Under the pieces are notes generated by a model, which ran no database searches, had not been told where the DNA came from, and saw only the letters and a program-made list of their open reading frames with translations. Source: Apiospora phragmitis (lineage: Eukaryota > Ascomycota > Sordariomycetes > Amphisphaeriales > Apiosporaceae). From it: a DNA stretch of 64,000 nucleotides. Both the position numbers and the translations under genes were made by a program. Positions 1 through 64,000 of the stretch are shown piece by piece. Positions within the stretch are counted from its first letter, which is position 1. Each line of letters starts with the position of its first letter. The stretch spans positions 5,890,001 through 5,954,000 of the forward strand of contig JAQQWL010000011.1 in the NCBI GenBank assembly GCA_038363925.1, given 5' to 3'.

Positions 1-83
1 TACGTACGTACGTGGACTGTCGGGTTTTATGGGAGTGATCAACGGTTTGACCTTTTTGCTAACCGGCTCTTGTCTGGCGGCAG

Positions 84-1252
84 CTGCAAGTCAACTCATT
101 CAGCCGTCTCGACCCTGATGCTGGACAGACTGGCCTGTATATGCACCCGGGTCTGGCTATGGTGAACCATTCATGTACGCCGAGTGGATTTGTGCAGTTC
201 ATCGGACGCAGAGCCGTACTTCGGGCGTATCGATCCATTCAAAAGGGCGAGGAAGTCACAATCTCCTATATTGGTCAGTCGCCTGGAGTACTTATGCCTA
301 TCTACATCGCTTACGTTGACCATACGTGTTCCAGCCTGCGAACTGCACCGCAGCCACCGACAAAGGTCGCTGAAAGAGCGCTACCACTTCCAGTGTAGCT
401 GTCCTCGGTGCAAGGATGATTTAGATGTATATGAGGTCTGCCAGGCCTATTCTCACCTGGACCTCAACCGCCTCAGTCTGACGCCTGACTTGAACATCTT
501 CCGTAACCCCCCGATCAGCGGATCGATCAGGTCGGATGGAGCACTGCAGCGCATAGTGGATGAAATATTCTTGGAATGCTCCCAGCCCCTGACAGATATG
601 GACTTTGCCAAGCGCTCGAAGCTTTTGGGCAACCGGTGGGAGAAATGCGAGCCGCTCCGCAAAGCCAAGCTCTACGCCATCGAGCCGCTGCCCCGAGTGC
701 TCTCCGAGGCCAGTATATACTCTACAGAGCTTGGGAAATTCTCGCACTCCCTGGCCATCTCCTGCTTTCTGGCTTTGAACTGTGACCCCTTCCAGTATCC
801 CATGCCTTTCCATCCTTTCCGGGTGAAAGGGCTGCTTGCCGTAGGGGAAACTGATCAGCAACACGGGTCAAGGCTACGCAACGAGCGCCTCCCAGGGCAG
901 CATCAATGAACCTATGGAGACTAGACTCAAGCAAGTCTTTGAGGCCACCGACTCGATTACAGTGGCGCAGGCAGCCCTGATGATGGGTGCCTGGTGGGGA
1001 CCCAAGGCACACTCGGAGGAATGGCAGCCCTACCAAGAAGCCATCGAGGTGCTAAAGGATGTGGAGACGCTTCCCGGCCGCAACGATGAGAAGAAAATGC
1101 TGAGTCTTTGGGTAAAGGATGGGCAGGATCTCGAGGCAGAGCTATTCTTCAGACACGCTGTACTGAAGCCAGTCCAAGAGCTTGCCAGTCTTGCTTTGGA
1201 CATCATGGACGCAGAGTTTGGTGACCAGCGGTCTCCTGTGAGGAGGAACTAG
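84..1252 (+). CDS. SMYD-type SET-domain protein, 5' end outside window
   Basis: This is the C-terminal part of a SET/MYND-type protein lysine methyltransferase; the N-terminal part lies left of the window. An exon opens at about 84 (AG at 82-83, branch-like GCTAAC near 58-63) and runs to 273. A 61-nt GT-AG intron (274-334) follows, and coding resumes at 335. The first exon has the SET hallmark NHSC (from 165) and GEEVTISYI. The second begins with the post-SET cysteines CSCPRC (about 394-411), then a helical C-terminal region as in SMYD proteins. The frame breaks at the G4 run 844-847: before it the protein reads HPFRVKGLLAV, after it KLISNT and on to METRLKQVF, stopping at 1252. Either one G is extra, or a phase-0 55-nt GT-AG intron (841-895) is removed; both restore the frame. 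The conserved look of VGKLISNT favours the extra base. The substrate is unknown. Confidence 0.75.
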
Positions 1253-1609
1253 CCTAGTTGTTCTTTACTTCGGAATACAAAACGATGGCATTTTCCAGCG
1301 TAAGATGAAACTAGTGAAATTCGACCGACACCTTGGTAGTGTTCATAGTGCTCACAATCTATTATATGGCAGGATTAAACACAACATGAATTTTACTTTG
1401 AGCCAGGATGTTTTCCATGACCACCAAGGCGCATTAACTTTGTTCTGTAGTGCTTAGCGAATCCCGATATCTGTGAATGCTTGAGAGGGCTCGTAGTACC
1501 GATATCTTACTTGAGGATGCTCTTGACGCAACCTATGACTTTACCATTCCCTCCAATCTGTTGGGTGATCTTCTCTTCAAGCTCGTATTCTTAAGTCCGC
1601 CGCGTACCC
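1253..1609. other. Convergent intergenic region
   Basis: 3' flanks of the SET gene and the Mis18-like gene. I see no gene or structured element. Confidence 0.6.
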
Positions 1610-2961
1610 TCACGGGCTAGCCCTGTTGGCAGAGGTCGTATTTGCCTCCAAGCGCTGTACCCTGCTCTTGAGCAATTGCGATTCCATCTGTAATGTCTCG
1701 ACCTGGCCGACCCGGTTGCCGAACTTGGTAATGTTGTTGGTGAGAATGTCAAGTTCTTCGCGAGATAATGCACAGTAGTGCAAGGCTCGGCCTTTCGCAT
1801 GGTCTCGAGCTGTGGCATCCCGCAACTGGGCGACTTCCATTCGTAAGAGGTGGACTTCTTTAGCGTAGCTGTCATCTACAAGGGTGTTCTCCTGAGAGGC
1901 TTCTCTGGTCTCCCAGCTGCCTTTTGAGATCGTGGAGCTCCTCCTGGAATTGGGCCAGTTCGCCCCTGACGCTGTCCATCCCCCGAGCGAAGTTTTCTTC
2001 GGCGGAACTTGAGCGTTTCGAGAACTCCTGCTGTGTGCCCAGAAGTTTGACCTCTATAATAGATATCTGCTCCCGCAGTGCTGTGACGCCCCAGATATCG
2101 CCAGGAGACTGCTGATTCTTTTTGACTGCATCTCTCAGGAAAGAGAGATCAGTCAACACCCCATAGAGCTCCGATTTGTGGCTGTCCAGGTCTTTTCGAA
2201 GAGTGTCGAAATTGGTCCTCAGTGACTTTATGTCACATTCAAGGCGCACCACGGCCTCGTTGCAATTGGAAACAAGCTGGCGTCCAACGATATCGAGCAT
2301 CTGGATATCTCTCTCCTGAGCATCCACGTCGGTGCGTAGGGCACCCCAGCTGTCCTGGCCTGCGCTCATGCCATCATCACTGGTGTAGTTTCCCTGGTAA
2401 GGTCCTTTGAAGCTCCATGGATGATCATTGGGCATGTGGTTCTTCTGGGCGGTCTCCTTCAATTTCAGTGTTCTCTGGACATTCAGTTGCACCTGGCCGT
2501 CTATACCTGCAGCATATATGCCGATGAATGCGAGACGTAACATCAACTGGTCACTAACACGCATTAGCTGATGAGCAGACAGAAGCAATAAACCCCGACG
2601 AGGGATATCAAGTACAATTTTGCTAGAGTCCAAGGGGCACTTTTGTAGCACATGGTTCACAGGTGTACCCAGGCACCTAAGACCAAGAACAGTTTTGCAT
2701 TGACGACAGGCAACGTCTTAGAGATGACTATATATGTTGGCGTCAGCTAGGATACAGTTGCTCTAAGAGTAGCAGCTCATACCATTGATCAACCAGCGTC
2801 GATGATTCCCCCGTTCGAATAGAACCAACAGCAATAACGTCGAAATCCGAGCCTGGGAAGAAAACAGGGCTGAAGTATGTTTTGCCTATCTGTACCCATG
2901 CGTTTACAGTTGACCCGATGGCCGCCTCGCAGTTCTTGCAGTTCAGGGTGACAGGTTCCAT
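1610..2961 (-). CDS. Mis18/Yippee-like zinc-domain protein with C-terminal coiled coil (two frame breaks)
   Basis: Reading down the minus strand, exon 1 is 2961-2783, an intron spans 2782-2717 (GTATGA donor, CTGAC branch, TAAG acceptor), and exon 2 is 2716-1610. Exon 1 has CKNC within VTLNCKNCEAAIGSTVNAW. Exon 2 opens with ACRQCKTVLGLRCLG, so two CxxC knuckles about 70 residues apart form a Mis18/Yippee-type zinc fold. About 60 residues later a long heptad-rich coiled coil runs to the C-terminus. Mis18 family proteins act at centromeres and oligomerise through such coils; that role here is inference. Two single-base breaks occur, at C5 on the plus strand (2808-2812) and CCC (1912-1914). Dropping one base at each gives a continuous 427-residue frame and makes the intron phase fit. 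The start at 2961 is the first ATG in frame before the knuckle and could be further upstream. It could also be an unrelated Zn-ribbon coiled-coil protein. Confidence 0.6.
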
Positions 2962-3793
2962 GATGCGAGTTCCCAAGGGATGGGGTTTTCCTTCTTGAGT
3001 CACAAGTGATTGGGAAAGGAAGACGACGAGTGATAACCAAAGCCATGCGTGAGGGACTTGTGAGAGTTGTTCGAGTAGGGTGCCATGAAAATCCCTAGTG
3101 GCTTAAAGTATGCAATGGTTTATCAGAACTTCTGTCTAGAGCAAGGTAATTCGGTTCCCATTTGATGCCATTGCCACAAGTTAAGTCCATTGACCAACGT
3201 GAGTAAAATACGCAAGTACTTACCCTCTCACATACATCATACCACGAGGTTATAAGCAAGATGCCGGCTTCCTTCTTCGGACGTTCTACCGGAACCAAGT
3301 CCATCAGTTTTTCGACTTTAGGTACCCTGGCCGGATGCATTATCGGATTAAGGGAATGGTCAGACGTAGCCAATGCGAGTAGCAGCCGACACTTGGTCGC
3401 GTCGTGACCATTGAGTGAGAATAGCATCCATATCGATCATTGATGTTCTTGCTCTTATGTAAGTAAAAGTACCTAAGGAGACCCACAGTGATAGTGATAG
3501 GCGAAGATCTGCTGTAAGTTAGCAGGACGCGGCTGTTTTTTAGCGCTCTCTCCAGTGCCCACCCTCCAGAAATGTGTGCAACTCTCGGCTGCTAGGCTCG
3601 ACCTAGGCAGGTACCTAGTCCCTAAAGATGACCCCTGTTCTGGGATCTGGTCCAATAATTCTTTGCCTGGACCGCAAAACTCCATCACCTTTTTTTGTAT
3701 GTACGTCGTCCTGCAAACCCATTCCGACCATCGCATCCTCGTCGCGCGCCCCTTTGCCGCCGATTATCTTGCGGCACACGCCCAGTGCCCACC
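2962..3793. promoter_or_regulatory. Shared divergent promoter region
   Basis: Lies between the Mis18-like gene (-) and rex1 (+). It contains the palindromic ACCTAGG/GTACCTAG motif pair at 3600-3622 that recurs in other intergenic stretches. An alternative upstream start for the Mis18-like gene (MAPYSNNSHK frame, near 3080) does not join in frame. Promoter role is inferred from orientation. Confidence 0.45.
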
Positions 3794-5995
3794 ATGGACG
3801 CCACAACTGCGGCCGAGGATATTGCGAACGCTCTTGCGATCGTGCAGGAGGCTGTCGCAAACAATCCCGATGCTGCTGTCGTCAACGGCAGTGTCGCACG
3901 TGCCGATATCTCGTCCGCTACCTTGTCCGGCACCGTCGAGGCCGAGCTGAAGCCCCAGACCGCGACCGCCACTTCCATGCCCGAATCAAACGGCCTCAAG
4001 CGTGCTAAGCCACATGATGAAAGCGTCGACGGCGACAACGAAGGATGGCAGGTGGTGCAGAAGAAAAGCCGGCCTTCCAAGAAAGCCAAGAAGATCCCGA
4101 GAGCCGACTCCAATAACTACCCATCCATCAAGTTCAACTACAACGCCAAGCTGCAAGCCAAAGTTTCCCTCGAGCAGCTGCGCAACTTGGTTCTCTACAT
4201 CTTCGCCGATGGCGTGGCCCCCCAATGGGTATCTGTCTTCCAGCGACCCCAGTTTCGCAAGATAGTCACTCTCATGGTGCCCGGCCTCGAGGAAGCCATG
4301 TTCAGACGGAATGTGGACTTTGCTACGTACAACGACAAGGACGCGGATGGTTCCGACGACAGGCCTCGTGCTATTACCTCCCCTGACGACTACTATCCGC
4401 GCTTGCTAAAGAAGGACGAGCTTCCAGAGATACTACAGCCCTTTGCTGACATGTTTGAACATCTTTGGCCTTTGAAGACGCCCGGGAACGAGAAGTACGG
4501 CGCCTTGCGCTCCCCTCTGGGCACAATGCTCACCGCGCCGATAGAGAAAACTCCTGAGGAGAAGGCGAAGAAGGGTGTGCAACCTGCCAAGGAACCGAGC
4601 AATTGGAAAGACGACAGAACCAGAATCACCGAGTTTCTGGCCATGCCGGAGGATTTTGTGCCTAACGGTTATACTCTACACCCGGCACTTATCGATGACG
4701 AGGAGCGCCGGAAAGAGTACCTAGACCAGGAAGGCTGGGTTCATACTCGTGTTCAGGATCTGTCAGAAGGCGATGTTCCCGAGTCGGAAATTCAGCAAGG
4801 GTCTATTACGGCCGGTCGCGAAGTGATCGCTTTAGACTGTGAAATGTGCATGACTGGGGAGAAAGAGTTTTCCCTTACCAGAATAAGTCTTGTGGATTGG
4901 AGCGGAAACGTTGTTATGGACGAGCTTGTTAAGCCTGCCAAGCCCATCGTCGACTACGTTACGAGGTTCTCTGGTATCACCAAGGAGATGATTGATCCAG
5001 TCACCACAACTCTGCAAGACATACAAAATAAGCTACTGGATATCTTGCACCCCCGGACGATTCTCGTCGGTCACTCCCTCGAGTCCGATCTCAAGGCCTT
5101 ACAAATCACCCACCCCTACATCGTGGATACCTCACTCCTCTACCCCCACAACCGAGGACCCCCCTTGAAGAATAGCCTCAAGTTCTTGTGCCAGCGTTTC
5201 CTTAAGCGGGAGATCCAGAAAGGCGGCGCGGCCGGCCATGACTCAGCCGAGGATGCCAAAGCCTGCCTTGACCTGGTGAAGCAGAAGTGTGAAAAGGGCA
5301 AAGCTTGGGGCAATCACGATCATCAGGGCGAAAACTTGTTCCGCCGCCTCAACCGATCTGGCACCAACTACAAAGCCAACGGTGGCGCGAATGCCTTGGG
5401 CGGCGTGAAATCGGGCAAGTCATCGACCATGGTAGACTGGGGTGACCCGATGAAGGGCGCGGGAGCTGCCGCAACGTTTCGTATCGGGTGCAATTCGGAC
5501 GAAGAGGTGGTCGCCGGTGTCCTCCGCGCCGTGCAAGGCGATCCAGTGGCGGAAGAAATCCCCTCCGGCGGCACCGAATTTGTGTTTGCCCGCTTCCGCG
5601 AACTAGAAGCACAACAAGGCTGGTGGAATACGAATAGGGCCTCCGCAGCCGACGGAACCGCTTCCAGCAGCTTCTTCGCGCTGCCCACAGCAGCATCTTC
5701 ATCCGATGACGAAGCATCGTCCCTGGCCGACTCTCTACAACGCCTCACCGCTCGCATCAAGCAGATCTACGACAGTCTGCCACCTTGTACCGCCTTCTTT
5801 GTCTTCAGTGGCAGCGGCGATCCCCGCGAGATGAGCCGGTTACAGACGATGCACAGCCAGTTCAAGCGAGAGTACAACACACCTGGCATGAAATGGGACG
5901 AGCTTAGTGTCAAGTGGACCGACGTCGAGGAACAGGCACTGAAGAAGGCCGTGGGCAATGCGCGAAATGGAATCGGCTTTATCGGAGTCAAATGA
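3794..5995 (+). CDS. rex1: Rex1/Rnh70-type 3'-5' RNA exonuclease (DEDDh)
   Basis: An intact, intronless 733-residue protein. The ATG at 3794 sits in a good context (ACCATGG); an in-frame extension upstream looks non-coding. The N-terminal 100 residues are low-complexity and basic (KKSRPSKKAKK, nuclear-localisation-like). Residues about 105-170 match the conserved Rnh70 segment (LRNLVLYIFADGVAPQW, VTLMVPGLE). The exonuclease core follows at about residues 340-510: ALDCEM (D and E ligands), VGHSLESDLKAL (third acidic residue) and GHDSAEDAKACLDLV (catalytic His and last Asp). This is the DEDDh set. The family trims the 3' ends of 5S rRNA, tRNA and other small RNAs in the nucleus. A C-terminal extension of about 200 residues is found in filamentous fungi. 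It is divergent from the Mis18-like gene and convergent with pex5. Rex3-like naming is possible but the upstream block fits Rnh70 better. Confidence 0.9.
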   Translation: MDATTAAEDIANALAIVQEAVANNPDAAVVNGSVARADISSATLSGTVEAELKPQTATATSMPESNGLKRAKPHDESVDGDNEGWQVVQKKSRPSKKAKKIPRADSNNYPSIKFNYNAKLQAKVSLEQLRNLVLYIFADGVAPQWVSVFQRPQFRKIVTLMVPGLEEAMFRRNVDFATYNDKDADGSDDRPRAITSPDDYYPRLLKKDELPEILQPFADMFEHLWPLKTPGNEKYGALRSPLGTMLTAPIEKTPEEKAKKGVQPAKEPSNWKDDRTRITEFLAMPEDFVPNGYTLHPALIDDEERRKEYLDQEGWVHTRVQDLSEGDVPESEIQQGSITAGREVIALDCEMCMTGEKEFSLTRISLVDWSGNVVMDELVKPAKPIVDYVTRFSGITKEMIDPVTTTLQDIQNKLLDILHPRTILVGHSLESDLKALQITHPYIVDTSLLYPHNRGPPLKNSLKFLCQRFLKREIQKGGAAGHDSAEDAKACLDLVKQKCEKGKAWGNHDHQGENLFRRLNRSGTNYKANGGANALGGVKSGKSSTMVDWGDPMKGAGAAATFRIGCNSDEEVVAGVLRAVQGDPVAEEIPSGGTEFVFARFRELEAQQGWWNTNRASAADGTASSSFFALPTAASSSDDEASSLADSLQRLTARIKQIYDSLPPCTAFFVFSGSGDPREMSRLQTMHSQFKREYNTPGMKWDELSVKWTDVEEQALKKAVGNARNGIGFIGVK

Positions 5996-6893
5996 GGGAG
6001 TCTATAAACACACTTCCCATATTATGATTTCCGCCAACAACTACTTCTTTGCGGTGTGATATCATCATCCCAAGAGTAGCTCCCTCCAAACCATGGCTTT
6101 TGCTTTTCGCTGAAGCATATGTTGAACATTTCGTGTACAAACGAAGTACGAATGAAACAAGAATGGATGGCCTCGGTTGATGGCATCGCCGAGGCATATA
6201 TATGCTACATTCTCGTCTTGTGCGTGGTGTGGTGCAAGAAGAGAGACAAGCAAACCAAAAAAGGGATTCTATGATACCCCAAGCGTTGTTGCCGTTGCTG
6301 CTGTCGTCGTCATCGGATGACGGACGAGATAGGAGGGGAAAGCGGGAACGGAGGAAAAGTACATGTAGTAATAGCTCCAGTGACTGGTTGCCTGCCATGT
6401 CGATCACATCAATCAACAGCATATGGATGGCATGATGATTTATGTCTTCTAATTGTGGACTGTGCCATGAGTTTTATCAGTGCACACGGTGGTACACGAC
6501 ATCGTATCATTGCTGTGTTTGCATTCTCACTGACCCCTTTCCGTCTCCGATTCAGGGAAAATATCCAACGCAGGGGTCGCATATCGGACAACTTTGTAAT
6601 CCCCATTAATTTTAACAGCGAGAACGTCTTATTTCCAGGGATACGTGATAATGAATACTACAATGAGTGAACTGAACGCCTGTTCAATGCTGCACTTTGC
6701 TCAAGTTTAACCTCTATAGGGTTCCCCCTAAAACCAAGCCGGGCCAATCTGTCTTCGAAAAGCAAGCTCCCTTATACTATCACTCATATCATATAACCGT
6801 ATCACCTCATGGCAACGTTTTTCTTCTCTCGGTATACTTCATCAATTCGTTCTTCCACGCAGAAGCTGCAGGGCGATTGCCAGACGAGCCTTC
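5996..6893. other. Convergent intergenic region
   Basis: 3' flanks of rex1 and pex5. Only spurious frames are present, with no conserved feature. Confidence 0.5.
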
Positions 6894-8889
6894 CTAGAAG
6901 TCGATATCCCCGCGGAAGACAGACGGATCCATACCGGCGACGACCTTCTCGGCCAGATCGCGGCGGTTCATCTGCGAAAAGACACGGCGCAGAGTATCGT
7001 AGAGGTTGGTGGACCGGTTCTGGGTTGTCATGGCATCGAGCTGTGAGTCCGAGACGCCGCCTCCCAGGATCTCCCGGGCTTTCTCGCGCCCTTCCTTCTC
7101 GACGCTCTTGTGCATCTCCAGAGCGGCCAGCAGATGGCCGGCGGCCTCCTCGTGGCAGCCCATGTTGATGCAGCTAACCCCTAGGTTGTAGCGGGCACGC
7201 ACAAAGTTGGGTCGCAACGTGAGCGCCTTCTCGTAGGCGGCAATGGCGTCCTCGCTCTTGCCCGAGTTCGCCAGCGTAGCACCGAGTCGGTTCCAGAGCA
7301 GGTGGACCTGCGAGCGCTGGTTCGAAGCGCCTTGCTCAGCCGAGGCGAGGGCGGCGCTGAAGCAGTCAACGGCTTTGGCGTACTCCTCGGCCCCGTAGAA
7401 CAGGACACCCAATCCGACCTGAACATCGGGATCCATACGCTCGCCACCAGGACTCAGATTGGCTGCCTTGATGAATAGTTTGGTAATCTTGTCGTGGAGA
7501 ATTTGGCGGTCCGTAAACCCGAGATCGGTTGCCTGTGACAGGTCGGCTGGCGAGATAATGGAAGGGTATTTGACGGATAGCCAACGCTCGAGCGTTCGGT
7601 AGGCCGTACTGTCGAAGCCTTCGTTCGTGTACGAAACCGCCAAGGTCATGAGGGCCGCCAGGTTATTCGGGTCAAGCTTCTTAGCTTGCTCGAGAGCACG
7701 AATGGCTGCGGTTTCCTTCTCGTTCTGCGCCTGTGCAGTACCCAGCTGGACCCAGGCCTCAACGTGGGTTGGGTTTTTCTGAGCGGCGGCCTCGAACGCC
7801 AAAGCAGCCAAGGATAGATTGCCACCCTCGTCCATTATGCGCATGCCCTCGTCGAAGGGATTCGACATGTCTTTGAAGAGGTTGTCTTCCTCAAAGAGAT
7901 AACTCTCAACCTGCGGGTCGCCCACGAGCCTGCTGCTGTCACCCCAACCATTGGCGAAGTTCCTTTGCCAGTCCTCTTCGTTGAACTTGCTAACCCACTC
8001 ATCTTCATCAAGGTTTTGCTTGGCCTGGGCCTTCTCGGCCTCGATGCCCCTCCATATGGACTCAAAGTCTCCAAACTCGTTGGTTTCGGACTCTAATATC
8101 CGTTCATCCATCTGGTTGAGCTCGGCCTCGATGCCCTTGTTCTGCTCCTCTTCCTCCCTCGCCCGCTGATCCTCGAGGGCGATTTGCGCAAACTGCTCCT
8201 CCCACTGGTTGTCGTTGAGTTCGACCATCTTCCCCTTTCCTTTTGCATCTTGCATGGCATGCTGGGGTTGGGGCTGTTGGAACTGTGGCCCGTACGCGCC
8301 CTGCATGCCGTATGCCGTACCCATGCCACCCATCATGCCCATGCCACCCATGCCCATGGGCCGCTGGTAGCCCCCCATGGACTGTGGCATAGGGCTCGAT
8401 CTCGACGAGTTCACTTGCTGCATCATATGCTGGAACTTTGTGTAATCTTCGGGACCGAACTTGGTGCCCTGCGGCACCTTGAAGGCCGACTCCATGGCAG
8501 CTTGGGGGTTTTGTTGAAACTCGTTGGCCCATGACGGCGACGTGGAGTTGGCTCTCAGGTGGACGCCCTGCGACAGATGGTCCAAGCGAATCTGGTTCAT
8601 GCCCTCGAGGGGCATGTCGGGCAGTCGGCCGTTCTGTTGTAGAAAGCCGTTCATCATCTAGGTGGTTTGTCAGCGGACCATGATGGCTCACTCTGCGTTG
8701 CATGGAATCGCCCAACCTCGTCTTGGGGCGCATGGTTGGGCGTGCTCGAAAGCCGCCCATGCTCCCTTGAGGCCCGCCATTGACGAGCCTGTCGCGCTGC
8801 AAGCTCTTGTCGTCCTGGGTATGTTTTGCGAATTGGCTGAGCGGGTTGCCCGCGGTCGAGCATTCGGCTCCGCCTCCGAGGAAGGACAT
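6894..8889 (-). CDS. pex5: PEX5, peroxisomal PTS1 import receptor (one frame break)
   Basis: Exon 1 is 8889-8717, intron 8716-8658 (59 nt, CTGAC branch), exon 2 is 8657-6894; about 645 residues. The N-terminus MSFLGGGAECSTAGNPL is the PEX5 signature, with the conserved Cys10 that is mono-ubiquitinated for receptor recycling. WxxxF/Y pentapeptides that bind PEX14/PEX13 are visible: WANEF, WEEQF, WVSKF, WQRNF. A Met/Gly-rich stretch lies around residues 150-170. The C-terminal half holds TPR repeats (FEAAAQKNPTHVEAWVQLG, YEKALTLRPNFVRARYNLG) that read the C-terminal SKL-type signal. Exon 1 and exon 2 join only if one base is added to the C4 run (plus-strand G4, 8725-8728): the exon end then reads RPQDE before MMNGFLQ, as in other fungal PEX5. 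This looks like an assembly error because the rest is fully conserved. Confidence 0.93.
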
Positions 8890-9601
8890 GGTGAAATTGT
8901 GGCGACGTAGCAGGTGTGGGGGACGATGGGAAGATGGAATTAAAAGGATGGTGCTATGCAGTAGAATAAAAAGACTTTTAGGTGAGGGAAAGGTCGAGTG
9001 CGGCGGTGTTGGAGGGAGAGGGAGAAGAAGCAGAAGATGATGATGATGAAGATGAAAAAGTTACAACAAAGAACAACGAGTAGATGGAGAATCAGATGTT
9101 GGATTCCAGCTGTCGCCCGCACTTTGATTTGCCGATGCGATGCGATGACTTTAGGTACTCTTACCTAGGTAGGTGGGGTTGCTAGGGACCTGCCGAGGGA
9201 GATTGTCGGTTACCCGACTGCTGAACCTACAGGCCCTTCCATCAACTTCCCCAGACCCTCTGACAACCGATTTAACGGGAGAAATCAACACCAGTATATT
9301 CATCTACAATGCAGGACGGGGAGCAGATGGAGGGAGGACATGATGCATTTGATTCGTAGGGTAGCTTTGCTGGCGCTCCTGGATTATCATCTATCGTATT
9401 GTACACACGGGGCTATTTGTTGTTACACATACAGGCTATACATGAGCCCTAGGGGTTCGCATCCTGAACCGGTCCATCTTGAGGGACCTTTCACGACCGA
9501 ATCCATCTTCATCTGGCTTCGTAAAATGAGGCACAGGCTCCTCAAGGACATCCTCGTTCTCAAGCCCGCCGCGTCAACACCATCCCCGACACGCGAGAAA
9601 C
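8890..9601. other. pex5 upstream region
   Basis: Contains a GATGATGATGAAGATG purine repeat near 9037-9056 and a TTACCTAGGTAGGT motif at 9161-9174. It also includes the 3' flank of the RRM gene. No gene seen. Confidence 0.5.
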
Positions 9602-10557
9602 CTAGTCTCTTCTGCGGCTAGAGTTCTCACGAATCTCGGAGAAGTCAACACGCAGGCTTCGGCCACCCAGTTCCATCTGGGAGACCTTTTCATGAGCCTT
9701 AGTGGCGCTCTCAACATCAGTGAAGTCGGCATGGGCGAAGCCACGCGGCCAGCCCGTGTTACGGTCGACGGCAACGCGGACATCAACCACGTTGTCGAGA
9801 TCGGCAAACAGTTTGTTCAGGTCAGCATCCGAAGTCTCGTAGGGGATATTGCCAATGTACAGCGACCGGGTAGGGCCCAATTGGCGGGCAGGCCTGGTGA
9901 TACCAGTTCTCGCCTTAGCATCGTCGGGGGATTTCCGGTGCTCGACACGAATACGGCGGCCGTGCCAGAAGGACTGGTTGGTCTCCTCAACGGCCTTCTC
10001 GGCAGCTTCGCGATTGGCGAAAGTAACGAAGCCAAAACTGATGGGGAACTTGTAGTCAGTAACACAATTCTGCTATACATGCGCACAGATGGCCGGTAGA
10101 ACATACCCTCTGCTCCTGCCGGTCTGGTCGCGGCTGATCTTGATATCTTGAATTTCGCCGAATTTGGCGAAACCCTCGCGCAGGTGGTTCTCGCCAGCAT
10201 CCCAAGTCATGTTGCTGATGTAGATAGCGTTGCCAAACGCAGAGGCGGGATGCTTCTGCTCCGCGCTCGCCTGCTCAAGCTGATCAAGTTTGGTAGCCTC
10301 ATCGACAATGGCCTTCTCATCCTCGGCCATGCGCACAGACTGCGAGAAGTAGCGGGTCATGGGTGCGATAGCGGGCCGGAACGAGGCTCTGCTGGCTTGC
10401 ATGGCCAGAGAGCTGAGTTGCAGCCTCGAGGTGTTGGCTGCTGCCAGCGAGGAAGAGCTGGCAGCTCTGAAAGCTGCGCGACGAACAGCATGCCTGCCAG
10501 AATTGACGGTTAATTAGCAGTGAGGTGCATTGTGCAGGCTTAGGGAATATCTTACAT
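9602..10557 (-). CDS. Mitochondrial two-RRM RNA-binding protein, start codon split by intron
   Basis: Exons on the minus strand are 10557-10556 (only AT of the start codon), 10493-10107 and 10037-9602. They are separated by introns 10555-10494 (GTAAGA...GCAG) and 10106-10038 (GTATGT...TCAG, CTGAC branch), giving 274 residues. Joining AT to G creates ATG and opens MHAVRRAAFRAASSSS. This Arg/Ser/Ala-rich leader continues to RYFSQSV, a typical mitochondrial targeting and cleavage region. RRM1 (about residues 85-160) has RNP2 AIYISNM and RNP1 SRGFGFVTF, the latter rebuilt across intron 2. RRM2 (about residues 190-262) has RNP2 SLYIGNI and RNP1 RGFAHADF. The role is probably in mitochondrial RNA metabolism, but no specific ortholog is recognised. 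It lies head-to-tail downstream of the bHLH gene and upstream of pex5. Confidence 0.85.
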
Positions 10558-11920
10558 CTTGAGAGACTGGAAGAGACGGAATGGGAATCTGGAGGTTGGC
10601 CGTGGGAAACACTGGCAAAAAGTTGATAATGAGAACAGTGAGTGGTGTTGATTGGAAGAAAAAAAATTCAGTTGACAAGCAATTAGCCCGAAACGATAGC
10701 AGAATGAAATCTTCAACTGGGTTAAATGCATAAGTACTTATGCATGCACCTATGCGATTGCACTCAGCCCAAGTCAGGATTCCCACAATAACTCGTGCAG
10801 TCAAGCAGGTGGGTATCAATCAATGCCAATGGGCTCATGTCTTCTCAAGACTCTTGTGTTCGAGGCAGACCTATTTGATGTCATGTCTCGTAATAGGTGC
10901 TGCCGCAACCCCTAGTCCGTACATAGAGGATTTGCTGTTCTCGGTAGCACCCATCACAAATAGCATACATAATCAGCATTCAGCAGTGCTTCACCTCAGG
11001 CAGTCGTATGCGCCTAGCTCACGATCAGAGAATTGGCGGCCGAGAGAGATATGAGTGTAATAGTTGATGGCTTTGGCTTCATCCTTTTCGCACGCAATAT
11101 ACATCTGCAATGACGCATACTATAGGCAATGCGGCTTCCCGTACACAGCCCTATCCTTTGCTGACACCTTCCTAAGGAGTACCAGCAACAGTTCTACCAT
11201 CTAGATGTCCCCATGACAACACCACAACTATATACACGCCCCGGGTTAATTTCCTCTGCCCCCGTTCCGCAGAAAAAAACAAAACAAGAAGGGCTCGCAG
11301 TAGCCATAGGGTTTTCGAATGACCTCGGCCCAAACATGGTGGGTATATACACATAGTTACACGCAGATACACACACTGCCCGAAACGAGATCTTTCACCG
11401 AGTCTTGGCTGCCCTGCTGAGCCCAAGCCATCTCATTCGCCCACTGCCCAAAGCCTTGTATGCTGGCAAAAGTTCTTGCTTCATCAGATGATGGTTAACT
11501 CACGGCCCAATCCTAGACAAGACCGAGCACTCGCGAGCAGTCCGGCCCTCACGGTGCGCCGTCACGGCGTCACGGCGCCGCCCAGATCCGGTATTGGAGG
11601 GCCTTGATATGCAGTTTCCCCGACTCCTGTACGATTGTAAAATTGTAACAAATCCCGTCGCTCCGGATAGCCCACTTCCATTACCGCTAATCAAATCAAA
11701 CCAACCGCAACCCGTCCCGATCTGAGATGCGATTCTATTTCAATTCTTTGAAATTCTGCCCCAGCCCTTTTTATGGTGTGCTAAATGCACCGATGGAAAT
11801 GTAAGAATAAAGGAAGTAACATAGTGTCGTTACTTGGAGATTGGGCCGATGTGATCGCCGCAAGGTATCAAAACAAGTGAATAGAACAAATATGGTAGAC
11901 AGAAAGCGAGCCTTGGTCGT
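10558..11920. other. Intergenic region between RRM and bHLH genes
   Basis: Promoter of the RRM gene and 3' flank of the bHLH gene. No supportable gene. Confidence 0.5.
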
Positions 11921-13516
11921 TTAGAAGCGAGCAGGCTCGGGTCGGAACCCGTTTGGTCGCTGTCCTTCATACTGGACTCCGGTCATAGAGTCTGGTCCGT
12001 TGGGCATGGTGGTGCCAAGCGTGCGCAAAGGTGGTAATTCTGGCCGCGAAGCCGCATACTGCGCTTGCTGTGCATAGGGGTCGGCAGGAGGCGGTTGTGG
12101 CGGCACAGTGTGACTTGCTGGAGCTGGCCCGCCCTGTCCGTTCGCTGCCCGTAGTTGCCCATTCTCGTGTTGCAGACGCTCTACTTCCCGGCGTAATAGT
12201 TCGGATTCTTGGGCATAATTTTGGTAATGGGCCGTCAACTGTTTCAAGTGGTCTTGTTGTCGCTGGTGCTCCGCGATGGCTGAATGTATGTTAACCACCT
12301 GCAAAGACACGAGTTCCCGGGCACAAATACATACCTTTGGTTAAAATCTCCCATTTGGAAGCCTTGGATCCACGCTCTTGGGGCATCAGATCCCTAAGCT
12401 GTTCAAACAGCTCTTTCATTTCGGTGCGACGCTTACGCTCCGCAAGCTTGTGGCTGACGCGTAACTCTGGTGTACGACTGTACGGCTGAGCGCCAGAATG
12501 CGGACTGGATTCCTCGCTCTGGAGGTCTGATAGCTGTTTGTGCTGGAGAGAGTGGTGGTGTACCGCGGGGAAATCGGTCGATGCGGTCGACAATCGCTGC
12601 TGGAAGTCGTTACCAATCCCATCCTCTAAGCGTCGTTGTCCGGGGGGTAGCCGTGATTCGGTAGTGAATTGACTGCTAGCAATGGATTCTGCAATGCTGC
12701 TGCGCCTGGAGTCGTGAAGGTTGGTTAACGAGGGCATCCGCTGGATCTCTTCCTCGGGGAAGGCCCAAGCCTGGCCTTTGGTAGGCTCGGCCGCTCTTGC
12801 AATGTTGCTTGTCGCAGGCCCAGTAATGGCTGGTGCCGTCCGGATCTTGGGGTGAGCCTCGGGGGGGTTGCGGTCGGCGCTCGGCTGGTAGCCGTTGGAA
12901 ATTCGGTGCATCGATAGATTCTCTAGGCCTGCCCGAGGGTTGCGCTGCTGTGCCAAGCTCCCTTGTATCGAGGTAGTTGACTGGTTGTGGCTGGCATAGG
13001 GCGAGTTGCCAAGTTTCATATCCCCGAATCCTTGGTTGATCCTACTGTCGACACTTTCTCGGCGCGAGTCGGGGGCTCCGTTCAAAAGAAGCGATGCGCC
13101 ATTCGGGTTCACCTCGAGCGATTGAGGCCGGGTGAAGCTTGCGCTGCCTGGCGTTGTGGGCGAGACCATCGAGGTGATGCTCATGCTGCTAACAGGCGAG
13201 TGCAATGGTTGGGGCACCGTATTCGTGGTGGTCGGAGAAGGGGTCTTTTCGGTCGAGTGATAGCCCGTGGATGTTGATGAGGGACTTAGAACATTGATTC
13301 CCACTCCCGAGGCAGTGGACGTGTCTAAATCTAGTGTAAGAAATACGGTTGCATACAATGCATGCGCCCCCATCACCCCAATGATTTGTACATACGCTTG
13401 CTCGAGGCATCTGTGCATGAGAAATATGCAGAGTCGCGGTTCTCCTCCGGGTTCAGAACGCCTGCCAGCCCCGCGGGCAGCTTCTGAGACGCGGGCCTTT
13501 GCTGCTCGTTGGCCAT
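11921..13516 (-). CDS. bHLH transcription factor
   Basis: Exons on the minus strand are 13516-13396, 13330-12335 and 12279-11921. Introns are 13395-13331 (65 nt, GTATGT...CTAG) and 12334-12280 (55 nt, GTATGT, GTTAAC branch, TCAG). The product has 491 residues. The basic region and helix 1 read HKLAERKRRTEMKELFEQL, with the H-E-R pattern of E-box (CANNTG) binders. Loop and helix 2 (ASKWEILTK joined to AIAEHQ) span intron 2. A leucine-zipper-like coil follows (HLKQLTAHYQNYAQESELL) and a Pro/Gln-rich tail ends the protein. The N-terminal 370 residues are Ser/Thr/Pro-rich low complexity. The start MANEQQRP is chosen because the frame upstream lacks a better ATG. Similar fungal proteins have been called HLH factor GlcD gamma. 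A 10-kb gene-poor region lies upstream. Confidence 0.87.
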
Positions 13517-16500
13517 GTCGTCGACAAGAAAGCCAAAAGTTCCGGCACTCTCTCGGGATAACAAGGCAAAGTAGAAACCGAATGGGCGGGTGCAGGATTC
13601 GGCAGAAATACTTCAGCGCCACGCAAAGTATGATTTGGTGGTAGTACGTGCTTCCAGTCGGCGGCGCTTTCGCATGACCCGATCGAGGCAGAGAGCAAGA
13701 ATTAGACTGCGATGCTGCTTGACATTGGATGCAGTCTCCTCCCAGGTTCCATGTGCTCTGCAGGCGCAACGGGATGACAACCTCGACCGATGGATGTAGA
13801 AGAAACAAGAAGAATAATAAAGGATATGGTGGTAGCCGCAGTATTCTGTGAAGACGGCCGTTCTTCAAGTCTGGCAACTTATTATGGAACTGACTGTGTT
13901 CGACGACGGGAGGGTACACAAACAGCAAGTTACACTCGGAAACCCAGTCGTGAAATGGGGACGGGGGGGGGGGGCAGCAACGTTAAAAGAGGTTGAGGAT
14001 AGCAGAGCGCCTAATGCCAATTCTGTGCGCCCCGATTTACCTGGTACTTTGGACAATACTTGAGGGAGCGGAAGGGTAGGGCGGGGGATCCCAGATCAGA
14101 TCAGAAAATGAGCGAGGGAGGGAGTGAGAAAGTGACGGGGTCTTTAGCAAGGAATCCGTCGTCTAAACCGAGGCGAGGATGACCTGCGAAGGGAAGCTAG
14201 GCCTACTGTATGTTTGAACACCCCCCAGAAAAAGAGCGCGAATTGGGGTGGGCGGAACGGATGTCAGTCGTTGACAGGGTATGTTAGGTAGCCCTGTTCC
14301 TGTACACACTTATTCAAAGGTTCATCCTTCTATCTTCAGTATGTACAACCGCTTGTTACTTGCTGTCTGTCGAACGAAGTATCTATCGTGCGAGAGGAAG
14401 AAAGTACTTGCTGACGGCGGACAGCCACATGCATTCAGAAAGTGCGGGATTGTGCTGGTCTTGTGCTGAGCTTACCGCAGAGCAGATCAATATATGGCCA
14501 GTGTCAATATCACAGGTAACATGCCTCATTGGGTACGTGTAGACGAGCAGCGAAGGAAGCCGGCCGTCGCATGGCTTCAGGGTCAATTTAAACAAATGGA
14601 CCGAAAAGCTACCTGGCTAGTGGATAGGGTGGTCTGCCGAGCCAAGGATTTCCATCTAGCGCAGCCTAATGCATCCAATCAACCTGGTTGTACGTACAGA
14701 AAGGGCGGGTACTTCAGGCATGCAGTGTTGCGGGTGAACATGAACGAGGCGCCATCTTGCTTAATGTTGTTCGTTTTTCCCTCGTGGCGACGCAAGTACT
14801 TTCTCGACTCGACTCTTAGCCCGAGATTCCCACGAGCAGCCCCTGTCCGTTAACTTTGCGCACGCGTGTGCGGAGACCCACCCTTGTCACCACCACCACC
14901 ACTACAGGCCACACTACAGCTGCATGTACATAATTTATAGCCCCCCCCCCCCTCCCCCCTTGCACAACACTGTCTGTACTGTCCTCTACTATGTAGTTTT
15001 GTTCTTAGCTTCCCAGTAGCTAATAAGGTCGGTGATGGTGTGTACCACAAATAGTAGTGGGAAGGGCAGTGGTTGTTTTTCCCCCGTGTAAGTATGTAGA
15101 TAGGGAAGGTAGAATCTGGGAATACGATACAGTGTGTGCTGCTTACTGCTTTCTGTCTTCATGTTCTGTCTCCCGCTGCTATTGCTGGTTGTGGTCCAGT
15201 ACATCCAGACGCACCTTGAACACAAAGTACTTAACGTATTAGGTCAGAGTTCAAGGAGTGGGTTGGAAGCGTTCAAGGCTCGACCCGGGCAGCATCTGAA
15301 ACCCTCTTCGACAGAAAAACAAAAGAGAACAGAGAAGGGGGGGAAACATTGCCTTTGGATAGCTGGCTGGCCATCCAGCCATATCATGAATTACTGGATG
15401 ATAAAAGCAACCAACTCAGCTGCTCCCGCGAACCTGTCTGTTTCAACTGCCAGGTAGGCTATTATCTGGTGATATCCAAGCCCATCCACATGACCTAACG
15501 GACCTGGCGAGATGGCCTATGTATTCATAGTAAATAGGCAAGTACCGTTGTACGTGGTAGTGCACACGTGGGTGACGGCCATCTGAGTCCCGTCTACTGC
15601 GCTGACATGACATGACAGGCGCATCGAATGAAGCAAGGACGCGGACCAAGGGCAATGCATTGATACATACTTACTTACTGTACGCTGTAGGATATCACTT
15701 GATTTCCGTGTCAATTTCTGGCCGGGCATCTCATCGCATCACGCACCAGTACCAGCTGGTCCATGACTATTATGTCTCGCTTTCGGTGCCTACCTAGTGA
15801 ACAAGCTGCGCAAAACCCGAGGGGCCCAGGACTTGATGGTCCTGGCATGGGTCATGTCATACAAAGCAAATAACCTTCCTTTCCCGGCCCCTAGGCTTTT
15901 GCTGAGCCCCAAGGTCTCACATCTCGCATTTGGTGGGGGAAGTAGGTAGGTGTTCGTGAGGCAACAAGGAGGAAGGAGTCGCTGTCCCCGAGCACAGCCC
16001 CGGTGCGGCTGTATTGTCTGGGGTATATGGCTGAGAGACCCATCACTCCTTTGATACAGCGAGTATTATAAAAATATTGGTTCAACCTGTGTACGAGACG
16101 ACGTTCGGCAGGAGGTAGGCAAGTAACTAGCAGTGCCTCGCACACATGTAAGCACTGCAGGTAATAAGCCGAGAATTTTACCTTCTCGACTCTTCACTAA
16201 ATAAGTGTAATAGGGACTGCAGGAGCAGGTCTTGTTGCCGGCTCATGTTCCCCGGCTCGACTGGGCTCTTCTCTCTTTTGGTTTTGGGGTAGACGACTCC
16301 AGATCTTAAGCGTGCATGAACAAAACCCGCAACCTCTAACGGGGCGGGTGAGTCCGTCTATTTGTTTTTCTGTTGGCCGACCATACCAAAAAAGAAGGTT
16401 TTTCTTATTCCCCTCCCCTTTCACCTCAAACCGCGTGCATTGACAGCCAGTCTGGGCCTACGGAGCGACCGCTCGGTAGGAAGGTTCGTCCATAGCTTGC

Positions 16501-19500
16501 GTCCTTCCGAGACCAAACCATGTGGTTGAAGCCGCGTATGTCATCATAGTAAGTGCAGTAGCCTGACAATTTATTCATGGGATGGTATGATGCCTATTGG
16601 TAGGTAGGTATGCTTACAGCAACAACGGGATCATTCCTGTGGGGATGCGTATACATATTACATATTGCTTAAAATGACTGGCGGCTGACCCGATTGCTGA
16701 GTTTGCGATGAAAGAATGAGAGAGCACGAGGAGACAGTGCGTTGAAGTGGCCAGCCGAAGAAGGGATACTGTACGATACATGACCTGCCAACCCAACTTG
16801 CAAACGATTTGGCCCGGGACCCAAGTGGGATCTTCCCGCGAGCCACGTGAGAATCGAGTGCTGCCATGTGCCACTTGGCTGTATTGTGTATCTTGGCCTG
16901 GAGGGTGTCTAGCGCTAGGTACGCTCGTTGGGCTACCGGGACTGCAAGAAGCATCTTGTCGTACCTACTCGTAGTGAAGTACATCCATTGATGGGCTTGC
17001 TGTCGCTTGGTGGAGCAGATACGTATTTTTATGGGCAGACGGTCTGGCTGGCCCAATTGATGCAACCAGCTAGGTTAGCCAGATACCAGACAACCAGACT
17101 GGACTTTTTGCGGGAGGGTACCATGGTACGGGCATCAACAATTAGTTCCAGTTCGGCATCCTATTCCTTTAGGGCAAGCGAGAGTAACCGGGATAGGGAT
17201 CTCGCCCGTCCCCTACTGGGGAAACGCCAGCGACGATCCGTCTGTCTGCCCACCTCGGATTGTTTGCATCGACATGTCTGTCCTGCCCAGTTCAGTACAT
17301 CGCGACGATGCTACGTTGTACGGGCGACAAGGCCTACCATCTTTGCCCTCTTTCTCTCTCTCTCTCTGTGTCTCTCTATGTTGCCCTTCCCTGATTATCA
17401 CTACTCGGACTCGATGCAATCACTCACTCATTCATTCACCGAGACAGTGCATTAGACCATGAGCCCGTGCTCCAGCTTTCAGGTAACGGCTCGAGTCAGT
17501 GCGGTGGATCAAGCGATTCTGGCCAGTTGTTTATTAGCCTTGTCTGCTCCATCTTAAGGGAGGTCTGTATTCTGGGCAGCAGTGGGGGGAGGGTCGGGGA
17601 GCGACGGATAGGTTTGCTGAGACCAGACTGTTCCACTCATCTTGACGACCGGCGGGTGTGTACATGATCCGCGGCCCTCTGCGCGCCCGACAATGCTACC
17701 TACTCGGCGAAGACCAACCTTGCACCCGTCAGAGTCATTACCGAAGCATGGGCGGCTTGAGCAGCTAGACTAGACAGGACATGATAGAGACGACACACGA
17801 CCGGCCAAGCTGACTGTGTGTGTCTGTGACCATGAGCACATGTTGTTACTTGTGGGTGCTATCTCGTCAAATTGTCCGCGTGTACCTGCTTGGTGCTTGG
17901 CGCCCACGCGGTTACTGACAGACTCCACTGTGCCGTGCGATGCTGCGTCGCGTTTAACAGAGATTTGCTGTTGTCCTTGTCACTGCAACGTCGGTCGATT
18001 GAGCCGGAAAGGTAGGTATGCAGCGTTACAGTGTCCCTACATGTACACAACTCCAAATCCATTTGATGGTTAATAGAACATGAAAAGTACTCGTGTCCTA
18101 GGTAGGTCGGCATACCTAGTCGTTCATATTCTGCATACCTTAGGCAGGCAGATGCATATTTTGGGCTTTCTTCTCTCCCCGTCTTATGTACGGCTCTTTG
18201 GTGCATGTACTTTGATTAACCAACCAACCAGCCAGCCTCTTGGCAGTGCCCAGGCGGAATATAGCCTCTGGAACGTCATTGATGGGATTACACCAGACTC
18301 CATGCATATATTCCCGGCAGTATTGATTTCCAGCGAATCTAGTATCCTGTTGGTGTCGTACAAGCACAAGCATGGGCAGCTGGTTAGTGTTGAAGATCTA
18401 CGCATTTGGTTATCAACAAGCACGTTTGCGCAGGTTCCAAGCCACGAAGCGATCCCAGTGAGATAGACGACGTTGCTAGTACGTATGTACCTATGCTGCC
18501 AAAGTTGCCTACTGAGGCTATTTTACCAGCCGAGGCGAAATCTGCATATAGGCAACCTCAGCCGGGGTAGGACCGCAGGCAGAGTTGCTCTCGCCCATAT
18601 TTCCCATCTTGATTTACCGAAGCAGGCAGGTTCCGGAAGCAGCATAAGAAAGATGCTCGACTTGGAAAATGATCTCAGCTTACTTGTCAGCGTTGTCAGA
18701 CTTTAGGAACCAACGAAGACGACAACAACCACGTCTGATCTTGCAAATTCCGCCGAGTGATGGGCTTTTTACCCCCCACGCCTGTATGCCGGCCTGTCTG
18801 CCTGCCTGTCCCTTTTCAGCAAACAGCAACGGGTACTGAGAGTGTATCTGCACGAGGGAATTACTGCAAGTGCCGAGTCTCCCCATCCCATCCCATCCCA
18901 TCTCTTTCCGTGTGAATGAATGCATGTAGTGAGATTAGCTAGTCTGATCTGGTTTATTGGATGTGATGTGTTGGATGGGATTGTAGGTCGGATCATACTG
19001 TAGGGTAGCTCCTGTGCCCGTGCCCACTGCCCGTCCCCTCCACTCCACTCCAGGTATAGCATACCTTTGGCCTATGTTCGGGTGCATATCACTAGGTAGG
19101 TATTACTATTACATTACCTACCTACTATACATACATGCCTGCCTTACCTTGCCTTAACATATACACATGTACTTATTGTGACAGGCATCGCACAGTCGAA
19201 TCTAATCGAACCGAACGAACATGTAACCGTACAATGATGAGTCGAGTGATGCTAGGGATACCATTATGTATTTTGACCGGAACATGTGCTTCACACGTTC
19301 CGGGACAATATCCTGGTCGAATTCTCCAGTCAGTCTCTCGGGGGAACTCATGAATGTCTACCTATTCTCAATGGTTGTACATGTGGATTGTGAGTAGAGT
19401 ACGGACTTTCCTTTTTCTCTGTCCAGCGACTGTGGGGAGACGATCGGGACAGACAAACAAACACACGATCTGACATTGAATTGTCTTATTTTCGCCTCTT

Positions 19501-22500
19501 TCTTGGCTTTTTCTTTTCACCATTGCGCCCAGCTCTCTGGCCTGTTCTTAATGTTCTAATTTCGTCCTACAGGCAGACAGGGCTTCAATACATCTGGAGG
19601 TAGTATGTATGTATCTTGGTATCCCAGTACCCCAAGTACTATGTTATCCGCCGCTTTTCGGCCAAATGCAAATCTTGGTATGGAGCTTGATATCTCGCAG
19701 GCTTAGGGCGTTGGGGGCCCTGCGCCAATCCCATCCTACAAGCCGATGCATCAAGTAAGGTTGGTGATTTGACTGCTGATGGATGGACGGCAAGCGGGAA
19801 CGGAAGATCCATAGGATTCATACCCAGGATTTGGCAACGTCATGCCGTTTCCTATGCGGCATGATTGGTTAGGTAGTCAGTCGACCACCAACCGGCCAGC
19901 GCGATATACAGGAAGAAATACGGATAATCCGAGTTCTTCTCATTATCCCCTTCCGTACATGGCCGACTGTCGTCCTGGATGGAAAAGTGTACATGCCCCG
20001 TCGACAAACGGTCTGGCTGCCCGGGGCGTATTATTCGTGGAATGGTCGGTCATATGCACATGCAGATACTATACTCGATAGTTGCCCTTCCTATACAACT
20101 CCGAGAAAACAGGGACCTAAGACTTTGGGTCTTGGGACGTATAGTGAGGGTTGTCAGCTACTTTTGCGATTTGTTCTTGCGCCCTCGAGATTAGTGATCT
20201 CTGCGGTGACACAAGTTCGAAAGAAGCAAGCAGATGCAGCACTGCGCCGCGGATCCACAGTCAGTTCCTTCCCGTGATGCGATGCTGCATAGAACCCATC
20301 GATGGCTCTCGGTGAGATGTGATAGTTGACACGTCTGATCTACCAGAGGAATTACACATGAGATGAAGGTAGGCGGAGGGTGCGATATAGAGAGCGAGAA
20401 GAGAGAAAAGATGCGCGCGGGAGACGCGACAGCAACGCCCAGCCGTTTGGGTCGTCGTCTGATCTGATAGCATTTTTGGGTGAACCGGCCAAACCTTATC
20501 TGGCGTCCCAAGTCTAGGTCGTGAGCATACGGACGTACATGGGCGCGCCGCGCACCAAGCCACGCAATCCATCATTGGCTTTCGCCCGGTGGTGTGGCTT
20601 CAAACCATTGTCGCCGGATGGCCGGGATCTCCTTGCTATGTGTGCGCCACCATCGACAAAGTAGCGGTAACAGTTGAGATATCACAAAAAGGGTGTGAAC
20701 CGCCCGTCACAGGCTGGCTGGCTGGCAGGTCCACTCGCTCCCCGATCAGCCGCTCGGGCTGACTGCAACTAGGTTACGATCTCGTGGGCGGCGGCTGTTA
20801 GGTGCGGAGGGCAAGGTATGTAATATAGAATCCCAGCTGTAGCAGTCCCTGGGTCCCTGGCAGGCCGGCTGCTGCTTCTCGTACCTGGAGCTTCGAATTC
20901 CAGGAGCGTCAACGATAATCAAGTACCTCTACTACATTAGCGCAATCATGAAAATATGCTTGCGCTGGGGGAGAAACGAGATCCCAGCCCAGAAAGCCAA
21001 GAAGCACCCACTACGCCTATATAACAGGGTGCTCTCCAGTTCACGACTTGACATATTTGTGATCGATCGGGACTGCAGAGCGTAGAAACATTGCGATGTC
21101 GCAACAACGGCCTATCTATATATACGATTTGTCAGATTTCATGCCGGGGTGGTGGACGCTTCGGTGGACGCCGTACGTTGCTCGCGAGGAAGAAGAAACA
21201 TGGTCGATGCACACGTGTGAGCTACGCACTACTACGTGGGTTCATGGGGGCCTCGATGTAATGCGTGGAAATGCTAGCTTGACAGGTGTCGCCCACGGTG
21301 TTTCACCATATCTCCTCTCAGTAGCCAATCGCGCGGAGGGCTAAAGGGTCCTCACAATGAATGGTCATTCTCATTGTGGGTGAGTACCTGCGCTGCCTGC
21401 GTTCTGACGCCTATGTAGTGCTTGTATGCAGTTCCAGTCGAGGGATGGAAAAAAAGTAAAGGAAGAGAAAAGCCTCCAATTTCGGATCTTCCCCTGATGT
21501 GCGATAGCCATCGTGACCATGTGTGCTACCGATCGTAGGATCTTGCCTGCTGCATGCTGCAGGTAGTCCTGAAATGAAGCAAGGGGAGACAGATGGAGGA
21601 AGGGGGTATCACCAAGGAAGTTTTCACCTGCAATCGCCGAGCTCGTCCTACACACGTACCGGCGTGAGGATTCCCCAAAGGGAAACCCAACCCCCCAAAA
21701 CCAAAACCAATGCGGCAGGACGTGGCGAGGGCAGTGAGGGCAACTCGAGGCAGCCAGCCGAGTCTACATACCCCAGGAATCCTAGGATGGGGGCCACTAC
21801 ATACATCTGGCCCCCTTCCAGGCAGAGATGAGATCTAGCCACACGGGAATGCTCCCGGAAAGGGAGCATGTCGTGGAATCCATCCTTTCACTCTCGTGCC
21901 TGCCTGCCACCGACGCCCCCGGTGCCAGGCCCAAGACATGGTCTTGGACGACGTGCAGCCGGTTGTGGAAAGTGACACGGCGGCTACTCGCATCGTCCGA
22001 CGCTCACTTTCCCACGTTTCTGGGTTGCAAGCAAGCAGGCACGAAGAAATCAAAGAAGGAAATAGTTCCAATGTGACAAACAAGCCACAACAGCCAAAAC
22101 GGCCTTTTTTCCCTGTCTCTGTGTGCGTGTCTGATACACTACTAGAGGCGAGATGTCTCGGCTCTGCTAGTACACAGAAGTAAGGACGCCTGCCTGAGCC
22201 CGCCGCAGGATACCGCCGATGGTGAGGTAAACAAGTACTCACTTGCTATCTTCTCCTATGGTGGCCGTGATTCGCTTACTTCGGTTTATTGGGTGGCTTG
22301 TTACGCTGTGCGCCCCTGATCGAGTGTTGGCACTCTCTCGACACTGGCGCTTGTCATGCCGGACTCCGAATATGGCAGGAGCGATGAGTGAGCGGCACTC
22401 CAATAACTGCAGAGACCCCTGATGCCTTGATACCTCCCTATCAAGGTGGAGGATGATGAAGATATTGAAACCCAGTAGGAGTGGTTGGGATGCTGAATCG

Positions 22501-23575
22501 ATACGTGTGTGTGTGTCGTTGCGTTGTATACGATGGGAGCCGGTTGGTCCCGCGGTTGCCGTTGGACCCCACACCTCCGCGCCCCCTCCCCTAGTCACGG
22601 GGATGTGATTCCGCGGCAGCTTTGCAAGCTTGCTGGGGCTTGGGGGCCGTAAGCTTACCTCCCGGGGGCTGCAGATTTACAGTCAGCTCGCGATTCTGCT
22701 CTCACTGGGACTGAGGAGGCCTATCTAGAACGTGCTGATTCGTCATACAGCTCGAGCTAGATGTGGCTCGTATTCTATAAACGTATAAGACGTCAATGCG
22801 ATGTTTGGCCAATAGGTTGACGCATCAGGGGTGCTGGATATGTATGTATGCACGCATGTAAGTAGTGGCTACCGTGAGGTCGTGGTCAATCTCGGACTCA
22901 TCTGCCCCAATATGGTAATATGGCTGCGATGACACCTCGGATTAACTTCTATAGAGAGACCGCCCATCCAATCATTGCCTGGTCTGGCAATGGGACCGGC
23001 CGTAAGATAAGACTGGGCGCATCAATGGTTTCCCATTCCGGATACAGATAGGAGACGGGGCTGTGGGAAGTATAGAGACACCCTTCACCTCAACGTTGCA
23101 TCGGTGCCGATGCTGATGGTTTTCACGCCGATTGCCTAACGGTATATAACTTGGAATCATTGTTCAGAGGCCAGGCTATGTACTACTACACTTTTCCCTA
23201 AAAAACACACGATGTAATAGCGCCGACAAGCCAGGGGTTGGCACCCAGGTCAAGCGTCACTGATTCCAGCCACCGAGGCAGCACACATGCCGTGGCATTC
23301 GTCGCTCGCGGCAGCCATGACTCCCCATACTAAAATTTCATCAAGAACACATTACAGAGTTTCCTCGCTCCATCTACCATCACCAACCCGATACTTTGCG
23401 TGATCGGACGGGACAAGTACGCCGGAACAATCTGCGACATCGTATTCGCTCACTGGGACGACCCATTAGATGATATATACACAATTGAAGCTTGCGGCAC
23501 GTGGGACTGTTCGCTTTTCCGCGAGTCCGTCAATGCGCCCGTCCGTCCATCCCTTACAAGCCGTTCAGAAAATTT
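13517..23575. other. 10-kb gene-poor region upstream of the bHLH gene
   Basis: No frame here shows a domain, splice-supported exon chain or codon bias. Features are simple: a G12 run (13963-13974), a C-rich tract (14941-14959), a CT microsatellite (17351-17376), repeated CATCCCATCC (18883-18900), and several TAGGTAGGTA/ACCTACCT motifs (16598-16610, 18095-18120, 19091-19130). Long untranslated leaders or non-coding RNAs are possible but not visible from sequence alone. Confidence 0.55.
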
Positions 23576-24789
23576 TCACTTCTTGGAGCAAGGGATCGGG
23601 GCCTTCAGCGCCTTGGCGACCGCCGCCCCGACGGGCATGGTCACGGAGGCGTTGTGTGCCGACAGGGCGGTCGCCAGCCACGGGATGGACTGGCCATCGT
23701 TCTCGACGGCCTTGCCCGAAAGCTGGAACGTCAGTTCGCCCTGGGGCGACTCGCAGACGGGCTTCTGGCCCAGCGCGGTCAGGACTGGGACTTGGGCGAT
23801 GTCGGCCCAGATGTAGAAATCGTTCGCCCCCGGGCGCATGGCCAGGTTCGGGATGTACGCTGTGCCGACGTTCGCGCCGCCGCCGAGGTAGTTGTTCCAT
23901 GTGGTATTGCCCTTTTGTTGGAAGATACGACGTCAGTCTATGCATGTATACATATACCTCGCATATCATCAGATAGAGGGCATGTGTGTGTACTCACGAG
24001 CTTGAAAGTGAAGACGGTGGGGTTAGGGATATGGACCGTGCCGTTGAAGTTGTTGGTACTGGCCAGCGTGACGTTGATGTTGGACACACTCAGTCCCGCG
24101 AACCCGTTGAAGGCCTTGAGCTCCACATCCTTGCGGAAGGTGACAGGATAGTCGCGGGCGATGCCGCTCACGCGGACCTGGGTGTCGCCCTCGACGCGGA
24201 CGTGGACGAAATCCTGGCTGAGCAGGGCCTCGTTGAAGGCGACGAGCGAGTCCACGTCGGCCACCGCCACCTGCTGGCTGACGTTGACCGCGACCGAGGC
24301 GGCCGACGCGATCTCGGGGAACTGGAACTTGGCGAAGGCCAGGGGTGCTGCGCCCTCCTTGTCGGGCAGCAGGGACATGGTGCCCTCGAACGCCCGGATG
24401 GTGGCATGGACGCCGTTGTCCGCAAGGACGGTCGAGTTGATGGCCATGTGGAACGAGTCCCTTTGGGCCTGCGAGATGACTATAGAGTCGATATCCAGGG
24501 TGGCATTGTTGAGCCTGGACTGAGCCATCTTTGGGACGGCAACGAGGAGTCTGGGCAAGTGATGATTTAGTGCAAGCTCTCTCCCTTCACACTTTGTCCC
24601 ATTTTGCCTTCCCACTTACACGCATGGCACCACAATCACGAGTATGACTACCAGCAGCACCACCACATATATCCACCAGAACCTCCCGCAGTGGCCTTTA
24701 GTGCTCTTCGACTTTTGTCCCGCGGCGGCAGCTCCGGATACTGAGCCATTGGGAGAGTCGTGGTGAGATACCGCGGCCTTCTCCGACAT
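23576..24789 (-). CDS. DUF3712 / LEA2-like membrane-anchored protein
   Basis: Exons on the minus strand are 24789-24620, 24550-23998 and 23911-23576, with introns of 69 and 86 nt (GTAAGT...CCAG; GTGAGT...AAAG). The product has 352 residues. After a short polar N-terminus there is one transmembrane segment at about residues 37-57 (FWWIYVVVLLVVILVIVVPC). A long beta-rich extracytoplasmic region follows, with several N-glycosylation sequons (NATLD, NSTVL, NVSQQ, NVTLA, NGTVH, NTTWN). The pattern is that of the fungal DUF3712 family, related to LEA2/NDR1 proteins, which are single-pass type II membrane proteins of unknown function at the vacuole or plasma membrane. Two cysteines near the C-terminus (PVCESP and IPCSKK) may pair. 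The frame is intact. Confidence 0.85.
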
Positions 24790-26058
24790 TGTTATGACTT
24801 CCCCTACAACGAGTCGCCGATGCGATTGAAAGCTGGAGATGCTGGAGTTGTACAAGATGCGCGGCTTCTGGTCTCGTCCAGCTGCAGGCCAGTTGATGTG
24901 CTAGAGTATCTAGGCAATATTAAACCGTTGGCACCCACGCGGTATAGTCGGACTGGTGAAGAGACGAGAACAAACAAGAGGAATGATAGATCGAGGACGA
25001 AAGAGAGGGACTACGGCCACAGACATTAGATGGAGCGAGATGTCGCCTATTATTCTCCAAGGTAAGAGTGGCCAGGGCCGGAAAACGGCTGCGTAGGTCG
25101 GAAGTATGGCCCTGGCGCATCTCTCAAGGCGTCTTCTAATCTTCCTAATTACGGTCACATTTTAGGAGTAATTCGTCGGAGCGAGCCTGTTGTAGCAGGG
25201 CTAGCATATACCCTACGGTATGACAATGAGGACAGTGGTTGTTGCGTATTTCCCGGAGAACTAGGGTCATTCTCCAATCACGACAGAGCATAGGAGAAGA
25301 TGCGGCCAGAGATCATCACTGTTCCAGGGGTTCGACGGGCCAATCTGTTGGCGCCATCGGCCAACGGTAGAGCACATGCAAATTTGGGTTTAATTGACGC
25401 TAGGTCTTGTTTCCATCAGGGACCTGCATTAGATGCAAAAGGGCAGGTGGCAGCACCTACTAAATGAAGAGGTGAGAAGGTCAGAACTATAATGGTCGTA
25501 TAAACGCTGATTCCTGTTCAAAACCCCGGTGGTCCACGGGTAGGCTAACCAAGCGGACTGGAGTATAAGCAAATGCCCAGCAAATGTCACGGCATGCCAT
25601 CCATGGCAAGGCAGGACAGAAATGCTTCTTTCCCCGCGTAATTAATCTTGACACGCTTTGTGGAGGTGGACCAGTCAGAATAGCAACCTTCTTCCTTCCC
25701 ATGGCCCAAATATGGACAGGCATCCATCCCTCCGGCCTTCTCGAAACCACACAAGGACCAGCCCTATTTCGAGGACTGCTACTCGAAAGCAATCAAACCC
25801 CCCTAAGCATTCAAGCCCAGGTAATGAATGCCATTCGTCCCCCTGATACGGCAACGGCAACGGCAGACCAATCCAAGCTTTTTCTAGGCTTATTTCTGGG
25901 CGGCTTATGGCTGATTGGGGACAAGTACTGAAAAGCTTATGAACATGCACACCGAAATTTCCACCCCTTTATACAAGAAAGGGGACGGATATCCGTAGAT
26001 AGTGGTAGATCAAGCCAATTCAACGGTCTAGTATCTTATTGCATGCGGCTGTCTATGT
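24790..26058. other. Intergenic region
   Basis: Between the DUF3712 and flavocytochrome genes. No gene seen. Confidence 0.5.
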
Positions 26059-27752
26059 CTACAGCTTGGATTTCGTCCAAAGCCCCATCTTGTCCAACCC
26101 CGCGCCACCATCGTATATATCCCTCTCCACCATTCTGGTATTAATCTGTCGTAGTTCGTCGGGTTAGCCTGCGTTCAATTTCACAGAAGCTTGAGATTCG
26201 GAGCAGGCAGAGGAGTACTCACATGCTGAGGACCAAGTGCAGAGATGTCCTTAGCTCCCAAGAGCCTCATGCACGTCTCTATTTCGGCCTTGAGAACTAT
26301 CATCGTCGCATAAGCGTCAGTAAACAGAACAGATAGGGACAGGGGCGGCATTTCGCTTTTCTCCACTTACTCTCGAATACGCGCTCCACGCCAGCTTGGC
26401 CGCCTGCACCTAGTCCGAAGAGAGCAGCCCTCCCGATGCCCACTGCCTTGGCCCCGAGGCATAGCGCCTTCACGATGTCGGTCCCACGCTTAATGCCCCC
26501 GTCCACCCACACTTCGATCTTGCCGAGCACTTCTGGGCAGTACTTGCGGATCTCGAGCAGCGTGTGGACGGCGGGTGGTGCCGTATCCAGTGCGCGGCCC
26601 CCGTGGTTCGAAAGAATGATGGCCTTCACCTGGGGAGCGTATTGGGCGGCCAAGTAGGCGTCTTCGTGCGTCTGGATGCCCTTCAGCACAATCGGCAGGT
26701 CCGTGTGCTTCGCCAGCCAGGGCAGTGTGACTTTCCACGTCAGGTCCGCAGCGGTGCCCCAGAATAGCTGCTGGCCGACCCCACCGCCGCCTGGTCGGCT
26801 CGGTTCGTCTCCCGCCTTGGCCGCCGCCGCTACCGGGGCGGTGTTGATGAAACTGGACTTCTCGTCTAGCTCGCGCTTCCCCGGAACGGGGGCATCCAAA
26901 GTCAAACAGATGAGCTTGAACTTGTCCGACATCTTGTTGATCCGAGCCAGCATGGCCTCGCTCTTGGCCCGATCATTCTGGACATACAGCTGCCAGCCGA
27001 ACATCTGGCCGGGTTGGGCGTCGGAGACGATCTGCTCCGGGGTCATAGAGGCATTATTCGAGATGATCTGCAGCGCGCCAAACTTGCTGGCGGCCCGCGC
27101 AATTCCCTGCTCACCGTCGGAGTGGCCCAGCCTCGCCATCGCAGCGGGGGCTACGAACAACGGCAGGCCTATCTTGGTGCCGATCAGGGTGGTGGATGAG
27201 TCGCACGACGTACAGTCGACGAAAACCCTCGGCCTCAATAAAATATTGCGGTAGACCAGGCCATTGTAGGATTTGGACCATGTGTCATCGCTGGAGGAGT
27301 AGTAGTAGGCCCAGGCTCTCCTCGACATTTTCTTCGTGGCCAATTCTTCGATCTCATTGATATTCAGAAGACTCGCTAGCGGAGGGTCTACTTCATCCTT
27401 CCTCTCCTCCTTGGCTGCTGGCTTCGTCGGGTTGGGCATGGTCTGAGGATCAATCTTGCCCAGCTTGGCCTCTGGCTTCAGATTCTCCTCTAGTGTCCCA
27501 GGGGGGTGGATGGGGTCATATTCCTCCGTGGCATCTCTACCAGCCAACTGCAAAATGACCTTGGAGCCTCCTGGATGCGAGGACAGGAAGTCTGTCACAT
27601 CGTACACATGACCATACAAGACAACCCAACAGCTGTCGGGCGAGGTGTGTTTCGCCACTAAAAAACGGTTAGACAGGCCATCATCATCTAACTCTTCCAA
27701 CACCCGTCAACCCGTACTGAGACTTACCTTCCTCGGCCTTGAAAGTCTTCAT
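26059..27752 (-). CDS. Flavocytochrome b2-like 2-hydroxyacid oxidase/dehydrogenase with C-terminal SKL
   Basis: Exons on the minus strand are 27752-27728, 27657-26371, 26296-26223 and 26145-26059, with introns of 70, 74 and 77 nt. The product has 490 residues. Residues 8-85 are a cytochrome b5 domain with the heme ligands in [18 protein letters not shown] (first His) and DPIHPPG (second His). Residues about 110-465 form the FMN alpha-hydroxyacid dehydrogenase barrel: [34 protein letters not shown], the active-site [14 protein letters not shown], and the phosphate-binding [11 protein letters not shown] with GIGRAALFG. This is the architecture of L-lactate cytochrome-c reductase (CYB2). However, there is no mitochondrial presequence and the last residues are SKL, a canonical PTS1, so peroxisomal location is inferred. 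The substrate could be lactate, glycolate or another 2-hydroxyacid. The frame is intact. Confidence 0.92.
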
Positions 27753-28215
27753 CTTGGCTGGCAGGCTGGTGATTCTTGATGAGAATCAGAGGAGATGTCA
27801 TTGGCAGATTGGTGTACGCGCTGGCGCCCTTTTGGGGAGCCGGGGTGGGACCTTCGGCTATCATTAACCCGCAACAACAAACCGGGGTATCGTAGGTTAC
27901 CCCATACTTTGTTCAATGCGGGCACTTCACCGATCACTTAATATGAAGAGAGGAATGGACATCACCGCAATTGAATTACCGGGAAATTTTATGCATACGT
28001 TGCTTCATTGCTTCCCTAAAGGAATAATGCCCCGACAGTTTAACTCAGGTGGGGATCCACCAGTGCAAATCATGGATTCCTTAGCCAATGCTTTCTTAAC
28101 GACGAGCAATGTTAGCTCTTGCTTATTCCGTGCTCCAACTTTGCCGCTGTCATGGCAGACAAGCGCCGGTAATATCGCCCACTAAGCCTCGAGTAAACAT
28201 AGCCCAGAATCGGGT
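27753..28215. other. Intergenic region upstream of the flavocytochrome gene
   Basis: Promoter side of the flavocytochrome gene and 3' flank of the broken basic-protein gene. Nothing else is seen. Confidence 0.5.
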
Positions 28216-29131
28216 CTACTTCTTTGGACCAGTAGATGGAGTGGGTTTAGGGGTTGTCGGCTCCCGCCTGCAACTTCTGGGCGCTAGCCGAGGGCAAGAT
28301 CGGAGGTGGGATGGAGGCTGTGGACTTCCCAATCCACTCGGCGTAGGACGTCTTTTTCTCTGCTTCTTCCCCAAACTTGTTGACAAGGTATCATTTTCCT
28401 CCTGGTCAGTGTCGCTCTGTTCTTCGGCTTCTTTGGGAGACTCGGAGCGTGGGGCGTAGCTAGTGAAGGACTGTGGTGCGACCGGGCCTGGTGCTCTAAA
28501 GTGTCTGCGCCCCCGGCTGAGTGCTGCTTCGGGAGTTTCCGGTGCCGGGACGGGACGGGACACCCGTCGATGCTCCTACAGAATCTCCGCGTGTAAGACT
28601 TAACCATTTGTCTTGAACGGTTTCTTCGGTAGAAAATGATGACTGCTTCTTGCCATCTTTAGTAGCCGAGGTCCCTTGAATTCGCTCGAGATCCTGGAGA
28701 TAAGAGTGGGCTACTGAGAGCAGCGCCTCCAGGGACTTGGCATCTGTTCTGAGCGACTTGCTTGGAATCGCATGGTCTCCAGCGTTCGCTCTTACTAGAT
28801 GCTTGTCCAACAGTTTCATATGCTTCCGGCACCGCTTCTCCCAGTGCTTCTGCTTTCTCGAACCACTACTGTCGGGAGGGAGATTTCTTTTCAGGCAATC
28901 TCTGCTGATTAGATCCTGTGTCGTTCGTCTCAGGTCTTCGTAGCCGACACTTGAGTTGCCTAGGGACGCTTCGGTTTGCTCGTTGTCGTCGCTGGACGCG
29001 TCATGCTTGGGCTGTTTCTTCGGCCGCTCCTCCGTGCTGCTTTCAGTCGATCGCTTCTGGGTCGCAGCTTCAATCTAGGAAACTGCGCGTCCTTCGGCGA
29101 CCCTGGTAGGGCCTCGCTTTCGTTTCCCCAT
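28216..29131 (-). pseudogene. Unrecognised basic, low-complexity protein with in-frame TAG and a frame break
   Basis: From the ATG at 29131 (MGKRKRGPTR) the minus strand stays open except for a TAG at 29077-29075, after residue 18. The same frame then continues without a stop for about 90 codons before the next ATG (MKLLDKHLVRANAGD, around 28819), so the TAG looks like a recent C-to-T change of CAG. A second break lies at the GGG run 28563-28565. Dropping one base joins KWLSLTRGDSVGAST to VSRPVPAPETPEAALSRGRR and the frame ends at 28216 (GPKK). The reconstructed product is about 304 residues, Lys/Arg/Ser/Pro-rich, with one helical block in the middle (SLRTDAKSLEALLSVAHSYL). No domain is recognised. 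No intron of normal size removes the TAG. Alternatives are a functional gene starting at the internal ATG, or base-calling errors. Confidence 0.5.
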
Positions 29132-31534
29132 CGTGCCAAGAATGACAGTAGTGGAGGGTTTCTTCCCAGCTGAGCAAATGATGATACCGACAAACACAGG
29201 TAGACTTGAAAAGAAGTGTGACACAGAAGGTCGTGGGCCAATCTGTCCAATTTTAGCAGTTCAAGACCGAAGGGGAATTAATCCATCCATGGAGAATAGA
29301 TAAGGTGAAGAAAGGAACCCGACTACACTATCACATTACTATCACTCTGATTTATTTACTTCCTTACCTACCTACTTACCTTCCTTGGGTAAATGGGTTG
29401 GGCACGTGATCTCGTAACAGCAGCATATCTTCTTTTTTACTATTAATCGATTAAAATACATCTCATATCTAAAGTAATCTGGTACTAAACATGAGATGGC
29501 ATACATATCTTATTAATCCAGCTGGAGTTATTAGATCAGGGCGACTAGATGAATAGTCGGGTCGGACATTAGACATGCCGGGCACTAATCGCAGGATGCT
29601 ACCTAACAAATCTCAGAAACATGTGGATGCTCCCGTCCATCCAGAATGCAGAGGTACATAGGTTACATTGCCAGCCATGTGCAGGACACACCGCCGCTGC
29701 CGCCATCACCAAAGCTATTACTAAAAAGATCGACGCCGGCGGAGTGAGCAGTTTGAGCGGGCTTGGCGCGAAGGCTCGGTAGTAGCCGGCACGCGGTCCG
29801 AATTAGAAGCTTCACTGCCAGAGATAAGCAGGAAGTGGAGAGAACAGTAATATGACGAAATAGCTCCTTCGGCCGTTTTTTATTGTTTTTTCCCACTGGC
29901 TTTGCTTCTCTTTTGTTCTCTCTGACCTGCAATGCTGAACCTCAGCAATCAATTCAAGGCATGTGAAATTCTTCGTTGGGGGATTCGGTCCGCTGACGGG
30001 GTGTGCTACCTTGATTGATTAGAGTTATTTCCAGAAGCCAAGCATCATGCAAACCTTGAAACTGTATCCTATTCGATTGGTTTCCATGGCCTTTCTTTTT
30101 TCACGCCTACAGAACGGCTAATGACGTGTGAACTCTGCGCTGCGCAACGGCTGGACCCTGCAGCTTGAATGCTCCGACAATTTCCTGGCCGCCAGCGCCA
30201 ACCAGAGGGGGTCGGGTGGGCGGCGAGCTGCACACATGCAGTGTTCCCCCCACGTCTGCGCTTGACAGACATACAGACTTGTACAATATGTCACGATCTT
30301 GAGGCCAGCAACCGTTTGAATCACTAGTCATCTGTCGCGCAACTGTTTTGCCTAGACCATTAAATTTCAAGTTAATATCTACCTAAGAGGGAAACTAAGA
30401 ACTGCTTAATTAAAATATCACGCGAAGAACGTGGAGCAGGATCCGGCCGAAGATTAGGAGTGCAATCGAACTGAAGCTTAACTGATCATCTAGTTTAGTA
30501 TGAGGTAATATGCCATTTTTAGCTTGTGATCCAACTGTTTCAACCTCACACGAATGTGGGCAATACTGCTACTAGTACACAGTCTTTGGGCTGGTTACTC
30601 ATCAAGTCTGCTACAAATCAATCGAATCCTTGTGTCTCGCCTCTCCTACTCGTACTTCCTGTTGGCTTTGGTACTGTAGGTTCGACGAGCCGAGATACAG
30701 GACAAGGTGTTCAAGATACCCGACTGCAGCTTCATCAAAGTCCGCCTCAGTATTGCAACCCCTCCATCCCACCCACACACACATGCCATGGCCCACTTGG
30801 TGACCCATCGCGAAGCTACTGTACATAGCTCCCACGTTTTGTCGATATACACTCGGCCACCACAACAGCACAATCGTCATTCTAGGTACTGATTAGCTCT
30901 TAAGCCCGTGCATCGATTGCCTCGACCAAAGCAGCGTGGCTAGGTAACTAACTGTCTTGGTACTTCGGTCGTATCGCGTGTAACGCAAGGCAACGGCCAG
31001 CCCCGGACACGGCCTACATGGTACGGTATGTGCGTGCTGTGCTGTGCTGTGCTGTGCTGACATACGCACGGTACTTGCAGATTAACACTTGATTTGATCT
31101 CGCTTCCATCAATGTCGCTGTAACCCGCCCGCCGTTATCGATAATCGGTCGTGGGTCTTGCAGTGTCGCAACGCAAGGAAGATAGCTCCAAAATATTAAT
31201 ACTCCGTCAGTCACCCCACCATCGTCACCACCACCGCAAGCCAATATCTCCCCAGCTCAAACGGCCGATCGAGACTCCATCACTCTCTGTCCGTTCTCCT
31301 TGCCACAGTCCTACACCCACAACCCGACTTGTTTAAAGAGGTCCCACGATACTTGCAAAAGTCAGCGCATACCTTTCTGCCCACTACCTATACATTGGTG
31401 GAGCTCCAGTCTCTTCAAATTCCTGCCAGCCCACGAACGGCCAAAAGTCAAAAAATAATCATCTACCCCATCGTCCACCCTGTCCACGTCCATCATCACT
31501 GCGCTCAGCACATACACCACCTCACACCACCACA
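29132..31534. other. Intergenic region with A+T-rich patch and pentanucleotide repeat
   Basis: Divergent region upstream of the lactonase gene. It holds an A+T-rich patch (about 29430-29520), ACCTACCTACTTACC (29365-29380) and a TGCTG x5 array (31035-31059). No gene seen. Confidence 0.5.
31035..31059 (+). repeat. TGCTG pentanucleotide microsatellite
   Basis: Five perfect tandem copies about 475 bases upstream of the lactonase start codon. Confidence 0.85.
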
Positions 31535-32320
31535 ATGCCCGGCAAACAACCCAGCCTGTTCGCCTTTCCCGGCTTGGATGAGCTGGCACCGGCTCTGCGC
31601 TCTTATGTCATATCTTGCCAGAACGCCGGCTTGACTCGCCACGGTGCTTTCAAGGTTGGTGTCTCCGGCGGCTCCCTGCCCAAAGTACTCGCCAAGGCCT
31701 TGCTAGCACCAGCGACCTCCGACGAAGACAAAGTCCAATTCGACAAATGGGAGATCTTCTTCGCCGACGAGCGCGCCGTTCCGCTGGATCACGATGACAG
31801 CAACTATTGTTTGTTGAAAAAGGAGCTGCTGGACAAGATTCCCGCCAACCTGGGCCAACCTACCGTCCACCCTATCGACACGCAACATCTCAACGACACG
31901 CAGGAGTTGGCCGACCAGTACGAGCAGTTGCTCGTCCGCTCCTTCGCAAGTCGCGACTCGGTCAAGCTGCCCATTTTCGACCTGCTGCTCCTGGGCAGCG
32001 GACCCGACGGCCACACTTGCAGCCTGTTCCCTGGCCACACTCTTCTACGCGAGACGAGCGCCTGGGTTGCGCCAATTGAGGACTCGCCTAAGCCGCCGCC
32101 AAAGCGAATCACCCTGACGCTGCCAGTCGTCACACATTCGGTCAAGGTCGCATTCGTCGCCACTGGCGGCGGCAAGAAGGACATCATGAAGGAGATCTTT
32201 GAGCAAGGCAACGGTTTACCCTGCGCATTGGTAAATGAGGCCACCGGAGAGCGTTGCAGCTGGTTCGTCGACAACCCAGCCGTAGAGGGAGTCAGCTTCC
32301 CCCGACGCGGATTCCTGTGA
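31535..32320 (+). CDS. 6-phosphogluconolactonase
   Basis: An intact, intronless 261-residue protein of normal family length. It hydrolyses 6-phospho-D-glucono-1,5-lactone to 6-phosphogluconate in the oxidative pentose phosphate pathway, in the cytosol, after glucose-6-phosphate dehydrogenase. Motifs: VGVSGGSLPKVLA (phosphate-binding loop, about residues 42-54), WEIFFADERAVPLDHDDSNY (the FADER-VP-D-S-N block) and LLLLGSGPDGHTCSLFPGH (the catalytic GPDGHTxSLFPGH block, with the active-site His, around residues 150-168). The start at 31535 follows a CA-rich, pyrimidine-flanked leader (CACCACAATG) typical of well-expressed fungal genes. Confidence 0.96.
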   Translation: MPGKQPSLFAFPGLDELAPALRSYVISCQNAGLTRHGAFKVGVSGGSLPKVLAKALLAPATSDEDKVQFDKWEIFFADERAVPLDHDDSNYCLLKKELLDKIPANLGQPTVHPIDTQHLNDTQELADQYEQLLVRSFASRDSVKLPIFDLLLLGSGPDGHTCSLFPGHTLLRETSAWVAPIEDSPKPPPKRITLTLPVVTHSVKVAFVATGGGKKDIMKEIFEQGNGLPCALVNEATGERCSWFVDNPAVEGVSFPRRGFL

Positions 32321-33100
32321 ATCCACCGAGGCGTCCTCTAGTTTGTGTTACAGAACACTCGCCACGTCTTCGCAAAGGTCGCTTCTTGTTGTTGCATATC
32401 AACATCACGACGGTTGCATTCAGCCGTTGACGAGATCCATCTTCTTGGGGGTAGTGCAGATACTCATATCGACCTTACACGTCAATACACCTGCATCGGA
32501 GCAAAACCTCACTGTTGGAGTTGCTCTGGGCTGGCTAGCTTGAGTTTCAAATCGATACTCTTGGTAGTTGGCTTTCACCACCCCCGGTGCATGAATTCTA
32601 GACTTTCTTTTGGTTCTCTCTAGTTGAGGATCATGGCGGTGGCTTTGGTTACTTTAGACGGGAAATCAGGAGGCAGCTTACAATGGTCCGACTGATTGAT
32701 TTTACTTCGCATCTACGGAGACGTTGGCATGGCCTTATGAAATTATGATAGAAATAAAATATATTCACCCCATAATATAATTCCGCGATTGCATTTGGAC
32801 GTCCTGGATTTGAGATCACCCAGCATGACTACTTACACAATGCCTGATACAGTCTGCTTTCTATTTCTTGAGAATGTAAGTTCTGAAGGGAGGGGCTTTC
32901 CCATTGGTTTAAATAATGTATTATAGCTTTGACATTCTACATGTATTTCTGTTTAAAACCCCATGGTGTATAAATATGTTCCAATGGCGATAGGCTGAAG
33001 GAAAGCAGCCCTTGATGATTCTCTCCCACGAGCAACGTTTCATGACGATAATACCATACGGCGGAGCGATTTACCTTTGGACAGGAGCGACCGACGCACT
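32321..33100. other. Convergent intergenic region, A+T-rich in its second half
   Basis: 3' flanks of the lactonase and MFS genes. The stretch 32690-32960 is clearly richer in A+T. No gene seen. Confidence 0.5.
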
Positions 33101-35324
33101 TCATCGGTCCAACTTCTTCTCGCGGATGAAGGCAGTGGAGACGAGGCACAGGCACGCCAGCAGGGCGACGGGCAGGAACGCCCAGGTCGTCGCCACGGCG
33201 TAGCAGTCGCGGACGGTGGCGGCGACGGGCGGCGGCAGGGTCCAGATGTAGTCGAGGCTCTCGCGCACGCGCGCCTCGATCTCGGCGGCACGGCCCCCGT
33301 CCCGGAGCCGCGCCGCCAGCTCCGTGCACAGCACCTGCTGCAGCACCGCCGTCGACAGGCTGATGCCGATGGTTGTGCCGAGCGACCGGAACAGGTAGGA
33401 GCAGGCCACGGCGATGGCCATGTCCTCGGGGGCGCAGTTGGCGATGATGGCGATGAGCGTGGTGGTTATGGCTGCGGCGCGGGGGTTGGCTTTTAATAGG
33501 ATTTCTTTTTTCTTTTTTTCCCCTTCTAGGTCCTTGGACTTGAAACAGGAGACACATGGGCGGAAACGAAGCTGTAGGAAACGGGCTGAGCACGACTTAC
33601 ATATACTCGCCCCCAGTGCAAGAAACGCCATTCCAACAACGACGCCGATCACCGACTTGGTGAGCGCCCCCGTGAATAGTACCAAGGGCACAATACTCAG
33701 GAGAAGAATGCTGTACCCGGCGAGCATGAGCCCGTAGTACTTCCCGGTCCTCCTCATGACGAGCCCGCCGCCGAGCGAGCCCGTCAGCCCCAGCACCGTG
33801 CTGGGGACGAACATGAGGCCGGACTGGGTGGCCGTGAGTGCCATGGCCGCCTGGTAGAACATGGCGATGAAGAAGAGGAACCCCATCTGGGCCGCGACGC
33901 CGAAGAAGTTGGCGCCGTACGCGGCCAGCAGCGGGGGGTCCAGGATCACGTGGCCGGGCGCGAAGGGGTCGGTCGCGACCCGGACCTCGACGAAGACGAA
34001 GACGGCGAACAGGACGGGCGTGAGCGTGAGCGGCACGACGGTCACGGGCCGGCCCCAGCCCTCGTTGGCGCCGTTGTCGAGGCCGTAGAGCAGCACGAAC
34101 GCGGCGGCGGACAGGGCGAAGGCGCCCAGGAAGTCGATGCGCAGGAGCTTCTGCCGCCAGTGGTCGGTGCCGCCGCCGGCGGTCTCGGGCGGCGATTGCA
34201 GCACCGTGAACACGGCGATCCAGGCCAGTATCGCGATGGGGAACTGGCCTGCGAACGCCCACCGCCAGCCGATCGTGTCGGTCAGGAGCCCGCCGATGGG
34301 GCCGCCGGAGGCGATGCCCGCGCCGAAGACGATGTTGATGTAGCCTTGCCATACGCCGCGGTCACGCAACGAGACGAGATCGGTCACTAAGATCGAGACG
34401 ACGGCGTTCATACCGCCGCCGCCCATACCAGCTACGCCACGCGCGATGCACTGCAATTCTCGGTCAGCTCCTTGACTCCTTCGCACATGTTTCATCATTG
34501 CGCCCCGCCCCCTTAATACTCGGTGACTTGCCCATGGTCGTATGTATGATATGATGCGCCTTATACCAACTTACTAGTTGAATGATATCTTGAGCAAGAC
34601 CGCAGCCCAGGCACCCGATACCGAAGACAGAGTAAGCGAAGAGCAAGCACTCCTAAAATTCCAATGATCAGCACACTATCTATCACAAGCTGGGGCACAC
34701 TGTAGGGCTGAGAATCACCTTTCGACCGAATATGTCACTCAGCCGACCATATAGGGGCTGGAACGTGGTGAGAGTCAGGAAATAACTATAGTATGGGTCA
34801 GTCTTGTCGGACTGTCTGACAATGGCTTTATCATTCAAATGCCGGGTTTCAACGGTTATATGCACTCACGAGGTTGCGATCCAGCTTGTGTTGTTTAAAG
34901 CGTTCAAGTCACTGCCCATTTTCCCATACGTCGCGATGGTCAAAGTCTGGTCCATAGCCACGAGATATATCTGCCAACATAAGTCTTAGCTTGTATACTT
35001 CTATTTGAAAAGGCTCGCTTTGGTTATATTTCGGGTGTGACCCCTTCCCCAACTCACGCCTATGGCCAGGGCCGGAAGCGGTTGAGCCAAATTCACTTTG
35101 ATTTTCGGCTCATTGTCCTTGGCGCCACCGGTATTGCCATTGCCGCTGCTCAGCTCCGGGTCCGCTGTGTCACGGCTAAATGTGCCATGGCCGCTGTTGC
35201 CGTTGAATTTAGAGATATGTGGTGCTGCCGTATCGCCCTGTGCTGAAGCGGCCGAGCCCAGCAATGGTGCAGTCTCGGACGTTGTGCCGGCGACTTCTTG
35301 AGGGGCTTGTTCCTCGACGGCCAT
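33101..35324 (-). CDS. MFS transporter, Fnx1/VBA (DHA2, 14-TM) type, probably vacuolar
   Basis: Six exons on the minus strand: 35324-35058, 34970-34870, 34785-34719, 34652-34575, 34450-33601 and 33489-33101, joined by introns of 66-124 nt. The product has 583 residues. The cytoplasmic N-terminus (about 85 residues) carries ETAPLLG, an acidic dileucine (ExxxLL) as used for AP-3 sorting to the vacuole. TM1 has the MDQTLTIATYGKMGSDL motif. The loop between TM2 and TM3 is YGRLSDIFGRK (MFS motif A). Motif C-like glycines (GAGIASGGPIGGLL) follow in TM5 and then GWRWAF. Spacing of hydrophobic segments fits 14 TM. Relatives (S. pombe Fnx1/Fnx2, yeast Vba) move basic amino acids into vacuoles or confer drug resistance; the substrate here is inference. 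The last two exons are very GC-rich, so long spurious frames occur on both strands. The frame is intact. Confidence 0.9.
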
Positions 35325-37665
35325 GTTTAGTTCTGTAACGCTATAGGGGCACGTCGGCGGGCGCAAGAACAGAAATTGGCTGGCTGCTGACTGGCCTCCG
35401 GGTCAATTGGTAGAATCGTCACTCGGCCTGAGAGTAGGCGAGCAACTTCGCGCCATTTCGATACATTTCAAGCCATTTCGCACAGCTCCGACTCCGGGGT
35501 AGCAAACACATTGAGAGTGCGTTTCCCGCCCAAAGCACATCATTGATAACGGACGTACGCCGCGGCCAAGCCCCCGACGGGTACCTTGCTGTTCCGATCA
35601 GTGTTATTCCCTCAAACATCGCAGTATTGCATGCAGTATTGGCAAACCCTGCCCATCCCTCCCCTGGTCCCGTCCCTACTTACACTATCCTCTTCCCGTT
35701 CCATCCGACGAAGAACACAAGAAAAAAAAAAGGGAAGAAAGAAAAGGACGCACATGCAGGGACGCTTCCTTTAGGCCAACTAATTACGGTACAACGTTCC
35801 CGCTCTGGAGGCTTGTCTACTGCGAACTCTGCACTCTGCTGTTGCATTGCGTTCGTTCACGTTCAATTCCGTACTATTGTGATTGATGAACGTCCGAGGA
35901 TGACAGCCTTACATTACCATCCAAGTATACGTTTGTTCATTTACTGCTAGCTCTCCAGATGCGCAATCCCCAATGTAATTGAGACGCTCGATCTTGGTTG
36001 GAGTCAACATCATTAGTCGGGTACTGTCCTTACCTACCTACTATCACATGCATGTAAAAGATACCTACCTAGTAAATGGATGCATCGTTGCCCACATGGT
36101 GATTTCCGATCGTGCCGGCTGGTCGCATTGGTAAGCGCGCAGCGTCGCACCTCTCGCTTCTCTGCCGGTTATAGTACTAGTATGTCGAGAAGAAGACAGA
36201 GCGAGAGGGAGACAGAGCGAGAGAGACAGACAGACAGAAGGACAGCAAACAAAAAACAAAACAAAAGTATTAACCCCCTTCCATAGGTAGAACTAGAAGG
36301 CTTCGAAGAATCCTTTTTGCGGTCTTCCATATGGGTTCTTCAGGGAGAACGAAACGACGGCTTAGACACTACCGGTCCGGTAGACTCGCAACTAGATGCC
36401 TTACGTAGACCAGGTGGATCGGAAAACGGTTTGTCGCATGATATAATCCACAGCTTTGCTGGTTTCGCATCTTGACCAGTGGACTGGGCCTTCCTATCAC
36501 AATGTCCAGCTTTCAGGAGTTCCAAAGGTTAGGGCCTAGGATCGGGGCTGTACAAACTGACATCCAGTACGGATACGGAATACTACGTACATACAGTACA
36601 TATTGACAGAAATAGGCGGGGGCAGGGTCTTCTTGGACGCGCACCCCGAAGCCTGTCGAGTCGAGCCGTGACAAGCACAAGGCAGAAGCATCGGGCCCTT
36701 GGCAGCCACTTGCAGCGTGGGCCACCGGTAGGTCTGATGATCCCCAGGATCATCGCTCCCAGCTCGTCAGAAGTGACGATGCATTGTCACACTGCCCCCC
36801 CTGCAAACGTGCTACGCTAGCCAACAGGCTAGGGAGGAGGAGAAAATTCCCTTCCGTGGCTGGCGCCGCATTCACTCAATACATACCGATGACCGTTATT
36901 GTTATTGTCTAATTCCGGCAGCCTGGAAAGACTCAGATCTTCCCGTTGATGGACAATATATGTCCATATATAAGATGAGACCGTGTTATGTATATTACCT
37001 GATGACGAAAACAACAACAACAACAACAACAACAACAATAATATAACAACATTCTGCATGACTCGGACTTAGGCACAGTTCTCTGCACACATGAATACCT
37101 ATCTACCGCAGTGCTGGGAAAAGACTGACCGACGCGACGACCCCTGCCAGGGTCAATTTAAACTTCGCCGTCGGTCGCGTCTCTCGATATATTCTAGGAT
37201 GTTTCAGATCGTCTAGGGGGAGGAGCTTTGACTGGCCCGGAATTGCTATTGGTGACGGAGCCCAACAACTACATACATATTCGCATATCTCCGCAGGGCT
37301 CAGGATCCTTGACCTGCCGAGCCTGCGTGAGCAAGATTCTCCACCTCGCCTCCCGCTTAGGGACGAGTCGATGCCATCCAGTCGTCGGTACCTGCATTAG
37401 CCCGGGCTCACTCCAAAGCAAAACCTGGAAAGCAGGGCAGAAGGGGAGCAGAGGCAGCAGGGTTCTGGCCGCCGCGGATGTATGAGAACATGAACATCCA
37501 ACACCGGGCTACTTTATTTATTCTTTACAGCGGGACTGTGCTTACCCATCTTCTTTACATACCTGCGGAGAAGACATTGCAGGATCAGCATGAACGTCTA
37601 AGGGCTGGACTACGCAACCAACTTCGCCTCCTTCATGCCCGTCTACTTCAGACGAACGCTCTATA
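35325..37665. other. Divergent intergenic region with simple repeats
   Basis: Between the MFS gene and the B-box gene. It includes a GAGAGA/ACAGACAG purine tract (36195-36245), TACCTACCTA motifs (36028-36072) and a CAA microsatellite (about 37010-37038). It probably contains the leader of the B-box gene. No gene seen. Confidence 0.5.
37010..37038 (+). repeat. CAA trinucleotide microsatellite
   Basis: An uninterrupted run of about nine ACA/CAA units in non-coding DNA. Confidence 0.85.
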
Positions 37666-39853
37666 ATGGATACGACCTCGCTTCAAACTCCTAGGACGGG
37701 GCGCTCTCGCTTCTCCAAAGCCCTGCCAGCCCCTCCACCCGGTTTGGAAGCCGGTTTAAATATATCAAACACCTCGTCACCACCAGGCCCCTTCAAAATA
37801 CCTCGCAAGCTGCCGTCGCTACCTCAACTACCATCAACAACAGCAGCTTTCCCTCCTCGGAAGAGCAGTATAGGTGCCCGGCTCAACCTGAAAAAGGACG
37901 CCCCTCTGTTGCCGGCGCTTCCGCCTTTACAAAAGGAGCTCCCGACTACCCACAAGAAAATGAATGCCATTCCTAGGAAGGCTGTTGGCCAGCAACCGCC
38001 AGCAGCAGCAGCAGCGCCAGAACTTGCGCCGAAGGGGAAGGACGCATCTACCCCAAGGAAGCTAAAACGCATATCGTCCATTTCGAGTATACTATCGGCA
38101 TACTCCAGCGCATCCAACGTATCACAGGACTCTGCGCACAGGTCGTCCCAGGGCAGCGTTGCAACGAAGGACAGTGAGCCGTCTCTTTCACCAGAACGTG
38201 ATGCTGCGGTCGACCCTCGAGCTAAGCTCTTTGAGACGCTGGGCGACTATACGGGGAACCCGCATGAAGATGAGCTCCCTAATACCAACAATCAAATGGA
38301 AAATGGACCGCAAGAATCACTGCTGCCTGTTCCCGCCAAGGATACAAGGGGAGGTGGTAGCCCTACGCTGGGGCTACCGGCTAATCCCCGCGGTGGGCTG
38401 CCAGCGACCCCTCGCTCCGCTAAAGCTACTGGTGGGGAAACTACATCGTCAACCACACCGGCGCCTGCCAATCTGCGGAATACTTCTCCGTTGACAGCAC
38501 CCGCCACTCCTCGAGATACCCCTCCGTTAACAAAACCTGACGATTTGGGAACTACTTCATCAACGCCATATTCGCCCATCAATTCGCGGAATATCCCCTC
38601 CATCGACGAAACCCTACGACTTGAACGCTACATCGTCGTCCCCGTCTGCATCCGTCAACGGGAACGCACAGCCATTGTGGCAGCGCCGAGCATCAAAGTC
38701 AGATGCTAGCATAAAGGTTCCGGAACTCACACTGACTGTTAGTCACGGTTCAACCGGCCCAACCTCATTAACTTCACAAACGCTCACCGGACCGCCCGTG
38801 CCTCCTAAGAGTGAATCTTCTAACACGCGGCCATCGCGTTTACCCCCGACATCATCATCAGGTCTGCCTGGACGTAATATCCGTCCAGCCCCACCACCCC
38901 CGACCAAAGCAACTGCATTCAATAAACCTGGCGAGGACGAAGCGATGAGGAAACTCGCAGCTTCAGTGAAGGCCGTTGCTAGGCTGGGCTCTGGCGACAA
39001 GGGCAGACTTGACAAAGAGAGCGAAGAGACCAAGGTACCCGCACCTGGCCCAAGCCCGAGTAGCACAGCTGCAAATGATAGCAACTTGCAGAAAGGGGGT
39101 CTTGCAGAGAAGAGGAGCCAAGATTTTGTGTCACCTCTGTCATCGCCTGAGCTTCGTCCTTCCTCTCAACGTGGCCAGCAAGGAGCCTCCCAGGCCACCG
39201 GACGTCCGAGCACTGCGCAAAACTCTGATAGCCGAGACCAACCGAACCAATTGCCCCGCGATGGAGACTCCATGCCACGTCGACAACGTGGCATGCCTCA
39301 TTCCAATGAGCAACAGCCAATGCCTTCACCTATGGGCTCTATTGTCAGCCATCAACAATCGCATGAGCAACTTGAGCAGCAGTCCAAGGCGCCGACGAAG
39401 GAAGAGCTCTCACCCGCTTCTAGCGGCCAGACTGCTCGTCGCCTTCTTGCCCCTAATGGAGCACCGGCGCCTCGAACACGTCCTTCTCTCAGCATGGTGG
39501 GCGAGGAGGTCTCGTTCACCAAGCCGACGCCACTCACGGATGGACAGCAGTCGGAGTTGACACGCGCCATCATGCTGTTCCGCCGCCATGATAAACCCAT
39601 CGCGGACGAGTACCCCGTCCTCAACGCGGCGCCCCTGCGGCCCAGCCACCTGAAGTGCCTTAACGATCACCAAGGCTTCATCCGTACCAAGAATGCGGCC
39701 CATTCCATCGCGTGCGCCACCTGCCACGTCGAGGATCGGGAGCCGCGGTTTGTCTGCACCACCTGCTCCGTGCGGGTGTGCTCGCGCTGCCGGGATCTAC
39801 TGGAGAAGCACAAGGACACGCACATGGTGCTGGGCCTGCTCCAAAAGAGCTAG
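37666..39853 (+). CDS. Low-complexity protein with C-terminal B-box-like zinc finger (one frame break)
   Basis: ATG at 37666 (ATAATGGATACG). The first 600 residues are Pro/Ser/Thr-rich and disordered, with repeated short PATPR and TKPDDLGTTSSTP-like units between about 38380 and 38660. The C-terminal 90 residues are ordered: SHLKCLNDHQGFIRTK, then C-x2-C (CATC), C-x2-C (CTTC), C-x2-C (CSRC) and HKDTH, a B-box-like two-zinc arrangement ending in MVLGLLQKS. The frame breaks near 38595-38601 (ATCCCCTCC). Dropping one base turns the downstream text into STKPYDLNATSSSP, which repeats the earlier TKPDDLGTTSSTP unit and so supports a single extra base. The corrected length is about 728 residues. No intron is evident. 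The function is unknown; the domain suggests protein interaction. It is followed in tandem by the coiled-coil gene. Confidence 0.7.
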
Positions 39854-39859
39854 GAGGCC

Positions 39860-39894
39860 GGGGGAGGCAGGGGAGGCAGGGGAGGCATAGGGGG
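39860..39894 (+). repeat. G-rich tandem repeat, potential G-quadruplex in 3' UTR
   Basis: Seven bases after the stop codon of the preceding gene there are four G-tracts of 5, 4, 4 and 5 bases separated by 5, 5 and 7 bases (GGGAGGCAGG-type units). This satisfies the usual G4 motif on the sense strand. Folding in RNA is inference. Confidence 0.7.
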
Positions 39895-40997
39895 ACCATG
39901 TATTATGAACGAAGGCGTTTTTCAAAAAGGCAACGGATACCAATGACTTATTTTTTTTTTAATTCTAATGGAAAGAACTTGACCAGAACTAAATTGGTTT
40001 TCTATGAAAGTGACCATCGTTCTACAACTTTTCTTACCAGAAAGGTATACTGGTGAAATGCAACCGACTGAAAACACCACGTCTAATAGGCCGAGGAGAC
40101 CTGGGGGGTATCAGGGCCGAACAGCGAGACACGGATAGCGGTGCTAGTGATCCTCCTAGTGATCCTCCAAGCTAACTCGGTATATCTGTGTACCCAGTGT
40201 AGGGTTAGATATATGTTTATTTAAAGGATTGTCCATGTGACAGAGAAAAGGAAGCATCGAGAAGGATATACTTCGCGCATTGGGCCATGAGTGAACTCGT
40301 GTATATCCAAGACATCTATTATAGGCATACTTACATGACCAGCACTAATTATCCCATTGCCAACAAGTAGTATAAGCTCGGAATCCGACTAGATGACGCA
40401 AAGTATTTATTTACTTAAGTTTGCTCGACTCTTACTCCCGCAACCAGGATGCCCTCCATCGTGCGTCGATGGAGGAAGCATCCAAGGACGATCTGGTCCT
40501 GGTGGAACAATACTTGAAGGACAGATACCCTGCACGTCCTGTCGATAACCAAGCACTTAACACATCGACCTGACGGTAAGGTAGGTAGGATTTCTGCTCT
40601 GATGCGTGCACCTACTCCCTACCTCTTAGAGATTTGACCGCTATGTTGTTGTACCTACCTCCCAAATGTTCAGCACGGTGGGTGCCTAAAGTGTGCTGCT
40701 TTTAGTGAATCCGTCAAAATGCAAGTTCTTAAACCAGCCCCCCCAAGCGCCCTCAGGCCCGGCACTTCAGTGGGGAAACACCCGCCTCCCGCCTGCCCGC
40801 GTACATGAAATGTCACTTAAGTTACGGGGCTTGCCAACCAACGCTACAGCGGAGATCGACAGAGCAGCAAGGACCCTGGCATCAATTGAGTGATTGATTG
40901 AGTGATCTTATGAAAGATTCTTGCCGTGGCACTTCAATACTCGAGGTACGGCGTCTACTTCTCTCATGTCCACCATACCGGTCCTTTGCTGTCCACA
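39895..40997. other. Intergenic region between two tandem plus-strand genes
   Basis: Contains a short direct repeat (GTGATCCTCC twice, near 40147-40168) and GGTAAGGTAGGTAGG near 40575-40589. No gene seen. Confidence 0.5.
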
Positions 40998-42685
40998 ATG
41001 TCGTCCAACTCAGGTCTGAGTCGCACTCGATCATTACGCAAGCCTGCCTCCACCATTGCCGGCAGTACGAACCAGAAAGAAAACACCAAATTAGCGCCCT
41101 CGTCCTCCAACGACCCCGGGAAAGCGTCGCCCAGCCGACTACCACAGGTCAAACCCTTGACGCGGTCAGCAACGACAACTGCCACGACTTCGGCAAGCAC
41201 CCGAGCCCGAACAACGAACCCGACGAGGACGTCAACAACATCAGCCGCAGTACCACCAACAACGGGAGGTGGCAGGCCATTAGCCGGTATCCTCTCCAGC
41301 AGGAATGGCCTGGCCACGACGAGACGGGCGAGCCCGACCACGGCCGAGAACACAGCCGCGGCGGCGAAGCCTTTGGGAAGGGCACCCTCTACACGCCATG
41401 CGCCTTCTGCATCCGGAAACATACGAAGCGTCAGCAGAGAATCTTCGGCCTCGACCCAACGGCCGTCGAGCTCCGGGGGCGTTTCGTCGGCATCCACAGT
41501 GACAAGATCGAACACGCTGGGTCACGCGCGAGCCAAGTCTACAGCGACAGGTCTCACCGCCGCCACTACCCTTAAACCACCAAGCTCTCGAGTCTCGACC
41601 GCTGCCTCATCGATAGCCTCTGCGAAACCGCAAACTCGCTCCCAGACACTGCAGGCACGTGGCGCAACCCACGGGGCCTCGGCCTCGACATCTTCTGCCA
41701 CAGCTGCTGCTGCGGCACCGCCATCCCTGCCTGCTGCTTCCCAGAACCGCCCGGCTTTCAACACCAACCAACAACACTACTCGCCGCTGAAGTCGCACGC
41801 GCCGAAGCCCCTCACCTCGACCTTCCTAGCGCCGCCCTCGCCCTCGAAGCTCCCCGCCAATGTCGCCATCACCGCCGAGACGGCGCGCCTGCAGACAGAA
41901 CTCCTGCAACTGTCTCTCTTGCATCGCGATGCTGGGGCCACGGCGGCCGAGTGGCATGACAGCGCGCAGCAAAAGCTGGGGGCCCGGTTCGCGGAGCTGG
42001 TCCGCACCGAGCAGGCCCTGGGCGGCTGCGAGCGCGACGGCGTCGAGGCGCGCAACGCCGCCGTGCTGGTGCGGTGGGGCGCCGCCCGCGCCAGCACCGA
42101 GGTCGTCGGCGGGCTCGAGAGAAGGTCCAGATGCTGGACCAGGTCGTCAACGGCGTCTGGCGGTTCGGCGAGCCCGGCGGGCGCTACGCCCGGGTCGTCG
42201 AGGAGTTCGAGGACTGGGCCGGCCGCCTGCAGGGCATCATGGAGGCGCGCCGGAAGGGGGACGTCAACCCGCTTCTGGGAGACGGCGCGGATGACAAGGG
42301 CGAGGTCCTCTTCATTGGCGACCTGGAGAATCGATGGAGGGACGAGTGTCCAGGCCTCGTGCGGAAGCTGGAGGAGTGGCGTCGGTTGTTGCGCCATCTC
42401 GGCCCGGTGCCCGATGGTAGTGGCGTTGCTGCTGCTAATGCTGCTACTACAACGACGCAAGAAGGCGATAGCGGCCAAAAGTCGAGCCTGGCCAGGATAC
42501 TTGAGGGCTACACGGGCATGGTGGACGACATGCTGACCGAGCTGGCCCTGATGGAGCAGATGGTACGCGAGGCGGTCCGGGCCGAGGACGACTGGATCGA
42601 GGCCATGAACAAGGAGCTGAACCTCGGCAACGAGAAGGATGCCCCGGGTGACAGATCGGCTCCGCTTTGGAAGATGGTCGTATGA
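40998..42685 (+). CDS. Ser/Thr-rich coiled-coil protein, unrecognised (one frame break)
   Basis: ATG at 40998 (CACAATGTCG). The first 270 residues are basic and Ser/Thr/Ala-rich (RTRSLRKPASTIAGS), as in microtubule- or chromatin-associated proteins. The C-terminal 290 residues are helical: ITAETARLQTELLQLSLLHR, then VQMLDQVVNGVWRF, VVEEFEDWAGRLQGIMEARR, GDLENRWRDECPGLVRKLEE and ARILEGYTGMVDDMLTELAL, ending at 42685. The frame changes at 42110-42124 (GGCTCGAGAGAAGG). Adding one G (or removing the AG repeat unit) joins VVGGLE to EKVQML. The length is about 562 residues. The overall plan (disordered basic N-terminus plus helical bundle) is like augmin/HAUS or kinetochore-linked proteins, but no family is claimed. 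Confidence 0.65.
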
Positions 42686-43183
42686 AACGAACCAGCACGA
42701 TGAGCAGGTTAGCTGTCGCAGATTATGCCCCGTGTTCTTTTTCGCCTTGTGTTTTTATCAAAGGTCTCTGCCCTCGCATACATCGTTAGTCGGTCGCACA
42801 GTGTTGGTGGTACTCGAAAGTTATGGGTTGTATCATAAAAGCGTGTCTTCTACTCTCCCATTGGGGTTTTCCTTCTGCTACAAGTGAGCCACCTACTTTG
42901 CAAGCGACTATTGCTTTTTATAGAGAGCGGCTTCCCTACATTCTGTAGTATATAGAGAAACGATGTTGAGAGAGGGCCTTTCCCCCCAAAGACGGACTTG
43001 AGGTAGCAGTGTCTTGAGCAAACACTTTATGTATTATTCATTAATTCCTTAACTGTAAACCCTTGCCCGATTATATACCCAATAGCTATCCCGCAGTCAG
43101 ATCTCCTTAACTTTAGACAAAACGTGGATATAACAGTGAGGGAACCCTCCGTGATCCCCGTGGATTTTTTTTTTAAACTATTA
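42686..43183. other. Convergent intergenic region
   Basis: 3' flanks of the coiled-coil and 2EXR genes. Nothing else is seen. Confidence 0.5.
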
Positions 43184-44305
43184 TCATTTATACAGTTCAT
43201 GAAGTTGATGAGGCGGATTCCTTGAGCCAAGCAGACGGTACGTAGCATCCCAATCCCGACCATGGCAGGGGCTTGGGACGAGCGACCCAGTGGTGGTGTT
43301 CGTCCGCGGCGGCGTGATCATGCTGGACGTGGGCATACGGGCGATAGACTCCCAGACAATCAATGGCATCACTGAGCTCCCATATTCGGAGCTCAGGTCG
43401 TCTACGTCGTAGACCCAGATGCGATCTCCGACGGGGACTTCGGGCCACCACCTGGGGTTGGGCCACAGGGACAATTGACGCAGGGACTCGAACCAGAAGA
43501 GCAGGTGCACGGTCGCGGAGCCTTCGGATACGTCTTCAGGCTGGCGGCGACCGCCACCTCTGTCGCCGTCGCTGTCGTAGCTCCCATCCTCCTCGCTATT
43601 GTACCCACCGTCGAGGTCATCCGTGCGGGTACCGATGTAGTCCAGCGCCACGTGTTGGAATGACGAGATGATCCTCCGGAAGTGGCGGAAGGCGTCCGGG
43701 TCCTGGGGAAACTGCCTGGCTATTCGGGCGTCGTGCGGATCCGTGCTAAGCCGCCGGTCCGGGCCGTCGTCGGCAGGGTGCAGAGCGCTGTACTCAGGCA
43801 CGCTGGTGATGACGAGGATATCGGTGGCGGGGTTGCACCGCACGTGACGGCTTCGGCGGCGGCAGAGGCTCCATCCGCCACGGGCAGCCGTCTTGGGATC
43901 CACGTATTCGCAGACGCGGAGGGTTTCCGGGTACGCGCGGGTGACGACCTCGCGAGACTCGCGGCAGACGCAGCCGAGGGACCGGAGTAGTAGCGACCCG
44001 GAAACGGTATCATCTTCGGGGTCTTCGTCATCCTTGGCCACGGCGAAGAAGCCATCGGCCATACATACGCCGATATGGTTTGGTTGCCTCTCCCTATACT
44101 GGGGACAGCCGCTGTGGCAGCCGCAGAAATGCCCGCCCACGGTGACACAGCAGTGCTTGGTCGAGTACCTGCGGTGATGAATGTCGAGTCGAAGTGCCCG
44201 TTCGGTGTCGGGCATGGCCTGGCGCCATATCTCGGCCCTAAGCTCTGCAGGAAGATCCGGGAATCTCGGAAAGATTACCGCGGGTTGGAGTGGTGGTGTG
44301 CCCAT
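43184..44305 (-). CDS. 2EXR-domain protein with Cys-rich insert
   Basis: An intact single-exon protein of 373 residues. Residues 13-32 (FPDLPAELRAEIWRQAMP) are the start of the fungal 2EXR domain, a lineage-expanded family of unknown function. The second conserved element is LRSLGCVCRESREVV. Between them is an unusual cysteine/histidine cluster (HCCVTVGGHFCGCHSGC) that might bind zinc. An acidic low-complexity loop (NSEEDGSYDSDGDRGGG) follows, and then a Trp-rich end. The start at 44305 is the first ATG of the frame. It lies head-to-tail 400 nt downstream of the TBC gene. Confidence 0.82.
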   Translation of the reverse strand: MGTPPLQPAVIFPRFPDLPAELRAEIWRQAMPDTERALRLDIHHRRYSTKHCCVTVGGHFCGCHSGCPQYRERQPNHIGVCMADGFFAVAKDDEDPEDDTVSGSLLLRSLGCVCRESREVVTRAYPETLRVCEYVDPKTAARGGWSLCRRRSRHVRCNPATDILVITSVPEYSALHPADDGPDRRLSTDPHDARIARQFPQDPDAFRHFRRIISSFQHVALDYIGTRTDDLDGGYNSEEDGSYDSDGDRGGGRRQPEDVSEGSATVHLLFWFESLRQLSLWPNPRWWPEVPVGDRIWVYDVDDLSSEYGSSVMPLIVWESIARMPTSSMITPPRTNTTTGSLVPSPCHGRDWDATYRLLGSRNPPHQLHELYK

Positions 44306-44709
44306 AGTTGCGGCCGGTATTACAGTATTTGTCCTGACAACTGAGATCTCTCCAGTTTTGTCGTTGTGGCCATCTAAGGAAGTACCTATCAGTTGGCTGT
44401 GGGGTCAGACTACATGCATGATACCGGCTAAGATCACATGTTTTGCCTTCCCAGGAGAGGGTAAGCATTCGAACTCCCTTCTAGCCATCCAAGTTCATCG
44501 ACAGATCATTCATCTTGCCCCGTTATGCCTGTTAGAATGTATAGCAATGTGGTGCATTGGGCGAATGAGGTTAGATCGTACCCCATCGTCGTGAAGTCCG
44601 GCGGTGTATATCTAGGACAGGGGGGGGAGCAATCACGACACTGCTACTGTAGTACGAAAAACATGTAAATCCTGGGACGGTGAGGTATGGTTGAAAAGTG
44701 TACTCTAGA
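44306..44709. other. Intergenic region upstream of the 2EXR gene
   Basis: Short promoter-side region between two minus-strand genes. Nothing else is seen. Confidence 0.5.
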
Positions 44710-47134
44710 CTATTTCCCCTTTCTTATTGGCTCCAGGCCGAATAAGTCTTCCGAAAGCACAGCCTTCCCACTGGCATCTAATGGCACCTCGCCAAATAGG
44801 AAAGCGGTTCTCTCTCGATTCACATTGGCCGATGGACGCTTACGGTGCTTCCCTGAGGGAGACGCTGTGGAGGACGAAGGCTTTGAATTCTGCGATCCGA
44901 ATACATCTGGTTGTGAGGATGCCGATTGGTCTGGCTCGAGCATCCAAGAGAATGAGGATTGGGCTAGTGTTGAACGTGTAGGAATCGGTGCCGGTGGGCG
45001 CTGGAGTACTGTAGCTTGGGTAGGTGTTGCTGTTCTAGAGGTTGAAGCTAGAGGGTCGGTGTCCATAACGTCTGGATGGTCGTGATTGCTTGTGGCATCT
45101 TTCGCAGAAGATACCGAAGTTATATCAGGGGTCTGACTGGAGTTCTTGGGGTTTGAGGGATCAACAGTCATCTCAGGCGTACTGATAACCATTGCTGCGA
45201 CCGCATCGCTAGGAGGATCTGGCGATATTGGATCGGCTTCAGGTCCGGGATGACTTTGTGCTGGAGGGAAATACTCATCCTCAGGCAGCGCTATGGTCGA
45301 ATCCTCCAGGTATATTTTAACGAACTGAACTTTAGCGGCAGCTATTTCCAAGGCTTCTGATTGCTTCTGTTTATCATCGGAATCCGATGTTGCCAAAGTC
45401 TTCAGCGTAGTGATGGTCTCATCCAACAGCGATGCTAGCTGTTTATTCCTCTGGTCCATAGTGGCCACAGCTTGCATGGCTGTATTGTTAGGTCCCGGTT
45501 CAGAGAAAAGCTCGCGCCCTGCCTTCATACTTGTCGTAGCTTCGCTAACATTGCGGCGTATCTCGCCAAGTGCATCTCGCACCGCCTGGTTAATGCCGAG
45601 CTTTTCGCCCCTTTCAAGGACGCCCTTAGTCGCACCTTGGAATAAGGCTTCTATACCACCTTGTTGCTGAAGAAACCGTTGAGGTGAGAGAGGCGATCGC
45701 AGTCCTCGAGTTTTCTGCCTTATACCTAAACCCAAAGATCTTGGTGTGCTGGGTTGCGAGGAATTCTTAGGTGAGTCTGGTGGTTTGCCAGTGTACTTCA
45801 GAATGAGTGTTGAGCCTCCGGCAGGGGTAAGATGATTGCGAAGATATACGGCGTCATCTATGAATGTATGTGGTCCATAGGGACCCTCAGGTGGTGGATA
45901 CTTCAGTAGGAGCTGTAGAGCGACAGAATAGTCCGCCTCAAGGACTATATCATATGGGTTAGTTCATGAAACGTTGCGGCCTAATAGATGGTAGACTCAC
46001 GAGCCCATCGGATTCTGACCATCATGGCAGTACAAACAAGATCTATAAGTTGCAAAGAAGGGTCAACGGAAAAAAGGGTATCCCAAAGCACGAGCATCTG
46101 GTCAAAACGGAAATTCGCGGCTGAAGAGTAGTCGAATCCACCGGCTGGAGAGGAGTCAGATCAACTCACGTCGGGAACAGGCTGGCATGGACTCACATGA
46201 GGAAGATCTGAGGTAGGATCTCGATAGTCTTCAAGTGATTGGTTAAGTCAGGGTCGACTTTATACAATAAGACTTCGTGGATGTGCTGGCTCTTTTCGAC
46301 GATGCTCGACTGCCCTCCTCGAGCATCGTCAGCGACCTCGTAGAATGCCTTTGCGTGGTCCATGACTTTAGAGAATAGGGCAAAGGAATCATGCTCGATG
46401 AAGGACGCATCCAGCATCTCGATCATAGCCAAATCAGCTTGGCCCTCAAAGGCGGTCTCGGCTGGATTAATGGCATCTCGTTCGACGACGAGGAGAATAG
46501 GTGCGAGAAGCTCGTGCATTCCCTGACGATAACCGCCAACACCAGGGTTCAGCTTGCAGTAAATGAAGAGCACATCCAATATCATCGTTTGGACGCGGGG
46601 CTCGTGGTAAAACGGCTCGTCCGGTAAGCGCTGAACATCCTGCGAGATTTCGGCCCGCAGGGCCTCATCTTGCCTCAAAGTATTCCATGGTGACTAGTAA
46701 AGCATTAGATCATGGACTTCTTGATACTGCGTAAGGTGGGTGGGAGATTGTTTCATATGGCTTACATCGGGGTCGTCGGCCAGAGGATCGGTATTTACAG
46801 TAGCCAAATACTCGGGATGATTGATATACTTAAGGAAATGGTCTCTCAACGAGGCATAGGTGCTTCTGGACTCCAGAAGCGCATGGGTGCAGCCGGTAGT
46901 ATTGGAGCCATGGCCGAGCAAGAAGGTTTTCCAACATATGGATCTGCAGCCTGAGATGCAGGGGCTGTTGGGGCCATTATACTTGACAGCGCGCTGTAAG
47001 TCGGCCAGGCTAGAATATTTCACGGTTTCTTGCCAACGATCTCTGAAAAATTCCATAAGTCAGCCAAATATTCGACTCTTGGCCGGCTAGTCATTGTTTG
47101 GGCAATCTCACGTCGACTCGGCCAGAGATCGCAT
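44710..47134 (-). CDS. TBC (Rab-GAP) domain protein, TBC1D5-like (one frame break)
   Basis: Exons on the minus strand are 47134-47112, 47042-46766, 46693-46197, 46144-46001 and 45944-44710, with introns of 69, 72, 52 and 56 nt. The corrected length is 724 residues. The TBC domain (about residues 25-320) shows SICWKTFLLG, SPWNTLRQDEALRAEI, FIYCKLNPGVGGYRQGMHEL (the YxQGM block) and RWIRLLFSREFPF next to LVLWD. The usual catalytic Arg of the IxxDxxR motif is not obvious; the matching stretch reads ISQDVQRLPDE, so D-x-x-R is present as DVQR. The C-terminal 400 residues are disordered with one coiled segment. The layout resembles TBC1D5, a Rab7 GAP that works with retromer. In exon 4 the A4 run on the plus strand (46104-46107) has one base too many: removing it turns FPF-stop into FPFDQMLVLWD. 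The gene is divergent from the Nudix gene. Confidence 0.85.
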
Positions 47135-47911
47135 CCTGATGGAGATGAGGCCAATCTCCCCCAGGGAAGTCCGGATGAGGCGAGCGATGGGGCCGGGTTG
47201 CTTGGGCTGCGACGCAATCGTGTCAAGTGTACCTGCAGATGACTTAGGATGTTGTTGCGCCGAAGTCTAATGCGGCTGTACAGATAAGGTATCTTGAGGC
47301 TGCCAGCCTGCACTTAGACCGATTGCGAGCTGAGGACGGACGGAAAGCCATGCCTGCCAACTGCGCGTCAGTGGCAGCCAGATGGCAGCGCGGGTGGCCG
47401 GCACATGACGTAGACTTGCTGCAGCCCCTCTGCCCGAAACAGGCGAAAACAAGACGCGGACATCTTCCCGTTGGATTAAACCTATTACATAGCTACAGTA
47501 ATTTACCCCGGATTAATGCCCGATCAGTCAAGATACTGCAGATAAGGACGATGCTAAGCACCCGGGTACGATCTGGTGCCTCGGTAACTGTTGTCCCACT
47601 GACTTACCTAATAGTCGATTTGTCATCAAGGGTAAGCTCAAAGAGGAGAGATCCAGCCCAATACCGAGACCCCCGATTTTGGGTCCCTTCGGAGTTATCG
47701 TGATGGTCCACTATGCGATGCCGGTTCCATCTAACCCTTCCTAGAAATGGGCGATATCTCTTCGTTGCTTAGAATCCCAGGAAACCTTACCTGCTACCGT
47801 CCCCCTTGACATATACATACATATCTTCGCCCTAGAGTCAGAAGAGGTTTACTGGATTTTTATTCATTTATCTTAGTCCATCTTCAAAGACGTCATCGGT
47901 TAGATAACACG
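47135..47911. promoter_or_regulatory. Divergent promoter region of the TBC and NADH pyrophosphatase genes
   Basis: 777 nt between two start codons pointing away from each other. No specific site recognised. Confidence 0.4.
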
Positions 47912-49218
47912 ATGACAGCACCGATCCCAGACCTGCCGAACCTTGCCGCCGACGACTCGATGTTGTCGCGAAAGTTCGGCCGTGAGACGGCCAATTACTT
48001 CTCAGGCAGCCCCTTGAACAGGGTATCCTTCCTGCGGTCTGAGCATGCCTTCTTGGCCTCGGCCTTCTCACACCCCACGGCCTCGTTCCTGCTCATGAAC
48101 AACTTGTCGCCCACGGTGAAGGACGCGGCCAGCCTCGGCTTTGTCACCAAGGCGGACGTCGAGCCCCTGACCGGGGCCGAGCCCTTCCGGGAAAACCGAG
48201 GAGGAATGGGTCAAGTGCTTCAACTCGGACGTCGTCTCTCCCCTCATCCTGTTCTTGGGCCTGGATGAGAAGAAGACCACGGGCTTTGAGTACAAGGGTT
48301 TCAAGGGTGCTCCGTACTTCGCTATCGATGTGACCCCGAAGGACGGCCTCGCCGAAAAGGCGAACGGTGTCATGGAGGCGGTGAAGGCCAAGGGACTGGA
48401 CTTCTCTAAGTCTGCGAGGATGTTGTCCTTGACTGCACCGGAAGGCAAGTGGGATGAGTGCAGCAATGATCATGGGAGAGACTGAATGGGAACGAAGAAG
48501 AAAGCTGACATTTCCCCGTAGCCGCTATTTACGCACAAGCTCGAGCTCTACTGGACTGGAACGCGCGGAACCCGTCCTGCGCCGGCTGCGGACAGCGCAC
48601 ACTCTCCGTGAACAGCGGGCACAAGCGACGGTGCCCTCCGACGGACTATGCGGGGGTTCCCGAAGGCAGCCCTCCCAAGGAGCGAGGCGACTGCCCGACG
48701 CGGCACGGCGTCTCGAACCTCTGCTTCCCGAGGACCGACCCGACCATCATCGTGGCCGTCGTATCCGCCGACGGCACTAAGCTCCTGCTCGGGCGCAACA
48801 AGCGGTTCCCGCCGGACTGGTACAGCACCCTGGCCGGCTTCCTGGAGCCCGGCGAGTCGATCGAGGAGGCGGTCCGCCGCGAGGTGTGGGAGGAGAGCGG
48901 CGTGACGGCCGGGCGAGTGGTCCTCCACAGCTCGCAACCGTGGCCGTATCCGGCCAACTTGATGATTGGCGCCATTGCGCAGGCCACGCCCGACGGCGAG
49001 ACGATCGATTTGGGTAACGATCCGGAGTTGGAAGACGCCAAGTGGTTCAGCGTGGAGGAGGTCAGGGACGCTCTAACGTCAGGCGTCAGCGACTTGGGTG
49101 GACCGCCGCCCCCTACTCACAAGGAGGGGGTCTGAGACTGCCTCCCCAAACGGCTATTGCGAACCGGTTGATCGATTCAGTATGTGGCGGATATCTTGCA
49201 GCTGTATCCAAGATGTGA
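47912..49218 (+). CDS. npy1: NADH pyrophosphatase (Nudix), NPY1/NUDT12 type (two frame breaks, GC-AG intron)
   Basis: Exon 1 runs from ATG 47912 to 48444, an intron spans 48445-48521, and exon 2 starts at 48522. The product hydrolyses NAD(P)H to NMNH and AMP. Visible: zinc ribbon (CAGCG and following cysteines), FPRTDPTIIV, the Nudix box GFLEPGESIEEAVRREVWEE, and SSQPWPYPANLMIG, the SQPWPFP-type block specific to NADH diphosphatases. Exon 1 has one A too many in A4 at 48192-48195; without it the text reads EPFRETEEEWVKCF. The intron starts GCAAGT and ends CGTAG with a CTGAC branch site, and only this GC-AG pair joins LTAPE to AAIYAQARAL in phase. As given, the protein stops at 49135 after HKEGV. 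Adding one G to the G run ending at 49130 lets it continue through LRLPPQTAIANRLI to a stop at 49216-49218, ending SKM, a PTS1-like tail. Peroxisomal location is known for yeast Npy1. Confidence 0.88.
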
Positions 49219-49570
49219 GATAAGGGGTGTTTGCCTTTAGACTAAACTGGCGTTGCCGCTTGTGAGTAGGATAGACTTTGGTGCATGACACACTGCGCAT
49301 GTTTTGGAAGGATAGGACTCATTAGGGATGTCCAAGTAAGGATACCTATATACTCAATAGACACGACTCTACGGGCTCAACATGAACCGGGGGAAGCGGG
49401 GCGGTATTGCTATCAAATGCGAAGCGGCTATGGAACCCAAGAAATGTCGGACCACGCGTCCACTCGATTTCCATCTCAAACCAAGCCCTCCTTCTCTAGC
49501 CGTGCCAACAACTCGGCCTCCTTTTGCTCTTCCTTAGCCCTTTGATGGACGGTTCATTATTTGCGGTCCA
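49219..49570. other. Convergent intergenic region
   Basis: 3' flank of the Nudix gene (measured from its corrected stop) and of the DUF6924-like gene. Nothing seen. Confidence 0.5.
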
Positions 49571-50131
49571 TCAGCGGCCCTGTCCATCGGCGGTACGTGA
49601 ATCGACGTCGACGTCTTTGTCGAAGTTGTATTCGATATAGTCCTCGAATCCCATGTTACCAATCGACAGGTTATCGAACATGGTCATGGTTCGGTCCCAA
49701 GGCATGCGCACGCGGTTATAGTCATGAATGCCAGGCCAGCGAGCCTCGCACCCTCCCGAAGGTTTGTCCTCGCGACCGTAGATGCGCTGCGCCACGATGC
49801 AAGTTTTACCCCCGAGTCCTTCTTCGTCTACCACGAGATACAGGTCCGGTTCAATGCTCTCTATGTGCCGGACCGCCTCTACGAACGTCTCTATGGCTGA
49901 TAGGCTCGCGCCGGCCCACGCTTTCGAGATAGGCGGGCGAATGTCTGGCTCGGTGAAACGAGACTCAGCCCCTTGACCATGACCCAGAGCCTTGAGATCT
50001 TCGAGACGGTCTGATAAGGCAAGCTTAAGGCCAGAAAAGTCAGGAGAGGAGCGCAGATGGACGAGCGCCCTGTTCATGGCTTTCGCGTCTGCACTAGGTG
50101 CGGTAATAAAGAGAAGGCCTGCCTCTGCCAT
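49571..50131 (-). CDS. Small protein, DUF6924-like
   Basis: An intact single exon of 186 residues. It begins MAEAGLLFITAPSADAKAMN and has the segment DLYLVVDEEGLGGKTCIV. Near the C-terminus it has MTMFDNLSIGNMGFEDYIEY. The NLSxxNMxFEDF pattern recalls DUF6924 proteins, which I know mainly from bacteria, but I cannot confirm the match. The function is unknown. No signal peptide or membrane segment is present. It lies convergent with the Nudix gene. Confidence 0.6.
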   Translation of the reverse strand: MAEAGLLFITAPSADAKAMNRALVHLRSSPDFSGLKLALSDRLEDLKALGHGQGAESRFTEPDIRPPISKAWAGASLSAIETFVEAVRHIESIEPDLYLVVDEEGLGGKTCIVAQRIYGREDKPSGGCEARWPGIHDYNRVRMPWDRTMTMFDNLSIGNMGFEDYIEYNFDKDVDVDSRTADGQGR

Positions 50132-51514
50132 AGCGCGTTATGTGGTCTCTAGGAATAATCAAGTACCTATGCAGTGACGATGGTCTGATGTCTCAAAATG
50201 CAGGACTACAATTGTGTTTCTTACTCGCCTAGGTGCCTGGAACTTTGTAGATGCATCCATCCAGTGTTTCGTCTATTGCAGTAAGCACTGCTGCCTTGGT
50301 AATAATGTGTAAGTTGGTCATTGCAGATCGTTAGGTGTGATGCAATAGTGCAGTCCAGAGTCCAGAGTTGGATGGCTGCCTGCTCTGCCTGCAACATACT
50401 TGATGCTACCATACCACAACAGCACAAATGTGATGCATGTGATGATAGCCCGCGAGAGATACCGCCGACCTAAGTTGTTTCTATCTCCAGGTAGCTTACT
50501 TAGGCATGGAGTATCAAAAAGCCCAGCCACTAAAATGCCACAGCATGTCGCCCACCGCAGCTGAAGCGTACTGTGGCAGCCACAGCCGGCTGATGGCGGG
50601 TGCCCCACCCAGCAGCCTCTGCGGGAGAATAAATACTTGCCTTCCTCCCCTCCTCTCTAACTTCTCTTTTCCTTTCCTTCTTCATCATCAGTGGAGGTTA
50701 GACTAATTACCGTCATGTAATTAATTTAATTTTTCATTTGAGGCTCCGCTATGCGGCTTGCTGAGGGTTAATTCTATTCTCTGTAATTCTCCTTCCGTTC
50801 CCGGCCTCATCAAGTAAAGGAGACGCTCTTCCTAATCAGCCGCCGACTCCAGCTCTTCCTGGTTCGCGACTGTGGGGTGTCTGCGACATTTCAATATATA
50901 GAACACGCATCATCATTAGGCGAGATCCGGCGAGATCAAGGCTCCAATTGCCGTCGATCAACAAAGGCCGTTCAGGGTTTTTCTGCTCTCGTAGTACCAA
51001 GTACACATACCGCGGTGTTTCCGTCGCGTTGCCCATTCTAAGTCTACATTTTGAGCATATCTGGGTAGCGCGAACGCGATGCCTTGTCAGATTGCCATCC
51101 TTGATTCGACGAATTCCGATGGTGAACATGGCAAATTTTGCTTCTTGGTTCTTGCGTAGTAGCAAATTTGCAAGAATTACCAGAATGACCATGGTTCACT
51201 TTTCTCGCATCTGGGAAACCTGCTTCTAATTTGCAGTTTTTGCCTACGTGCTGCCATTAGCTGCCACGATTTCGACATAGAACTGGGCTCTGTTGCCTGC
51301 ACTTCAATACGAATCATGTTCACGGACAATAAACATAATTATTTGGTCATATTTTGAAGGGACAGGCAATTCCTTGTGACGTGGCGCGAGAAGGTTCGTG
51401 TTGTCATTGGCTATCTATCTTATCTAGAACTGAATCCGATCCGATAGACGTGCTGTTAGTTTTCAGCGTCTTCGATATGACAATACTACTTCCTCCTACG
51501 ACCCAGTGACATGC
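50132..51514. other. Intergenic region
   Basis: Upstream of the DUF6924-like gene and downstream of rpl1. No gene seen. Confidence 0.5.
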
Positions 51515-52310
51515 TTAGTAAAGGCGGCGGGGAGGAGACATGGAAGCCTTGATGACCAGGCTTCCAACGTTCTGCCAACCCTTCTTCAGCAGGGAGACGA
51601 GGTAGTTGATGGCCAACATGATGTTGGAGATCAGCTCCTCGGTCTCCATGCCGACGTTGCCGACGGCGACACCCATGCAGAGAACCTTCTTCAGCTGGAA
51701 CTTGACGGTGGACTTGACCTCGGTGATCTTGCCACTCAGGTCATCGGCGTGCGAGACGGGAGTGGGGAACTTGCCAGCCTTGGACAGACCGGGACCCAAG
51801 AGACGGGGGATCTGCTTGATCAAGGCCTCGGAGGCGATGAAGGCATCGTACTTGCGGGCAAGCTTCTTGATGAGCTTCTTGTTCTTGTTCAGCTTCTTCA
51901 AGTCATCGGCGGACATGGCATCGACACCGCCGTGCTTGGCACGATCGATCTATTCATTGCGTCTATTGTCAGTTTCCACACATCGTCGGGTAATCGGTTT
52001 CCGGCTCGGGGTTTGCTTACATCGTGCTGGTCACCGAGAATGCAGATGGCCATGTTGGGGCGGGGAACGCTGGGCAGCTTGACGGTGCCAGAGAAACGCT
52101 TGTCACGCTGGGGATCGTAGTTCTTGAGACCGATCTGGAGCTCGACGGTCTCCAAGAAGTTGCGCTTCTTCTCATTGTTGGAGTAATCAAGGAGCTCCTG
52201 AACGTGCGTACGCACTCCGGCTGGAAAGTGACAAGCATGTTAGAATATGATACTTCGGGTAATCGTTTTAAAGAAGGAAATGGCTGCTTACCGACTGTGA
52301 TCTTAGACAT
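51515..52310 (-). CDS. rpl1: 60S ribosomal protein L1 (uL1, L10a)
   Basis: Exons on the minus strand are 52310-52292, 52220-52021 and 51949-51515, with two 71-nt introns (GTAAGC...CCAG and GTAAGC...ATAG). The product has 217 residues, exactly the family size. It forms the L1 stalk of the large subunit and contacts E-site tRNA. Recognisable blocks are [75 protein letters not shown] and [14 protein letters not shown], ending MSPPRRLY. The first intron falls right after codon 6, a 5'-biased position usual for ribosomal protein genes. Codon use is strongly biased to C-ending codons, consistent with high expression. Confidence 0.98.
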
Positions 52311-53442
52311 CTTGACAGTCTTCCAGTAGATTCAATCTAATGGTGAGGAATACTGCGTTCGCGATGGTTGATGGATGGAGAATTACAAATTTTGGAGGGG
52401 AACTCCAGTCGAACTTTTTGGAATTTGTTAAGTTCTGGCAATAATTTCGGGTGGCGCTTGTGGGAGAGAGTGGGGTCTTGTGAGCCACATTCCTAGCGGG
52501 GCCACGCAGCCCAGATGTGGCGTAGATGCGAACCTGGCTTTGTGACAGCCACCCATAGCCAATAGCGAGTTGATGGCCTAAACCAGATCTTGAACTGCCA
52601 TCAGAAGTATCAAAGACCACTGACTGCATCTCTAAAACTCAAGCCGCCAAATTCTGGTTAGATGAGAGTATCCTACGCCACGTGGTGGCCCGTATGGATC
52701 TGCCTGCCCTGTTTCCCCGTTCAATCTTGTCTTCTTACCCAGTTGTATTCATCCTCCTCTCTACTAATATAGCATGCCTTGCCGGGTACTGTTTCGACTG
52801 CTCCCATGGTTACATTGAGATATATAAGATGCGAATGGTTTTCCTTTGAATGCACTCGGCAATTATTTGGAATCAGTCAAGACTTGTCCCAGACGGCAGT
52901 CCACTCTTGAACCCCCGGCGATATGTTTCTGTTCCGACATATCACCCCGCAACTGTTTGAAACTGGAAGCTCCTGTATCGAGTTACCTTACCTATTGCGA
53001 TCCTGTTGATGGGCCAATCGTAACCTGCCATTTCATGGAGAGGGCTCGTTTCCATTTCCATTGATACCGTATGCCTCTCCTGTCAAGGGATCCGGTGATA
53101 AGTCGTCTGATAAGGAGCATCGTTACGAGGAAACGGATTTTGTGTCTAGTCGTACGGAGGTGTTGCTGCTAATTTAGGTTCAATGGGCGATTCCTGTCAG
53201 GTATTGCCTCATTGATAAAGACCAGTAGCTGGTCCCAATCGGCGCCTCTGCCTCTGTGGACAGGTGACTTGCATTGGGAGGGGGAACGCAAGAGGTACTG
53301 AGGATGACGCAATTGGAGACGACAATTGCTCATCTCCTATATCCTATGTGCAAGGCAAACCGCGACTTGGAAATTAAAATTACATAAACTCTTTAAGTTT
53401 CGAGAATGAAGTAAAGTGGCTGTTTGTCTCATTGATCACACC
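52311..53442. other. Divergent region upstream of rpl1 and the TauD gene
   Basis: Promoter side of both genes. No gene or specific regulatory site is recognised. Confidence 0.5.
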
Positions 53443-54896
53443 ATGTCCACCACCACGACCGTGACTGACACTACACCTGCCGCGCCAGCTCCGCCCGGCC
53501 AGCCAGACATCGCGTATGCACCGGATTACCAGAAATGGCAAGCACGGGCAGCACGGCGCCTGGGTTCCGAGGCTCTACCCAAGACGGCTCCCGAGGGCTT
53601 CCCCAGCAGGCTCTCGGGAGATCTTGTGTGGGAGGGAGAAAAGCTGGCCGAAACGTATAACTGGACTTACGTGCTGAACGAGGACCAACTGGTGGAGATC
53701 GACCGGGCCGTCCAGCACTTCAAATGTTTGACTCCCCTTACAACATGTCATATAAGATAAGGTGTATTATCAACTGATGACAAGTCGCGCTCAGCCCTGA
53801 ATCTGTCGTTGGGCCACCTCTCGCCCGAGACATTCCCCCTCCCCGCCCTCCACGCCCAGCTGCGGCGCCTGTCCCGCGAGCTGCACACCGGCCACGGCTT
53901 CTTCGTGCTCCGGGGCCTGCGCGTCGACGACTACGCGCGCGAGGAGAACGCCGCCATCTACGCGGGCGTCTCGTCGCACACCGCGGCGCAGCGGGGGCGC
54001 CAGGACCACAAGTTCGACGGCCGGCCCGCCGACGTCGTCCTGACCCACATCAAGGACCTCCAGGTCGACCAGATCGCCGCGGGCGGTAGCGCCATCGGCA
54101 GCCCGGCTTACACGACGGACAAGCAGGTCTTCCACACGGACTCGGGCGACATCGTCTCGCTGTTCGCGCTCGAGACGGCGGCGGCGGGCGGCGCCAGCAA
54201 GCTGGCCAGCACGTGGCGCGTCTATAACGAGACTGCGCGCACTCGGCCCGATCTGATTCATGTGCTGTGGCAGAACTGGGACTACGAAGTGTGAGTCTTT
54301 GCCCCCTACCCTTCTCGATGAAACCGTTTTCTGACACGTGAATACGCTTTAGTTTCGAGAAGGCAGATAAGCAGTGGACGGAGAGGCCACTGATGTTCTA
54401 TTCGGAAGCGACGGACTCTCGTCCCGAGCGCATTGCCCTCCAGTACGCCCGCCGTACTTCGTCGGGTTCGGGGCTCTGCCACGCAGCCCCGACATCCCGC
54501 CTATCAGCGAGGCGCAGGCCGAGGCGCTGGACACCCTGCACTTCCTCGGGGGCAAGTTTTGTGTTAAACACGGATTTCCAGAAGGGCGATATGCAGTATG
54601 TCAACAACCTGGCAGTGTTCCATGCCCGAGATGGTTTCACCGATAGCCCCGAAAAGAAGTGAGTAGTAACGCCCGCCAACCGTGGCCCCCCCTTTTTACA
54701 GTTGTGAGGCATACGCTGACTGACATATTGCAGGCGCCACCTTCTCCGGCTCTGGCTCCGCGACCCGGAGAATGCATGGGAAACCCCAGAGGCTTTGAGG
54801 CCCAGATGGACACAGCTGTACGATGATATTACCCCGGGGAGCCAGGTCTTTCCTCTTGAGCCCTATATCCGCAGCGCCAGTAACAAGAGTCGGTGA
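53443..54896 (+). CDS. TauD/TfdA-family Fe(II)/2-oxoglutarate dioxygenase (two compensating frame breaks)
   Basis: Exons are 53443-53725, 53795-54290, 54353-54658 and 54734-54896, with introns of 69, 62 and 75 nt. The first donor is GTTTGA (weak); the others are GTGAGT. The product has about 415 residues. Residues about 95-190 are the N-terminal TauD region (LSRELHTGHGFFVLRGL). The iron-binding HxD is in QVFHTDSGDIVSLF and the distal His in YVNNLAVFHARDGF. The 2-oxoglutarate-binding Arg probably lies in RHLLRLWLRD. Two single-base breaks in exon 3 cancel each other: one C is missing near 54448-54453 (ALQYAR should join PYFVGFGALP), and one G is extra in G5 at 54548-54552 (HFLG should join ASFVLNTDFQKGD). 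The family oxidises taurine and other small acids. The substrate is not predictable. Confidence 0.87.
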
Positions 54897-55257
54897 AAAT
54901 GATCCCAACTGAGCTGGGCTCTCTGCATTCGTCACTTGGAGGAGATGAACCCTAAGAGCATAGTCTTTTGAAGTAGGAGCGAGCCATGCAAACCATTCCC
55001 GCAGATTTAGCTTGATAGATATGTACATTCTTGCCTATCTGATCTTTCTTATATATGAGGCAAGAGTGACTCACGGGATGAGTGAACATTTGTTGAGTAT
55101 ATCAGGTGACTTAAGTGGTCACTTCGCTTTTAGATAAAACACACGTACTTAATCAACCCAAATACAAAATCTCCCTGGGCTTCGAAGCATGCGACACCAA
55201 TCCGTTAACCAATCCGACAAAGAAGTCCCAGGTCCAACAAAAAAAAAACCAAACCAC
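54897..55257. other. Convergent intergenic region
   Basis: 3' flanks of the TauD gene and the unrecognised 197-residue gene. Nothing seen. Confidence 0.5.
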
Positions 55258-55851
55258 CTACGCATCCTCGGGGATGCCGAGCTTCTTGATGATCTCACGT
55301 GCCTCAGGGCCAAAGTCGAAGGGCTGGCCGCCGATGAGGGCGCGGGCCTTTGGATCCGTCTGGTTTTCGACGATGATCTTATGCGCCATGAAGCCACGGG
55401 TCCAGACGTCCGTGGTCATGCCCTGGGCCTGGGCCTCGGGAAACTTGGGGAAGGGGACTTCGGCCTCGTCGTCCTCGTTGTCGCCGCCCTTCTTGTCCCA
55501 CATGGCCTTGCTCTCCGGACCCCACTCCCAGGTCCAGGCGTAGTTAGGGTCGGCGTAGGCCCAGGGGTTGCCGAGGGCGCGGCAGTGGCGCGTGGCCCCC
55601 TGCGGCAGGAAGGGCAGCACGTACTTGACGTACGTCTTCTCGACGAAGTCGGTCACGAAGAACAGGCCCGGGGGCGTGCCCGCGGCCGGCTTGAAAATCT
55701 CCGCCGTCGGGGTCCCGTCGAACCGCCACGCCGGGTTGTTGTAGAGGGCCCGGAGCAGGGCCGCGTAGTCGCAGCCTAGCTCGTAGGCCTCGGCCGGGGT
55801 GGGGTGGGTGATGGGCTTGGACGAGGCGGTGTTCCTTGCCGTTGACGACAT
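55258..55851 (-). CDS. Conserved-looking hypothetical protein
   Basis: An intact single exon of 197 residues, starting MSSTARNTASSKP at 55851 and ending GIPEDA. It is rich in aromatic residues (NPAWRFDGTPTAEIF, ADPNYAWTWEWGPES), has an acidic stretch (KKGGDNEDDEAEVPFP) and a C-terminal helix (EAREIIKKLGI). No signal peptide, membrane segment or known motif is seen. Strong third-position GC and the absence of stops support real coding. Function unrecognised. Confidence 0.6.
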   Translation of the reverse strand: MSSTARNTASSKPITHPTPAEAYELGCDYAALLRALYNNPAWRFDGTPTAEIFKPAAGTPPGLFFVTDFVEKTYVKYVLPFLPQGATRHCRALGNPWAYADPNYAWTWEWGPESKAMWDKKGGDNEDDEAEVPFPKFPEAQAQGMTTDVWTRGFMAHKIIVENQTDPKARALIGGQPFDFGPEAREIIKKLGIPEDA

Positions 55852-56714
55852 TTTGCGGATTGGGTTAGGAAATAGAGAAGGCTTTGAATTGATATGCTTA
55901 GGACCTGTAACTCTAAATAGGATATATGATCTTTTATCGTAGACTTGTTTGATTGAGATTGAGGATGATGAGGGGAAGGATAGGCACCTGGTTAATTGCT
56001 TTTGCTTTTATGGGACCGATAGCAATGTTGATCCCATCATCCCAGCTTTTGACATCACAACTGCTCTGCGAGCCGGAAACCTGCTGAGTTCGGCTGTACA
56101 ACGTATCAGGTAAATACGAAGGCCCCCCTGTCCGGTATTGAAATACCGTTTGGTAGCGGCGATACAGGTGGCGGTACGCCCGCGAAGAGGGATACCCTCC
56201 TCACTGTATATCGTGACCCCACACGCCGAGCGAAACTAACTTTACTACCTGGCAAGAGAGCTTTTAGTGGCTACGATTATCGTTCAGGGAAGTCGATACT
56301 TCCGTACTGCATGGAACCATCCCAGAGACCTTGGGCCGTACTGGTAGATCGTTGCCGCTACAAGGTTCACCAACACCGACTGTTACTGCGTAACAGAACA
56401 AATAACACAACATCTACCTATTCGACTAGTGGTCCACCACGTCGGGTCCGTATATCTCTGTTTGGGGTGGTTGTTGTTAGCTTTTTCTTACTATACTCAC
56501 CGATCCATCTACCATGCCAACATATGAAGTAGGCGACTTACTTTTGTCGTCTCTGCCATCCTCGTTGTTTGTCAAGCGTAATCGTCGTACCCAACCGAGT
56601 GCCTGAGAGAGGAGGCTTCTTCACACTTACCCACTTGGGAGACTACAGGAATTTGGCTGGTCCCCATCCCAAGTCAATAACCGGTTTAATCATATGTTAT
56701 CTTCATGGTCTTAT
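55852..56714. other. Intergenic region upstream of tRNA-Pro
   Basis: Promoter side of the minus-strand gene and 5' flank of the tRNA. GGTCTTA at 56707-56713 imitates the first seven tRNA bases just upstream of them. No gene seen. Confidence 0.5.
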
Positions 56715-56856
56715 GGTCTTGTGGTTTAGTGGTATAATTCTCGCTTAGGGCACATCCTGAGCATCATGCGAGAGGTCCCGGGGTAAGTGACAAATCCCTA
56801 CATGATGTGTGACGAATGACGACTAACAATGCGCAGTTCGATCCCCGGCAAGACCC
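56715..56856 (+). tRNA. tRNA-Pro(AGG) with an anticodon-loop intron and a second, spliceosomal-like insert in the T arm
   Basis: The acceptor stem is GGTCTTG (56715-56721) paired perfectly with CAAGACC (56849-56855), discriminator C at 56856. The A box reads TGGTTTAGTGG. The anticodon stem CTCGC/GCGAG (56740-56744 and 56768-56772) encloses TTAGGG plus T, so the anticodon is AGG. After base 37 there is a 16-nt intron (56751-56766) containing CCT, complementary to the anticodon, as in normal nuclear tRNA introns. The T arm is CCGGG, TTCGATC, CCCGG, but 54 nt (56783-56836) separate G53 from T54. Removing both inserts leaves 72 nt, the usual proline tRNA length, with every stem intact. T5 runs at 56878-56882 and 56884-56888 fit Pol III termination. 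Whether the gene yields a functional tRNA is open. Confidence 0.85.
56783..56836 (+). other. 54-nt spliceosomal-type intron inside the tRNA-Pro T arm
   Basis: The insert begins GTAAGT, has the branch consensus GACTAAC at 56821-56827 and ends GCGCAG, about ten bases after the branch point. Its length lies within the intron range of protein genes in this window. Its boundaries coincide exactly with the T-stem/T-loop junction, so precise excision restores the tRNA. It splits the B box, although the 3' copy still reads AGTTCGATCC, one base off the consensus start. Confidence 0.85.
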
Positions 56857-56877
56857 CAATATACATCTATATATATG

Positions 56878-56888
56878 TTTTTCTTTTT
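56878..56888 (+). terminator. Pol III oligo-T terminator of tRNA-Pro
   Basis: Two T5 runs separated by a C lie 22 bases downstream of the tRNA 3' end, on the sense strand. Confidence 0.6.
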
Positions 56889-57580
56889 CCTTTTTCTCCT
56901 CGGTATTTCTTCCTTCTTTTTGCTTTTGACTACCCCTCCTGATCCCTTGCTCGTGGATGGAAGATCCGTTTTTGAGAGAAAGAAGCAACATCAAGCCTGG
57001 GTTTACGAAGTCTGGCTGCATGCAAGTAGCTGTACTGAATTAGCATGCAAGGGAAATACGGCGTATGCTACGTAACGTTCTCATCTACGGCATTCTTGGC
57101 TCTATAGCTTAACGAGCTGTGCTAAAGTTGATACGTGCTTACTATACGGTGTCGCTTCATCCGTGGGGCTCTTGATAGAGCGAATGCACGATGCTATTTT
57201 TGGGGGTCAATATCGAGATGCATATGCTAGAGATGCGGCTATATATGGTGTCGTGGGCTAGCTGTATTAGCCAAAAAGAAGCCACCACTCGGAACGAGCC
57301 GCCATCTGTAAACCCCTCGATCAGCATGCAGCTGCAAGAGAATAGCGGCCTGCACCCTGAGCAGACTTGGATGCCCGTAAGCAGAGATCGTGCCTGGCCT
57401 AGTCAATAGGGCTTACTAGAGACTGCAGATCGTAACTATCGTCATGCTGAGTATAAGTACGAGATCATATTCTGCCTTGTATCACCATGGAGTTGACGCA
57501 TCCCATTCACATCCAACAGAGCCCTCATATCGTTTTGCAGACTCTCGAGATTATTTCCCCACCCCGTTGGCACAGTAAAC
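56889..57580. other. Intergenic region between tRNA-Pro and the secreted-protein gene
   Basis: Pyrimidine-rich just after the terminator. No gene seen. Confidence 0.5.
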
Positions 57581-58205
57581 ATGCTTCTCCCGGTGGTATT
57601 GGCGCTCGCAGCATCCTGCACGGCTCTGTCCATCCTCCAAGAGGGTACCAAAGCGAGACAAGCATTTCTCATCCCCTACGTCTACAGCTTCTCGCCCAGT
57701 GGACGACCGGGTGCCGGCAACTCGCCATATTGCCAACTTACATGTGAGAGAGAGCCCTAGCACGAGACCCCTATGCTGCCCCTCCCCCTCCTATTCCTAC
57801 GATTCGAGAGCTGACCATGGTACACTGGCGCAAAAAGTCAATGTGACCGACGCGGCCACCAACGACGATACCCAATGCAAGGTTCAGTATGGACCCTGCG
57901 CGTGGAGCGGCGAGCGGCCGCCCGAAATGCCCAAGCCGGATGCGCCCAAGCCGGCGAAGTGCCAGAACGAAGATTTCAAGTTCTGGTTCAGCAAATTTGA
58001 CTCGATGCGGAACTTTAGTCTGGAGATCACCCACACCTACCATGATAAAGACACGAGATCGGATGTCGTGCATACAGGCGATAGCGGGTGGATCAACCAC
58101 GATCTCTCCTCGGATAGAGGCTACTCTTACACCTGTGGGGGTAGTGGTGTGTGCAGCATGGGCTTTCGTAACAACACGGATCCTCTGGTGGCCACTTTTA
58201 AATAA
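57581..58205 (+). CDS. Small secreted cysteine-containing protein
   Basis: Exons are 57581-57743 and 57838-58205, with a 94-nt intron (GTGAGA donor, CTGAC branch near 57811, AAAAG acceptor). The product has 176 residues. The N-terminus MLLPVVLALAASCTALS is a signal peptide with cleavage likely after ALS or nearby. The mature part has six cysteines (PYCQL, TQCKV, GPCAW, AKCQN, YTCGG, GVCSM), allowing three disulfides. N-glycosylation sequons NVT, NFS and NNT are present. The text reads PYVYSFSPSGRPGAGNSPYC and later FWFSKFDSMRNFSLEI. No enzyme motif is seen. The size and cysteine count suit an effector-like or cell-wall protein; the family is not recognised. Confidence 0.72.
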
Positions 58206-60359
58206 AAATGGCAGGGGACTTCGTCGATAGGGAGTAGTTCAAGATGGCTGGTGGAAGTACTATCCGAAGGTGAAGACCGCCAGGAGTGTCCAAGCCTCAG
58301 AGGTGGAGGCAGAGGAGATAGTTTTATCAAGATCAAAGTTGTTCGGTCTTCATGATATCTGCATCTACTCCAACTTGTTGACGCCCACTGTGACGGTCCG
58401 GGAGAGATATGCGAGGCTCACACCCTGATACCCTCCCCGACCACATGAGGGTTGAGGGGCGATTACGGAGGAATGGAGCCTGGTAATCCAGCAGCATATC
58501 ATGGCCCTCTTTTTTATCGGCTGTCGGCTTTTGACAGCGCCCTCGTGTGGCCCACTCCAATGATCAAGCAAGGGGTTCTGGGCGTTGTGAGCATATTTCA
58601 AGATGGATGGCTTTAAGAGCGTGGTCTCCAGTTATGTTTGCTCCGTTCCTCAGTTCCCCGGATGTAACCTTCTGTTTCACGGCTCGGAGGTTTGCAGTTG
58701 TCGTTGGACCTCACCCCTCGATTTGTATCACCCCTCGATTTGTGACCCCTAGACCCGTACAATGCGTGGGCTGGCAGAAACGACGGGGCGGGGCACGCAG
58801 AGCGAGACCCTGGTTGCACATCAATCAGAGACAGTGATAAAAAAAGAGGTGCTATGACGTCCTGGGCGAATCCTACCTCACGGACACTCACAGACGTCAG
58901 CTCACCTGACAGCAGGTGTTTGCCCTGAATTTAACCTTACATACTTTATGTAGGCACATACCAGGGTTTGCAGTAGCCAGGGGGTTGGCTCGATGTCAGT
59001 GCCGTGCAAATCCCCAGCAGTGGTTCGAGACCGTCGTCACTACCCGCCGGTTGTGTGTTTCTCTGTCACCCACCCCAGCTCCGAGCACCCTGTAGATTCC
59101 ATAGTTTCAACTGATGCCGGTTGTCGCCGCTGTCCGTTGGGAGGGCAAACCTGACCTGGGTATGACCATCAAGGTGCAAGGTCGAGAAAGAAGGCTGGCT
59201 GGAAGGCCTCCTATATGTACACATTATCACGAGTAGCCCGCAGTGGGGGCCAGAGTGGCAGTGCTGGCAGTGCTCATGCATCCGTGCGCCGCCACGACCG
59301 ATAGCCTAAGGACTGGGCTGATGAGATGTTGCCTGACACTTCTTTTTGCTCCTACAGTAGCGTTTGCGAAAGTCAATGCCTTGAGTTCCACGTTGTGAAG
59401 AAGAGGTTGAAACACGGCCCCACCATGGCTTGCCTGGGTACGAGGCAGGGATATGTCATTGCTCAGTAGCCAATCGCAACCAGACGGCTGGGCCAAGGCT
59501 GCGGCCATCACACCCCGACACCCACGAGCAGAAGTAGAGTAAAAAAAAGATGATACACCCTAAATTTAGGGATAATAAGAACATCAAGATCTAAGTAGTA
59601 TAACGGCACCAAATCTCACTTTAAAAAATAAACTAGAATAATGTATGATACTTTATTCATTTCTAAATAATTCTATTATTTTTTCTTATTTTTCTTCATG
59701 CCCTATACGTGCAAGAGCGCTGTTTGAACAAATAGCTGCTCGGGCGCTGTATGGTAGCGTTGTGTGGGGAGTATCATCTGTCTTTTACTCTACTTCTGCC
59801 ACGAGATGGGAAAACATCCTCTGAACCATATCACTTTCTAGGGGTTCTAGGCTCGTGGAATCTCCCCCACAGCCACACATACCCGTCGCCGGCCAAAGAA
59901 CAGACCCCTACCTAGTTCGTTACACTGAGCAATCAGGGTGTTGCAGTGATGACTACATCAGATTGTTTTGAAACTTGTGAGCCGCCTGCCGGCCCATGAG
60001 GCACGATGGACGATGGACGATGGGCAATGATATACTTATACGGTCCGGCTGCAGTACCATGTTTGGTACCGCCCTTTCTTGTCGATCTAAGAGTCAAGGT
60101 TGCCCATCTGTTCCGCTTGCAAACTCATCATCAACCCGATCCAATATATAACCATCCAATACTTAAACCTTACAGCCAACCACCAACTGCGGGCTCTATA
60201 ACCTGCAGGGCAAACAACGATCTTGCAAACCTTGCTGATCCTTCTTTCATGCGGCCATCTGCATCTGCAGCTTGTCATCTACACCCGTCACATAGAGAAG
60301 TTTATTGTGGCTGCTCCATGGGGCTCTCGTCCGCGTGAAACCAATACTGCTTGCTCAGC
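58206..60359. other. Intergenic region with a strongly A+T-rich island
   Basis: Contains a tandem CACCCCTCGATTTGT duplication (about 58707-58742). The stretch 59540-59700 is very A+T-rich and contrasts with its flanks. GATGGACGATGGACGATGG lies near 60004. No gene seen. Confidence 0.5.
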
Positions 60360-62319
60360 ATGATCATACCTCCTCCTTCTGTCATCGCGAGCTGGCCCAA
60401 ACCGAACTATGTCAACCCGGAGTCACAAGGGCCCGCCGGTGCTGGCGTCGGCAGCACACTTATAGTACTCGTCACGGTCGTACTACTGCTGCGCCTATAT
60501 ACTCGCCAGTGGATTTCCAAGGGATTCGGTCTTGATGATATCCTCATTATCTGCGCATATGTACGAAAACTCTCCCTATATTTTGGAGACCCTGCATGTA
60601 GAGTTTGCTAACTTCTGTTTTACAGGTTCCTGCATTGGCATTCATGGTCATCGGGCTCGTTGCTGAGCGGAAGCTGGGATGGGGAAGGCATGTGTGGGAT
60701 GTTCCTCCAGGGAACACCACCACATCGCTCAAGACTAGGTACGCACCGCATTCTACGGACGGAATCGCCTGCGTGTAACTCTTGCTAACCTTAAGAGCAG
60801 TCTCGCGACCTTGATACTCTTTGACGCAACGACAAGTCTGACGAAGCTGTCTATGCTGGCCATGCTGTACAAGCTAAGCACCGCCTCGACAGACAAGAAA
60901 ATGAATGTTGTCATCCTGGGACTGTCGGCCCTAATCAGCTTGAACGCGTTTATATTCTTGATGGTCGAACTCTTTCAGTGCAGGTAGGTTCAAAGTCGGC
61001 ATGCCTGGTCTACGTCATCTAGAATACTAACCCCTTTGAAGGACGATATCAGACTACTGGACACCGTCGGCTGGTCGCCAGGATTGTATCGACGAGTCAG
61101 CACACCTGGAGGCCGCCGGCATCATCAACACGACAAGCGACTTCATACTGGTGTTCCTACCGATCCGGACGGTGATGGGCTTGAAGCTCCCGAGGAAGCA
61201 GCGAATCATTGTTCTCGGTCTTTTCAGTGCCGGCTTCTTGGCTTGTATCGCGGGTGTAGTCCGAGTTTACTTCACCGCTATCTCGACCAACGACCTCAAC
61301 TTCGACCGGACTTGGAACTCGTGGGCAACTTGGATAGCGAGCACAGTCGAGCTTGGTCTGGGAATTGTAAGTAGCCCCTGAGAAATCAAGACTGGCCTGT
61401 GAATTGAATCCCCCCCAAGAAACATAAGTACTGACCTCGAACTTACCATCTGAAGATCTGCGCCTCCGTCCCAGCCATCAAACCCTTTTTTGTCTACTAT
61501 CTGCCCTTCATGATCGAAACCACCCGACAACGTCCACACAGACAGACAGCATCGGTCGGCAACGAAGAACCAGAATCCCAGGTTTCCACTTCGCGGTGGT
61601 CGTACGACGACAAGGCCTCGCCATTACCCGCTCGACTACTTCCTGCGCTCGTCAAGCAGCACAGGCGGGGTGCGTCCCTCCAGGAGGTCAAAAGTGAGCC
61701 CGAGCCCGAGCCCGAGGACGAGCTTCGACTGCTTCCTACATTCAACAATAACAGCAACAAGCAGCAGCAGCACAAGCGCAGTACATCTCTCCAGGACAAT
61801 CTTTCACCCCCCGCAGTCCAGCTGCTTTCGACGTTTGTGCACAAGCGCGGCGCGTCTCTCCAAAGCCCCCCTTCTTCTTCTTCTTTTGCTCCAACAACCC
61901 ACGTTCGCCCGCTGTCGGCGGCAGTCGGACACAAGCGCGGCGCATCCGTGGACGTCAATAAGCCCCTGCCTAGCATTCGACGCAGCCAGGCACCCGCCGA
62001 TAGGCACATCGATCATCCCACCGCATGCATAGGCATTCCGGTCTCGCCCCGCCCATTTGCCTGCAGTCGGACGAGAGAAGCCATCATGCCTGCCCCTCTC
62101 ACGCTCCGACGAAACAATAATGTTCGCCCAAACACCACAGCGGCGGGCAACGTCCCCCAAAATCCCACGGTGCCAGACACGCCGTCCCAACAGCAGCGGG
62201 GTGGCATCCGCTTCAGTGGAGAGGAGACGCGTCTCAGTACAGGGCCGCGCGGCGATCGGACCACGGTGGTGATAATGTTTAAGGGGGACGAGGAGCCACC
62301 ACAGGTTCCGCCAATCTGA
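60360..62319 (+). CDS. PTH11-like / SAT4-family seven-TM receptor with repeated phosphosite tail
   Basis: Exons are 60360-60560, 60626-60738, 60801-60983, 61042-61366 and 61456-62319, with introns of 65, 62, 58 and 89 nt. The product has 561 residues in an intact frame. Residues about 30-300 form the fungal rhodopsin-like seven-helix domain: STLIVLVTVVLLLRLYTRQW (TM1), GLDDILIICAYVPALAFMVI (with the DD motif), TSLTKLSMLAMLYKLS, DYWTPSAGRQDCIDE in the extracellular loop, and ASVPAIKPFFVYYLPF at the last helix. The plasma-membrane family includes PTH11-type receptors. The tail (residues about 300-561) is disordered and contains four related units, HRRGASLQ, HKRSTSLQ, HKRGASLQ and HKRGASVD, each a basophilic-kinase-like R-x-x-S site. 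Ligand unknown. No CFEM domain is present. Confidence 0.88.
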
Positions 62320-63552
62320 ACCACCAGCCGTGAATAGATGGCTCGCTGCAACGTGTTATTCTTCTTCAAATTTAAGTTTATACTCACTTTATAGAGACTT
62401 ATCTTGTTTTCTCTTTGTCTGTTTATCAGGGCCATGGCAATTTATATCCAAGGCGGAGTTTCTGTGGGAGGAGGAGCCATCCTGTTAGAATTATCAAAGC
62501 GTATAACGAATGACGACAATAAACAAAACATGAACCATATTGGTGTGACGAAACGAACCAGTGAGATGAGTGTTAAAACAGTTAAACTTGGGGTTAAATC
62601 TCGTGATCGTTAAGTTGAAGCAGACGCGACCAGCGGACGCTAAGTACTGTGTGGTCCTACCCGTGGGATCGAGGCAGAGGGGCAGATAATATCTCATAGA
62701 ATACGAAAGGACACAGGCGGTGTCGAAGCCGTAGTGTGCCGAGTAAGTCGGCCAAGTAAGGATACGATACGATAGTTGAACGAGATTTTTCTTTCTTTTT
62801 CTTTCTTTTTCTTTCTCAAACAATGCCTCCCTCTATTGCTGCTTTTTTCTTCCTCTTTTCTTTCTCTTTTCCCTTTGGGGATCTGTTCCCCGTTTCTTCC
62901 TCCTCAAACGATAAAAGAGCGTCGACAGTAATGATGACTGAGTTTCGTAATCCAAAACAAGTGTACAAAACAATAACCACCCAAACAATTGCAATCTGAA
63001 AGAACAGGCAGGAGAAAACGACTGGTAGGCTCCTCCAACGACAACCTCAAAACCTCAACATCGCAGCTCGAGCATAGATGCCAGCAGCAAGCCTCAAGCT
63101 CACATAGCTTGGCTAATCCCCTCCAAACCACGGTTGTGGTGTTCTGGCAAATCGCTCTTCCCCGGCGATGGTGCCTCGCTCATTCTATCCAACCGACTCC
63201 AGCGTTCATAAGCGCTGGCGTCCACGTCCTTGGCATGCCTTTTAGGCTCATCAGTTCCTGGGATGATTCCGTTCCTTGGCTTGGGAGATCGTGGCAGATG
63301 GCCTAATTCCATGGATTCTATTCCAGTCTGCGTATCCTAGCCTGGGCGGCAACATTGGCCTGGCCACTGTGGCTTACGCGCTATGGAGCATGCGGAAGTT
63401 TCGCAAGGCTCAATAATGAATTCAGAGGGAAATGTGCACTTGCAAACCCATGAGTGTCGTCAAATGAAACTTATATATCCACGCTGCTGCAACTGGGCGT
63501 AAGCTTATGTTCCAAAAGACTCGGAAGATGATCGTCTACTTACGTTGTTCAT
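62320..63552. other. Convergent intergenic region with CTTTTT repeat
   Basis: 3' flanks of the PTH11-like and C2H2 genes. A TTTTTCTTTC array lies at 62786-62816. No gene seen. Confidence 0.5.
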
Positions 63553-64000
63553 CTAGCCAGAGTGGTGGTATGCTCGTCGGTGGGACTCGCGAGACTTCTT
63601 AAGCTTGCGAGAAATCTTCTCCATGGAAGTGAAGTGCTCTCCAGCCTCGCCAGTTTGGTCCAGCAACTCAAAGGCCGCTGGGTTATCGTAACGCTGCAGG
63701 TACTCCTGGAGCGCAGAGCGGTGCTCATACCATTGCTCAATCAGAGGCTGCTCAGCTGCTCGGGCAGCAGCTGCTGCATCATCAGCGGCGGAGGTCTTGG
63801 AGACGGGCTTCCGGCCGTGGCTTGACAACTCCGTGGAATCCTTGCTCTTGCGCTTACGGCCCTTAGTCGAGTGGGCTGTTGATCCCCGACCGGAGGAAGA
63901 AGATGGGGCCCCAGAGCTCAGGGATTGTCCGTTGTCGTTGTGAACCCGTCTCATGTGGTCCCTCAAGTTCCAGTTGCGGGGGAATCCGCAGCCAGGAACA
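63553..64000 (-). CDS. C-terminus of a C2H2 zinc-finger protein (5' part outside window)
   Basis: Open frame from the right edge to a stop at 63553. The first residues seen are the end of a C2H2 finger (VPGCGFPRNWNLRDHMRRVH: last Cys of the pair, then H-x4-H). A low-complexity basic region follows (STKGRKRKSKDS, nuclear-localisation-like), then an acidic/Ala stretch and a helical C-terminus (SALQEYLQRYDNPAAFELLD, EKISRKLKKSRESHR). It is probably a transcription factor. No intron is seen in this part. Confidence 0.75.
   Translation of the reverse strand, partial: VPGCGFPRNWNLRDHMRRVHNDNGQSLSSGAPSSSSGRGSTAHSTKGRKRKSKDSTELSSHGRKPVSKTSAADDAAAAARAAEQPLIEQWYEHRSALQEYLQRYDNPAAFELLDQTGEAGEHFTSMEKISRKLKKSRESHRRAYHHSG

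Follow-up and report, generated by a model that had tools for sequence, protein, structure and literature searches.

What places an insert with the signals of a protein-gene intron inside the T arm of a nuclear tRNA gene, and what would remove it from the transcript? This is the question raised by a tRNA-Pro(AGG) gene in the window, by which we mean the whole stretch of 64,000 nucleotides that was analyzed (G000:C11:5890001-5954000, in an assembly of 52.67 Mb in 19 contigs). Judged from its introns and from a 2EXR-family protein, the host is probably a filamentous ascomycete. The preliminary description of the gene reported an anticodon intron of 16 nt and an insert of 54 nt between bases 53 and 54; its coordinates were borne out, and the signals GTAAGT, GACTAAC and GCAG can be read directly in the insert. 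The parts of the gene, with the evidence for each, are as follows.

56715..56750, + strand: exon 1 of tRNA-Pro(AGG), bases 1-37, anticodon AGG (ARAGORN; same in five sister genes)
56722..56732, + strand: internal A box, at bases 8-19 (the sister genes agree letter for letter; we take its place to be that of tRNA genes in general)
56751..56766, + strand: anticodon-loop intron of ordinary type, 16 nt, after base 37 (ARAGORN i(38,16); the corresponding intron of the sisters has 17-18 nt)
56767..56782, + strand: exon 2, bases 38-53 (sister comparison)
56783..56836, + strand: putative T-arm intron, 54 nt, between bases 53 and 54 (GTAAGT, CTAAC, GCAG; longest T run 1)
56783..56788, + strand: donor GTAAGT of the T-arm intron
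56821..56827, + strand: branch site GACTAAC of the T-arm intron (branch A 56826, lying 10 nt before the intron end)
56833..56836, + strand: acceptor GCAG of the T-arm intron
56835..56845, + strand: B box in the unspliced gene, made of the intron AG and TTCGATCCC (12.1 bits, against 16.0 when joined)
56837..56856, + strand: exon 3, bases 54-72 and the discriminator base C, C56856 (sister comparison)
56878..56882, + strand: T5 run, likely the Pol III terminator, beginning 22 nt past base 72

The limits of the 54-nt insert can slide by one G, so that GT...AG is one of two placements. ARAGORN, run with and without the insert, calls no tRNA in the interrupted gene or in the full stretch, and returns tRNA-Pro(agg) i(38,16) after removal of the 54 nt; with Rfam at the gathering level, the window gives no match. 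The joined product had been described as a fully paired tRNA of 72 nt. This length applies if C56856 is counted (our Pro(AGG) comparisons are based on the 71 nt up to base 72), and the acceptor and T stems do pair fully, but the D stem has, by our own reading, T13.T22.

Searching with the joined window gene brings up five places besides the window copy, all lacking the T-arm insert; these five sisters, which also answer the earlier proposal to count the remaining tRNA-Pro(AGG) genes, reveal the empty site. All six genes are identical over 71 nt of tRNA (0/71 changes) and vary in the anticodon intron, 16 nt in the window copy versus 17-18 nt in the others. A first guessed tRNA-Pro sequence, used as a pattern, gave zero matches. 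The GGGTTTC leader present in the five sisters is missing from the window copy; at 56707-56721, directly before GGTCTTG, GGTCTTAT forms a partial copy of the gene start that replaces it.

The window insert has counterparts at the bond 53|54 in five other nuclear tRNA genes, each with a GT...CTAAC...AG insert: two for Arg(TCG), two for Phe(GAA) and one for Pro(TGG). With the window gene, four isoacceptor families are affected at this one site, and these genes together with the insert-free sisters show that the insert is not a matter of chance. Four of them appeared in a search that did not presuppose the insert site, in which 17 tRNA sequences served as one query and the best 40 of 84 candidates were considered: matches are broken near base 53 in the Arg(TCG) genes on contigs C1 and C6 and in the Phe gene on C10, the match is shortened in the Phe gene on C4, and the inserts, of 57, 57, 58 and 65 nt respectively, all lie at 53|54. 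None of the six Pro(AGG) places is among these best 40 of 84. The tRNA-Pro(TGG) gene, also on C6, has an insert of 57 nt, lacks an anticodon intron and comes from a pattern search that assumes the site. Across the six genes the inserts measure 54-65 nt, the canonical anticodon-loop intron is also present in five, and ARAGORN calls none of them with the insert and every one without it. By our own count they are six of about 95 nuclear tRNA genes, both numbers being lower bounds and many of the 95 being known only from unbroken matches. The phenomenon is wider than first noted: these sequences point to a class of introns of spliceosomal type that share one bond of nuclear tRNA genes.

The pattern searches were run beside reversed controls, and their places were judged by eye and with the expression GT...CTRAY...YAG. 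Pattern CAGTTCGATTCC has 5 places (control 1), none a tRNA. Pattern YAGTTCGAAYCC has 44 (control 23), comprising the two known Arg genes, 20 further places that were read, one of them new (the Pro(TGG) gene), and 22 outside the reading, all of them TAGTTCGAACCC. Pattern YAGTTCGATYCC has 24 (control 14), made up of the window gene, five places already read and 18 newly read, with no new gene. All three are blind to the Phe genes, whose T arm ends differently. The sequence TAGTTCGAACCC is found in 23 of the 44 places of YAGTTCGAAYCC and is perhaps a repeat; the one such place that was read holds no tRNA. A covariance model of intron-bearing tRNAs was also built and was not accepted for this genome. 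In a genome search with RF00005, all six insert genes are absent from the best 63 of 1715 candidates; the five insert-free Pro(AGG) sisters are absent as well, so this result says little.

Other tRNA loci came to light alongside. At L049 300-430 (G000:C4:2638372-2638501, minus strand), a tRNA gene has a 58-nt anticodon-loop insert, GTAAGT...CTAAT...ATAG, at about 33|34; it may be spliceosomal, which would make it a seventh case of another kind, or else a long ordinary intron. Two tRNA-Gly(GCC) genes, L104 and L106 (G000:C11:8446460-8446640 and G000:C9:3103915-3104060), have short anticodon-loop inserts, and the Gly copy L105 has none. Contig G000:C19, where tRNA genes of mitochondrial type extend to about 220 kb, is probably a large mitochondrial genome.

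In our view the 54 nt in the window gene are probably a spliceosomal intron of U2 type, removed by the spliceosome, within a tRNA gene transcribed by Pol III, and this genome would hold at least six introns of the kind at 53/54. All six inserts have a donor (GTAWGY), a branch site (CTAAC, its A 10-14 nt before the end) and an acceptor (YAG) at the spacing proper to U2-type introns. Their length, 54-65 nt, agrees with the 47-90 nt of 19 of 20 candidate protein-gene introns, length being the sole independent comparison with these candidates, which were themselves picked by motifs. The candidates were drawn from 236,929 bases of the window and loci, partly overlapping; they numbered 25 before repeats were removed, against one in the reversed control, and the twentieth (106 nt) overlaps a tRNA gene and is false. 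Inserts of different tRNA families are, by eye, unlike each other, and within the Arg pair, as within the Phe pair, the insert is shared. As to introners, recent intron families with many similar copies, a search with the window insert itself finds one genomic place at E up to 10, a limit that diverged copies could escape. The spliceosomal reading offered in the preliminary description is supported, and in more than one gene.

The inserts, at 53/54, do not occupy the 37/38 position of a canonical tRNA intron. They might still be tRNA introns in an ectopic position, excised by the tRNA splicing endonuclease in the manner of a red alga, with a splice-site look that is secondary. As far as the accessible part of PMC4090602 goes, T-arm introns occur in nucleomorphs, where the means of removal is unknown, and non-canonical introns that depend on a bulge-helix-bulge (BHB) motif occur in the red alga. 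A relaxed BHB score, which leaves room for such cleavage, was matched by 18 of 300 shuffles for Pro(TGG) and by 39 of 300 for Arg C6, in a test without power, which failed to single out the ordinary anticodon introns as well. Such a substrate has no use for a donor, a branch site and an acceptor, and all three are there in 6/6 inserts, which makes endonuclease cleavage very unlikely in our judgment.

A further possibility, already raised for the window gene, is that the insert is a captured intron that killed it. Extended to the six genes, this would mean that spare tRNA copies captured spliceosomal introns, and that what we see are pseudogenes not yet decayed. Insert-free sisters do exist for Pro(AGG) (five), Arg(TCG) (one) and Phe (four), the window copy lacks the usual leader motifs, and the acceptor stem of Pro(TGG) has two U.U mismatches, 5-68 and 6-67; moreover, D- or T-arm insertions in eukaryotes are described, in the part of PMC4090602 available to us, as lying mostly in one of many synonymous genes, supposed pseudogenes. 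The pairs of related genes argue in the other direction, because each pair shares an intron that has diverged while the exons are identical or changed only in compensated pairs. For the Arg pair, the exons show 0/72 changes and the T introns 5/57 (Fisher p 0.015), and upstream 36 of 73 aligned bases differ. Phe C4 and Phe C10 differ by six exon changes that form three compensated pairs (6-67, 7-66 and 49-65), a covariation reached by 20 of 500 shuffles with three rows only, and Phe C10 is distinguished from the four insert-free Phe copies solely by base 57. The splice signals, too, are kept in all six genes; with the inserts removed, the cloverleaf is recognized by ARAGORN throughout, and the acceptor and T stems equal those of the sisters in Pro(AGG), Arg and Phe. 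In addition, a DNA search of the genome at E up to 10 with the joined Pro(TGG) gene, which can miss things, returns a single place, the insert-bearing gene, and no insert-free copy. We therefore regard the killing of all six genes as unlikely. For the window copy the idea retains some force: this copy is redundant with its five insert-free sisters, and its function, taken alone, is less sure than that of the Arg and Phe copies.

The two Phe T-arm introns (L096 and L097) share two conserved hairpins, one hiding the donor and one with the branch site (-17.5 and -17.6 kcal/mol). Outside the splice signals these hairpins have 0/20 changes between the pair, versus 12/24 elsewhere in the introns (p 0.0001, with classes drawn post hoc). 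The donor of both lies within a perfect 8-bp hairpin, which could be a hindrance to U1.

Features of Pol III genes accompany the inserts. A T4 run starts 22, 4, 5, 12, 12 and 17 nt past the six genes (counted from base 72 or 73), that is, within 22 nt downstream in 6/6 compared with a background of 5.8%. The inserts themselves have no TTT, which is weak evidence, because TTT is absent also from 9 of the 20 candidate protein introns, and TTTT, absent from 12 of the 20, is likewise a weak control for T runs. CAA occurs within 25 nt upstream of five insert genes, the window copy being the exception, and of 47/59 nuclear genes (background 31%). At the B box, the AG that ends the intron keeps G53 in the unspliced gene and gives AGTTCGANNCC. 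The Pro and Arg boxes score 12.1-12.5 bits with the intron versus 16.0-16.4 when joined, and the Phe boxes 8.2 bits either way; all six interrupted boxes (8.2-12.5 bits) fall below the weakest reference box, 13.9, in a matrix of 7 distinct boxes from which 10/59 genes, unmatched by the B-box expression, are excluded. Insertion at 53|54 is perhaps tolerable for the B box, though the box is poorer than in intact genes. The borrowed AG gives no account of why inserts at other positions did not turn up.

The intron signals are those typical of Pol II genes, and one could suppose that Pol II makes the tRNAs, as exons of long 5' UTRs or of noncoding RNAs from which they are cut out after splicing. 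The close T4 run kept in 6/6 genes speaks against this, as do the surroundings of the window copy, which lies between a leftward ORF (first ATG 55851) and a rightward stop-to-stop ORF from 57579, with only ORFs of 55-85 aa from 56200 to 57400 in the ORF list. We find a Pol II origin barely credible.

For a spliceosomal intron in a Pol III gene, we envisage the following course, in which the transcription by Pol III, the spliceosomal removal, the order of steps and the use of the product are all inferred. Pol III would be recruited by the A box and a nearly whole B box, in which the intron-final AG replaces G52-G53 (AG|TTCGANNCC), and the T run downstream of the gene would end the transcript. 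Within the nucleus, the spliceosome would then excise the T-arm intron as it does with S. pombe U6, after which the tRNA would fold and the tRNA splicing endonuclease and ligase would take out the anticodon intron.

The Pro(TGG) gene gives this course its widest consequence. Among the 178 proline codons counted over six coding stretches, 35 are CCG, and under the usual decoding rules an AGG tRNA does not read CCG, so the Pro(TGG) gene is possibly essential. We tentatively suggest, as a proposal that may well fail, that the spliceosome is here an essential tRNA processor: the sole tRNA-Pro(UGG) gene and several others would have been invaded at the B-box bond GG|TTCGA, and the reading of CCG would depend on splicing.

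A U6 snRNA gene of the same genome (L068 1501-1660, G000:C8:277890-278049) carries a 61-nt insert, GTAAGT...TACTAAC...CACAG, that falls between the adjacent U residues of GAU|UAGC, at about position 49|50 of the U6 model, and, unlike the tRNA inserts, contains one TTT. It also contains GTTCAAATC, a possible B box; a possible B box is likewise said to exist in the S. pombe U6 intron, and the mRNA-type intron of the S. pombe U6 snRNA gene was reportedly described by Tani and Ohshima (1989, 1991). A second U6-like gene (L067 1501-1613, G000:C9:3094216-3094328) has no intron and a diverged 5' stem, and an SRP RNA gene is present in the genome. The earlier statement that Pol III transcripts normally miss the spliceosome must be qualified by S. 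pombe U6, a known exception in which, according to the accessible part of PMC10484740, an mRNA-type intron is spliced and an origin by reverse splicing has been proposed, and by the U6 insert in this genome.

Introns of tRNAs and spliceosomal introns are usually treated as separate worlds with separate machines. If the inserts are what they seem, Pol III transcripts besides U6 can use the spliceosome, translation is coupled to splicing, and the gain of spliceosomal introns can be followed cleanly at a single site of a structured RNA, with the empty site known from sister genes. In the open-licence literature, outside which most subscription journals fall, titles and abstract openings gave no sign that a nuclear tRNA gene with a spliceosomal intron has been described, and the available parts of PMC6461891 and PMC11782384 contain no such case; PMC11782384 does cite a paper on spliceosomal introns in nuclear rRNA genes of ascomycetes. 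In tRNAscan-SE 2.0, as set out in the portion of PMC8450103 at hand, non-canonical introns are sought in candidates of the archaeal search model, and eukaryotic genes of this kind are therefore likely to be overlooked.

Among known systems, S. pombe U6 resembles the present case in having a spliceosomal-type intron in a Pol III transcript (PMC10484740, in part). Unlike a tRNA, however, U6 sits at the catalytic core of the spliceosome, so that reverse splicing by accident during catalysis offers itself less readily as the source of the inserts described here. The introns of nucleomorphs and of Cyanidioschyzon merolae are similar in that they lie in T arms and that some tRNAs have two or more, and excision has been shown there for some; those of Guillardia theta differ in measuring 3-24 nt, in the red alga BHB motifs matter, and no GT...branch...AG arrangement is described in the accessible sections (PMC4090602). 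Canonical nuclear tRNA introns have another position and need no spliceosomal signals, and they co-occur with the T-arm inserts in 5/6 genes. Nuclear rRNA genes of ascomycetes carry spliceosomal introns at many sites in a Pol I host; these are alike in being mRNA-type introns in the gene of a noncoding RNA, whereas here the hosts are of Pol III type and the introns occupy one site in 6/6.
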